From an uncultured Lachnospiraceae bacterium (GTDB taxonomy: Bacteria > Bacillota > Clostridia > Lachnospirales > Lachnospiraceae), in NCBI GenBank assembly GCA_947570615.1, contig CANOVJ010000032.1, forward strand, positions 1 to 41,967: DNA of 41,967 bases, read 5' to 3'. Each line of letters starts with the position of its first letter. Position 1 is the stretch's first letter. The position numbers were made by a program, and so were the translations under genes. Below are positions 1 through 41,967 of this stretch, in pieces. A model generated the notes under the pieces. That model saw nothing but the letters and a program-made list of their open reading frames with translations. It was not told where the DNA came from and made no database searches.

Positions 1-82
1 GAAAGAGCTGCTTGCAGGCCTCGTCGTATTTGCTCCCCATGGCCCCGGAGGCGGCCAGGCTGATTTCGGTTTCTTTTTTCAT
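1..82 (-). CDS. Rpn/PD-(D/E)XK nuclease-like protein, N-terminus only (runs off window)
   Basis: Only the first 27 codons lie in the window; the gene continues past the left edge. The ATG (complement of 80-82) follows an AAAGGAG ribosome binding site with good spacing. The N-terminus contains KYDEACKQLF, which resembles the conserved opening of the Rpn-type (recombination-promoting nuclease / PD-(D/E)XK 'putative transposase') proteins that are abundant in Lachnospiraceae. This assignment rests on very few residues and on recall of the family. A decayed C-terminal piece of an apparently related protein lies at 38.5-39.0 kb. Confidence 0.55.
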   Translation of the reverse strand, partial: MKKETEISLAASGAMGSKYDEACKQLF

Positions 83-122
83 AGATCTCCTTTGTGTTTC
101 AGGATATTTTTCTGCACTTCTA

Positions 123-151
123 TATATATGCGAAAATTCTCCTGTTTACAA
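123..151 (-). promoter_or_regulatory. Promoter for the Rpn-like gene
   Basis: On the minus strand a TTGTAA -35 box (complement of 146-151) and a TATATA -10 box (complement of 123-128) are separated by exactly 17 bases. They lie about 40 bases upstream of the start codon of the leftmost gene. Confidence 0.5.
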
Positions 152-286
152 GACATTACTTTTTACATGGTAACGCACAGAAATGAATATATATACGCAT
201 TTTTGCGCCGCATGGCCGTTTTATCCGCTCTTTTTCCGTCCCTGCTGAAAGTGTATCAATCAGTTCCCCATTTCCCATACATTTTG

Positions 287-295
287 TGTTATACT
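287..295 (+). promoter_or_regulatory. Extended -10 promoter, probably for the small ORF/mtnA
   Basis: TG-T-TATACT is an extended -10 element in an otherwise gene-free stretch (83-420). No convincing -35 box lies 17 bases upstream. It would start a transcript near position 302 that covers the 72-residue ORF and mtnA. Apart from this and the divergent minus-strand promoter, 83-420 shows nothing recognisable. Confidence 0.4.
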
Positions 296-420
296 GGTTT
301 ACAGATGCGGGGATTTGATTCCTCCACTGTTCTGTCAGGATTTTGTTGCCATGAGAGATGGCTTTGCCTGGGAACTGGCACTGAAAACCAAGATACAGCA
401 GGGAAGGGCGGGAAAAGGAA

Positions 421-639
421 ATGTTTAAACAGGAAAAGGAAATGCTCAAACAGGAAAAGAAAATGCGGAAATGGAAGGAAAAGCGATGGAAGCGCATCAA
501 TACAGGGATGGAGAGGACTGTAGCTTTTCTGGCGGTACTGGTGTGCTTTGTCTGTTCTGTGCTGGAGGTACTGGAGAAGGGCGATAAGAGGTTCACGCTT
601 GAAAAGCTGATGCCGCGGCGGGGGGAGGCCCCGAAGTAA
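421..639 (+). CDS. Small hypothetical protein with one membrane segment
   Basis: Possible 72-residue protein. The first 28 residues are very basic (Lys/Arg-rich, with a repeated KQEKxM-like unit), followed by one hydrophobic stretch at about residues 32-46 and a short polar tail. I recognise no family. In favour: it lies downstream of an extended -10 promoter and has a purine-rich GGAAGGGCGGG tract just upstream. Against: the Shine-Dalgarno spacing is poor, and the basic N-terminus partly comes from a short direct repeat (ACAGGAAAAG-A-AATG). It could be a non-coding leader of mtnA. Confidence 0.3.
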   Translation: MFKQEKEMLKQEKKMRKWKEKRWKRINTGMERTVAFLAVLVCFVCSVLEVLEKGDKRFTLEKLMPRRGEAPK

Positions 640-731
640 TCCTTCAGGCTTTTTACAGATATTGATGTGAAGCCGGAAAAAGAAATTGTTATTTTACAGA
701 CATTTATTCTGCAGAAAGGAACCCCATACAC

Positions 732-1835
<1,104 letters not shown>

Positions 1836-1850
1836 AAAGGAGAAAATTTT

Positions 1851-2192
1851 ATGTTGGAGGTTGGTGCGATCGTATGGGGCGTGCAGGACGTCCCGGGGGC
1901 TGTGCAGTTCTGGAGCGCCGCCCTGAACTATAAGCTGAAATATCCCGCGTCGGAAGGGTGGGCGATCCTGATCCCCGCAGAGGGGACGGGGATCCAGATC
2001 TCTTTAAATAAGGTGTCCTCCCCGAAAGCAAAACGGCATCACATTGATCTGTTCACGGATGACCAGGCAGCAGAGGTGGAGCGGCTGCTGGCGCTGGGAG
2101 CCACAAGAAAAGTCTGGAATTACGAACCGGACGCGGATTATGTGGTATTGCAGGATCCGGACGGAAATCCCTTCTGTGTGGTGCAGCGTTAG
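1851..2192 (+). CDS. VOC-family (glyoxalase/bleomycin-resistance fold) protein
   Basis: 113-residue protein consisting of one vicinal-oxygen-chelate unit. It opens with a typical first beta strand and helix (VWGVQDVPGAVQFWSAAL) and closes with DADYVVLQDPDGNPFCVV, the usual C-terminal VOC signature. HHIDLFTDD carries a candidate metal-ligand histidine. VOC proteins include glyoxalase I, dioxygenases and antibiotic-binding proteins; the substrate cannot be read from the sequence. An AGAAAGGAG ribosome binding site and the 15-base gap after mtnA suggest co-transcription with it. No signal peptide, so cytosolic. Confidence 0.85.
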   Translation: MLEVGAIVWGVQDVPGAVQFWSAALNYKLKYPASEGWAILIPAEGTGIQISLNKVSSPKAKRHHIDLFTDDQAAEVERLLALGATRKVWNYEPDADYVVLQDPDGNPFCVVQR

Positions 2193-2284
2193 AAGGAAAA
2201 GAGGGCTGGCAGGGATTTTCCATGTATTTTTCGGAACAGACACAAAAGCGGGAATGGCTGGCCTTATAAAGGAGTTTTCATAAG

Positions 2285-3661
2285 ATGAAACTGATATCCA
2301 ACGATAAGCAATTTTATAAACGGGTGGCGGGAATCGCCGTTCCCATCGCGTTACAGGGATTTATCACCACAGGGGTCAACATGATGGACACGATCATGAT
2401 CGGCACGGTGGGGGAGACGCAGCTCTCGGCGGTCTCGCTGGCGAATCAGTTTATCAGTATTTATCAGATTCTCTGCATGGGGATCGGCATGGGTGCGTCG
2501 GTGCTGGTGGCCAGGTATTATGGGATGAGGGAAAAGGATTCCCTGAAAAAAACGGTTGCCATCATGGTAAGGCTCTGTGTGAGTATTGCGTCCCTGTTCT
2601 GCCTGGCGACAGCCCTTTTCCCGCGATGGATCATGGAAATTTATACGGAGGAGGAACCCATCATAGCCAATGGGATCAGATATCTGCAATATTCCGTAGC
2701 GACTTACTTTCTTCTGGGGCTGTCGCTGACCTCGACCATTGTCCTTCGCAATGTGCAGCAGGTAAGACTTCCCCTCTATACCTCCATCGGCGCTTTTTTT
2801 ATCAATGTGGGGGCTAACTATGTCTTTATTTTCGGAAGGCTCGGACTTCCCCGGATGGAGGTGGCCGGGGCTGCAATTGGAACTCTGATCGCCCGGATCT
2901 TCGAGTTCGGGGTTATCTGCGGCTATCTGTTCTTCAGGGATCAGGAGATCGGCGTGCGCCTTTCAGATGTGTTTCGCAGGGTTGGCAGTCTGTGGCGGGA
3001 ATACATACGGATCAGTATTCCGGTTCTCTTATCCGACGGGATCCTGGCCATCGGGAACAATTCGGTGGCCATGGTCATCGGCAGGCTGGGGGAAAGCTTT
3101 GTGGCGGCCAATGCGGTGACGGCGGTGACCCAGCAGCTCAGCACCACAGTGATCCAGGGCTTTTCCCAGGCCGGGGCAATCGTCACAGGCTATACCCTGG
3201 GGGAAGGGGACAGGAAGAAGGCGCAGGAGCAGGGCTGTGCGTTCCTGGGAATCGGGATTTTCTTTGGAGCCATCGGGGCGGGGATCATCCTGCTGATCTC
3301 TGAGCCCATGATCGCCGCGTACAATCTCTCCCCGCAGACCAGGGAGATCGCCAGGGAGCTGATGCTCGCTATCAGTCTGATCGTGCTGTTTCAGGCGGCC
3401 AACTCCATCATGACAAAGGGGGTCCTGCGGGGCGGCGGCGATACGAAAGTCCTGATGGTGGCGGACAATATTTTTCTGTGGGCAGCGTCCATCCCTCTGG
3501 GAATTCTTGCAGGGCCTGTGCTTCACCTTCCTGCCTTCTGGATCTGTTTTTTCCTGAAGGTGGATCAGGTGTTAAAGGCCGTATGGTGTGTGATCCGGCT
3601 TCGCAGCGGCAGGTGGATCCGAAGGATCCGGTCGTCGTCGGAGCTGCAGGAGGCGGACTGA
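2285..3661 (+). CDS. MATE family efflux transporter
   Basis: 458-residue polytopic membrane protein of the usual MATE length, with about twelve hydrophobic segments in two similar halves. The opening segment GIAVPIALQGFITTGVNMMDTIMIG is characteristic of the family, as are the motifs around TKGVLRGGGDTK in the second half. MATE proteins export cationic drugs or metabolites using Na+ or H+ gradients; the substrate is unknown. An AAAGGAG ribosome binding site lies about 11 bases before the ATG. A 92-base gap separates it from the VOC gene, so it may or may not be in the mtnA operon. The C-terminus ends in a basic tail. Confidence 0.92.
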   Translation: MKLISNDKQFYKRVAGIAVPIALQGFITTGVNMMDTIMIGTVGETQLSAVSLANQFISIYQILCMGIGMGASVLVARYYGMREKDSLKKTVAIMVRLCVSIASLFCLATALFPRWIMEIYTEEEPIIANGIRYLQYSVATYFLLGLSLTSTIVLRNVQQVRLPLYTSIGAFFINVGANYVFIFGRLGLPRMEVAGAAIGTLIARIFEFGVICGYLFFRDQEIGVRLSDVFRRVGSLWREYIRISIPVLLSDGILAIGNNSVAMVIGRLGESFVAANAVTAVTQQLSTTVIQGFSQAGAIVTGYTLGEGDRKKAQEQGCAFLGIGIFFGAIGAGIILLISEPMIAAYNLSPQTREIARELMLAISLIVLFQAANSIMTKGVLRGGGDTKVLMVADNIFLWAASIPLGILAGPVLHLPAFWICFFLKVDQVLKAVWCVIRLRSGRWIRRIRSSSELQEAD

Positions 3662-3770
3662 AAGCCTCCCGCCTGCCATTCGCAGCATTGTGCCCCGCAC
3701 AGGGGTATCGGATTTTTGGCGCGCAGGCACAGGGCTTTCCGGTTTTAAAAGGAAGGGGCATGACTGTCAT

Positions 3771-4493
3771 ATGGAATACAGAGTGGCGATCTGTGACGAT
3801 GAGGCGGCACAGCTTACATATTTATCCGACCAGGTCCGAGGCTGGGCAAGGCGGGACGGCAACAGTGTTCGTCTGTCCCTGTTTCCCAGCGGGGAGGCTT
3901 TTTGGTTCCAATATGAACAGGAGAAGGATTTTGATCTTCTCCTTCTGGATATTGAGATGGGAAAGATAAGCGGGGTGGAGCTGGCCCGCCGGATCCGCAG
4001 AGAAAACGCGGACGTACAGATTCTGTTCATCACCGCCTATCCGGATTTTATGGCCGAGGGCTACGAGGTGGCGGCGCTGCACTATCTGATGAAGCCGGTC
4101 AGGGAGGAAAAGCTCCTGGCGGCGCTGGAGCGGGCGGCGGCCAATCTGAAAAAGGCGGAGCGGTATGAGATTTTCTGTACAGGCGGGGAGACGGTGCGGA
4201 TTTCCCTGGGAGAGATCGTGAGCGTGGAGGCCTTTTCCCACGAGGTGGAGGTGACTGCCCGGAAGGGGAGCTTTCGGGTGGAGGAGACCATTTCCGGACT
4301 GGAGAAACGGCTGGGAGATGGATTTGTGCGGTGCCACCGTTCTTATCTGGCGGCGCTTAAATATGTAAGGAAAATAACCCGGACGGATGTGGTGATGGAT
4401 ACGGGAGCAAGACTTCCCTTATCCCGCCGCAGGTACGATGCGGTGAATCAGGCGTTTATCCATTATTACAGGGAGGAAGGAGGAGACGGGTGA
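3771..4493 (+). CDS. LytTR-family response regulator
   Basis: 240-residue two-component response regulator of the LytR/AgrR type. The receiver domain (about 1-125) has the acidic pair Asp9/Asp10, the predicted phospho-acceptor Asp60 in LLLLDIEMG, and Lys108 in YLMKPV. The C-terminal part (about 137-237) is a LytTR DNA-binding domain with the typical FVRCHRSYLAAL signature. I chose the ATG at 3771 because it starts directly at the receiver fold (MEYRVAICDDE) with a GGAAGGGG tract upstream; the open frame extends further 5' without homology. The kinase gene starts at its stop codon, and two ABC exporter genes follow, so it probably controls them. Confidence 0.92.
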   Translation: MEYRVAICDDEAAQLTYLSDQVRGWARRDGNSVRLSLFPSGEAFWFQYEQEKDFDLLLLDIEMGKISGVELARRIRRENADVQILFITAYPDFMAEGYEVAALHYLMKPVREEKLLAALERAAANLKKAERYEIFCTGGETVRISLGEIVSVEAFSHEVEVTARKGSFRVEETISGLEKRLGDGFVRCHRSYLAALKYVRKITRTDVVMDTGARLPLSRRRYDAVNQAFIHYYREEGGDG

Positions 4494-5266
4494 TGGGGCT
4501 GGTTTTTCTTCTGGCCGGAAAGGCCATCGATAAGAGGATCGCCGGATATCAGAATGAGCTGATCGAAAGACAGTGCGACGAGGTGCAGAATATCTACCGG
4601 ACCATGCGGGGATGGAGACATGATTATCACAATCATATCCAGGCCATGAAGGCCATGGCCCTGCAGGTGCGGCAGGAGGCCGGGGACTGCGCCGCGCTTC
4701 GGGCCCTGGAGGGCTATCTGGACAGCCTCAACGACGATCTGACCACGGTGGATACGGTGGTAAAGACCGGAAATGTGATGGTGGACGCCATCTTAAACAG
4801 CAAGCTCTCCCTGATCCGGTCCAGAAAAATTCCTCTGCGGGTGAAGGCCGTCGTCCCGGCGCAGTCCGGGATCGGGGAGGTGGATCTGTGCGTCATTATC
4901 GGGAATCTGCTGGACAATGCCATGGAGGCCTGTCTTGCCGGTAAGGGGAAGGATGCCCTTCGGGAAAGGATGGCGGGGAAAGCTCCTCTGAATGAGGATG
5001 ACCCGGGGGAAAACGCCGGGGAGAGGCCCTCTTTCATCCGGATTTATATCGGGGTGCTGAAGGATCAGCTCTATATCTCCGTGGCCAACTCCTCCTTTGG
5101 AAAAATCAGTAAAATCGGCAGGCGTTATCTCTCAACCAAGGAAAGTAAGGGGCATGGATACGGGCTGATGCGGATCGACCGGATTGTGGAGCGGTATCAC
5201 GGATATTTAAACCGCCAGAATGAGGAGGGGGCCTTTGTCACGGAGGTGATGCTGCCGCTGGGATGA
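4493..5266 (+). CDS. GHKL-domain sensor histidine kinase without a sensor region
   Basis: 257-residue kinase partner of the upstream LytTR regulator. The phospho-acceptor motif WRHDYHNHIQ is at residues 41-50 (His43), followed by a GHKL ATPase domain with the N-box IIGNLLDNAMEA and a C-terminal GHGYGLMRI glycine-rich motif. Usual relatives carry several N-terminal membrane helices; here only about ten hydrophobic residues (LVFLLAG) precede the dimerisation helix, so input must come from elsewhere or the gene is 5'-truncated. A charged insertion of roughly 30 residues lies between the N-box and the G-box. ATG at 4493 overlaps the regulator stop (TGATG), 7 bases after AGGAGGAG; a GTG at 4490 is the alternative start. 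Confidence 0.85.
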   Translation: MGLVFLLAGKAIDKRIAGYQNELIERQCDEVQNIYRTMRGWRHDYHNHIQAMKAMALQVRQEAGDCAALRALEGYLDSLNDDLTTVDTVVKTGNVMVDAILNSKLSLIRSRKIPLRVKAVVPAQSGIGEVDLCVIIGNLLDNAMEACLAGKGKDALRERMAGKAPLNEDDPGENAGERPSFIRIYIGVLKDQLYISVANSSFGKISKIGRRYLSTKESKGHGYGLMRIDRIVERYHGYLNRQNEEGAFVTEVMLPLG

Positions 5267-5272
5267 GGATTT

Positions 5273-5292
5273 GCGCAGGAGAGAGCCTGCGC
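5273..5292. repeat. Intergenic hairpin
   Basis: GCGCAGG and its exact complement CCTGCGC are separated by a six-base loop just after the kinase stop codon. There is no T-run after it, so it is not a canonical terminator; it may stabilise or process the mRNA between the two-component genes and the ABC genes. The rest of this 129-base gap shows nothing else clear. Confidence 0.4.
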
Positions 5293-5395
5293 CGGCCTAA
5301 CCGCTCGCGCTCCCACAGCCGCCACTGGCGGGGAAAACTCATTTTTTCCGTAAAAATATGAGAAAATAACCTCAAAAGACAGGGAGGGCGGGAAA

Positions 5396-7366
5396 TTGAA
5401 AGCAGACAGGCACAAAGCAAAAAGAAAGGACAGATCCGTTTACAGTGCGGCGGACAATGTCCTTTTTTTGATGAAAAGGATTGGGAGGGAATATCCCATC
5501 CTGCTGGTTTTTATGGGGATCGAGTGTGTGTCCGGTGTGGTGAGCCCGGTGGCGGGGATCTGGCTTCCCAGGGTGGCGGTGGAGCTGGCGCAGGAGAGAG
5601 CGTCTCCCGCTCAGATTGCGGTGCGGCTGGGAGGTCTGGGAGGGATCATGGCCCTTTCCATGGCGCTGTCCTCCATGGCGGGTCTGGGAAAGTATATGAA
5701 GCTGAACAACCTCCGCTATCTGTACCGGAAGGAGCTTTTTATGGGATCCCTGTGCTGTGAGTATGCGCAGATCGAAGGACTTACGGGACAGCGCAGATAT
5801 GCCCGGGCGAGAGCGACACTGGACGACGGCGATTTTTCGGGAACTACGGTCATGTGTAATCAGACGGTAAATCTGTTCATAAATCTGGGGTGCTTTGCGA
5901 TTTATTCCGGTGTTATCTCCACGCTGGATTTTGGGGTGGTGCTGCTGCTGGTGGGGCTTTCTCTGATCAGCCTCCTGGCGGTGAGAGGAGCAAACGCCTG
6001 GGAATTCCGGCATAAGGACCAGGAGACGGGGCTGGCGAACAAGCTGTATTATATCGAGTGGACGGCAAGGGATGTGCAGTACGGAAAGGACATCCGCCTC
6101 TACGGCATGGGCCCCTGGCTTCTGAGGCTGCGGGACCAGGTGATGGAATCCTGGACGGAATTAAGCCACAGAATCAGGAATCGGTATTTCGCGGCAGGGG
6201 TGGCCAACGCGGCCATGTTGTTTCTGCGCGACGGGATCGTCTATGGATATCTGATCGGGAGCGCGGCGGCCGGAAGAATTACGGCCTCGGACTTTGTCCT
6301 GTATTTCGGGGCGGTCACCGGTTTTTCCGCCTATGTGGGGAGAATCGCAGGGAACCTGAACGATCTTCACCGGGCGAATCTGATGATGAACGATATGCGC
6401 GCCTTTCTGGACAGCGTGGACCGGGAGAGGCAGAAGGAGGAAAACAGGGAAAAGGAGGCGGCGCAGGCTCGTGAAAGTAGCGCCTGCCGTGAGAGAAGCG
6501 GCGCATACCGCAGGCCGGACAATGTGCAGAATGCCGGGAGGGGCATTTCTATCGATTTTGAGCATGTGACTTTTTCCTACGAAGCATCCCCCTGTGACGG
6601 GGAGGAGGGAGGGAACCCGGAGAAGGCTTCCCCGCAGCCGGTGCTGAGAGACTTTAATCTTCACATTGAAGGCGGGGAAAAGATTGCTCTTGTGGGGGTC
6701 AACGGCGCGGGGAAAACCACGGCGGTGAAGCTCCTGTGCGGATTTTATCAGCCCGATGAGGGGCGGATCCTGATAAACGGCAGGGATCTGCGGGACTATT
6801 CCAGGCAGGAGAGGTACGGCCTTTTTTCCACGGTTTTTCAGGATATCTATATCCCGCCCTTTACGGTGGCGGAGAATGTTTCCATGAAACCCGGGGCGGA
6901 CACAGATATGGACAGGGTGATCCGCAGCCTTGCGCAGGCGGGGCTCTATGAGAAGATCCGCGAGTATCCAAAGGGGATCCATTCCTGGATGCTGAAAGCG
7001 GTTCATGACGGGATCATGCTCTCCGGCGGGCAGCAGCAGAAGCTTCTGATGGCAAGGGCCTTATACAAGGACGCGCCGGTGCTGATCCTGGACGAGCCCA
7101 CGGCGGCTCTCGATCCGGTGGCTGAGAGCGAGACCTATGAGAATTTCCAGCGCTTTTCCGGGAAAAAGACGGCCATCTATATCTCCCACCGGCTGGCCAG
7201 CACCCGGTTCTGCGACAGGATCGCTCTGCTTGAGGACGGCCGGGTGAAGGAGCAGGGAAGCCACCAGGAGCTGATGGAGAAGGGGGGAGCCTACGCGCAG
7301 ATGTACGGAATCCAGAGCCAGTATTACAAAAACGGCACGCAGGGAGAGGAGGCGCAGGGAAGATGA
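5396..7366 (+). CDS. ABC exporter half, fused permease and ATPase (subunit A)
   Basis: 656-residue half-transporter. The N-terminal part (about 20-325) is a six-helix exporter membrane domain. A charged, low-complexity linker (about 340-380) leads to the ATPase domain with Walker A GVNGAGKTT near 434, signature LSGGQQQKLLMARAL, and Walker B VLILDEPTAALD near 562. It exports an unknown substrate, possibly a lipid, peptide or drug. The start is a TTG at 5396, 4-12 bases after GGGAGGGCGGG; no better ATG fits the first helix. The next gene overlaps by 4 bases (ATGA) and encodes a similar half, so the two probably form a heterodimer, under control of the upstream LytTR/GHKL pair. Confidence 0.9.
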   Translation: MKADRHKAKRKDRSVYSAADNVLFLMKRIGREYPILLVFMGIECVSGVVSPVAGIWLPRVAVELAQERASPAQIAVRLGGLGGIMALSMALSSMAGLGKYMKLNNLRYLYRKELFMGSLCCEYAQIEGLTGQRRYARARATLDDGDFSGTTVMCNQTVNLFINLGCFAIYSGVISTLDFGVVLLLVGLSLISLLAVRGANAWEFRHKDQETGLANKLYYIEWTARDVQYGKDIRLYGMGPWLLRLRDQVMESWTELSHRIRNRYFAAGVANAAMLFLRDGIVYGYLIGSAAAGRITASDFVLYFGAVTGFSAYVGRIAGNLNDLHRANLMMNDMRAFLDSVDRERQKEENREKEAAQARESSACRERSGAYRRPDNVQNAGRGISIDFEHVTFSYEASPCDGEEGGNPEKASPQPVLRDFNLHIEGGEKIALVGVNGAGKTTAVKLLCGFYQPDEGRILINGRDLRDYSRQERYGLFSTVFQDIYIPPFTVAENVSMKPGADTDMDRVIRSLAQAGLYEKIREYPKGIHSWMLKAVHDGIMLSGGQQQKLLMARALYKDAPVLILDEPTAALDPVAESETYENFQRFSGKKTAIYISHRLASTRFCDRIALLEDGRVKEQGSHQELMEKGGAYAQMYGIQSQYYKNGTQGEEAQGR

Positions 7367-9222
7367 GAATTCAGAAGGCCAGGGAGACAGGAAGGAATGT
7401 TGCGGATACGCTGAAAATCATGTGGCGGCTTGACCGGACAGTGGTGATCGTCATGGCGGGAAGGGCTCTGATCGAGGCAGCCATTCCCTTTGTGGGAATT
7501 TACCTGTCGGAATATGTGCTGGACCGCCTGGGGCCGGGATGCGATGTGAGGGCGTTGCTTAAGGTGGTTTTCGCCGCGGTGGGGGCGGTCTTTGGAATGA
7601 TGGTCTTAAGCGGCTATCTGAAAAAGCTCTTTGAGGTACACATGGGCATCTGTGTCCACAGATTTGATATGGAGATGGGAAAGCGCACGCTCACCATGGA
7701 TTACGAGCTGCTGGAGAGTCCGCTGGTCAACGAGCTTCGCACCAGGATCCGCAATGACCGCGACTGGGGGACGGGATTTTACGCCATCATATGGCAGTCC
7801 GCCAGCTTTGTACAGGAAGGCTTAAGCCTTCTGATCGCCGTCCTGGTGCTGGCCCCGCTCTTTGGGGACGGCCAGGCGGCGGGGACGCCCTGGACGGCGC
7901 TGATGATGCTGTGCTTTGTGGGGATCATTCTCTTTTCCAATATCTATCTCACAAAGGACCGGGAGAGACTTTTTAAAATGCTGACGCAGTACGGCGCAAG
8001 CCTTGGATATGAGGACTATTTCCTGTACCGCCCCTGGAATCACAGGGAGGGGAAGGATATCAGAATCTACCAGGGACAGAGACTGCTCCTTGGACATATG
8101 GAGGAAGGTGAGGAGGCGGCCGGGAGCAGAAGGGATAAGATCACCGTGTCGCAGAGTCGGAGCGGGCTGGTAAGCGGTGGCTCCGCCGGGCTTTTGCAGG
8201 TGCTGGCATATCTGTTCGCGGTGATCCGGGCGGTCTGTGGCGCGATCAGCGTGGGAGCCCTGGTCAAATATGCGTCGGCCATTTACCGGTTTTCCCAGGC
8301 GCTGGCGGCGGTATGCGGCGCGGGATCGGAATATGTGGTGGCCGCAAGGCGCAACCAGTCCACTCTGGAATATCTGAATGTGAAGGATGTGCTCTGCCGG
8401 GGAAGCCTTCCGGTGGAAAAGGGATTTTTCTGTCAGGAGAGGGACAACGACTATGAGATCGAGTTCTGCAACGTGAGCTTTCGCTATCCTTCCTCGGAGC
8501 AGTACGCCCTTAAGAATTTTTCCTTTAAGTTCAGGACCGGGGAGAGGCTGGCGGTGGTGGGCAGAAACGGCAGCGGGAAAACCACCTTTATCAAGCTTCT
8601 GTGCCGCCTCTATGACCCCACGGAGGGGGAGATTCTGCTGAACGGGATCGATATCCGCAAGTATGATTACGAGGAGTACAAAAGTATTTTTTCCGTGGTG
8701 TTCCAGGATTTTAAGCTGTTCTCCTTTTCCCTGGCGGAGAATGTGGCGGCAAGCGTTTCGGTTGACAGAGAAAGAGTCGTCTCCTGTCTTGAAAAGGCGG
8801 GGATGGGGGAACGGCTTCGGAGTCTGGATGAGGGGATCGACACGTATCTCTACACCAACTATGACGAGGCGGGGATCGAGATCTCGGGCGGGGAGGCGCA
8901 GAAGGTGGCGCTGGCCAGAGCCCTCTACAAGGACGCGCCCTTTATCATTCTGGACGAGCCCACGGCGGCCCTGGATCCGGTGGCGGAGTTTGAGATCTAC
9001 AGCCGGTTCAACGAGATTGTGGGGGAAAAGACCGCCGTTTACATCTCCCACAGGCTCTCCTCCTGTCGGTTCTGTAACGACATTGCGGTGTTCGATGAGG
9101 GGAGGCTGGTACAGCGGGGAAGCCACCGGGAGCTTGTGGCGGACCGGAGCGGCAAGTATTATGAGCTGTGGCATGCGCAGGCGCAGTATTATGAGGAAAC
9201 GGGCGACTGTGTGGGAGATTAG
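7363..9222 (+). CDS. ABC exporter half, fused permease and ATPase (subunit B)
   Basis: 619-residue partner of the preceding ABC protein. Six membrane helices occupy about 20-320; the ATPase domain has Walker A GRNGSGKTT near 399, signature ISGGEAQKVALARAL, and Walker B FIILDEPTAALDP near 527. The signature ISGGEAQ differs from LSGGQQQ of subunit A, as is common when two non-identical halves pair. The membrane domain is degenerate enough that the pair is not assignable to MsbA, LmrA or peptidase-containing exporters. It ends by overlapping the stop codon of the convergent lacI-type gene by four bases, with no terminator between them. Confidence 0.9.
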   Translation: MRIQKARETGRNVADTLKIMWRLDRTVVIVMAGRALIEAAIPFVGIYLSEYVLDRLGPGCDVRALLKVVFAAVGAVFGMMVLSGYLKKLFEVHMGICVHRFDMEMGKRTLTMDYELLESPLVNELRTRIRNDRDWGTGFYAIIWQSASFVQEGLSLLIAVLVLAPLFGDGQAAGTPWTALMMLCFVGIILFSNIYLTKDRERLFKMLTQYGASLGYEDYFLYRPWNHREGKDIRIYQGQRLLLGHMEEGEEAAGSRRDKITVSQSRSGLVSGGSAGLLQVLAYLFAVIRAVCGAISVGALVKYASAIYRFSQALAAVCGAGSEYVVAARRNQSTLEYLNVKDVLCRGSLPVEKGFFCQERDNDYEIEFCNVSFRYPSSEQYALKNFSFKFRTGERLAVVGRNGSGKTTFIKLLCRLYDPTEGEILLNGIDIRKYDYEEYKSIFSVVFQDFKLFSFSLAENVAASVSVDRERVVSCLEKAGMGERLRSLDEGIDTYLYTNYDEAGIEISGGEAQKVALARALYKDAPFIILDEPTAALDPVAEFEIYSRFNEIVGEKTAVYISHRLSSCRFCNDIAVFDEGRLVQRGSHRELVADRSGKYYELWHAQAQYYEETGDCVGD

Positions 9223-10256
9223 CGGGGGAGAACGCTTCCCTGCCCGGTTTCCTCCCGGGTGCTCCCCCCGTACCGGTACTGCACCGGCAGGAGAGTAAGC
9301 GGGGGTACCTGAGCGCCACAGCAGCGCGCCATCAGGATCTCCACGCATTTTTCGGCCAGCTGTTCGATGGGCTGGCAGATGGAGGAGACGAACAGATCCC
9401 CCGCGGGATAACGGAATTTGCGGATTCCGTCAAAGCCGATGATCTGCACATCCTCCGGGACCCGATAGCCATTCTGTCTGAGCTGCTCCATGAACAGAAA
9501 GGCATGATAGTCCGTGTGGGCAAAGACTCCGTCAAAGGTCAGCTCTTTGTCCGGCCTCTGATGCTGCCTGAGAAAATCTTCCATAAGGGCAAGATTTTCC
9601 GGGCATTCGATCATGTTCAGATAGTCCGGTTCAATGCCGTGGGCAGCGCAGGCATGGAGGTAACCGGCCAGCCGCTTGTCGGATTCGCCGGGGAATATGG
9701 AGTGGAAGCGGATGTAGACGGGGCGTTTGCACCCGAATTCCAGGAGCTTTTCCACGGCAAGGCATGCGCCCGCAAAGTTGTCCGACGCAACCCGGGGGAT
9801 CACCCGGTTTTCGAAAAAGCGGTCAAAGACTACAAGGGGAAACCCGTCGGAGATATATTTCCCGATATCCGAATAGGTCAGGGCGATCACGCCGTCCACC
9901 TTGTTGTTCATGGCCAGATTTAAGTATTCCTCCTCCTTCTCGGGGATCCCGCCCGCACAGCACAAAAGCATCTTCATCCCGTTCCTGTAAAGGGCGGATT
10001 CGATGTAATTGGCGAATGTGGCAAAGAAGGGATTCAGGGTATTCGGGATAATCAGGGCAACCAGATTGCTCTTTTGGGTTTTGAGGCCGCGGGCGTAGGT
10101 GTTCACCTCATAGTTCAGCTCCGCGATGGCCTCCTCCACCTTTTTTCTGTTCTTTTCGGAGACAGGGATATTGTTGATTACCTTTGAGACGGTTCCCAGC
10201 GCGACGCCGGCTTTCAGGGCAACATCCCTCATGGTGGGCGCTTTTTTTGAAGTCAT
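9219..10256 (-). CDS. LacI-family transcriptional repressor
   Basis: 345-residue regulator. Residues about 8-55 form the LacI helix-turn-helix and hinge (TMRDVALKAGVALGTVSKVINN, then YARGLKTQKSN), followed by a periplasmic-binding-protein-like sugar-sensing domain (LVALIIPNTLNPFFATFANYIE, then GFDGIRKF). It is divergent from the GH172/GH32 genes, and a perfect palindrome sits in the shared region, so it most likely represses them until a fructan-derived sugar binds. The longest open frame starts at 10304, but that codon lies upstream of the -10 box identified for this gene, so it cannot be in the transcript; ATG at 10256 (or 10265) is the likely start. Confidence 0.92.
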   Translation of the reverse strand: MTSKKAPTMRDVALKAGVALGTVSKVINNIPVSEKNRKKVEEAIAELNYEVNTYARGLKTQKSNLVALIIPNTLNPFFATFANYIESALYRNGMKMLLCCAGGIPEKEEEYLNLAMNNKVDGVIALTYSDIGKYISDGFPLVVFDRFFENRVIPRVASDNFAGACLAVEKLLEFGCKRPVYIRFHSIFPGESDKRLAGYLHACAAHGIEPDYLNMIECPENLALMEDFLRQHQRPDKELTFDGVFAHTDYHAFLFMEQLRQNGYRVPEDVQIIGFDGIRKFRYPAGDLFVSSICQPIEQLAEKCVEILMARCCGAQVPPLTLLPVQYRYGGSTREETGQGSVLPR

Positions 10257-10294
10257 TGAAATCATTCCATTTCGTAAATTATTTTCCTGTCCGT

Positions 10295-10323
10295 AGTATA
10301 ACATGAGTCGGGGGATGTTTCAA
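10295..10323 (-). promoter_or_regulatory. Promoter of the lacI-type gene
   Basis: On the minus strand TTGAAA (complement of 10318-10323) and TATACT (complement of 10295-10300) are exactly 17 bases apart. Transcription would begin near 10288, leaving a 5' leader of about 30 bases. A GTTTCA half-site of the nearby palindrome overlaps the -35 box, consistent with autoregulation. Confidence 0.65.
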
Positions 10324-10357
10324 TCTCTGAGAATATGGAGAAAAACTGAAAAAGAAG

Positions 10358-10386
10358 TTGAAACGTTTCAGACAATGGTATATATT
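10358..10386 (+). promoter_or_regulatory. Promoter of the GH172-GH32-GH32 operon
   Basis: TTGAAA (10358-10363) and TATATT (10381-10386) are separated by 17 bases. The -35 box is embedded in the palindromic operator, the expected geometry for repression by the divergent LacI-type protein. The leader to the first ATG is about 80 bases. Confidence 0.65.
10359..10370. promoter_or_regulatory. LacI-type operator (perfect palindrome)
   Basis: TGAAACGTTTCA is a perfect 12-base palindrome with the central CG typical of LacI/GalR-family sites. It covers the -35 box of the glycosidase operon and lies about 36 bases from the -35 box of the repressor gene, so one site can control both directions. Confidence 0.7.
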
Positions 10387-10471
10387 GAAAGAAATGCTTT
10401 CTTCTGTTGACAGGCCAGTGGGAAATGGTGGAAAATAGAAGTAACATGCAGGAGAGAAACGGGGTGAAATT

Positions 10472-11566
10472 ATGTTTGATATGAGCGGTCTTGCGCGTCT
10501 CAGAAAAGGAAAAAGCAGGAGCATCAACTGGGAGAACCGAACCGGAGAGAAGGGAAAGGGCGGCATGGCGGCCGGCGATCTGGGACCTTCCAGAAAGGGT
10601 TCGCCGTGCATCCCCCACGTGAAGGCGGGGGAGCAAATCACGCTGGCACAGATGGAAGGCCCCGGCGTGATAGAGCATATCTGGATTACCGTCACGGACC
10701 GGGCCAGTGAGAGGAACCGTTATCTTCTGCGGGATCTGGTGCTTCGGATGTACTGGGACGGGGAGGAGAATCCTTCCGTGGAGAGTCCGTTGGGAGACTT
10801 TTTCTGCTGTGGCTTCGGGGTCAGCTATCAGGTGAACTCCATGCCCATTGCGGTGAATCCCACCAGGGGCTTTAACTGTTATTTTCCCATGCCCTTTAAC
10901 AAAAGCGCCAGGATCACGCTGGAGAACCAGTGCGACGAGGATTTCGGAGGCTTCTTTTATCAGGTGGATTACACTCTGATGCAGGAGCCCTGGGTGGAGA
11001 CGGGATATTTCCACGCACAGTGGAGGCGGCAGCGGATCACCCAAAAGGGGCAGGATTATGTGATCCTGGACGGGGTGAGAGGCAGAGGCCAGTACGTGGG
11101 AACCTACATGGCGCTGACCACCCTGGAGCGCTACTGGTACGGGGAGGGAGAGATCAAGTTTTATCTGGACGGGGATCAGGAATACCCGACCATCTGCGGC
11201 ACGGGGACGGAGGATTATTTCGGCGGTGCCTGGAGCTTTGCCGTGCAGGAGAACGGAAGGACGGTGGAGAACACCTACTGCACGCCGTTTCTGGGATATC
11301 CCTATTATTCCCACCACGACACCTTCCTCCACAACGATTATCACAACGACGACCAGATGCCCCAGCGCAGCTTTTACCGGTGGCATATCATGGACCCGGT
11401 GCTGTTTGAGGAGGATCTGAAGGTCACCATCCAGCAGATCGGCGTGTATCACGGCGGGCTTTTTGAGCGGCAGGACGATGTGGCCACGGTGGCCTACTGG
11501 TATCAGACGGAGCCCCATCAGGCCTTCGGGGCGCTGATGGAGAGGCGGGAGCGCTGGCCCAGATAG
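10472..11566 (+). CDS. GH172 (DUF2961) glycoside hydrolase, predicted alpha-fructofuranosidase or arabinofuranosidase
   Basis: 364-residue cytosolic protein of the DUF2961 family, now GH172. The characterised founding member is a bifidobacterial difructose-dianhydride-I synthase/hydrolase, and others are D-arabinofuranosidases. Visible family motifs are GPGVIEHIWITV (about 67-78), RGQYVGTYMAL, CGTGTEDYFGGAWSF (Glu247, a strong candidate catalytic carboxylate by family resemblance) and a His-rich segment YYSHHDTFLHNDYHND. No signal peptide, matching an intracellular enzyme. It is first in an operon with two GH32 fructosidases and a LacI-type repressor, which points to fructose-containing substrates rather than arabinan. 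The exact linkage specificity is inference. Confidence 0.85.
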   Translation: MFDMSGLARLRKGKSRSINWENRTGEKGKGGMAAGDLGPSRKGSPCIPHVKAGEQITLAQMEGPGVIEHIWITVTDRASERNRYLLRDLVLRMYWDGEENPSVESPLGDFFCCGFGVSYQVNSMPIAVNPTRGFNCYFPMPFNKSARITLENQCDEDFGGFFYQVDYTLMQEPWVETGYFHAQWRRQRITQKGQDYVILDGVRGRGQYVGTYMALTTLERYWYGEGEIKFYLDGDQEYPTICGTGTEDYFGGAWSFAVQENGRTVENTYCTPFLGYPYYSHHDTFLHNDYHNDDQMPQRSFYRWHIMDPVLFEEDLKVTIQQIGVYHGGLFERQDDVATVAYWYQTEPHQAFGALMERRERWPR

Positions 11567-11612
11567 GAAATTAAGCAGACGCGGAAAGCTGTTACAGGAA
11601 AGGAAAAGAACG

Positions 11613-13118
11613 ATGAAAATGATAAGCGAGACATTGCGGGAAGCGCGCAAGTATGAGGAAGCCTTCGGGAAAATGATCAAAAAGGAGCAGCGGCCGGATT
11701 TCCATCTCTGTGCGCGGATCGGGTGGATGAACGATCCCAACGGATTCTGTTTTTATGACGGAAAGTACCACATGTTTTACCAGTATTACCCTTACGCCAC
11801 CCAGTGGGGCCCCATGCACTGGGGGCATGCGGTGAGCACAGACCTTCTGCACTGGGAGTATCTCCCGGCGGCTCTTGCCCCGGATGAGTTTTATGACAAG
11901 GACGGATGCTTTTCGGGAAGCGCCATCACCCTTCCCGACGGCAGGCATCTTCTGATGTATACGGGGGTGGTGCAGGAGCGGCTCAAAAACGGCGGCGTCT
12001 GCGACGTCCAGACCCAGTGCCTGGCCGTGGGGGATGGAATCGACTATGAAAAATATGAGAAAAATCCGGTCATCGATGAGAGAGACCTTCCCGAGGGCAG
12101 CAGCCGGATCGACTTCCGGGATCCGAAGATCTGGCGGGAGGAGGACGGAAGCTACCGCTGCGTCATCGGAAACCGCCCGGCGGACGGGAGCGGGCAGATC
12201 CTGCTCTTTACCAGCCCCGACGGCTTTGAGTGGAAGTTCAAAAACGTGCTGATCGCCAACAAAAACCGCTATGGAAGAATGTGGGAGTGCCCTGATTTCT
12301 TCCCTCTGGACGGAAAATGGGTTCTGCTCACCAGCCCCCAGGATATGCTGCCCCAGGGCTTTGAATACCACAACGGGGACGGGACCCTTTGCCTGATCGG
12401 GGAACTGGATAAGCAGACGGATACCTTTACCCACGAGCATGACCAGGCCATCGATTACGGGATTGATTTTTATGCGCCCCAGACCATTCTCACACAGGAT
12501 GGACGCCGGGTGATGATCGGCTGGATGCAGAACTGGGATACCTGTAACATCAAGGGGTATGAGGCTCCCTGGTTTGGTCAGATGAGCGTGCCCAGAGAGC
12601 TGTCCATCAGAAACGGACGGCTTTACCAGGCCCCTGTCCGGGAGCTGGAGCAGATGCGCTGCAATAAGGTTGCCTGTGAGAACGTCACCTTCTCGGGGGT
12701 GAAAAGGCTGGACGGCGTGAGCGGCAGAAGGGTAGATCTGGAGCTGTCCATCCGTCCCGCGCAGGGAGAGATGTACCGGAAATTTGCGGTGCGCTTTGCC
12801 CAGGATGATACATACCAGACATCCCTGAGCTTCCATCCTTCAGACTCCATCATGAAGCTGGACCGGAAGTTTTCAGGCTCCCGCAGGGCCATTATCCATC
12901 AGAGACGCAGTGAGGTAAACAGCGTTAACGGCGAGCTGAAAATCCGGCTGATTCTGGACAGATACAGCGTGGAGGTGTTTGTCAACGACGGGGAGCAGAC
13001 CATGAGCGCCGTTCTCTATACGCAGCAGGAGGCGGATGGAATCTCCTTCCTGGCGGACGGCACGGTGTGTATGGACGTGGTGAAGTACGATCTGCTGGGA
13101 GAGTACGAACGGGCTTAA
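11613..13118 (+). CDS. GH32 beta-fructofuranosidase (sucrose/fructan hydrolase)
   Basis: 501-residue GH32 enzyme of normal sucrose-6-phosphate hydrolase length. The three catalytic motifs are intact: WMNDPNG (nucleophile Asp, about residue 38), DFRDP (about 170) and WECPDFF (acid/base Glu, about 225). The beta-propeller is followed by a C-terminal beta-sandwich with the typical DRYSVEVFVNDGE segment. No signal peptide, so it acts in the cytoplasm on imported sucrose(-6-phosphate), short fructans or inulobiose-type products. It lies 46 bases downstream of the GH172 gene with an AGGAAAGGA site. No PTS or ABC sugar importer is adjacent, so substrate entry depends on genes elsewhere. Confidence 0.92.
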   Translation: MKMISETLREARKYEEAFGKMIKKEQRPDFHLCARIGWMNDPNGFCFYDGKYHMFYQYYPYATQWGPMHWGHAVSTDLLHWEYLPAALAPDEFYDKDGCFSGSAITLPDGRHLLMYTGVVQERLKNGGVCDVQTQCLAVGDGIDYEKYEKNPVIDERDLPEGSSRIDFRDPKIWREEDGSYRCVIGNRPADGSGQILLFTSPDGFEWKFKNVLIANKNRYGRMWECPDFFPLDGKWVLLTSPQDMLPQGFEYHNGDGTLCLIGELDKQTDTFTHEHDQAIDYGIDFYAPQTILTQDGRRVMIGWMQNWDTCNIKGYEAPWFGQMSVPRELSIRNGRLYQAPVRELEQMRCNKVACENVTFSGVKRLDGVSGRRVDLELSIRPAQGEMYRKFAVRFAQDDTYQTSLSFHPSDSIMKLDRKFSGSRRAIIHQRRSEVNSVNGELKIRLILDRYSVEVFVNDGEQTMSAVLYTQQEADGISFLADGTVCMDVVKYDLLGEYERA

Positions 13119-13165
13119 GGACGGCCCGGGGCAGTGTCCCGTGAGAAAGAGACAGGAGGAAGTTT

Positions 13166-15052
13166 ATGAAAAAGAGCTTGTATATTTCACAGAAATATCT
13201 CCTCCTCCCCATCAGGGAGGAGGCGGCGTTAAAGATTGTATCCTTCTATGACGGGGAAACCAAAGTCATGGAGTTTGAGGTACCCGTGGGGGCCTGTACA
13301 GAAGATCCGGCCGGAGACGAAGGGAAGGCTCCGGCAGAAAAATCCGAAGATAGCCCGCGGGAGAATCCGGCGCCTTACGCCTTCCACTTCTACGGGGTGA
13401 TCCCTGTGGAGGAGTGGAGGGGAAGAAGGCTTCTGGCACAGGGCGATGTGCCGGAGGCCTTCCTGGAGGCGATAGCCTTTTCGGAGGAGATGCCCCGCAC
13501 TGCCCACGAGAGGCCGCTGATCCACTTTTCGGCGGATACCGGCTGGCTCAACGATCCCAACGGACTGATGTTTCAGGACGGACTGTATCACATGTTTTTC
13601 CAGTACAATCCCTGCGACACCAGATGGCAGAACATGAGCTGGGGACATGCGGTGAGCGCAGATCTGCTCCACTGGGAGCAGAAGCGGACGGCGCTTTTGC
13701 CGGATGGGGACGGCCCCATGTATTCGGGCAGCGCCATCGTAAATGAGCGGGGGCTTCTGGGGCTTCCCCGGGATGCGAAGATCCTTTTTTATACCTGCGC
13801 GGGAGGCTCCTCGGTATGGAGCAAAGGAAAAAAATATGTCCAGAAAATCGCTTACAGCACGGACGGAGAGACCTTTCGCAAAAGGGAGGGCTGTGTGCTG
13901 GAGCATGTGGACGGGGAAAACCGGGATCCCAAGGTTTACTGGCATGAGGGAAAAGGGGTCTACTATATGGTCCTGTTTCTGGACGGATATGATTACGGCA
14001 TCTTTAATTCCACCGATCTCGAGCACTGGGAGATGACCCAGCGGATTACCCTGGACAAAACCAGGGAATGTCCTGATCTGCGGAGGCTTCCGGTGGAGGG
14101 CGGAGGCTCCAGGTGGATGTTCTGGGGGGCGGACGGTTACTATTTCCTGGGAGATTTCGACGGCTCCCGGTTCGAGACGGACGGCGTGCGCCATAAGGCC
14201 TACCAGACCATGCTCCCCTATGCGGCGCAGACCTTCTGGGGTACGGAGAGAGTGATTATGGTGCCGTGGATGCGCACGGACAACAGAGGCAGGGTTTACA
14301 CCAGCCTGATGGGTGTGCCCAGACAGCTTTCCCTGGTGAAAAAGGGCGAGGACTATATTCTTCGTCAGAAGCTGGTGGATGAGTTCGAGGAGAGCAAGGT
14401 CAGAGTGCTGTCAGAGAACCTCTGTGCGGGAAAAGGCCCTGCGGCCGTGCCGGATGAGGAAGCTGCAGTTTCCGGCGGCCCGGCCGGAGAGGAAGGAGCA
14501 GCCGGACTCACCTTCCGCCAGGAGACGGACGCCGCCCTGGAGGTGAAGCTTTTCCCTGAAAAGGGGGCAGGCTTTACGGTGAATATCTACGGTACGGTCT
14601 GCACCATGGATCCCGGAAGCGGCCGCATTGTCGTGGAAGGGGTTGCAGAGCGGGGCAGACACATCAAAGGGGATTCGCTCTGGGGATATGACAAGGAGCA
14701 GTCCGCCGCGGAGCAGATCGCCCTGGAGCGTCTGGCACAGAGGGGCGTCTCGACGCAGGATATGCAAAAGCCTCCGAAAATTTCCCCGGAGAACATGACG
14801 CAGGAAGAGTTTCTCAAAGCGATGGAGGAAGCCGTATCCAGGCGCACCTGGGCGGACGCCGGGTTGCGCGTGCTGGAGACGGGACAGAACCCGGAGAGCA
14901 TATCCCTGCTCTCCGACGGCGAGATCCTGGAGATCACCATAAACGACGGCCTTGTCAGCGACGCCTTCGAAACCGCCGCCACCGCCCGACAGGGCGAAGT
15001 GACGGTGAAAGCCTCCGGCACCGTAAAAGTAGAAATCTCCCGGATCATTTGA
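13166..15052 (+). CDS. GH32 family fructan hydrolase with extra N-terminal domain
   Basis: 628-residue second GH32 enzyme, not a close copy of the first. Residues 1-110 form an additional N-terminal domain (MKKSLYISQKYLLLPI to GVIPVEEWRG) of the kind seen before the propeller in levanase-like proteins. Catalytic motifs follow: GWLNDPNG (about 128), NRDPKVYW (about 252) and ECPDLRRL (about 300). The C-terminal sandwich is interrupted by low-complexity Glu/Ala/Gly-rich sequence and a helical segment (about 505-565) before DGLVSDAFETAA, which keeps the typical GH32 C-terminal strand order. No signal peptide. ATG follows AGGAGG by 5-6 bases. Together with the other two enzymes it probably completes breakdown of mixed fructose linkages to free fructose. 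Confidence 0.88.
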   Translation: MKKSLYISQKYLLLPIREEAALKIVSFYDGETKVMEFEVPVGACTEDPAGDEGKAPAEKSEDSPRENPAPYAFHFYGVIPVEEWRGRRLLAQGDVPEAFLEAIAFSEEMPRTAHERPLIHFSADTGWLNDPNGLMFQDGLYHMFFQYNPCDTRWQNMSWGHAVSADLLHWEQKRTALLPDGDGPMYSGSAIVNERGLLGLPRDAKILFYTCAGGSSVWSKGKKYVQKIAYSTDGETFRKREGCVLEHVDGENRDPKVYWHEGKGVYYMVLFLDGYDYGIFNSTDLEHWEMTQRITLDKTRECPDLRRLPVEGGGSRWMFWGADGYYFLGDFDGSRFETDGVRHKAYQTMLPYAAQTFWGTERVIMVPWMRTDNRGRVYTSLMGVPRQLSLVKKGEDYILRQKLVDEFEESKVRVLSENLCAGKGPAAVPDEEAAVSGGPAGEEGAAGLTFRQETDAALEVKLFPEKGAGFTVNIYGTVCTMDPGSGRIVVEGVAERGRHIKGDSLWGYDKEQSAAEQIALERLAQRGVSTQDMQKPPKISPENMTQEEFLKAMEEAVSRRTWADAGLRVLETGQNPESISLLSDGEILEITINDGLVSDAFETAATARQGEVTVKASGTVKVEISRII

Positions 15053-15138
15053 CATAACACTGGCCTTTTTCTTTTATCCCGGACTGTGAAAATTAAATAT
15101 CACCAAAACTTTTACTATGATTTATCACCGGAATGTTG

Positions 15139-15144
15139 TATAAT
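15139..15144 (+). promoter_or_regulatory. -10 element for glgC
   Basis: A consensus TATAAT lies 33 bases upstream of the glgC start, with an AGGAGG ribosome binding site between them. The matching -35 (TATGAT, 17 bases upstream) is weak. The G+C drop in 15055-15177 fits a promoter region; no terminator for the preceding operon is evident. Confidence 0.5.
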
Positions 15145-15177
15145 TTTGGTATACGAATTTAATAGGAGGGTAGCATT

Positions 15178-16386
15178 ATGGCAAAAGAAATGATTGCAAT
15201 GCTTCTTGCCGGTGGACAGGGATCCCGTCTGTACGCACTGACACAGGAGCTTGCAAAACCGGCAGTTCCATTCGGCGGAAAATATCGGATCATTGACTTT
15301 CCGCTTTCCAACTGTGTCAATTCTGGAATAGACACGGTGGGTATTCTGACCCAGTATCAGCCCCTGGTGCTGAACGAGTATATTGGGAACGGACAGCCCT
15401 GGGATCTGGACCGTCTTTACGGCGGGGTACATGTCCTGCCGCCTTACCAGAAAGCAAGCGGTTCAGACTGGTATAAGGGGACAGCCAATGCGATTTATCA
15501 GAATATTTCCTTTATCGAGAGATACGATCCCGAGTATGTCATCATCCTTTCCGGTGACCAGATCTGCAAGCAGGATTACAGTGACTTTTTGAAATTCCAC
15601 AAGGAGAAGAATGCGGAGTTCAGTGTTGCCGTTATGGAGGTTCCCTGGGAGGAGGCTCCCCGCTTTGGACTGATGGTGGCGGATGAGACTGACAGGATCA
15701 CAGAGTTCCAGGAAAAGCCCAAGCAGCCCAAGTCCAACCTGGCTTCCATGGGGATCTACATATTTAACTGGGATATCCTGAAGAAATATCTGGAGGAGGA
15801 CGAGGCGGATCCGAATTCCGAGAACGACTTCGGCAATAATATCATCCCCAATCTCCTTCGGGACAACCGCAGAATGTACGCTTACCGCTTTAACGGATAC
15901 TGGAAGGATGTGGGAACCATCGCTTCCCTCTGGGAGGCAAATATGGAGATCCTGGATCCAGAGCACAGCGGTATCAACCTCTTTGACGAGGACTGGAAGA
16001 TCTACAGCCGAAACAGCGGAATGAACGGCCATAAGATCAACACGGGAGCGGTGGTGGAAAATTCCATGCTCACCGACGGCTGCCGGATCAAGGGAACAGT
16101 GAAGCATTCCATCCTTTTTGCAGGCGTGCATGTGGAGGAGGGCGCGGTGATTGAGGACGCGGTGGTGATGGGCGGTTCCACCATCAAGTCCGGCGCGGTG
16201 GTGAAGCACTGTATCGTGGCCGAGAATGTGACCATCGGAGAGAACGCTATAGTAGGAGCCATGCCCACCGAGACAGAGAACGGCGTCGCTACCATCGGCT
16301 CCGGCATTACCATCGGCGACAATGCGAAGATCGGGCCCAATGCCATGATCATGAGAAACGTGGAAGGCGGTGAAGAGAAATGCTGA
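15178..16386 (+). CDS. glgC: Glucose-1-phosphate adenylyltransferase, catalytic subunit
   Basis: 402-residue ADP-glucose pyrophosphorylase, making ADP-glucose from glucose-1-phosphate and ATP for glycogen synthesis. The N-terminal nucleotidyltransferase domain has the pyrophosphate loop [11 protein letters not shown] (about 12-22), [19 protein letters not shown], and the [12 protein letters not shown] loop; [20 protein letters not shown] is the glucose-1-phosphate binding region. The C-terminal third (about 285-395) is a left-handed beta-helix with hexapeptide repeats. An AGGAGG site is 8 bases before the ATG. It overlaps glgD by 7 bases. No glgA, glgB or glgP is nearby. Confidence 0.95.
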
Positions 16387-17525
16387 ATTCAAATACAAAT
16401 GCGCTTGGAGTAATTTTTCCCAACAGTTATGACGCTCTGGTTCCGGAGCTGGTCAACGTGCGTCTGATGGCTTCCATCCCCTTTGCCAGCCGTTACCGCC
16501 TGATCGATTTTATTTTATCCAGTATGGCGCACTGCGACATCAACAAAATTTCCGTGATGGTGAACAATAACTATCATTCCCTGATGGACCATCTGGATTC
16601 CGGCCGCGAGTGGGATCTGGTCCGCAAGAACGGCGGTCTGCATATTTTCCCTCCTTTTGCAGAGAAGACCAGCGCCAAGCCGTATATTGGCCGGGTGGGG
16701 GCGCTCGCAAGCCTTCTGGATTTCCTGCGGGATCAGAAGGAGAAATATGTGGTTATCACAGACACCAATCTGGTGGTGAACTTTGATTTCAAGGCCATGA
16801 TTCAGGCGCACATCGACAGCGGCGCGGACGTGACGGTGGCCTACAACGAGCAGGAGATTCCGGAGAGCCTGATGAAGAATCTGTCCAACGACAAGGGCTT
16901 TTACTACAACTTCGACATTAAGGACGGGCGGGTCACCAAGATCTATGTAAATTCCAGGGATGCGGGAGTGAAGAACTTCTCCATGAATATTTTCGTGGTG
17001 GAGAGAGAGCTTCTGATCGACCTGATCAATACGGCTTCTGTGAGAGGACAGGAGTATTTCGAGCGCGACGTGCTGCTTCCTCAGCTTGGCAAGCTGAATG
17101 TGCAGGCCTACAAATATGACGGCTACATGGCAAGAATCTGGGATACCAAGAGCTATTTCGATGAGAACATGAGACTCCTGGACGATTACAATCTGGATGC
17201 CCTGTTCTCGGGAGCGCCCATCTATACCAAGATCCGTGACGACAATCCCACCAGATACATTGAGGGGGCGAAGGTTCAGAACGTGATGGCGGCGGACGGC
17301 TGCGTCATTGAGGGCGAGGTGGAGAACAGCGTTCTGTTCCGCGGCGTGAAGATTGCAAAGGGCGCCAGGGTGAAGAACAGTATCCTGATGCAGGGAAGCG
17401 TTGTGGAAGCGGGAGCGGATATCGAATATCTTGTGATGGATAAGAACGTTACCATCACCGCCGGCAAGGAAATGAAGGGAACCAATACCTTCCCGGTTTA
17501 TATCGGCAAGTTCCAGACGGTGTAG
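16380..17525 (+). CDS. glgD: Glucose-1-phosphate adenylyltransferase, regulatory subunit GlgD
   Basis: 381-residue GlgC paralogue typical of Firmicutes, where GlgC and GlgD form a hetero-oligomer. The N-terminus [22 protein letters not shown] replaces the Gly-rich pyrophosphate loop of GlgC, so it lacks the catalytic GGxGxRL motif; it keeps [15 protein letters not shown] and the C-terminal beta-helix repeats. It is therefore expected to modulate GlgC rather than catalyse. Its start lies inside the end of glgC, indicating translational coupling. Confidence 0.94.
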
Positions 17526-17559
17526 CGGGATAAACTTAAGAAAGCTGTTAAGCAGAACC

Positions 17560-17590
17560 GGGCAGGGAGGATTTCCCTGCCCATGGTTTT
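17560..17590 (+). terminator. Terminator of glgCD
   Basis: GGGCAGGGA pairs perfectly with TCCCTGCCC across a five-base loop, followed by ATGGTTTT. It lies 35 bases after the glgD stop codon and before the macrodomain gene. Confidence 0.65.
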
Positions 17591-17605
17591 ATGCGCAGGG
17601 GCGCA
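17587..17605. repeat. 19-base repeat, copy 1 (after terminator)
   Basis: Identical to 39382-39400. Here it extends into ATGCGC-AGGG-GCGCAT, a small perfect hairpin, directly after the glgCD terminator and 20 bases before the macrodomain start codon. Confidence 0.5.
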
Positions 17606-17626
17606 TATACGTGGAAAGGAGCAGTC

Positions 17627-18400
17627 ATGACGCAGACACAAAGGCGTATTTTTCTGACAGAATATCTGATAAGGGAGGACGGCAGTCTGAAAAACACCGA
17701 TATCCCGGCGCAGGAGGAGGCACAGAAACGCCTGCTGCGCTCGTTGATGAACATCCGTCCACCCCGTCCCGTCCCGGAGGAGTTTCTCACCGTACAGGAT
17801 GCTTATCTGCAACAGGAGCTGGCGGAGAAAGGCACGGTCTCTTTGGCAGACCTCTCCCCCATACAGCCGGGAATCTGTCTGTGGCAGGGGGATATCACCA
17901 GGCTGGCGGTGGACGCCGTGGTGAACGCGGCCAACAGCGCCATGCTGGGGTGCTTTATCCCCTGCCACGGATGTATTGACAACGCCATCCATTCCGCCGC
18001 AGGCGTACAGCTGCGGCTGGAATGCGCCCGCCTTATGGAAGGGCAGCAGGAGCCGGATCCCCCAGGCGGCGCCAGAATCACGAAGGCCTGGAATCTCCCC
18101 TGCCGCCATGTGCTGCACACGGTGGGCCCCATCGTCAGGGGGCCCCTTACAGGAAGGGACTGTTCGCTTCTGGAAGATTGCTACCGCTCCTGTCTGGCGC
18201 TTGCGTCGGAGCATCGGCTGAAAAGCGTTGCCTTCTGCTGCATCTCCACGGGAGAGTTTCATTTCCCCGCCGAAGAGGCGGCCCGGATCGCGGTTCGGAC
18301 CGTGCGGAGCTTTCTGGAAGAGGATGGAAAGGGGATGGAGGTAATTTTTAATGTTTTTAAGGACCGGGACCGGGAAATCTACAGAGAATTGCTGGAATAA
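17627..18400 (+). CDS. Zinc-type macrodomain protein-ADP-ribose hydrolase
   Basis: 257-residue macrodomain protein of the MacroD/zinc-dependent class found with class M sirtuins. After an N-terminal helical region (about 1-80) comes the macrodomain: GDITRLAVDAVVNAANSAMLGCFIP (ADP-ribose loop, about 89-113), then CHGCIDNAIHSAAG, which supplies the Cys/His zinc-site residues and the catalytic loop, and TVGPIVRG. These enzymes remove ADP-ribose from proteins. The start at 17627 is preceded by AAAGGAG; the open frame extends 12 codons further without a site. In streptococci and staphylococci this gene sits in an operon with a sirtuin and a lipoylated GcvH-like carrier; here a decayed sirtuin piece follows immediately. 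Confidence 0.88.
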   Translation: MTQTQRRIFLTEYLIREDGSLKNTDIPAQEEAQKRLLRSLMNIRPPRPVPEEFLTVQDAYLQQELAEKGTVSLADLSPIQPGICLWQGDITRLAVDAVVNAANSAMLGCFIPCHGCIDNAIHSAAGVQLRLECARLMEGQQEPDPPGGARITKAWNLPCRHVLHTVGPIVRGPLTGRDCSLLEDCYRSCLALASEHRLKSVAFCCISTGEFHFPAEEAARIAVRTVRSFLEEDGKGMEVIFNVFKDRDREIYRELLE

Positions 18401-18449
18401 TCTGAAAATTTATCTGATACAGTAACAGAATATGAGGAAAGGCGGTGGG

Positions 18450-18697
18450 TTCCGCCCATTTGATACACTGGAAGAACATTGGGCTTGGCTGTTCCAGTGC
18501 AGCAGGCCGTGCTGCCGGAAGGCGTATCACCTGAAATGGCGGTTCCGTCAGACCTTGTTCCGCGTTGCCCGAAGTGCGGGGAGCCCATGACCATGAACCT
18601 CCGGGCAGATCATACTTTTGCAGAGGATGAAGGATGCTGTTTATGTCTGTCTGAACGATGGAGAGCGAAGGCAGCCAGTCAGGCGAGGCCGGCGTGA
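18450..18697 (+). pseudogene. Frameshifted remnant of a class M sirtuin (Sir2 family)
   Basis: Two reading frames carry the two halves of a sirtuin zinc site. In the first frame (from 18462) the sequence reads WLFQCSRPCCRKAY, matching the LFQCSxPC cysteine pair of class M sirtuins. In a second frame (through 18566) it reads LVPRCPKCGEPMTMNLRADHTF then AEDEG, matching the second cysteine pair and the NLRxDxxF(V)xDE(G) segment. The cysteine pairs are about 18 codons apart against roughly 30 in intact proteins, so a deletion with frameshift is likely. The N-terminal NAD-binding Rossmann part is missing. Position directly after the macrodomain gene supports the call. Not expected to be functional. 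Confidence 0.7.
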
Positions 18698-18749
18698 GGT
18701 GCAGTCTGCGGAAAAAGGCAGAGCCGGACGGGAAAGGAAGTCAGGGAAA

Positions 18750-19430
18750 ATGAAGCGAATACTGATGATTGAGGATGACGGCGCTATTGTATACAGTCTC
18801 TCGGCGCTGCTCGCGGAGGAGGGCTTTGAGGTGGAGACGGCCGAAACGCTGAGAGAAGCCCTGAGAGCGGAGCTGAGCGGGTTTTGTCTGGCGCTTCTGG
18901 ATCTGTCCCTTCCCGACGGGGAGGGATGGGCCTTTCTGGAGCGGATTTCACAGAAGAGCGCGCCGCCCGTCATCATCCTCACCGCAAGGGAGGACGAGGC
19001 GGATATCGTCAGAGGGCTGGATATGGGGGCGGACGATTATGTGACCAAGCCCTTCCGGGCGGGCGTGCTGCTCTCCCGGATCCGGGCGGTTCTGCGCCGA
19101 CAGCAGCCGGAGAGGCAGCCGGGGGATATTCTGGTCTGCGGGGACATCCGGCTGGACCGGCGTCGAACCGGTGTCAGCGCAGGAGGCCGGGAGATTTCCC
19201 TCACAGCCGGAGAGTTCCGGCTTCTTGCGTATCTCATGGAAAATAAAAACAGGACGCTCACCCGAAACGCCCTGCTTGCCCGTTTCTGGGACGACGGCGG
19301 GGAGTATGTGAACGACAACACCTTAACCGTCACCGTCAAACGTCTGCGGGAAAAGCTGGGGGAGAGATCCCGGCAGATGCTTAAGACAGTGCGGGGAATC
19401 GGCTATCAGATGGAGGAATGGGATGACTGA
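18750..19430 (+). CDS. OmpR/PhoB-family response regulator
   Basis: 226-residue regulator. Receiver domain about 1-118 with Asp9/Asp10, phospho-acceptor Asp51 in LALLDLSLPDG, Thr78 and Lys100 in DDYVTKPF. Winged-helix domain about 127-224, with LTAGEFRLLAYLMENKNRTLTRNALLARFWD and the closing TVRGIGYQME signature. The ATG at 18750 begins the receiver exactly; upstream frame belongs to the sirtuin remnant region. The kinase gene starts within its last codons. The regulator probably binds the AATGTCA direct repeats upstream of the ABC transporter genes at 20.7 kb. Confidence 0.93.
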   Translation: MKRILMIEDDGAIVYSLSALLAEEGFEVETAETLREALRAELSGFCLALLDLSLPDGEGWAFLERISQKSAPPVIILTAREDEADIVRGLDMGADDYVTKPFRAGVLLSRIRAVLRRQQPERQPGDILVCGDIRLDRRRTGVSAGGREISLTAGEFRLLAYLMENKNRTLTRNALLARFWDDGGEYVNDNTLTVTVKRLREKLGERSRQMLKTVRGIGYQMEEWDD

Positions 19431-20691
19431 CAGGAGACGGGGACTATTGTTCACTGCCTGCATTTTCGGGGCGGGCTTTCTTTTTTGCAGCATGGCTCTG
19501 CTGGAGAGCTATAGCATAAACGAGAGGCTCTTTTATGACAGGATGGCGGCTGTGGCCGCAGCGTTTTCCGGGGAGGAGGAAAAGCTCATGCAGGCCCTGA
19601 AGGATCCCCGGAGGTATGATTCCGGGGCGGGCAGGCAGGCGCTTGCCAGGTATGGCTATGAAGGGGAGCTGCCTGGGGGGCAGTCTGTCCGCACGTGCTT
19701 TACGGTCAGTTTTGTGGCTGCGGGCCTGTTTGCCGCGGCTTTTTTCTTATATTTCAGCGGGGAAAGAAACCGTCTTAAGAGGCGGACGCAGGCTCTGACG
19801 GAATATCTGCGGCAGATGGAGGAGGGGGATGACACTCTTTTTCCGGAAAAGAGGCAGGATCTCTTTTCCAATCTGGAGGACGAGATCTGCAAGACCGTGC
19901 AGGCCCTTCGGGAGAGCCGGGAAAATCTTCGACGGGAAAAGCAGAGGCTGGCGGATAATCTGGCGGATATTTCCCATCAGTTCAAAACGCCCCTCACCTC
20001 CCTGGGGGTGTTGAGCGAGCTTTTGCTGCGCCATGTGGAGGGCAGCGCAGACGAGGCGCTGGTGCGCCAGATGGAGGGGCAGACAGACCGGCTGGCGGAG
20101 CTGACATCCGTTCTTCTCACCCTGTCGCGGGCGGATGCCGGAGCAATTTCCTTCGTGATCAGGCAGGTGCCGGTGAGCGAGCTGATCGAGTGCAGTCTGG
20201 AGAGCGTCCTTCCTCTTCTGGAAAAAAAGGGACAGAGCGCAAGGATCCTGGACGAGGGGGATGCGCTGGAAAATCTGTTTCTGGCCTGCGATCCGGGCTG
20301 GACCAGGCAGGCGCTGGAAAATCTTCTGAAAAACGCCTGTGAGCACGGGCCGGAGGGGACACAAATCGGTATCCGTGTGTGGGACAACCCGGTTTTTGCA
20401 GGGATCGCGGTGGAGGATATGGGGGAGGGGCTTTCGCCCGGGGAGCTGCGCCATATCTTCGAGCGTTTTTACAGAGGGAGGAGCATCCGTATCAGCGAAA
20501 AAGAGGAAAAGGGCAGCGGGAAAGGCAGCGGCCTGACGCAGAATGCCGGTGAGTCCTCTCTGGTGTGCAGCACAGGGCTTGGCCTGTCGCTGGCCAGAGC
20601 GCTCATTGAGGGACAGAACGGGGAGCTGGGGGCGCAGAACCGGAAGGAAGGAGGAGCCAGATTTGTGATCAAATTCTATAAAAATCTCTGA
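19423..20691 (+). CDS. Sensor histidine kinase
   Basis: 422-residue kinase. Two membrane helices (about 7-29 and 90-113) flank a short extracellular loop of about 60 residues. The HisKA domain carries DISHQFKTPLTSL with His185. The HATPase domain has LENLLKNACEHGPEG, DMGEGLSPGEL and, after a Ser/Gly/Lys-rich insertion of about 30 residues (near 365-390), the G2 box STGLGLSLA. The small sensor loop and the neighbouring FtsX-type transporter fit the pattern in which the transporter helps sense antimicrobial peptides or envelope stress, as in Bce-type modules; that role is inference. It overlaps the regulator gene by 8 bases. Confidence 0.92.
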   Translation: MTDRRRGLLFTACIFGAGFLFCSMALLESYSINERLFYDRMAAVAAAFSGEEEKLMQALKDPRRYDSGAGRQALARYGYEGELPGGQSVRTCFTVSFVAAGLFAAAFFLYFSGERNRLKRRTQALTEYLRQMEEGDDTLFPEKRQDLFSNLEDEICKTVQALRESRENLRREKQRLADNLADISHQFKTPLTSLGVLSELLLRHVEGSADEALVRQMEGQTDRLAELTSVLLTLSRADAGAISFVIRQVPVSELIECSLESVLPLLEKKGQSARILDEGDALENLFLACDPGWTRQALENLLKNACEHGPEGTQIGIRVWDNPVFAGIAVEDMGEGLSPGELRHIFERFYRGRSIRISEKEEKGSGKGSGLTQNAGESSLVCSTGLGLSLARALIEGQNGELGAQNRKEGGARFVIKFYKNL

Positions 20692-20725
20692 ATGTCACTG
20701 AAATGTCATGTCGGGCTGTTATATT
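20691..20725 (+). promoter_or_regulatory. Response-regulator-type promoter with direct repeats
   Basis: Two AATGTCA repeats (20691-20697 and 20702-20708) begin 11 bases apart, one helical turn, as OmpR/PhoB-family sites do. A TATATT -10 (20720-20725) lies 11 bases after the second repeat and there is no good -35 box, suggesting an activator-dependent promoter for the ABC transporter genes. It begins at the kinase stop codon. Confidence 0.6.
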
Positions 20726-20848
20726 GTGTGGGAAAGGTTCTGCCACAAAAGGCATCGGCTCGCCCGGGCTGTTGGCTGTTTACTGTGGAAACTGCGGTAT
20801 AAGGGGAAATAGCATCCGGCTGACAGGGGACGGAAAGGGGATATTTTT

Positions 20849-21568
20849 ATGGAAATACTCAGATGTGAGAATCTGACAAAGATTTATGGCGGCGCTCAGA
20901 CGCAGGTCAGAGCGCTGGACGGGGTGAATCTGTCCGTGGAGACGGGGGAGTTTGTGGCGATTACAGGGGCGTCCGGTTCCGGGAAGTCCACGCTGCTTCA
21001 CATGCTGGGCGGGGTGGACCGGCCTACCAGCGGCAGGATCATGATCGAGGGGACGGATATCGCCACCCTTGGCGAGAAGCAGCTTTCTATTTTCAGACGG
21101 CGCAAGGTGGGGCTTGTGTATCAGTTTTACAATCTGATTCCTTCCATCAATGTAAAACAGAATATTCTTCTTCCCATGCTTCTGGACAATCAGAAACCGG
21201 ATAAAAAGCGGTTTGAGGATCTGGTGGAGGTTCTGGGGCTGGGAGAGAGGCTGTTCCATCTGCCGAACCAGCTCTCCGGTGGCCAGCAGCAGAGGGCGGC
21301 CATCGCCCGGGCGCTGATCTACCGGCCGGCCATCCTTCTGGCGGACGAGCCCACGGGAAATCTGGATAAGAAGAATTCGGAAGAAATTCTGGGGCTTTTA
21401 AAGCTCTCCAACAGGAAATATAAGCAGACCATTCTTCTGATTACCCACGATGAGAGGATCGCGCTGGAAGCGGGCCGGATCATTGCCATCGAGGACGGGA
21501 GGATCATTTCCGATGATAAGAACGGAGCCGGGGAGGCGACCACCTCTGAGGAGGTGGGGGCGAGATGA
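20849..21568 (+). CDS. ABC transporter ATP-binding protein (MacB/LolD/BceA-type)
   Basis: 239-residue ATPase. Walker A GASGSGKST near residue 44, Q-loop YQFYNLIPSINVKQN, signature LSGGQQQRAAIARAL near 142-156, Walker B ILLADEPTGNLD, and switch histidine in LLITHD. The LADEPTGNLDKK form and QFYNLIPS are typical of the MacB/LolD/BceA group, whose partners are FtsX-like permeases that work on substrates at the membrane surface instead of transporting through a channel. The permease gene follows with an ATGA overlap. Confidence 0.94.
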   Translation: MEILRCENLTKIYGGAQTQVRALDGVNLSVETGEFVAITGASGSGKSTLLHMLGGVDRPTSGRIMIEGTDIATLGEKQLSIFRRRKVGLVYQFYNLIPSINVKQNILLPMLLDNQKPDKKRFEDLVEVLGLGERLFHLPNQLSGGQQQRAAIARALIYRPAILLADEPTGNLDKKNSEEILGLLKLSNRKYKQTILLITHDERIALEAGRIIAIEDGRIISDDKNGAGEATTSEEVGAR

Positions 21569-24303
21569 AGACTTTGTTTTTTTATACCTTAAACACCATC
21601 CGGCAGAACAGACGCACCTCCCTCTCCATCATGATTTCCATCCTGCTGGCCTCCACTCTTCTGTGCGCCATGTGTACTTATGGGTATACGGACATCAGGT
21701 GGCGGGTGGATATGGAGGAGCACGCAAACGGACAGTGGCACGGGGAGCTGGGCGGGGAGATCCCGGCGCAGCGGCTTAAGCTGATCGACAACAATCTTTA
21801 TGTGGACGCCACCATGGTCAAGGGCCCCTTTACCTGCCTGAGGCTCTTTGGGGAGAGCGGTCTGCCTTATCTGCTCCTGCGGGACGCGGACGAAAACTAC
21901 TGGAATCTCATGGGAGAGAAAAACGCCATCCTGGAGGGGCGGGTTCCTCAGAGGCCCGGGGAGATCGCGGTTTCCAAGTCCTTTTTTGAGCAGAACCCTC
22001 ACTACAGGCTGGGGGATACGCTGACCCTGCCCCGGGGGGAGCGGCGGCTTGGCAGTGAGCGGCTGGACGGGGCGGCCATCTGGCAGGAGGGAGAGCGCTT
22101 TCTGGAGACGGGGAAGGAGCAGGTCACTCTGGTGGGAAAGATGGATCTGACCACCAACACCACCGTTCCCGGTTATTACGCCATGGGGTATCTGGACAGG
22201 GAGGCGCTTTCCGGGCAGGAGGAGCTGGTGGTCTATGTAAAGCTGAAGGATATCCGCAAAACCTACCAGGTCATGCCCCGGATCGCAGAGGAGCTGGGGA
22301 TTCAGAAGGACGAGTACGGACGGTACGAAAACCATTTTGACTATCATTCCATGCTCCTGGCCCTCAACTTTGTGTTTCCGCCGGAGACGTCCTTTTCTCT
22401 GCAGAATATGGGTACGCTGCTGGTCTATGGGGCGATTCTTCTTCTGGTGATGGGGGCCTTTGCCATGATCATATGCGGCGCGTTCCAGGTGTCCGCCGCC
22501 GCCCGGATGAAGCAGCTGGGAATGTTCCGCTGCGTGGGGGCCACGCCGGGGCAGATCGCAGCCTCGATTCTCATGGAAGGAGTGATCCTGTCTGTGTTGC
22601 CTGTTCTGTTAAGCCTCGGCATCGGGTATGGATTCACCGTGCTGGTCATGGGGCTTTATACGGATATTGCGGGAGAATTTGTGTACTTTCCGGTGAAGGT
22701 ACGGTTTTCGCCTCTGCTGGGGCTTCTCTCTGCCGGATTATCCCTGATTACGGCGCTGGTGGCAGCGTCCGTGCCGTCCCTTAAGATTGCCAGGCTCTCG
22801 CCCCTGGAGGCGGTACGGATGCAGGAGGGCGCAGGTGCAAAGGCGGGGAGGAGGAAGCGTGGAAGGAGAGCAAAAGACGCAGAGATGTCGGGGCCTGTGT
22901 CTGTCGGAAAAGGGATCCGGCGGGCAGACAAAGAGGGAATATCCCTGCTCAGCCTTATAGTGGGTTTTGAGGGGGAGCTGGCCAGGGCTTCCCACCGGGC
23001 GCAGCGAAGGGCCTTTCGGGGCGGCGTTTTGTCGCTGACCTTTTGTCTGATGCTGCTGACAGGATTTTTTTCCATGATGAGCCTGAATGATTTTCTTTCG
23101 CAGAGGAACAAAAACGCCCGGGAGTTCAATATCCATGCCCGGCTGGATCTGATGACGGAGACGGACAGAAAGCTGCTGAACCAGATCCTGGCGGTTCCGG
23201 GACAGGAGGAGAGCGTGTATTACTGCGACACCAGGATGGCGTACTGGGCCTCGCCGCAGGAGCAGACCCGGGCCTTTCAGGAAAGGGGCGGATTTGACAG
23301 CCTGAACCTGAACGAGTGGGGAATAGTAAAGCGGGATGGAAAGTACCGGATCCGGGTGTATCTTTTCGGGATGCAGGAGGAAAAATTTGACGAATACTGC
23401 CGTCGGTGCGGGGCGGATCCCACCGGGTTCTACGACACGGAGAAGGTCAGGGCGGTGGCCTTAAGCGCCGCGCCCCTTTACCCGGAGGTGGTGAACAACG
23501 AGGCTAAATCCAGACTGTCCTACTCCCATCTGAAGCTTGCGCAGGGACAGGAGCTGCGTCTGCTGGAAAGGACGGAGGATTCCATGGATACCGACTGCGA
23601 AATCACCCTGGAGGCAGGAGCCCTGGCGCAGGAGGGCCCACAGATCGGGGATGTACGAAATAATTATACGATCAGCCTTTATATGCCCCTTTCCGTGTAT
23701 TATTCGGTGGTCCGGAAGCTTTCCGGGCAGCATGCGGGGAATTATTATACGTTTGTGAAGATAAGGACAACGCCGGACAATGATATCCCGGTGACGGAAC
23801 AGATCGAGAAGCTGTGCGGGGCCGTGATGGCAAAGGAGGATTTTGTGATCGTCAGCGACGCCCGTGAGGAGGAGAACAACGCGGCGACCATGCGGGCCAT
23901 GGAAATGGTAATGAACTGTATCGGCCTTCTGCTGGGACTGATCGGAGTCTCCAATACCCTCTCGGCGGTTTCCCATACCATGATGCGGCGGCGCAGGGAA
24001 TTCGCCATGCTCCGTTCGGTGGGGATGGATGAGCGGGGCGTGGGACGGCTGATCGCTCTGGAGGGAGTGCGCATGGCGATTTCGCCGGTTCTCATGGCCC
24101 TGACGGCGGTGGCCGTTCTTCTGCAGCTTCTGATGGGCTTTTTGGATGTGTCCTGGAGGGAATTCCTGCCCTGGATCCCCTGGGGGAAGGTGCTGGCCGG
24201 TGTGCTCGCCGTGATGGCGGCCGTGGCCGTCTCCTATATGGCGTGCGCGGGGCGGATCAGGAAGGATACCATTATCGAGGCGGTGCGGGATGAGAATGTG
24301 TAG
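21565..24303 (+). CDS. FtsX-like ABC transporter permease
   Basis: 912-residue permease with duplicated FtsX domains. First helix about 12-35, then a large extracytoplasmic domain to about 285, three helices to about 420 ending in IARLSPLEAVRMQEG, a basic linker (AGAKAGRRKRGRRAK), a second first-helix at about 490-510, a second extracytoplasmic domain, and three final helices ending in DTIIEAVRDENV. The domain order fits the 8-helix permeases that pair with LolD/BceA-type ATPases in Clostridia. Under control of the adjacent two-component system it probably gives peptide-antibiotic resistance or envelope-stress response; the substrate is unknown. Confidence 0.9.
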   Translation: MKTLFFYTLNTIRQNRRTSLSIMISILLASTLLCAMCTYGYTDIRWRVDMEEHANGQWHGELGGEIPAQRLKLIDNNLYVDATMVKGPFTCLRLFGESGLPYLLLRDADENYWNLMGEKNAILEGRVPQRPGEIAVSKSFFEQNPHYRLGDTLTLPRGERRLGSERLDGAAIWQEGERFLETGKEQVTLVGKMDLTTNTTVPGYYAMGYLDREALSGQEELVVYVKLKDIRKTYQVMPRIAEELGIQKDEYGRYENHFDYHSMLLALNFVFPPETSFSLQNMGTLLVYGAILLLVMGAFAMIICGAFQVSAAARMKQLGMFRCVGATPGQIAASILMEGVILSVLPVLLSLGIGYGFTVLVMGLYTDIAGEFVYFPVKVRFSPLLGLLSAGLSLITALVAASVPSLKIARLSPLEAVRMQEGAGAKAGRRKRGRRAKDAEMSGPVSVGKGIRRADKEGISLLSLIVGFEGELARASHRAQRRAFRGGVLSLTFCLMLLTGFFSMMSLNDFLSQRNKNAREFNIHARLDLMTETDRKLLNQILAVPGQEESVYYCDTRMAYWASPQEQTRAFQERGGFDSLNLNEWGIVKRDGKYRIRVYLFGMQEEKFDEYCRRCGADPTGFYDTEKVRAVALSAAPLYPEVVNNEAKSRLSYSHLKLAQGQELRLLERTEDSMDTDCEITLEAGALAQEGPQIGDVRNNYTISLYMPLSVYYSVVRKLSGQHAGNYYTFVKIRTTPDNDIPVTEQIEKLCGAVMAKEDFVIVSDAREEENNAATMRAMEMVMNCIGLLLGLIGVSNTLSAVSHTMMRRRREFAMLRSVGMDERGVGRLIALEGVRMAISPVLMALTAVAVLLQLLMGFLDVSWREFLPWIPWGKVLAGVLAVMAAVAVSYMACAGRIRKDTIIEAVRDENV

Positions 24304-24411
24304 AGAGTCGATTCATGGGACCGGCGCAGCCCGGACAGATTGTTGCAGAAAATGACCGGAGAAAAAACGCGGGAAGTGATAGGATGGATTTGACGGAAGG
24401 AGGGAGAATAC

Positions 24412-25311
24412 ATGGAATGGCTGAGCAGCATACGCAGGACCATCGCGTGCCTGGAGGAGCATCTGCTGGATGTGGAGGGGGAGTATGATATTTACCGGGA
24501 GGTGGGGATTTCATCCTTTTACCTCCAGAGGGGCTTCCAGATCATGACAGGGTATACCATGGCGGAGTACGTGAGAAACAGGCGGCTTTATCTGGCCGCG
24601 CTGGATGTGATTGCGGACAGGGAGAAGGTGATTGATCTGGCGTTTAAATACGGGTATGAGACGCCGGAGGGCTTTTCCAAAGCTTTTACCAGATTCCATG
24701 GCGTCTCCCCGGTGCAGCTCAGGAGGGACGCCTCCAGGCTTTGCGTCTTTCTGCCGCTTAAAATCAATATCACAGTACGAGGAGGAAACGAGATGGATTA
24801 CATTGTTGAGAGGGAGCAGGCGTTTACACTGATCGGATTTGAGAAAGAATTTTCTGCAGATGACAGCTATGAGCAGATCCCGAAATTCTGGGATGAATAC
24901 CGGGAGAAATTCTGTGAAAAGCTGATACCGGGAAAAGCGCCTCAGGGAGAGCTGGAGACGGCGGTATTTAACTGTCATGTGGGAATGTTTGGCGTCTGCA
25001 TCGAGAAGCCGGATCAGAACGGCCGCTTCCGCTATCTGATTGCCGGGATCTATACGGGCGGGGCGGTTCCGGAGGGAATGACCCTGTGCGAGATCCCGGA
25101 GACAGACTGGGCGAAATTTTCGTGCCGGGGGCCCATGCCGGGAGCGCTGCAGTCGGTGAACACGAAGATTTTCAGAGAGTGGCTTCCGGGAAATCCTGAC
25201 TACGACATCGCGATGGGGATCAATATGGAGTGGTATGACGAGGGGGATATCGGCTCGGCGGATTATAAGAGCGCGGTATGGATCCCGGTCAGGAGAAAAC
25301 AGGCGTCTTAA
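24412..25311 (+). CDS. AraC-type regulator with GyrI-like effector-binding domain
   Basis: 299-residue transcription regulator. The N-terminal ~115 residues contain an AraC double helix-turn-helix, including GFQIMTGYTMAEYVRNRRLYLAALDV and KYGYETPEGFSKAFTRFHGVSPVQLRR. Residues about 127-299 form an effector-binding (GyrI-like/AraC_E_bind) domain with VEREQAFTLIGFEKEF and a closing SADYKSAVWIPVR. Such proteins sense small hydrophobic or cationic drugs in several characterised cases. An AAGGAGGG site precedes the ATG. It follows the FtsX permease by about 110 bases and may be a separate unit. Confidence 0.9.
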   Translation: MEWLSSIRRTIACLEEHLLDVEGEYDIYREVGISSFYLQRGFQIMTGYTMAEYVRNRRLYLAALDVIADREKVIDLAFKYGYETPEGFSKAFTRFHGVSPVQLRRDASRLCVFLPLKINITVRGGNEMDYIVEREQAFTLIGFEKEFSADDSYEQIPKFWDEYREKFCEKLIPGKAPQGELETAVFNCHVGMFGVCIEKPDQNGRFRYLIAGIYTGGAVPEGMTLCEIPETDWAKFSCRGPMPGALQSVNTKIFREWLPGNPDYDIAMGINMEWYDEGDIGSADYKSAVWIPVRRKQAS

Positions 25312-25339
25312 CACAGAACAGCAGGATCTGAAACCGGTA

Positions 25340-25368
25340 TTGTGCAGACCCCCATATTATCATATAAT
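25340..25368 (+). promoter_or_regulatory. Promoter of the Gfo/Idh/MocA gene
   Basis: TTGTGC (25340-25345) and a consensus TATAAT (25363-25368) are 17 bases apart. The sequence around the -10 (ATTATCATATAAT) is partly palindromic. The leader to the ATG at 25456 is about 80 bases. Confidence 0.55.
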
Positions 25369-25455
25369 AGAGGCAGATAAACCGGAATCAGTGAAGCAAC
25401 AGACAAAGACGGCGCAGACGCGGGCGCAATTTCAGAGAAAGGAACAGAGAGCATT

Positions 25456-26415
25456 ATGAAACCATTTCGATTTGCTGTCATGGGGGCGGGAAATATTTCA
25501 AGCAGATTCTGCGACGCAGTGAGCCGCCTGGACGGCTGCGAGGTGGTTGCTGTGGCCAGTAAGTCCATGGAGAGGGCCAGGGCCTTTGCGGAGAAAAATT
25601 ACTTAAGCGCCGCATACGGGAGCTATGAGGAAATGCTGAAGGAGCAGAAGCCGGACTGCGTCTATATCGGCGTGGTGACAGGGGCCCACTATGAGCTGAC
25701 CGGTCTGTGTCTTGATTACAGGGTGCCGGTGCTGTGCGAGAAGGCCATGTTTATGAACAGCGCCCAGGCCGGTGAGATCTTCACAAGGGCAGGGGAGCAG
25801 GGGACTTTTGTGATGGAGGCCATGTGGAGCCGGTTTCTGCCGGCGGTGAAGAAGGTCAGAGAGTGGATACAGGAAGGCCGGATCGGCCAGGTCAGGTACT
25901 GCGATACCGCCATCGGCTTTCAGGCTCCTGCGGATAAGAATAACCGCTACTTCAGCGCCGCACTGGGCGGCGGGGCCGCATATGATATTACGGTTTATGC
26001 CTGCGAGCTGACCACCTTTATGCTGGGGCAGGACGTGGCGGAATCCCGGGAGTCTGTGATCTGGACAGATACCGGCGTGGACCTGACGGAGCACATCACC
26101 TTCCGCTACCCGGAAACCGTCGCCGCCATGACCACCACCTTTGCGGCACCCATGGAGGAGAAGATGGTTCTTATCGGGGATCGGGGAAGAATCGTCCTTC
26201 CCCGGCCTCATTGCTCCGCGGAGGCGTTCCTGTACGACGGGGAGGGGAAGCTGACGGAGCATTTTCAGGACGAGGTGACAGAGAACGGATTTGTGTATCA
26301 GGCGGCGGAGGTGATGGAGTGCGTCCGCGCCGGAAAGCTGGAGAGCAGCGTGGTTCCCTGGGACTGCACCCTGTTCTGTGCGGAATTATTCGACCGGATT
26401 CTGGCCACAAAATAA
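25456..26415 (+). CDS. Gfo/Idh/MocA family oxidoreductase
   Basis: 319-residue NAD(P)-dependent dehydrogenase. The Rossmann fold starts at residue 6 (FAVMGAGNISSRF), with CVYIGVVTGAHYELTGLCLDYRVPVLCEKAM carrying the family lysine (EKA in place of the more common EKP). The C-terminal alpha/beta domain contains ALGGGAAYDITVYACELTTFMLG, the region that normally holds catalytic residues. Members oxidise sugars, inositols or reduce 1,5-anhydro-fructose and dihydrodiols; the substrate is not readable here. An AAAGGA site precedes the ATG. Confidence 0.92.
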   Translation: MKPFRFAVMGAGNISSRFCDAVSRLDGCEVVAVASKSMERARAFAEKNYLSAAYGSYEEMLKEQKPDCVYIGVVTGAHYELTGLCLDYRVPVLCEKAMFMNSAQAGEIFTRAGEQGTFVMEAMWSRFLPAVKKVREWIQEGRIGQVRYCDTAIGFQAPADKNNRYFSAALGGGAAYDITVYACELTTFMLGQDVAESRESVIWTDTGVDLTEHITFRYPETVAAMTTTFAAPMEEKMVLIGDRGRIVLPRPHCSAEAFLYDGEGKLTEHFQDEVTENGFVYQAAEVMECVRAGKLESSVVPWDCTLFCAELFDRILATK

Positions 26416-26501
26416 ACGGCTCCCCCAGGGAGGACAGAGGGCGGATAAGTGCTTATGAGGCGGCCGTTTTGCGACGGCCTCAGAAAGGGAGAAAGGATTC
26501 T

Positions 26502-27083
26502 GTGAAATATCTGAGCGTGATCCTGGCCATATTCGGTCTGGAGTGGAAGCTGAAAAACTACATTGAGGAAACCATCCCGGAGGGCGGGATACGAAAGAGC
26601 CGGGGCGGCTTTCTTCTCATAAGGAAGCACCATAACAGAGGGGCTTTTCTGAATGCGGGGCAGGACAGGAGCGGGGCGGTTGCGGCGCTTTCCGCCATTC
26701 TGACCGGGGCGCTTACGGCAGTCTTTCTGCTCACACCGGGCAGGGCCGGAAAAGGACGTCTTAAGTGGGGGCTGACGCTGCTTCTGGGGGGAGCCCTCAG
26801 CAACACGTATGACCGGCTGAGGAGAAAGTATGTGGTGGATTATGTGAGCTTTCGTGTATCCGTGCCTGCATGTATGCGCAGGGAACGGACGGGACATGGG
26901 GAACAGGGAGGGACGCCGGACGGGGGCGCTTCGGGCAGACATAGTCCGGGCCTGCGCGCGCCGGGCGGGCATATTCCCTCCAGGTTTGAGGACGTGGTGT
27001 TCAATCTGAGTGATTTCTGCATTATGGCGGGCGCGCTTTTGTGTGTCCTGGGATATACGGATCCTGACGCGATTGAATCCTGA
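26502..27083 (+). CDS. Divergent signal peptidase II-like (LspA) membrane protease
   Basis: 193-residue membrane protein with about four hydrophobic segments (residues 3-14, 64-88, 92-105, 166-186). LspA landmarks are present: HNRGAFLN in place of the NxGAAF motif, GGALSNTYDRLRRKYVVDYVSF around Asp104, and VVFNLSDFCIM around Asp171; these two aspartates are the expected catalytic dyad. It is longer than usual LspA (150-170), mainly from a Gly/Arg-rich loop (about 127-158) ahead of the second aspartate motif. GTG start at 26502 follows GAAAGGA; the open frame runs further upstream in antiphase to the oxidoreductase gene and is not homologous. It may cleave lipoproteins or some other substrate, as a second LspA besides the housekeeping one. 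Confidence 0.78.
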   Translation: MKYLSVILAIFGLEWKLKNYIEETIPEGGIRKSRGGFLLIRKHHNRGAFLNAGQDRSGAVAALSAILTGALTAVFLLTPGRAGKGRLKWGLTLLLGGALSNTYDRLRRKYVVDYVSFRVSVPACMRRERTGHGEQGGTPDGGASGRHSPGLRAPGGHIPSRFEDVVFNLSDFCIMAGALLCVLGYTDPDAIES

Positions 27084-27085
27084 AA

Positions 27086-27126
27086 CAGGACGACTCCGCC
27101 CGGATATCGGAATCGTCCTGCTTTTC
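27086..27126 (+). terminator. Terminator after the LspA-like gene
   Basis: CAGGACGA pairs with TCGTCCTG, extended by an inner CCG/CGG pair, and is followed by CTTTTC. It begins 3 bases after the stop codon and separates this gene from the convergent hemerythrin gene. Confidence 0.7.
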
Positions 27127-27150
27127 ATGAGCGGGTTCGCACCGCCTTCG

Positions 27151-28047
27151 TTATAATTTTGAAAAATCCTCAATACAGAGCGCGAAATACCCTTTTCCTC
27201 TGGAGCTGAACAGCAGGCTGTAGGGGGGATAGCCTTTGTCGAAGCTGCGCAGAAACTGGTCAAAGGTCAGCATATTGACGCCTTTGAGCTCATACTTTTC
27301 GTCGGGAGCGAAATGGGCGCCGATACACTGCATGAACTTTTCCGAGAACATCTGCGTTGCGGCCTGTACGGTTTTGTCAACAGTTTTGATCTGCCTGCCC
27401 AGAATTTCGCTGAGGGCATAAATGATCAGACTGTCCTCATAGACAAGAAAAGCCTGCAATGGTTTCCCGCTTTGGGTGCGGTAGCTTAAGCGGAAGCACA
27501 GGGCGTTGCCGGAGGAAAAGTCTTCCCCACTGTAGCGCCTGCTGATCAGATCCGTCTTAACCCGGTAGAGAAACTGCATGGTGGGTTCGACAGCCTTTAT
27601 CAGGGAATCGATCGCATTTTCTGACGGCTGATGAATCCATTTGTAGGGGATTTTGCCGGTGATCGCGTGATCCTCCACCATGATATGCCCATTCAGCCAG
27701 CCCACGCAGATCCCCAGAAAATGCTGAATAGCCTCTCTGGAGTAATTCTGGGATTCCAGCTCATGCTCAAGTGCCGGCAGCGTGTTTTTCAGCATGTTAT
27801 CATGCAGGCTCTTATGTACCTCGTAGCCGTCGTAGCCTATGGAACGCATATAAGCCTCTTCCTCCGAAAAATGCTTTACAGCATAGTTCTTGAAAAATTT
27901 GATCCCTTCCTGGCAGGCATACTGTTGCTTTGCTTCATCCGTATTGAGATTGAGAAGCTTATCGACGATCGAAAAAAGCCGCTGATGCGCTCTGTCGATC
28001 AGATCCACACCAACATTAAATCGTGTATCCCATTTTAATTCATTCAA
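27151..28047 (-). CDS. Bacteriohemerythrin with C-terminal CheX-like region
   Basis: 298-residue protein. Residues 1-135 form a complete hemerythrin domain with all seven diiron ligands: His21, His59 and Glu63 (HFSEE), His78 and His82 (HKSLH), His121 and Asp126 (HIMVED). It can bind O2 reversibly or sense oxygen or iron. Residues about 150-298 hold an alpha/beta region (FLVYEDSLIIYALSEILGRQIKTVDKTVQAATQMFSEKFMQCIG) whose layout resembles CheX/CheC-type phosphatases; this second assignment is tentative. No membrane segment. AAAGGAAG precedes the ATG. It is monocistronic, divergent from the GH31 gene. Confidence 0.85.
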   Translation of the reverse strand: MNELKWDTRFNVGVDLIDRAHQRLFSIVDKLLNLNTDEAKQQYACQEGIKFFKNYAVKHFSEEEAYMRSIGYDGYEVHKSLHDNMLKNTLPALEHELESQNYSREAIQHFLGICVGWLNGHIMVEDHAITGKIPYKWIHQPSENAIDSLIKAVEPTMQFLYRVKTDLISRRYSGEDFSSGNALCFRLSYRTQSGKPLQAFLVYEDSLIIYALSEILGRQIKTVDKTVQAATQMFSEKFMQCIGAHFAPDEKYELKGVNMLTFDQFLRSFDKGYPPYSLLFSSRGKGYFALCIEDFSKL

Positions 28048-28124
28048 TTTTCCGGTCTTCCTTTCTGAATCATCTGGTTATTTATATCGTTACCGTACAG
28101 AGCAAAAAACTCTTTCTGCAAGAT

Positions 28125-28153
28125 AATTTATCATATCCGTTTGGATTTCTCAA
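28125..28153 (-). promoter_or_regulatory. Promoter of the hemerythrin gene
   Basis: On the minus strand TTGAGA (complement of 28148-28153) and TAAATT (complement of 28125-28130) are 17 bases apart. The leader to the start codon is about 70 bases. Confidence 0.55.
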
Positions 28154-28190
28154 CCTCTAAAAGGGATGGATCCTTTTTTTCAGATTGATG

Positions 28191-28219
28191 TTGCTTTCCA
28201 AAACAGTGTCCTTTAAACT
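28191..28219 (+). promoter_or_regulatory. Promoter of the GH31 gene
   Basis: TTGCTT (28191-28196) and TAAACT (28214-28219) are 17 bases apart, 36 bases upstream of the ATG, each matching consensus at four of six positions. Confidence 0.4.
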
Positions 28220-28254
28220 GAAATCAGAGAATACACAGAAAAGGAAGGGGTATT

Positions 28255-30255
28255 ATGGACTATTTACAAAGAGAAGGAAACGCGATTTTATTTCAGAACG
28301 ACGGGGAGATTCTGCGCCTGGAGCCCTGGGGGGAGAATTCCCTGCGGGTGAGGGCGGCCATGATGCGAAAGATCCAGGATACGGATTACGCATTGCTTCC
28401 CCCCGCGCAGACACAGGCGGCCATCGAGATTGTCGACAGTTACAACGGCTCCATCACCAACGGGAAGATTACGGCGCGGCTCAATGTGTGTACCTGGAAA
28501 AAGCGCTGCCAGATCAGCTTTTTTAATCAGAAGGGCGAGCTGCTGCTCCGGGAGGAGGGGCACGGCGGAGCGCTGAACAATCACTCCCGGTATTTCAGGG
28601 CCAGGCTGGGAGGGGACTATGAGCTGACGGTGAGCTTCCACGGGGAGCAGGAGGAGAAGCTCTTCGGCATGGGGCAGTACCAGCAGGAGCATCTGGATGT
28701 GAAGGGCTGCGTGCTGGAGCTGGCTCACCGCAACTCCCAGGCCAGCGTGCCCTTTGTGCTCTCTGACAGGGGATACGGCTTTCTGTGGCACAACCCGGCT
28801 GTGGGCAGAGCAGCGTTTGGCAAAAACCTGACCCAGTGGTACGCGGAGAGCACGGAGCAGATGGATTACTGGATCACCGCGGGGGATACTCCGGACGAAA
28901 TCGAACAGGCTTATGGAAGGGCTGTGGGGACCGCGCCGGTGATGCCGGAGTACGGCCTGGGCTTCTGGCAGTGTAAGCTCCGCTACTGGAATCAGGAGCA
29001 GCTCCTTGACGTGGCCAGGGAATATCACAGGCGGGGAATCCCGGTGGACGTGATCGTGGTGGACTTTTATCACTGGCCCAAATGCGGGGACTACCGGTTC
29101 GATGCGGCGGACTTCCCGGATCCGGAGGCCATGGTGCGGGAGCTTGGGGAATACGGCATGGAGCTGATGGTCTCCATCTGGCCCCAGATCAACTTAACCA
29201 GCGAGAACTACGAGGAGATGCGCCAGAAGGGCCTGCTGATCAAAAACGAGCGCGGGGTGGAGATCGCCATGCGCTTCGAGGGGGAGAACACCTTCTTCGA
29301 CGCCACCAATCCCGCCGCCAGGGAGTATGTGTGGAACCTGTGCAAAAAGAATTATTTTGATTACGGCATCCGGGTATTCTGGCTGGACGAGGCGGAGCCG
29401 GAGTTTGCCACCTACGAGTATGACAACTACCGCTATTTCATGGGGCCGGTGACCAGGATTGGAAACATCTATCCCCAGCTCTACGCCAGAACCTTCTATG
29501 AGGGGCAGAAGGAGGCCGGGATGGAGACGGCGGTGAACCTGCTGCGGTGCGCCTGGGCGGGAAGCCAGCGCTACGGCGTGCTGGTCTGGTCCGGGGATAT
29601 CCACAGCGACTGGGAGACCTTCCGCAGGCAGCTCTGCGCGGGGCTGAATATGGGAATCGCCGGGATCCCCTGGTGGACCACGGATATCGGCGGCTTTTCC
29701 GGAGGAGATCCCACGGATCCGGCCTTTCAGCAGCTTCTGGTCCGGTGGTTTCAGTGGGGGACCTTCTGCCCGGTGATGCGCCTGCACGGCGACCGGGAGC
29801 CTCATACAGCCTTAAATCATGCGGACGGAACGCCCACCATGCCCACCGGGGCGGACAATGAGATCTGGAGCTTCGGGGAGGAGCATACGCCCATCCTGGA
29901 AAAGTATATCCGGTTCCGGGAGACCATGCGGCCCTATGTGAGGGATCTGATGGCGCAGGCCCATGAGCTCGGGCGTCCGGTGATCCGGCCCATGTTCTAT
30001 GAGTTCCCGCAGGATAAGACATGCTGGGAGTTACAGGATCAGTACCTGTTCGGCCCGGATCTGCTGGTGGCGCCTATTGTGTATGAGGATACTTATGAGC
30101 GCCGGGTGTATCTGCCCCGGGGCGTGTCCTGGACGCTGATCTGTGACGGGAGCGTGTATGAGGGCGGCCAGAGCGTGAAGGTGGCCGCGGATATCAGTCA
30201 GATCCCGGTATTCTTAAGAGAGGGAAGGCATTCGGAGTGGATCGGATGCATCTGA
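28255..30255 (+). CDS. GH31 family glycosidase (alpha-xylosidase/alpha-glucosidase type)
   Basis: 666-residue cytosolic GH31 enzyme. An N-terminal beta-sandwich (about 1-210) with FGMGQYQQEHLD precedes the (beta/alpha)8 barrel: GLGFWQCKLRYWNQEQLLDVAREYHRRGIPVD, DYRFDAADFPDP, then WLDEAEPE, whose aspartate (about residue 380) is the catalytic nucleophile; MRLHGDRE supplies the acid/base aspartate (about 511). The closing all-beta domains are shorter than in E. coli YicI (772 residues). The QCKLRYWNQ and KCGDYRFD motifs are of the alpha-xylosidase subgroup, so alpha-linked xylose or glucose in xyloglucan-type oligosaccharides is a reasonable but unproven substrate. Monocistronic, ending in a strong terminator. 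Confidence 0.92.
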   Translation: MDYLQREGNAILFQNDGEILRLEPWGENSLRVRAAMMRKIQDTDYALLPPAQTQAAIEIVDSYNGSITNGKITARLNVCTWKKRCQISFFNQKGELLLREEGHGGALNNHSRYFRARLGGDYELTVSFHGEQEEKLFGMGQYQQEHLDVKGCVLELAHRNSQASVPFVLSDRGYGFLWHNPAVGRAAFGKNLTQWYAESTEQMDYWITAGDTPDEIEQAYGRAVGTAPVMPEYGLGFWQCKLRYWNQEQLLDVAREYHRRGIPVDVIVVDFYHWPKCGDYRFDAADFPDPEAMVRELGEYGMELMVSIWPQINLTSENYEEMRQKGLLIKNERGVEIAMRFEGENTFFDATNPAAREYVWNLCKKNYFDYGIRVFWLDEAEPEFATYEYDNYRYFMGPVTRIGNIYPQLYARTFYEGQKEAGMETAVNLLRCAWAGSQRYGVLVWSGDIHSDWETFRRQLCAGLNMGIAGIPWWTTDIGGFSGGDPTDPAFQQLLVRWFQWGTFCPVMRLHGDREPHTALNHADGTPTMPTGADNEIWSFGEEHTPILEKYIRFRETMRPYVRDLMAQAHELGRPVIRPMFYEFPQDKTCWELQDQYLFGPDLLVAPIVYEDTYERRVYLPRGVSWTLICDGSVYEGGQSVKVAADISQIPVFLREGRHSEWIGCI

Positions 30256-30265
30256 TCCGGTGTTA

Positions 30266-30300
30266 AAAAGGCGGCAGGCTTTGAAGTCTGCCGCTTTTCT
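30266..30300 (+). terminator. Terminator of the GH31 gene
   Basis: GCGGCAG (30271-30277) pairs with CTGCCGC (30288-30294), extended inward by GCTT/AAGT with one wobble, preceded by an A-run and followed by TTTTCTT. It lies 15 bases after the stop codon. Confidence 0.85.
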
Positions 30301-30391
30301 TACAATAAGCTGGCTCGCGAAGCGTGACAGCGTTTGTTAACATAAGGATGTCTGGCGGAGCCTGGTATCCGTTGTTTTTTCTAAAGAGACC

Positions 30392-30441
30392 TTGACAAAT
30401 CTCTTTTTATGAGTTACTGTATTAATAACATAGTACAGTAA
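30392..30441 (+). promoter_or_regulatory. Promoter and inverted-repeat operator of the GntR-ABC operon
   Basis: Consensus TTGACA (30392-30397) and TACTGT (30415-30420) are 17 bases apart. TTACTGTA (30414-30421) and its exact complement TACAGTAA (30434-30441), separated by 12 bases, cover the -10 and start site. This 28-base dyad is a likely operator for the GntR-type protein encoded 22 bases downstream (autorepression). Confidence 0.75.
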
Positions 30442-30462
30442 TACAAAGAAAGGAAAATCGTA

Positions 30463-30831
30463 ATGGCATGGAAATTAGATTCTGACCGTCCCATCTATGC
30501 ACAGATTCTGGAAGTGATGCAGCTTCGGATTATTGCCGGAGTATACCGGAGCGGAGAAAAGATTCCCAGTGTGCGGGAGCTGGCGGCAGAGGCGGGGGTG
30601 AACCCGAACACAATGCAGAAGGCGTTGGCAGAGCTTGAGAAGGAAGGCTTGGTAATGGCGCAGAGGACAAGCGGAAGGATCGTGACGGAGGATATGGAGA
30701 TGATTAAGCAGACCCGCGAACAGCTCGCCCGGGAGCAGGTGCAGGAGTTTATTGACAAAATGGAAAAGCTGGGATTTAATAAGAAAGAAGTAGTCGCTCT
30801 GTTGGAGCAGATGGAGGTTAAGGATGAATGA
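30463..30831 (+). CDS. GntR-family regulator, YtrA subfamily
   Basis: 122-residue regulator: a winged helix-turn-helix (about 10-75; PIYAQILEVMQLRIIAGVYRSGEKIPSVRELAAEAGVNPNTMQKALAELEKEGL) followed only by a short helical dimerisation tail (about 80-120), the layout of YtrA proteins. These regulators repress adjacent ABC transporter operons and are relieved by cell-wall antibiotics in bacilli. It has AAAGGA upstream, overlaps the ATPase gene by 8 bases, and lies behind a perfect inverted repeat. Confidence 0.93.
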   Translation: MAWKLDSDRPIYAQILEVMQLRIIAGVYRSGEKIPSVRELAAEAGVNPNTMQKALAELEKEGLVMAQRTSGRIVTEDMEMIKQTREQLAREQVQEFIDKMEKLGFNKKEVVALLEQMEVKDE

Positions 30832-31525
30832 GCTGGTAGAAGTAAACAATCTTACCAAGGTTTATGAGAAGAAAAAGCTGGCGCTGGATCACATGAATCT
30901 GACCATACCCCGGGGGAGGATCATCGGTCTTCTGGGCCCTAACGGAAGCGGCAAGACCACGTTGATCAAGCTGATCAACGGTCTGCTCGAGCCCACGGAG
31001 GGGGAAATACTGGTGAACGGCAGACGGCCCGGACCGGAGAGCAAGGCCTGCGTCTCCTATCTTCCTGAGCGGACATATTTTCAGGGCAGCATGAAGGTCA
31101 GCGAGCTGATCAGTTATTTTACGGACTTTTATCAGGATTTCAGCCCTGAGCGGGCCAGACAGATGCTGGCGAACCTGAAAATCAGCGAGGACGCCCGGCT
31201 GAAAACCCTCTCCAAGGGAACCAAGGAGAAGGTGCAGCTGATCATGGTCATGAGCAGGCAGGCGCAGCTTTATATTCTGGATGAGCCCATCGCGGGAGTG
31301 GATCCGGCGGCGCGGGATTATATATTGAAAACCATTATTTCCAATTACAGTGAGATGTCCACGGTTTTGATTTCCACTCATCTGATCACTGATATCGCGC
31401 AGGTTCTGGACGAGGTGGTGTTTATCCGGGACGGAAGGGTAGTGCTTCAGGACACGGTGGAGCACATCCGTGAGACCAGAGGAAAATCGGTGGATGCATT
31501 TTTCAGGGAGGTATTCGCATGTTAG
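30824..31525 (+). CDS. ABC transporter ATP-binding protein (YtrB-like)
   Basis: 233-residue ATPase. Walker A GPNGSGKTTLIK near residue 39, signature LSKGTKEKVQLIMVMSRQ (the unusual LSKGTKEK form is normal for this subgroup), Walker B LYILDEPIAGVDP, and switch histidine in LISTHL. It is encoded between the GntR regulator and the permease with short overlaps on both sides, so one transcriptional and translational unit is likely. Confidence 0.93.
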   Translation: MNELVEVNNLTKVYEKKKLALDHMNLTIPRGRIIGLLGPNGSGKTTLIKLINGLLEPTEGEILVNGRRPGPESKACVSYLPERTYFQGSMKVSELISYFTDFYQDFSPERARQMLANLKISEDARLKTLSKGTKEKVQLIMVMSRQAQLYILDEPIAGVDPAARDYILKTIISNYSEMSTVLISTHLITDIAQVLDEVVFIRDGRVVLQDTVEHIRETRGKSVDAFFREVFAC

Positions 31526-32352
31526 GAAAACTGTTAAAACACGAGTGGAGGGCAGTCTGGAAGGTGCCGGTCCTTCTGTATGGAGTGCTGCTGCTTACAG
31601 GACTGATCGCCGGTCTGACCTTCTCCATGCCAATCTGGGACAGCGACTGGGTGGGGCTTCCCATGTCGGGCGTCATGCTGATACTGATGTTCTATTTCGC
31701 CCTGATCGGCGTCTCCGTGGGTATAACCATCTATTTTGCGGTTCGCTACTATAAGAGCATGTTTACGGATGAAGGGTACCTCACCCACACCCTTCCGGTG
31801 AGTGCCAGAGAGCTTCTGCTGAACAAGGTGATCACCATGGGAGCCTGGAATCTGATCACCATGGCGGCCATTGTACTGGCGCTGATCGTTTTCGGCGGGA
31901 CGGCGCTTCTGGCCTTAAAATCCGGACTGGGAGAGTTCTCGAGAGAGGTATTCAAAGCGTTTTCAGAGCTGCCGGAGCTTCTTGACGAGCCCTACATGGA
32001 GGGCTTTGAGGGGTTCTGTGCCAGTATTATCTGGATGATGCTTGCCACGGCCTTCAGCGGCACCATGATGCTGATCGGCTCCATCACCCTGGGGCAGATG
32101 GTGAGAAAGCACCGGATCCTGGGTTCCATCGGCGCTTATTTCGGGATTCAGGCCATCACCCAGACCATCAACACGGTGGTGATCATGCCGTTTATGTTTA
32201 CCGTCTTTGAAGACTGGTGGTGGGATGTGGATTCGCCCTTCTATATCTTTACCGGATTTTATGTGGTCATGTCGCTGGTGACGCTGGCGGTGGCTGTCGG
32301 ATTGTATTTTCTGTGTGAGTACCTGATCAGGAAAAAGCTGGAGCTGGAATAA
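31519..32352 (+). CDS. ABC-2 type transporter permease
   Basis: 277-residue membrane protein with about six helices (near 17-37, 51-77, 107-134, 165-195, 208-233, 248-270) starting with the amphipathic MLGKLLKHEWRAVWK, a common N-terminus of YtrC/ABC-2 permeases. It is the membrane partner of the upstream ATPase. Substrate unknown; YtrA-type operons respond to cell-wall antibiotics in bacilli, but this gene shows no specific motif. Confidence 0.88.
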   Translation: MLGKLLKHEWRAVWKVPVLLYGVLLLTGLIAGLTFSMPIWDSDWVGLPMSGVMLILMFYFALIGVSVGITIYFAVRYYKSMFTDEGYLTHTLPVSARELLLNKVITMGAWNLITMAAIVLALIVFGGTALLALKSGLGEFSREVFKAFSELPELLDEPYMEGFEGFCASIIWMMLATAFSGTMMLIGSITLGQMVRKHRILGSIGAYFGIQAITQTINTVVIMPFMFTVFEDWWWDVDSPFYIFTGFYVVMSLVTLAVAVGLYFLCEYLIRKKLELE

Positions 32353-32380
32353 GTAAGGGAAGACGGCTCATGCATTTAAC

Positions 32381-32420
32381 GAAACGCCTTTTCAGGCCAT
32401 ATGGGCCGGAAGGGCGTTTC
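32381..32420. terminator. Long hairpin between convergent genes
   Basis: GAAACGCC (32381-32388) pairs with GGCGTTTC (32413-32420), with further inner pairing (CAGGCC...GGGCC and a nearly palindromic centre). It sits between the ABC permease and the convergent carbamate kinase gene and may terminate both. Neither side has a long T-run. Confidence 0.5.
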
Positions 32421-32536
32421 GTAATTCGGCCTGCCTTTGGGTCATGATCACCGGGGCGGTGGTCTGGCAGTTGGCCCCGTGCATAATTTTTCAGGTTACC
32501 TTCGTCATCGTTCACCGCCTCTGTCCTGCAGAGCCA

Positions 32537-33505
32537 TCAGCCCTGCGCCGTGATCACTGTTCCGGCCTTCCCCTTAAGGGCTGCACCTACAGCCTCCAGG
32601 GAGGTGATCAGCACGCTGCCGCCGGGATTGGCGGAAAGGTAGGCGATGGCCGCCTCGATTTTGGGCAGCATGGTCCCTTCTGCGAACTGGCCGTCTGCAG
32701 CAAGATTTTGCGCCTGTCCGACAGAGAGGGCGAAAAGAGGTGTCTCGTTTTCCTTTCCGTAGTTCTGGCAGACATTGGGAACCGAGGTCAGGATGATGAG
32801 CTGGTCGGCCTTAAGATCTGCCGCCAGCTTCCCGGCGATGGCGTCCTTCTCGATCACCGCGGAGGCGCCCTTTAAGGCGTGCTGCTGCTCGATCACGGGA
32901 ATGCCGCCGCCCCCGCAGGCGATCACGATCTGGCCGGCGTCCGCCAGGGTGCGGATGGCCTCTAGCTCTACGATCTCGATGGGCCTGGGAGCGGCGATGA
33001 TCCGGCGAAAGCCTTTGCCGGGCTCCTCCTGCACATAGTTGCCCTTTCTGACCTCAACGTCCGCATCGTCCGCCGACATATAGCGGCCGATCAGCTTGGT
33101 GGGCTCATAGAACGCCTCGTCGTAGGGGTCTACCGTCACCTGGGTTAAAATGGTGGATACGGTCTTGCTGATGCCCCGGGAGAGGAGCTCCGCTTTCAGG
33201 GAGTTCTGGATATCATAGCCCACATAGCCCTGACTCATGGCGCTGCACACACACATGGGAGCGGGGGTATAATCCAGGTAAATCCGCCTCAGCTCGGTCA
33301 TGGCCTTGTGGATCATGCTGATCTGGGGGCCATTGCTGTGGGTGATGGTGAGCTGGCAGCCTGCCTCCACCAGGTCGGCCAGGGCCCTGGCGGTGATCTT
33401 CACAGCGTCCCGCTGCTGGGTGGTGGTATAGCCCAGCGCGCTGTGGCCCAGAGATACCACCGCTTTTTTCATATCTGCAGATGTATTCACAGGTTTATTC
33501 ATCAT
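32537..33505 (-). CDS. arcC: Carbamate kinase
   Basis: 322-residue amino-acid-kinase-fold enzyme that makes ATP from carbamoyl phosphate and ADP in fermentation of arginine, agmatine or purine-derived compounds. Motifs: VVSLGHSALG near residue 15, THSNGPQISMIHKAMTEL, CSAMSQGYVGYDIQN, STILTQVTVDP, IVIACGGGGIPV and VLITSLEAVGAALKGKAGTVI at the C-terminus. The first loop reads GHSA where most carbamate kinases have GGNA or GHNA. The ATG follows AAGGAAGGA. No arcA, arcB, ygeW or transporter gene is next to it, so the source of carbamoyl phosphate is not shown by this window. Confidence 0.9.
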   Translation of the reverse strand: MMNKPVNTSADMKKAVVSLGHSALGYTTTQQRDAVKITARALADLVEAGCQLTITHSNGPQISMIHKAMTELRRIYLDYTPAPMCVCSAMSQGYVGYDIQNSLKAELLSRGISKTVSTILTQVTVDPYDEAFYEPTKLIGRYMSADDADVEVRKGNYVQEEPGKGFRRIIAAPRPIEIVELEAIRTLADAGQIVIACGGGGIPVIEQQHALKGASAVIEKDAIAGKLAADLKADQLIILTSVPNVCQNYGKENETPLFALSVGQAQNLAADGQFAEGTMLPKIEAAIAYLSANPGGSVLITSLEAVGAALKGKAGTVITAQG

Positions 33506-33530
33506 ACTGAATCCTTCCTTATTTTTTCAG

Positions 33531-33557
33531 ACGGCGACAGAGATTTTGTCTCTGCCG
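33531..33557 (-). other. Hairpin in the arcC 5' leader
   Basis: On the minus strand CGGCAGAGA can pair with TCTCTGTCGCCG, giving a stem with a small bulge and a CAAAA loop, between the arcC promoter and ribosome binding site. It could protect or regulate the mRNA; there is no U-run. Confidence 0.35.
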
Positions 33558-33579
33558 TATGTAATCGGTGTGTAAGGAC

Positions 33580-33608
33580 AGTATAGCAAAAGGGGGGAGA
33601 TTTGTACA
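33580..33608 (-). promoter_or_regulatory. Promoter of arcC
   Basis: On the minus strand an extended -10 TG-C-TATACT (TATACT is the complement of 33580-33585) has a TGTACA -35 (complement of 33603-33608) exactly 17 bases away. The leader is about 70 bases. Confidence 0.55.
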
Positions 33609-33670
33609 GCCCGGTAACAGGCCTGGGCTATCGCCTGCAATAGATTATTTATCAGCAGAAACCAGGCAGA

Positions 33671-33706
33671 AAAGAGGATTTCCCACATTGCATGGAAATC
33701 CTCTTT
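33671..33706. repeat. 36-base dyad: 13-base perfect inverted repeat upstream of metN
   Basis: AAAGAGGATTTCC and GGAAATCCTCTTT are perfect complements separated by 10 bases. TTGCAT in the loop (33688-33693) and TAAGAT (33711-33716) are 17 bases apart and could be a promoter for metN, in which case the dyad would be an operator over its -35. If transcription instead starts upstream, it is a hairpin in the leader; there is no T-run, so it is not a simple terminator. Confidence 0.6.
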
Positions 33707-33730
33707 ATGTTAAGATAAGAGAGGTTCGAA

Positions 33731-33794
33731 GCTGTGCGGTATTGAAAACGCGCGGCCCTGTGGCAGACAGGCAGGGCGGCGGCCGCATACCAGC
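33731..33794 (+). other. Structured leader segment upstream of metN
   Basis: GCTG (33731-33734) and GTAT (33739-33742) can pair with ATAC (33787-33790) and CAGC (33791-33794), enclosing GCCCTG (33755-33760) paired with CAGGGC (33772-33777). I could not match it to the SAM-I, SAM-II, T-box or preQ1-I consensus. It may be an unrecognised regulatory RNA or chance pairing in G+C-rich sequence. The remainder of 33609-33828 shows nothing else I can name. Confidence 0.3.
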
Positions 33795-33828
33795 CGGATA
33801 CGGGGAAGAAACGAGGTCGCAGGAACGG

Positions 33829-34845
33829 ATGGAGACAGTCATTCAGATTCAGGATGTAACGAAAACCTTCGTGGGGAAGGATAACCGGGTGGAGGCCCTT
33901 AAGGGGATCAGCCTGGAGATACATAAGGGAGAGATTTACGGTATTATCGGCATGAGCGGCGCGGGCAAGTCCACGCTGGTGCGCTGCCTGAACTTTCTGG
34001 AGCGTCCCACCTCCGGGACGGTGTTGATTGAGGGAAAGGATTTATCGGCCATGAGCGACGGGGAGCTGCGCAGAACCCGGACGCAGATCTCCATGATCTT
34101 CCAGCACTTCAACCTGTTGATGCAGCGGACGGTGATCGACAACGTGTGCTTTCCCCTGGAGATCACAAAGGTCCCCCGAAAGCAGGCCCTTGAAAGGGCC
34201 AGGGAGCTGCTCTCCATCGTAGGGCTCTCGGAGAAGGAACAGGCCTATCCGGCTCAGCTCTCCGGTGGGCAGAAGCAGAGAGTAGCCATCGCCAGGGCGC
34301 TTGCCACCAACCCGAAAATGCTGCTCTGCGACGAGGCCACCAGCGCGCTGGATCCCACCACCACCAGGGCGATCCTGGCGCTCCTTAAGGAGATCAACGA
34401 GAAGTATGGGATCACGGTGGTGATCATTACCCACGAGATGACGGTGGTGCAGGAGATCTGCTCCCATGTGGCTATCATAGACGAGGGGGAGCTGGCGGAA
34501 ACCGGCACGGTGACGGAGGTGTTCCAGAGACCGAAGTCCAAAGCCGCCAGGAAGCTGGTCTTCCAGGGGGAGGACGCTCAGCCGCACATGGAGATGAAGG
34601 GAAAGCGCTGTATCCGCATCGTCTTTACCAGCAATTCTTCCTTTGAGCCTGTGATCGCAAACATGGTTCTGGCCTGCAAGGCGCCGGTGAACATTCTTCT
34701 GGCGGATACCCGGGATATCGGCGGGGTGGCCCACGGGCAGATGATTCTCCAGCTTCCTGAGGACAACCAGACGGCGGAGAACATGATACAGTATTTGAAG
34801 ACGAGAAAACTGGAAGTGGAGGAGCTTGATCATTATGTGGGATAG
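33829..34845 (+). CDS. metN: Methionine ABC transporter ATP-binding protein
   Basis: 338-residue ATPase of the methionine (MetNIQ) importer. Walker A GMSGAGKSTLVR near 39, Q-loop IFQHFNLLMQRTVIDN, signature LSGGQKQRVAIARAL, Walker B MLLCDEATSALDP, switch His in VIITHEM. Residues about 255-338 form the NIL regulatory domain (CIRIVFTSNSSFEPVIANMVLACKAPVNILLADTRDI), which binds methionine and inhibits transport in this family. I chose ATG 33829 because METVIQIQDVTKTF aligns with the family start, though its AGGA site is close; the upstream open frame is non-homologous. The permease gene overlaps its end by 11 bases. No metQ in the window. Confidence 0.93.
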   Translation: METVIQIQDVTKTFVGKDNRVEALKGISLEIHKGEIYGIIGMSGAGKSTLVRCLNFLERPTSGTVLIEGKDLSAMSDGELRRTRTQISMIFQHFNLLMQRTVIDNVCFPLEITKVPRKQALERARELLSIVGLSEKEQAYPAQLSGGQKQRVAIARALATNPKMLLCDEATSALDPTTTRAILALLKEINEKYGITVVIITHEMTVVQEICSHVAIIDEGELAETGTVTEVFQRPKSKAARKLVFQGEDAQPHMEMKGKRCIRIVFTSNSSFEPVIANMVLACKAPVNILLADTRDIGGVAHGQMILQLPEDNQTAENMIQYLKTRKLEVEELDHYVG

Positions 34846-35500
34846 TCAGACGATTTTGATGATAGTGGAAGGAACGGGGGCAACCCTTTATATGACCCTT
34901 GTCTCCACGCTGATCGCGTATTTGCTCGGGCTTCCGGTGGGAATCCTTCTGGTGGTGAGCGCGCCCGGAGGCTTAAAGCCCATGAAAGCGCTCTACAAGG
35001 CGCTGGATGTGGTGGTGAATATTCTGCGGAGCATTCCCTTCCTGATCCTTCTGATGCTGATCATTCCGTTTACACGCTTTATCGTGGGGAGAAGCTACGG
35101 GGCTACGGCCACCATCGTTCCTCTGGCCATCGCCGCCGCGCCCTTTGTGGCCAGGCTGGTGGAATCCTCCCTGCTGGAGGTGGATCACGGGGTGATCGAG
35201 GCGGCTCAGAGCATGGGAGCCAGCCCTGGGACCATCATCTGGAAGGTACTTCTGGCGGAGGCCAGGGTCTCCCTGATTGTGGGGGGAACCATTTCCCTTG
35301 GAACCATCCTGGGGTATTCGGCCATGGCCGGCGTTGTGGGCGGCGGGGGCCTGGGCGACATCGCCATCCGCTACGGTTATCACCGGTATCAGGCGGATAT
35401 CATGATTGTGACGGTGATTCTGCTGGTGGCGCTGGTGCAGATTCTGCAGATGATCGGCACGAAGCTCTCCAGAAAGCTGGATCGAAGAATCACGGGATAA
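34835..35500 (+). CDS. metI: Methionine ABC transporter permease
   Basis: 221-residue inner-membrane permease with five predicted helices, of normal MetI length. The coupling (EAA) motif EAAQSMGASPGTIIWKVLLAEA is present, as are LRSIPFLILLMLIIPFTR and the C-terminal GVVGGGGLGDIAIRYGY signature. ATG at 34835 is favoured over the TTG at 34826 because a GTGGAGGAG site is at proper spacing. The substrate-binding lipoprotein MetQ is missing here and must be encoded elsewhere or replaced. queC follows after 16 bases. Confidence 0.93.
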   Translation: MWDSQTILMIVEGTGATLYMTLVSTLIAYLLGLPVGILLVVSAPGGLKPMKALYKALDVVVNILRSIPFLILLMLIIPFTRFIVGRSYGATATIVPLAIAAAPFVARLVESSLLEVDHGVIEAAQSMGASPGTIIWKVLLAEARVSLIVGGTISLGTILGYSAMAGVVGGGGLGDIAIRYGYHRYQADIMIVTVILLVALVQILQMIGTKLSRKLDRRITG

Positions 35501-35516
35501 ATGAAAGGTGAACTGT

Positions 35517-36209
35517 ATGAAGGCACTTGTTTTATCAAGCGGTGGAATCGATTCCACCACATGTCTTGCCCTGGCGGTGGAAAAGTACGGAAAGGCAAAT
35601 GTGATGAGCCTTTCAGTATTTTACGGTCAGAAGCATGAGAAGGAGCTTAAGGCGGCCCGGGAGATCGCCGCATATTATCAGGTGGAGCACAGAGAGCTGG
35701 ATATGAGCGTGATATTCGCGGATTCGGACTGTACGCTCCTTACGGGAAGGGGGGACATTCCCCAGGGCGACTATGCCAGCCAGCAGCAGGGGGCGCAGGG
35801 AAGGCCGGTTTCCACCTGCGTTCCCTTCCGCAACGGCCTGTTCCTGGCGGCCGCCGCCTCCGTGGGCCTTTCAAATGGCTGTGAGGAGATCTACTACGGC
35901 GCCCACGCCGACGACAGCGCCGGAAATGCCTATCCCGATACCTCGATGGCCTTCAACCAGGCAATGAGCGCGGCGGTCTGTGAGGGCAGCGGCGGCGCGG
36001 TCAGGATCGTGGCGCCCTTTATAGACAGCCATAAGGCACAGGTGGTCAGGACGGGGCTTGCACTCAGGGCCCCCTACGAGCTCACCTGGTCCTGCTACGA
36101 GGGCGGGGAGAAGCCCTGCGGAAGATGCGCCACCTGTATCGACAGGGAAAGGGCGTTTGAGTTAAACGGCGTGGAGGATCCGGCCCGCCGGAAGGATAAG
36201 GAGAAGTGA
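35517..36209 (+). CDS. queC: 7-cyano-7-deazaguanine (preQ0) synthase
   Basis: 230-residue ATP-dependent enzyme that converts 7-carboxy-7-deazaguanine to preQ0 in the queuosine pathway. The PP-loop motif SSGGIDSTTCLALA is at residues 7-20; CVPFRNGLFLAAAASVG and YYGAHADDSAGNAYPD are family-typical; the four zinc-ligand cysteines lie in SCYEGGEKPCGRCATC (about 202-217). ATG at 35517 is preceded by AAAGGTG; a GTG at 35508 is in frame. It is followed with overlap by a queuosine-precursor transporter and then queF, while the enzymes for earlier steps (FolE, QueD, QueE) are not in the window. Confidence 0.95.
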   Translation: MKALVLSSGGIDSTTCLALAVEKYGKANVMSLSVFYGQKHEKELKAAREIAAYYQVEHRELDMSVIFADSDCTLLTGRGDIPQGDYASQQQGAQGRPVSTCVPFRNGLFLAAAASVGLSNGCEEIYYGAHADDSAGNAYPDTSMAFNQAMSAAVCEGSGGAVRIVAPFIDSHKAQVVRTGLALRAPYELTWSCYEGGEKPCGRCATCIDRERAFELNGVEDPARRKDKEK

Positions 36210-36211
36210 TG

Positions 36212-36898
36212 ATGACAAATTCGATTTTATTTCTGTTTTCTATTGCGTTTTATCTGTTTGCGGTGATTGCCGCCTATAAGTGGTTCGGCAGGATGGGGCT
36301 GTATGTTTTCACTGCCATCTCAGCCATCCTGGCCAATATTCAGGTCTGCAAAAATATCGACCTGTTCGGGCTTTCCACCACCGCCGGCAATGTGCTGTAC
36401 GCGGCCAGCTTTCTGGTGACGGATATTCTGTCCGAAAAATACGGAAAAAAAGCGGCCAGAAAGGCGGTTTATGTGGGAATTTTCACGACGGTGATCTTCC
36501 TGGTGGGAATGCAGGGACTTTTATCTTTTACGCCAAACGCCAGCGATCTCATGGATCCGCCCATGCAGCAGATCTTCGGACTGGTTCCCAGGGTTGCCCT
36601 GGCCAGCCTGGTGGGATATATGTGCTCCCAGACCATCGACGTGGCCCTCTACCATTTCATCTGGAAAAAGACCGGGGATACCGAGAGGTGGCTCTGGCTG
36701 CGCAACTGCGGTTCCACCCTGACCTCCCAGGCGGTGGACACGGTGGTGTTTACCTCTATCGCCTTCTGGGGAATCTATGAGACGGGAATTTTCGTGAGTA
36801 TTCTTCTGACCACCTATCTGTTCAAGGCGATCGTGGCCTTCTGCGACACGCCGTTTGTGTATCTGGCCAGAAAAATTAAGGTGAGGGAAGAAGACTGA
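36212..36898 (+). CDS. Queuosine precursor transporter (YhhQ/DUF165 family)
   Basis: 228-residue membrane protein with about six helices. Family motifs visible are IQVCKNIDLFGLSTTAGNVLYAASFLVTDILSEKYGKKAARKAVYVGIF, QTIDVALYHF, and RNCGSTLTSQAVDTVVFTSIAFWG. Characterised members import preQ0, preQ1 or queuine. Placement between queC and queF supports a queuosine role: the cell can both make and salvage the precursor. ATG 36212 lies 8 bases after AAGGAG and overlaps no coding sequence; ATG 36209 overlaps the queC stop and is the alternative. Confidence 0.92.
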   Translation: MTNSILFLFSIAFYLFAVIAAYKWFGRMGLYVFTAISAILANIQVCKNIDLFGLSTTAGNVLYAASFLVTDILSEKYGKKAARKAVYVGIFTTVIFLVGMQGLLSFTPNASDLMDPPMQQIFGLVPRVALASLVGYMCSQTIDVALYHFIWKKTGDTERWLWLRNCGSTLTSQAVDTVVFTSIAFWGIYETGIFVSILLTTYLFKAIVAFCDTPFVYLARKIKVREED

Positions 36899-36928
36899 GA
36901 AACGACAGCGCAGAAAGGAAGGATTCAG

Positions 36929-37399
36929 ATGGATAATCTTCACGCACTTGGAAAGAAAACCGAATACAGCATGGATTATGATCCGCAGGTTCTGGAGTGG
37001 TTTGAAAATAAGCACCCGGAAAACGATTATTTCATAAAATTTAACTGCCCGGAGTTCACCTCCCTGTGCCCCATTACCGGGCAGCCGGATTTCGCCACCA
37101 TTTATATTTCCTACGTTCCGGCCCGGAGGATGGTTGAGAGCAAATCCTTAAAGCTCTATCTTTTTTCCTATCGGAATCACGGGGATTTCCACGAGGATTG
37201 CTGCAATAAAATCATGAAGGATTTAATCCGGCTGCTGGATCCCAAATACATCGAGGTGTGGGGGAAATTCCTGCCCCGGGGCGGAATCTCCATCGATCCC
37301 TACTGCAACTATGGGAAAAAGGGGACGAGGTGGGAGGAGGTTGCCTTTAACCGCCTTGCGAATCATGATCTGTATCCGGAGAGGGTGGATAACCGGTAG
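36929..37399 (+). CDS. queF: NADPH-dependent 7-cyano-7-deazaguanine reductase
   Basis: 156-residue unimodular (type I) QueF that reduces the nitrile of preQ0 to the aminomethyl group of preQ1. The active-site Cys47 ([10 protein letters not shown]) and Asp54 are spaced as in the Bacillus enzyme, and the family segment [26 protein letters not shown] carries His88/Glu89, matching the substrate-binding pair by spacing. AAAGGA precedes the ATG. Last gene of the metNI-queC-transporter-queF unit, followed by a strong terminator. Confidence 0.95.
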
Positions 37400-37485
37400 C
37401 AGTACCGGACGGCAAAGGAGAAAAGATGGCGCAGATTGTGGTCGCCTCGTTCAAAGAGTATGGATTGCATGTCAGACGCCGCGCG

Positions 37486-37519
37486 CGAGTAGGGGAAAAA
37501 TCTTCCCCTACTCGATTTT
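37486..37519 (+). terminator. Terminator of the metNI-que operon
   Basis: CGAGTAGGGGAA pairs perfectly with TTCCCCTACTCG over a five-base loop and is followed by ATTTTC. On the minus strand no T-run follows, so it serves the plus-strand operon, 87 bases after the queF stop codon. Confidence 0.85.
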
Positions 37520-37577
37520 CTCCGGTTCTCCCTCTGGGCAGGGGATGTGAGGGAGAGCCGGCCTGCTGGATTCCTGT

Positions 37578-38426
37578 TTACTCCCTGTAAAATTCCTCCA
37601 GCGCCCTGCCGAAAAATTCTGTCGCGCCTTTCCCGTAAATACTGTCTGTGATCTCCTGGATCTGTCTGTTGGTCTTCCAGAGCCGGGCCAGATCCGCAAG
37701 CAGTACGGAGGCGTCTTCCAACTGATACATTTCTCCGGAAATCGCATCGTACTGCGCCACAAGTCCTCTCACTTCAGGGGAGGAGACCTCCAGACCTCTT
37801 TTTGCCGCAAGCTCTTTCAGAACCTCCTCCATCTTCCGCTGGCATTCGGGAACCAGCTCAGGATTGTGTGGGTTCAGCGAGGCTTCCAGCGCCTTTTCTT
37901 TGCCGCCGTACCACCCGGCCACCTTCCTGAAATTTTCCTGCGCGGCCGGACTCTGCGCATTTTCCATGAAATGTTCACGGAATGCCTCCATACTCCCGTG
38001 CTCTCTTACAAAGATTGCCTTCTGATTCTCGTTCATATGAGAGACCATGGAATCGTAGATGGACTCAATCTCCTCATGATGAAACACTGTAAAATCCATT
38101 TTATCCTCTCCTTTCAGGATATCGTCGATATTTTTAACCAGCCTTTTCAGACGCTCTATTCTGGCGCACAGCATCTGCCGGTGCATCCGCAGAAGCTGGT
38201 TTTTCTCAAGCGCAGGGTTCTCCATAACGGCTCTGATTTCCTTCAGGGGAATATCGAGCTCCCGGAAAAACAGAATCTGCCGTAAAATTTCCAGCGCCTT
38301 ATCGTCATAAAGCCGGTATCCCGCCTCACTTTTGGCCGTGGGCTTAAGAAGCCCGATCTGATCGTAATAGTGGAGCGTGCGCACGCTGATACCTGTCAGA
38401 GCCGATATTTCCTTTACTGTTCTCAT
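37578..38426 (-). CDS. MerR-family regulator with TipAS-type ligand domain
   Basis: 282-residue regulator. Residues 1-70 are a MerR winged helix (MRTVKEISALTGISVRTLHYYDQIGLLKP, then SEAGYRLYDDKALEILRQI), followed by a coiled dimerisation helix (about 75-110). Residues about 150-280 are a TipAS-like antibiotic/ligand-recognition domain. TipA-type proteins bind thiopeptides or other compounds and activate exporters. ATG at 38426 is chosen because it begins the MerR fold and follows GGAGG; the frame extends 35 codons further upstream through the promoter. The nearest candidate target is its own promoter; no exporter is transcribed from it here. Confidence 0.92.
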   Translation of the reverse strand: MRTVKEISALTGISVRTLHYYDQIGLLKPTAKSEAGYRLYDDKALEILRQILFFRELDIPLKEIRAVMENPALEKNQLLRMHRQMLCARIERLKRLVKNIDDILKGEDKMDFTVFHHEEIESIYDSMVSHMNENQKAIFVREHGSMEAFREHFMENAQSPAAQENFRKVAGWYGGKEKALEASLNPHNPELVPECQRKMEEVLKELAAKRGLEVSSPEVRGLVAQYDAISGEMYQLEDASVLLADLARLWKTNRQIQEITDSIYGKGATEFFGRALEEFYRE

Positions 38427-38457
38427 AGCCTTTCGCCTCCCTGTGCCTGATAAGATT

Positions 38458-38488
38458 AATTTAACCTGTGACGCAGCGTGAGGGTCAA
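38458..38488 (-). promoter_or_regulatory. MerR-type promoter with 19-base spacer
   Basis: On the minus strand TTGACC (complement of 38483-38488) and TAAATT (complement of 38458-38463) are 19 bases apart, the overlong spacing typical of MerR-family promoters. An imperfect dyad (TGACGC...GCGTGA) lies between the boxes, the usual operator position, suggesting autoregulation by the MerR/TipA-type protein. Confidence 0.6.
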
Positions 38489-38520
38489 GGGGAATTATAA
38501 AAATTTTTTTCATCGGCGTC

Positions 38521-39045
38521 TTTTTTCGCAAACGACTTGCTCAGGGCAGGCCGAACGGGCTGTTTGGATATTTTAAAAAGAGTGGAATCAGGGTAACTAA
38601 TCCTTATCATGGGATATATTATGTGTTGGATGCGGTTTTGTTCCCCACACAGATTGTTGTCACGAAAGAGCTTGATAAGAAAGAACATACATGGCTGACG
38701 GCGTTATCAGAAGGAATGGAAAAGCAGGATATGGAAGCGTTCCTTGAAAAGATTGATGCATTGACGCAGAAGTTTGACAGGGAGCTGGCGGATTCTGTTT
38801 TAGAGGTAAGTATAAGGGCAAACCGGAAAATGGTGGAAGAATTAAGAGGAGACAGGAATATGTGCCAGGCATTGTTAGAGATTATGGAGCCGGAGATTAT
38901 GAAAATCAAAGAGGAAACCAGGCAGGAAACTATTTTGCGTGCAGTGAAGGGATTCCGGGATTTGGGCGCGGGCAATGCCAGGATAAAGGAACTGTTAAAA
39001 GAAAACTACGATTTTACAGATGAAGAAGCTGAGCAATATTTGTAG
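38521..39045 (+). pseudogene. C-terminal remnant of an Rpn-like PD-(D/E)XK nuclease
   Basis: The frame from about 38521 to 39045 reads GLFGYFKKSGIRVTNPYHG then IYYVLDAVLFPTQIVVTKEL, ELADSVLEVSIRANRKM and a C-terminal helical tail with repeated MEPEIMKIKEETRQE. This matches the C-terminal half of the Rpn-like nuclease proteins common in Lachnospiraceae. No start codon with a ribosome binding site and no N-terminal catalytic half is present; the longest proper ORF starts at a GTG inside the fold (38623). The DNA here is more AT-rich than its surroundings. Probably a dead leftover of a mobile-type gene; a truncated product of 140 residues is possible but unlikely to be made. Confidence 0.7.
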
Positions 39046-39085
39046 TGGCAGTCTTATTCTGGCAGTTATAACTCTGAAAAAAATC

Positions 39086-39114
39086 TTGACAACTCTTCCG
39101 CATTGTGATAAATT
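39086..39114 (+). promoter_or_regulatory. Strong promoter of the ABC-2 operon leader
   Basis: Consensus TTGACA (39086-39091) and TAAATT (39109-39114) are 17 bases apart. Transcription would start near 39121, about 370 bases before the first structural gene, leaving a long leader. Confidence 0.75.
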
Positions 39115-39120
39115 GTTTGA

Positions 39121-39336
39121 AAATTCAAAAGCAGAGGTGGATCCGGCGTTTATATGGGTCCTGCATTGGGGAAAGATGATGTTTAACGCAAAGAACGTAC
39201 CGTTTAGCCTGATTATTATGGAGCAGCAGATTTTTCAAATTACGGTCACAACGTAAGCCCGGCGAAAAGCCAGGAAAACGCATGGCCGTAGGACGAAAAG
39301 TCTTATTTGGCTGTGCGGTAATCAGGAGCGAGGCAG
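39121..39336 (+). ncRNA. Structured leader RNA, riboswitch candidate (c-di-GMP-I/GEMM-like layout)
   Basis: The 3' part of the leader folds into an enclosing stem (39239-39243 ATTAC with 39318-39322 GTAAT, then 39247-39250 CACA with 39312-39315 TGTG) around two hairpins. Hairpin one is CCGGC/GCC-A-GG with a GAAAA loop (39259-39274). The second is GCC/GGC plus GGAC/GTCT with another GAAAA loop (39285-39311). The joining segment GGAAAACGCATGGCC resembles GGGACGCAAAGCC of GEMM (c-di-GMP-I) riboswitches, and the order enclosing stem, GNRA-type hairpin, second hairpin is the same. Key residues differ (GTAAGCC in place of GCAAACC), so it may be a variant or a different class. A terminator follows at once. 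The 39121-39238 part has no structure I can name. Confidence 0.55.
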
Positions 39337-39385
39337 AAACCGCATGGTATATACACAAAGGGTGTATATGGCAGGCGGTTTTTTT
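39337..39385 (+). terminator. Intrinsic terminator of the leader (attenuator)
   Basis: AAACCGC pairs with GCGGTTT and an inner ATATACAC pairs with GTGTATAT; seven or more Ts follow. It ends about 105 bases before the ABC operon start, so it must be read through for the operon to be expressed from the upstream promoter. Confidence 0.88.
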
Positions 39386-39400
39386 ATGCGCAGGGGCGCA
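39382..39400. repeat. 19-base repeat, copy 2 (after terminator)
   Basis: TTTTATGCGCAGGGGCGCA occurs identically at 17587-17605. Each copy begins in the T-run or tail of an intrinsic terminator and contains a short GCGC/GCGC hairpin. Copy 1 lies between the glgCD terminator and the macrodomain gene. Confidence 0.5.
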
Positions 39401-39489
39401 CAGAGAAAAAACCGGCGCGCCGGATTTGCTGCTGTCGCAGCGTGCGCCCCGCGCGGCGAGTAGAGGAGATTCTTAAGGAGGGAGCGACA

Positions 39490-40308
39490 ATGGAAGTAAT
39501 CAACGCGCAGGATTTATCAAAAACCTTTCGGGTAAAGCGAAAGGAAAAGGGGATGAGGGGAAGCTTTCAGGCTATCTTTCATCCGCAGACACAGATGATT
39601 CGGGCGGTAGATCAGGTTTCCTTTTCCGTGGAGGAAGGGGAGATGCTGGCCTTTATCGGGCCTAACGGGGCGGGAAAGAGCACCACGATTAAAATGCTGA
39701 CGGGAATTCTTTATCCCGACGGAGGAAAGGTGGAGGTGCTCGGGCTCGATCCCACCAGAAAGAGAAAGCAGCTCGCTTACCAGATCGGAACCGTGTTCGG
39801 GCAGAAGGAGCAGCTCTGGGTACACTTAACGCCCTATGACAATTTTCGCTTTTTCGGGGCGGTGTACGATCTGACGGACTCGGAGACGGAAAGGCGCATC
39901 GGGGAGCTCTCGGAGATTTTTGATCTGGCCGATTTTATCAATACGCCGGTGAGAAATCTCTCGCTGGGACAGAGGATCCGCTGTGAGATCGTGGCCTCCC
40001 TGATCCACAGGCCCAGAGTGCTTTTTCTGGATGAGCCCACCATCGGGCTGGATCCTGTGGTGAAGGAGTCCATCCGTTCCCTGATCCGGCAGATGAACCG
40101 GGAGTTTAACACGACCATTTTTCTCACCAGCCATGACGTGGGAGATATCGAGAAGCTGTGCAGGCGGATCATCATCGTAAATTCCGGGCAGATCGTACTG
40201 GACGATTCCATGGAGCATCTGAAAAAGCATTATATGGGAAGGGAGACCCTGGAGGATATTATAATGGAGATTTATCAGTCGGAGGGAAAGGTGGCGATGG
40301 ATTCATGA
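39490..40308 (+). CDS. ABC-2 transporter ATP-binding protein
   Basis: 272-residue ATPase. Walker A GPNGAGKSTTIK near residue 58, Q-loop VFGQKEQLWVHLTPYDNFRFFG, signature LSLGQRIRCEIVASL, Walker B VLFLDEPTIGLDP, switch His in LTSHDVGDIE. The long N-terminal extension FRVKRKEKGMRGSFQAIFHP and FGQKEQLW are typical of ATPases that pair with two DUF990/ABC-2 permeases. AAGGAGGG is about 9 bases upstream of the ATG; the upstream frame is leader sequence. Expression is probably governed by the attenuator ahead of it. Confidence 0.93.
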   Translation: MEVINAQDLSKTFRVKRKEKGMRGSFQAIFHPQTQMIRAVDQVSFSVEEGEMLAFIGPNGAGKSTTIKMLTGILYPDGGKVEVLGLDPTRKRKQLAYQIGTVFGQKEQLWVHLTPYDNFRFFGAVYDLTDSETERRIGELSEIFDLADFINTPVRNLSLGQRIRCEIVASLIHRPRVLFLDEPTIGLDPVVKESIRSLIRQMNREFNTTIFLTSHDVGDIEKLCRRIIIVNSGQIVLDDSMEHLKKHYMGRETLEDIIMEIYQSEGKVAMDS

Positions 40309-41096
40309 GAAAGTATATAGTGATCTACCGGTCTGTCCTGATGGAGAATTTACAGTACGCGGCGAGCGTGGCCATGGGCTTTGTGAGCTACTTTATCATC
40401 ATCTACATCTTTTTGAAGCTCTGGAATTCCATGTATGCGGAGCCGGGCTCGCTGATTGCCGGATATGGCCGGGAGCAGATGATCTGGTATGTGATGATCA
40501 CGGAGATGATCTGGTTTGGCGCCCGTTCCGGGGCTGTGACCAGGCAGGCTACGGCGGATATCCGTGGAGGCAACATCGCGTATCAGATGAATAAGCCCTA
40601 CCACTACGCCCTCTATATTCTGGCCAGATACACCGGGGAGTGGAGCGTAAGGCTTCCCATGTACTTTGTTCTGGCGGTGGCCATGGGGCTTGTGATGGTG
40701 GGGCCGCTCTCTGGCTTTGGCCCTTTCGCCGCGCTGGCCGCCGTCGTCAGCATCCTTCTGGGTATTACCATCAACGGGGTTTTCAAGCTATGCATCAGCC
40801 TGTTCTCCTTCTGGATAGAGGACACCAACCCTTTTCAGTGGCTCTACGACAAGCTGATCCTGGTGATCGGGACGATTTTTCCGCTGGAGATTTTCCCCCG
40901 GGCCATGCAGCCTTTTTTAAAGCTGACGCCCATCTATACGGTGTGTTACGGCCCGGCAAAGCTGACAGTGGACTTTACCCCTGAAAAATTTCTGGAGATC
41001 CTGGGGGCGCAGCTTCTGTATCTGGCTGTGGGACTTGGCGCGATGTTTCTGGTCTATGGAAAGGGGGTTAAGAAGCTCTATGTCAACGGGGGTTAA
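40305..41096 (+). CDS. ABC-2 family permease (first)
   Basis: 263-residue membrane protein with about six helices. The N-terminus MRKYIVIYRSVLMENLQYAASVAMGF and the middle segment WFGARSGAVTRQATADIRGGNIAYQMNKPYHY (inverted between helices 2 and 3) are typical of the DUF990-type ABC-2 permeases that work in pairs. ATG overlaps the ATPase stop (ATGA). Start at 40305 is preferred; the frame upstream runs inside the ATPase gene. Substrate unknown. Confidence 0.88.
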   Translation: MRKYIVIYRSVLMENLQYAASVAMGFVSYFIIIYIFLKLWNSMYAEPGSLIAGYGREQMIWYVMITEMIWFGARSGAVTRQATADIRGGNIAYQMNKPYHYALYILARYTGEWSVRLPMYFVLAVAMGLVMVGPLSGFGPFAALAAVVSILLGITINGVFKLCISLFSFWIEDTNPFQWLYDKLILVIGTIFPLEIFPRAMQPFLKLTPIYTVCYGPAKLTVDFTPEKFLEILGAQLLYLAVGLGAMFLVYGKGVKKLYVNGG

Positions 41097-41874
41097 AAAT
41101 CAACTGCGGGTGTGTGCGCTTTCCGTAAAGTATAACATCATGCGGGAGATGCTCAACAAGGTGACCTTTCTCACCAACACGTGCTTTATGATGCTAAACA
41201 ACGCGGCCTTTATCATTCAGTGGCTGATCCTGTTCCGTTTAAAGGGGGATATCGGCGGCTACACTATGCGGGAGGTGATGCTGCTGTGGGGGATCGCCTG
41301 CTGCAGCTTCGGGCTTTCGCACCTTCTGTTTGCGGGGGTGTTCTCCCTGCCGGAGCTGATCATCGGCGGCAGGCTGGATCCCTTCCTGGTACAGCCGAAA
41401 AGCGTACTGCTGGGGGTGATGACCTCCTCCACCCGCATCTCAGCCATGGGGGATCTGGCCTATGGGGTTCTGGTGATGTGCGTGTTCTGTTTCAGTGTAA
41501 AAAGGTTTTTGCTGTTCCTTCTGTTTACCGTGACCGGTGCGGCGATCATCACGGCCTTTGCCCTGCTCATGGGGAGCCTTTGCTTCTGGTTCGTGCGGGG
41601 GGATGTGTTCGGAAATTACATGGTAAACGCCATGGTGAGCTTTTTCACTTATCCGGACGGGATCTTCAATGGGACGGCCAGATTTCTCCTCTACCTTGTG
41701 ATCCCGGTGGGGATGGCGGTGTGGATGCCGGTGCATGTGATGATGGAGTTCGATGCGGGCGCGCTTTTCTCGGTGGTGGGATTTGCGGCGGGACTTTCGG
41801 CAGTGGCGACTGCGGCGTTTTACAGAGGACTTCGCAGATATGCCTCGGGGAATCTGATGGAAGCGAGGGTGTGA
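41080..41874 (+). CDS. ABC-2 family permease (second)
   Basis: 264-residue partner permease with about six helices. Internal landmarks YTMREVMLLWGIACCSFGLSH and ELIIGGRLDPFLVQPKSVLLGVM are conserved in this family, where one permease has the NKP-type loop and the other the VQP-type loop seen here. It overlaps the first permease by 17 bases with a GGGGG-containing site. With the ATPase it forms a complete three-gene transporter of unknown substrate. Confidence 0.88.
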   Translation: MSTGVKNQLRVCALSVKYNIMREMLNKVTFLTNTCFMMLNNAAFIIQWLILFRLKGDIGGYTMREVMLLWGIACCSFGLSHLLFAGVFSLPELIIGGRLDPFLVQPKSVLLGVMTSSTRISAMGDLAYGVLVMCVFCFSVKRFLLFLLFTVTGAAIITAFALLMGSLCFWFVRGDVFGNYMVNAMVSFFTYPDGIFNGTARFLLYLVIPVGMAVWMPVHVMMEFDAGALFSVVGFAAGLSAVATAAFYRGLRRYASGNLMEARV

Positions 41875-41899
41875 AAGGATGGAATTTTCAGGAAATCGG

Positions 41900-41967
41900 T
41901 GATATAATAGGTAGCACGCTGAAGCGTGCGCAGGTCGTAAGGAATCTTCCCGCCGATGGCGGGCCCC
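41900..41967 (+). promoter_or_regulatory. Extended -10 promoter followed by two hairpins at the window edge
   Basis: TG-A-TATAAT (41900-41908) is a strong extended -10. Downstream, GCACGC-TGAA-GCGTGC and then CCCGCC-GAT-GGCGGG form two compact hairpins within 50 bases. This could be the start of a structured leader or non-coding RNA whose remainder lies outside the window. Confidence 0.45.

Follow-up and report, generated by a model that had tools for sequence, protein, structure and literature searches.

A probable ribosome-mediated attenuator with a conserved leader open reading frame precedes an ABC-2 exporter-type operon in Lachnospiraceae

Results

Genes and signals at the locus

The DNA analysed here (hereafter the window) is a stretch of 41,967 nucleotides from an uncultured Lachnospiraceae bacterium. 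Towards its end, on the plus strand, profile matches identify an ABC-2 transporter operon: an ATPase gene (39490-40308), DrrA-like but below the DrrA family cut-off, followed by two permease genes of the ABC2_membrane_6 family (PF06182), located at 40305-41096 and 41080-41874. No solved relative was found for the second permease. Judged from its genes, the operon looks like an exporter-type one. The ATPase start at 39490 is preceded by the ribosome-binding sequence AGGAGGGAGC.

Upstream, also on the plus strand, lies a sigma-70-type promoter pattern (39086-39114; TTGACA, a spacer of 17 and TAAATT, with TG before the second hexamer). The leader between promoter and operon (39115-39390) folds far better than its shuffled versions (z -5.35; none of 200 shuffles was as good) and ends in an intrinsic terminator (39335-39385, plus strand) composed of a hairpin at 39335-39383 and a U tract reaching 39385; a simple terminator scan does not report it and it is shown by folding. 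Promoter, structured leader, terminator and an ABC operon with its own ribosome-binding site, as described in the sequence-only reading, are thus all present. So are the two GAAAA loops, GGCGAAAAGCC at 39261-39271 and GGACGAAAAGTC at 39291-39302.

What that reading overlooked is a short open reading frame (ORF) on the plus strand within the leader. It spans 39179-39256 (25 codons and a stop, encoding MFNAKNVPFSLIIMEQQIFQITVTT), has an alternative ATG at 39176 and is preceded by GGGGAAAG, with a Shine-Dalgarno-like (SD-like) GGGG at 39168-39171.

Between the terminator and the ATPase gene lies a G+C-rich repeat (39386-39475, no strand assigned) with 29 matches in its own genome, itself counted; it is a dispersed REP/MITE-like element outside the switch. 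A minus-strand ORF at 37578-38531, 5' of the operon, looks like a gene for a regulator of the MerR family that has an extended C-terminal portion and is presumably TipA-like. A PLSDB search at blastn sensitivity returned zero matches that would point to plasmid carriage.

Distribution of the leader

A DNA search of 397 genomes of the family, the source genome included, detected the leader in another member of the same genus (L006) and in genomes of three further genera (L004, L005, L007); L008, the remaining weak match, has no leader by eye. When species genomes were scanned for the conserved core AAGTCTTATTTGGCYRTG, 60 loci were obtained, 49 of them in Lachnospiraceae or Clostridiales. The other 11, in unrelated taxa, were taken as chance matches, none having the ABC operon within 4 kb downstream. 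The same ABC ATPase follows the leader in 45 of the 49 loci, its match starting 105-644 nt past the core. In three loci the stored sequence ends 142-387 nt past the core, and in one (L066, Parablautia intestinalis) the ATPase gene has been lost and a permease kept. Among cultured relatives, Parablautia muri (L041) carries the leader with at least the ATPase gene, and Acetatifactor muris DSM 23669 (L052) carries the leader together with the operon. In L066 (2001-2400) the leader is fused directly to the permease at GTGATCTACCGGTCTG, a sequence also found at the permease start of the window, as if a deletion had removed the terminator together with the ATPase gene.

These counts are not counts of independent events: most loci come from metagenome bins, L040 and L060 belong to one genome, and L015/G107, L042/G349, L066/G264 and L071/G370 are each one contig under two names.

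The covariance model R1 matched 8 of the 397 family genomes. Six matches stand beside the ABC operon or its remnant and one stands 5' of argS (L080); the weakest (L082, E 0.005) is ascribed to chance, as inspection revealed no leader there. One of the six genomes (G345) has a second match 5' of BlaI/BlaR1-like genes (L081). Among 37 genomes of the genus, 13 were matched by R1, and in two of these the leader is rich in Arg codons (L101, L102). The source genome itself yielded no second copy with R1 except for an antisense overlap with the element itself; a weak match on contig 15, considered as a second copy, covers just the terminator end and the start of the adjacent repeat. About 500 nt 5' of an ATPase paralogue of 47% identity (L091) were inspected by eye and show no such leader.

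Six of the 397 sampled genomes contain an orthologue of the ATPase with at least 70% identity, and five of the six have an R1 match. The sixth (G127, L090) carries, by eye, a leader ORF of its own (MRNFVYVFSICILELRH), the segments described below and a terminator. Absence of the leader in front of orthologous ABC operons had been named beforehand as one of two results that would speak against the sequence-only reading; the leader proved to be conserved there.

In the window and 44 relatives the hairpin is followed by at least four consecutive T. L021, L055 and L061 keep the terminator hairpin but lack such a T run, and two of them, L021 and L055, have the ATPase start close by; possibly these leaders have shifted to translational attenuation.

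The covariance search proposed by the sequence-only reading, run against Rfam 15 (4227 families), gave nothing at gathering score in the window or in ten relatives. The c-di-GMP-I riboswitch (GEMM, RF01051), which the leader had been thought to recall, produced no match on 38900-39600 even at E up to 10. The sole match in these 701 bases, SSRC8_2 (E 0.61), covers the terminator hairpin and U tail alone and represents chance.

The leader ORF

Together with the window, the 49 loci form a set of 50 leaders, and a short ORF is found in 49 of them, 24 or 25 codons long in 41 cases (range 19-41; the start codons of L015, L041 and L060 were assigned by hand). The remaining leader, L029, retains an intact 3' half (1-300), lacks the start codon and the 5' half of the ORF, and has coding-like DNA upstream. 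A promoter-like site precedes the ORF in 25 of 49 leaders by pattern search.

Presence of an ORF alone is weak evidence, because the same rule finds one in 51% of 2000 shuffled upstream regions. Its setting is more telling. An SD-like 4-mer precedes all 49 ORFs, as against 7% of 13-nt windows further upstream, and ORF plus SD-like 4-mer occur together in 9% of the shuffled regions. The start lies within 6 nt of position -119 in 44 of 49 real leaders and in 7% of shuffled ones. Of 26 non-redundant leaders, 18 have stops in frame 1 and 19 in frame 2; these rows were picked because they have the 25-codon ORF, which makes an open frame 0 a matter of selection. The distance from ATG to segment 1b (see below) is divisible by three in 37 of 38 leaders, a modest support for the ORF since 32 of the 38 have one common length.

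Codons 7-13 mostly read V-L-F-x-x-I/M-I/M, with varying third positions of V and L. F9 is present in 27 and L8 in 23 of 33 leaders; codon 12 is I in 23 and M in 5, codon 13 I in 22 and M in 10, and no residue is invariant at codons 8-13. Codons 17-19 and 22-23 are almost fixed, third positions included, as expected because they pair with downstream RNA. Conservation at the peptide level is only suggestive: in BLOSUM tests 8 and 11 of 100 column shuffles scored equally high.

Alternative pairings within the leader

For the structural analysis 45 of the 50 leaders were retained; those dropped were L029 (no 5' part of the ORF), L066 (no ATPase gene or terminator) and L021, L055 and L061 (no T run). 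Alignment A1 comprises 38 of the 45, the near-identical L026, L037 and L069 and the length variants L041, L060, L063 and L074 being omitted; alignment A2 comprises 31 leaders.

Folding and alignment define the following plus-strand segments of the window. Segment 1a, AGATTTTTC (39228-39236), pairs with segment 2a, GAAAAGTCT (39295-39303), in helix P1a (AGATTTTTC:GAAAAGTCT). Segment 1b, TACGGTCA (39241-39248), consisting of late ORF codons, pairs with 39283-39290 in helix P1b (TACGGTCA:TGGCCGTA), identified by folding and covariation. Through these two helices, segments 2a and 2 are linked to the 3' end of the ORF. Segment 2, CGCATGGCCGTA (39279-39290), has segment 3, GGCTGTGCGG (39309-39318), as its alternative partner, CGCATGGCC joining GGCTGTGCG in the off state. 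Segment 3 may in turn pair with segment 4, CCGCATGGT (39340-39348), which is contained in the 5' arm of the terminator; this is the on state. The stretch ACGCATGGCC, earlier taken for a GEMM-like joining segment, is the switching segment 2 of this leader-peptide attenuator.

Across the 38 leaders of A1, standard pairs occupy 96.4% of cells in P1b, 98.5% in 2:3 and 95.3% in 3:4. Covariation, which the sequence-only reading had looked to homologous leaders for, was found in P1b: three of its pairs are changed on both sides, a value reached by none of 500 shuffles, and every slid version of the helix is worse. Helix 2:3 has one double-sided change, which 62 of 500 shuffles equal, and 3:4 has zero in the 38 leaders, so that in this set covariation lends 3:4 no support. 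Segment 3 had been fixed by the scan pattern; the invariance of the segment 3 helices is partly imposed in this way. By eye, leaders misplaced by MAFFT keep P1a through compensated changes as well, L049 and L053 as GACTTTC with GGAAGTC and L015 as AGGCTTTT with GAAAGTCT.

The enclosing stem of the sequence-only reading corresponds to helix P0, CCTGATTAT (39208-39216, plus strand) with GTAATCAGG (39318-39326, plus strand). It does form in the fold of untranslated RNA, but its 5' arm lies inside the leader ORF, at codons 10-13. Its nine pairs include four that are standard in 21 to 23 of the 38 rows, and some family members have the helix weakly or not at all. As it is not conserved family-wide, P0 is used here solely for the untranslated state, where a codon-shuffle test (below) backs it.

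On these models, terminator and antiterminator would be mutually exclusive and the upstream segments overlap an ORF, which is the arrangement by which an attenuator is recognized.

Folding as a function of ribosome position

We folded the RNA downstream of a ribosome footprint for each P-site codon in 42 of the 45 leaders (L025 and L038 contain N, and segment finding failed in L016), with the transcript cut within the terminator region shortly after segment 4. The mean probability of the antiterminator, P(3:4), is 0.24 at codon 1 (median 0.12), 0.69 at codon 6 and 0.89-0.95 at codons 9-12. It then stays at about 0.65 at codons 13-16, so the on-window is not confined to VLFxxII, and drops to 0.44 at codon 17 and to at most 0.07 at codons 18-26, where P(2:3) is 0.96 or more. 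The few longer ORFs are less clear-cut at some later codons, with P(3:4) of 0.25-0.48 at codons 30-33 (n 2-3). For the window itself the values are 0.00 at codons 1-5, 1.00 at 9-12, 0.58-0.92 at 13-17 and no higher than 0.01 from codon 18 onwards.

The model therefore predicts antitermination with a ribosome at about codons 6-17, most strongly at 9-12, and termination upon completed translation. Robustness was assessed in 34 non-redundant leaders, and the position profile withstood changes of the footprint edge (+13, +19) and of the transcript end. At codon 9, P(3:4) is below 0.9 in six of the 34 (L018, L022, L043, L050, L052, L058), with L050 and L052 near 0. For the divergent leaders L083, L090 and L080 the full three-state profile was not reproduced in this simple model.

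In the window, the untranslated RNA folds into P0 and P1 with segment 3 buried (z -2.40), the on state has P1 with 3:4 (z -4.19), and the off state has 2:3 with the terminator (z -8.21). Never-started translation is predicted to end in termination in 24 of the 34 leaders, the window included; in the other ten, untranslated P(3:4) is 0.5 or more. Folded from the start codon, untranslated RNA has a mean P(3:4) of 0.30, compared with 0.59 when codons 2-16 are shuffled, and 28 of the 34 leaders are lower than their shuffled versions (Wilcoxon p 1e-4, which is optimistic because the leaders are related).

Related leaders in front of argS

The Arg-rich leader L101 was used for a further DNA search, which matched 11 of the 397 genomes, two of them merely as short pieces. 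Of 11 leaders of this type whose downstream gene was tested, eight precede argS (TIGR00456; L101, L111/L080, L107, L108, L110, L113, L114, L115). Downstream of L109 and L112 lie ORFs other than argS or ones without an identification, and L118/L081 (G345, about 1465-1662) precedes a BlaI-like gene. Neither L080 nor L101 has a match in Rfam. The peptides resemble MNTLYMNSLRRRERRRKLL, and most contain an Arg run, as in NSLRRRERRRKLL; in the peptide of L112 several Arg are replaced by Glu.

The argS leaders share with the exporter leaders the order of segments, the GTCTTRTTT...TGCGG stretch, the CCG core in segment 4, an ORF overlapping P1 and a similar predicted on-window. They differ in the Arg run of the peptide, in having argS downstream and in an ORF of 18-19 codons. 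Helix P1 is 97.8% paired in 11 argS-type leaders, with four double-sided changes, a value reached by none of 500 shuffles and by no slid version; further pair types do not rise above the shuffles.

Profiles of P(3:4) were computed for ten argS-type leaders (L101, L102, L107, L108, L110-L114, L118); the segment-4 pattern was not found in L109 and L115, which have no profile. In eight of the ten (L101 and the near-identical L102, L107, L108, L110, L112, L113, L114) P(3:4) is 0.97 or more at codons 10-12, the place where their Arg run starts, and does not exceed 0.21 when the P site holds the last sense codon. At codon 1 it is at most 0.33 in six of these eight, L113 and L114 being the exceptions. 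The value falls only partly (to 0.41) in L118/L081, and the profile is nearly flat in L111/L080. With the stop codon in the P site P(3:4) rises again in several argS-type leaders, a position that the terminating ribosome does not reach.

The argS leaders are likely arginine attenuators. They are also the best control for our method, as stall codons that can be guessed independently fall in the predicted on-window.

Discussion

The leader is very probably a ribosome-mediated transcription attenuator, whatever makes the ribosome stall, and its sensor is most likely the stalled ribosome rather than an RNA binding a small molecule. According to this model, the ribosome translating the 25-codon ORF would act as the sensor. 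A ribosome at the end of the ORF would cover segments 1a and 1b, letting 2 pair with 3; segment 4 would stay free and the terminator would form. A ribosome that stalls earlier, while its P site lies roughly at codons 6-17 and most effectively at 9-12, would leave 1a and 1b to pair with 2a and 2. Segment 3 would then be released to pair with segment 4, and the polymerase would read into the exporter operon. Were the ORF left untranslated, segment 3 of the window, and of most relatives, would be hidden in the P0+P1 stem, and termination would again result.

ORF conservation, exclusive pairings, dependence on ribosome position and association with the operon were computed, whereas the stalling itself is what we infer. 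We suppose that the hydrophobic VLFxxII (codons 7-13) stalls the ribosome upon a bound translation-inhibiting drug or a similar substrate of the exporter; the chances that a drug is the signal appear to us about even. In its hydrophobic character VLFxxII presumably resembles the ErmCL and MsrDL peptides. If true, the leader would report drug-bound ribosomes only, being off when translation is completed and mostly also when translation is absent.

Within the attenuator mechanism, the ribosome might instead stall at codons 8-13 when charged tRNA for Ile, Phe or Leu is short, in the manner of amino-acid attenuators. Ile/Met, Leu and Phe are indeed common at these codons, and the related chassis in front of argS has its Arg codons at the same place. 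The exporter leaders, however, have no invariant run of codons for one residue at the stall site, and the operon is exporter-like, not one for biosynthesis, uptake or an aminoacyl-tRNA synthetase, so starvation strikes us as an improbable signal. Stalling on the nascent peptide under a translation-inhibiting compound is favoured over starvation because of this lack of an invariant run, the hydrophobic nature of the predicted stall site and the exporter-type operon.

Translational attenuation of the ermC type, in which the switch would mainly free the ribosome-binding site of the ATPase gene, could apply to L021, L055 and L061, which have no T run, and the ATPase start is close in L021 and L055. 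As an account of the family it is very unlikely, as the T run is present in the window and 44 relatives and the ribosome-binding site of the window's ATPase gene lies about 90 nt past it.

A ligand-binding riboswitch (a GEMM variant or a new class) with an accidental ORF would fit a highly structured leader with terminator ahead of a transporter and the strong nucleotide conservation, third positions of codons 17-19 and 22-23 included, but we regard it as scarcely credible given no Rfam match, SD-like 4-mers in 49 of 49 leaders against 9% of shuffled regions with ORF and SD, helices P1a, P1b, 2:3 and 3:4 that account for the conserved stretches, and Arg-rich ORFs in the argS relatives. The sequence-only reading of a riboswitch-like attenuator before a transporter is therefore upheld as to the attenuator and abandoned as to the riboswitch, no Rfam family being matched and a leader ORF being present.

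Several consequences follow if the ribosome-mediated attenuator is accepted. The leader indicates roughly where a stall must occur, and so could be used directly as a reporter for the signal to which this exporter of gut Lachnospiraceae responds. The exporter leaders are an additional family that has no Rfam match, and our search of a library of open-licence papers found no description of them. One RNA chassis, fitted with different sensor peptides, seems to underlie both an amino-acid attenuator and an exporter attenuator. We tentatively propose, at somewhat less than even chances, a single Lachnospiraceae attenuator chassis placed before unrelated genes with the sensor peptide swapped, an Arg run before argS and a VLFxxII peptide arresting drug-bound ribosomes before the exporter. 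Finally, the case advises caution: a structured leader and terminator before a transporter need not mean a riboswitch.

Comparison with known systems

Attenuators of this kind are already known, since a survey of 2010 noted numerous attenuators in front of ABC transporters, and also leader peptides, in Firmicutes (PMC2965389). With the c-di-GMP-I riboswitch (GEMM, RF01051) the leader shares a short likeness of segment GGAAAACGCATGGCC alone, with no covariance-model match.

The macrolide leader peptides MefAL, MsrDL, ErmCL and ErmDL are described in PMC10314930 as drug-dependent arrest peptides controlling resistance genes, mefA and msrD being controlled by transcription attenuation. Here too a short leader ORF would control a downstream gene, by a presumed arrest. 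The +x+ arrest motif of the macrolide peptides (PMC10314930) occurs in just 3 of 49 exporter leaders and in differing places.

The closest parallel is BmrB, the leader of the bmrCD multidrug ABC transporter of Bacillus subtilis (PMC4191407). Its translation serves as the sensor, ribosome-targeting antibiotics induce it, and a terminator, an antiterminator and an anti-antiterminator are predicted (PMC4191407). Common to BmrB and, by prediction, to our leader are a short translated ORF 5' of an ABC exporter operon and alternative folds (PMC4191407). BmrB has 53 codons with the terminator inside the ORF (PMC4191407), whereas our ORF, of 25 codons, stops short of both segments 2-4 and the terminator. 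A further difference lies in the ABC2_membrane_6 permeases of the exporter here, and the two systems are likened by description, not by sequence. As far as sequence can tell, the leader would be of the same mechanistic kind as BmrB-bmrCD.
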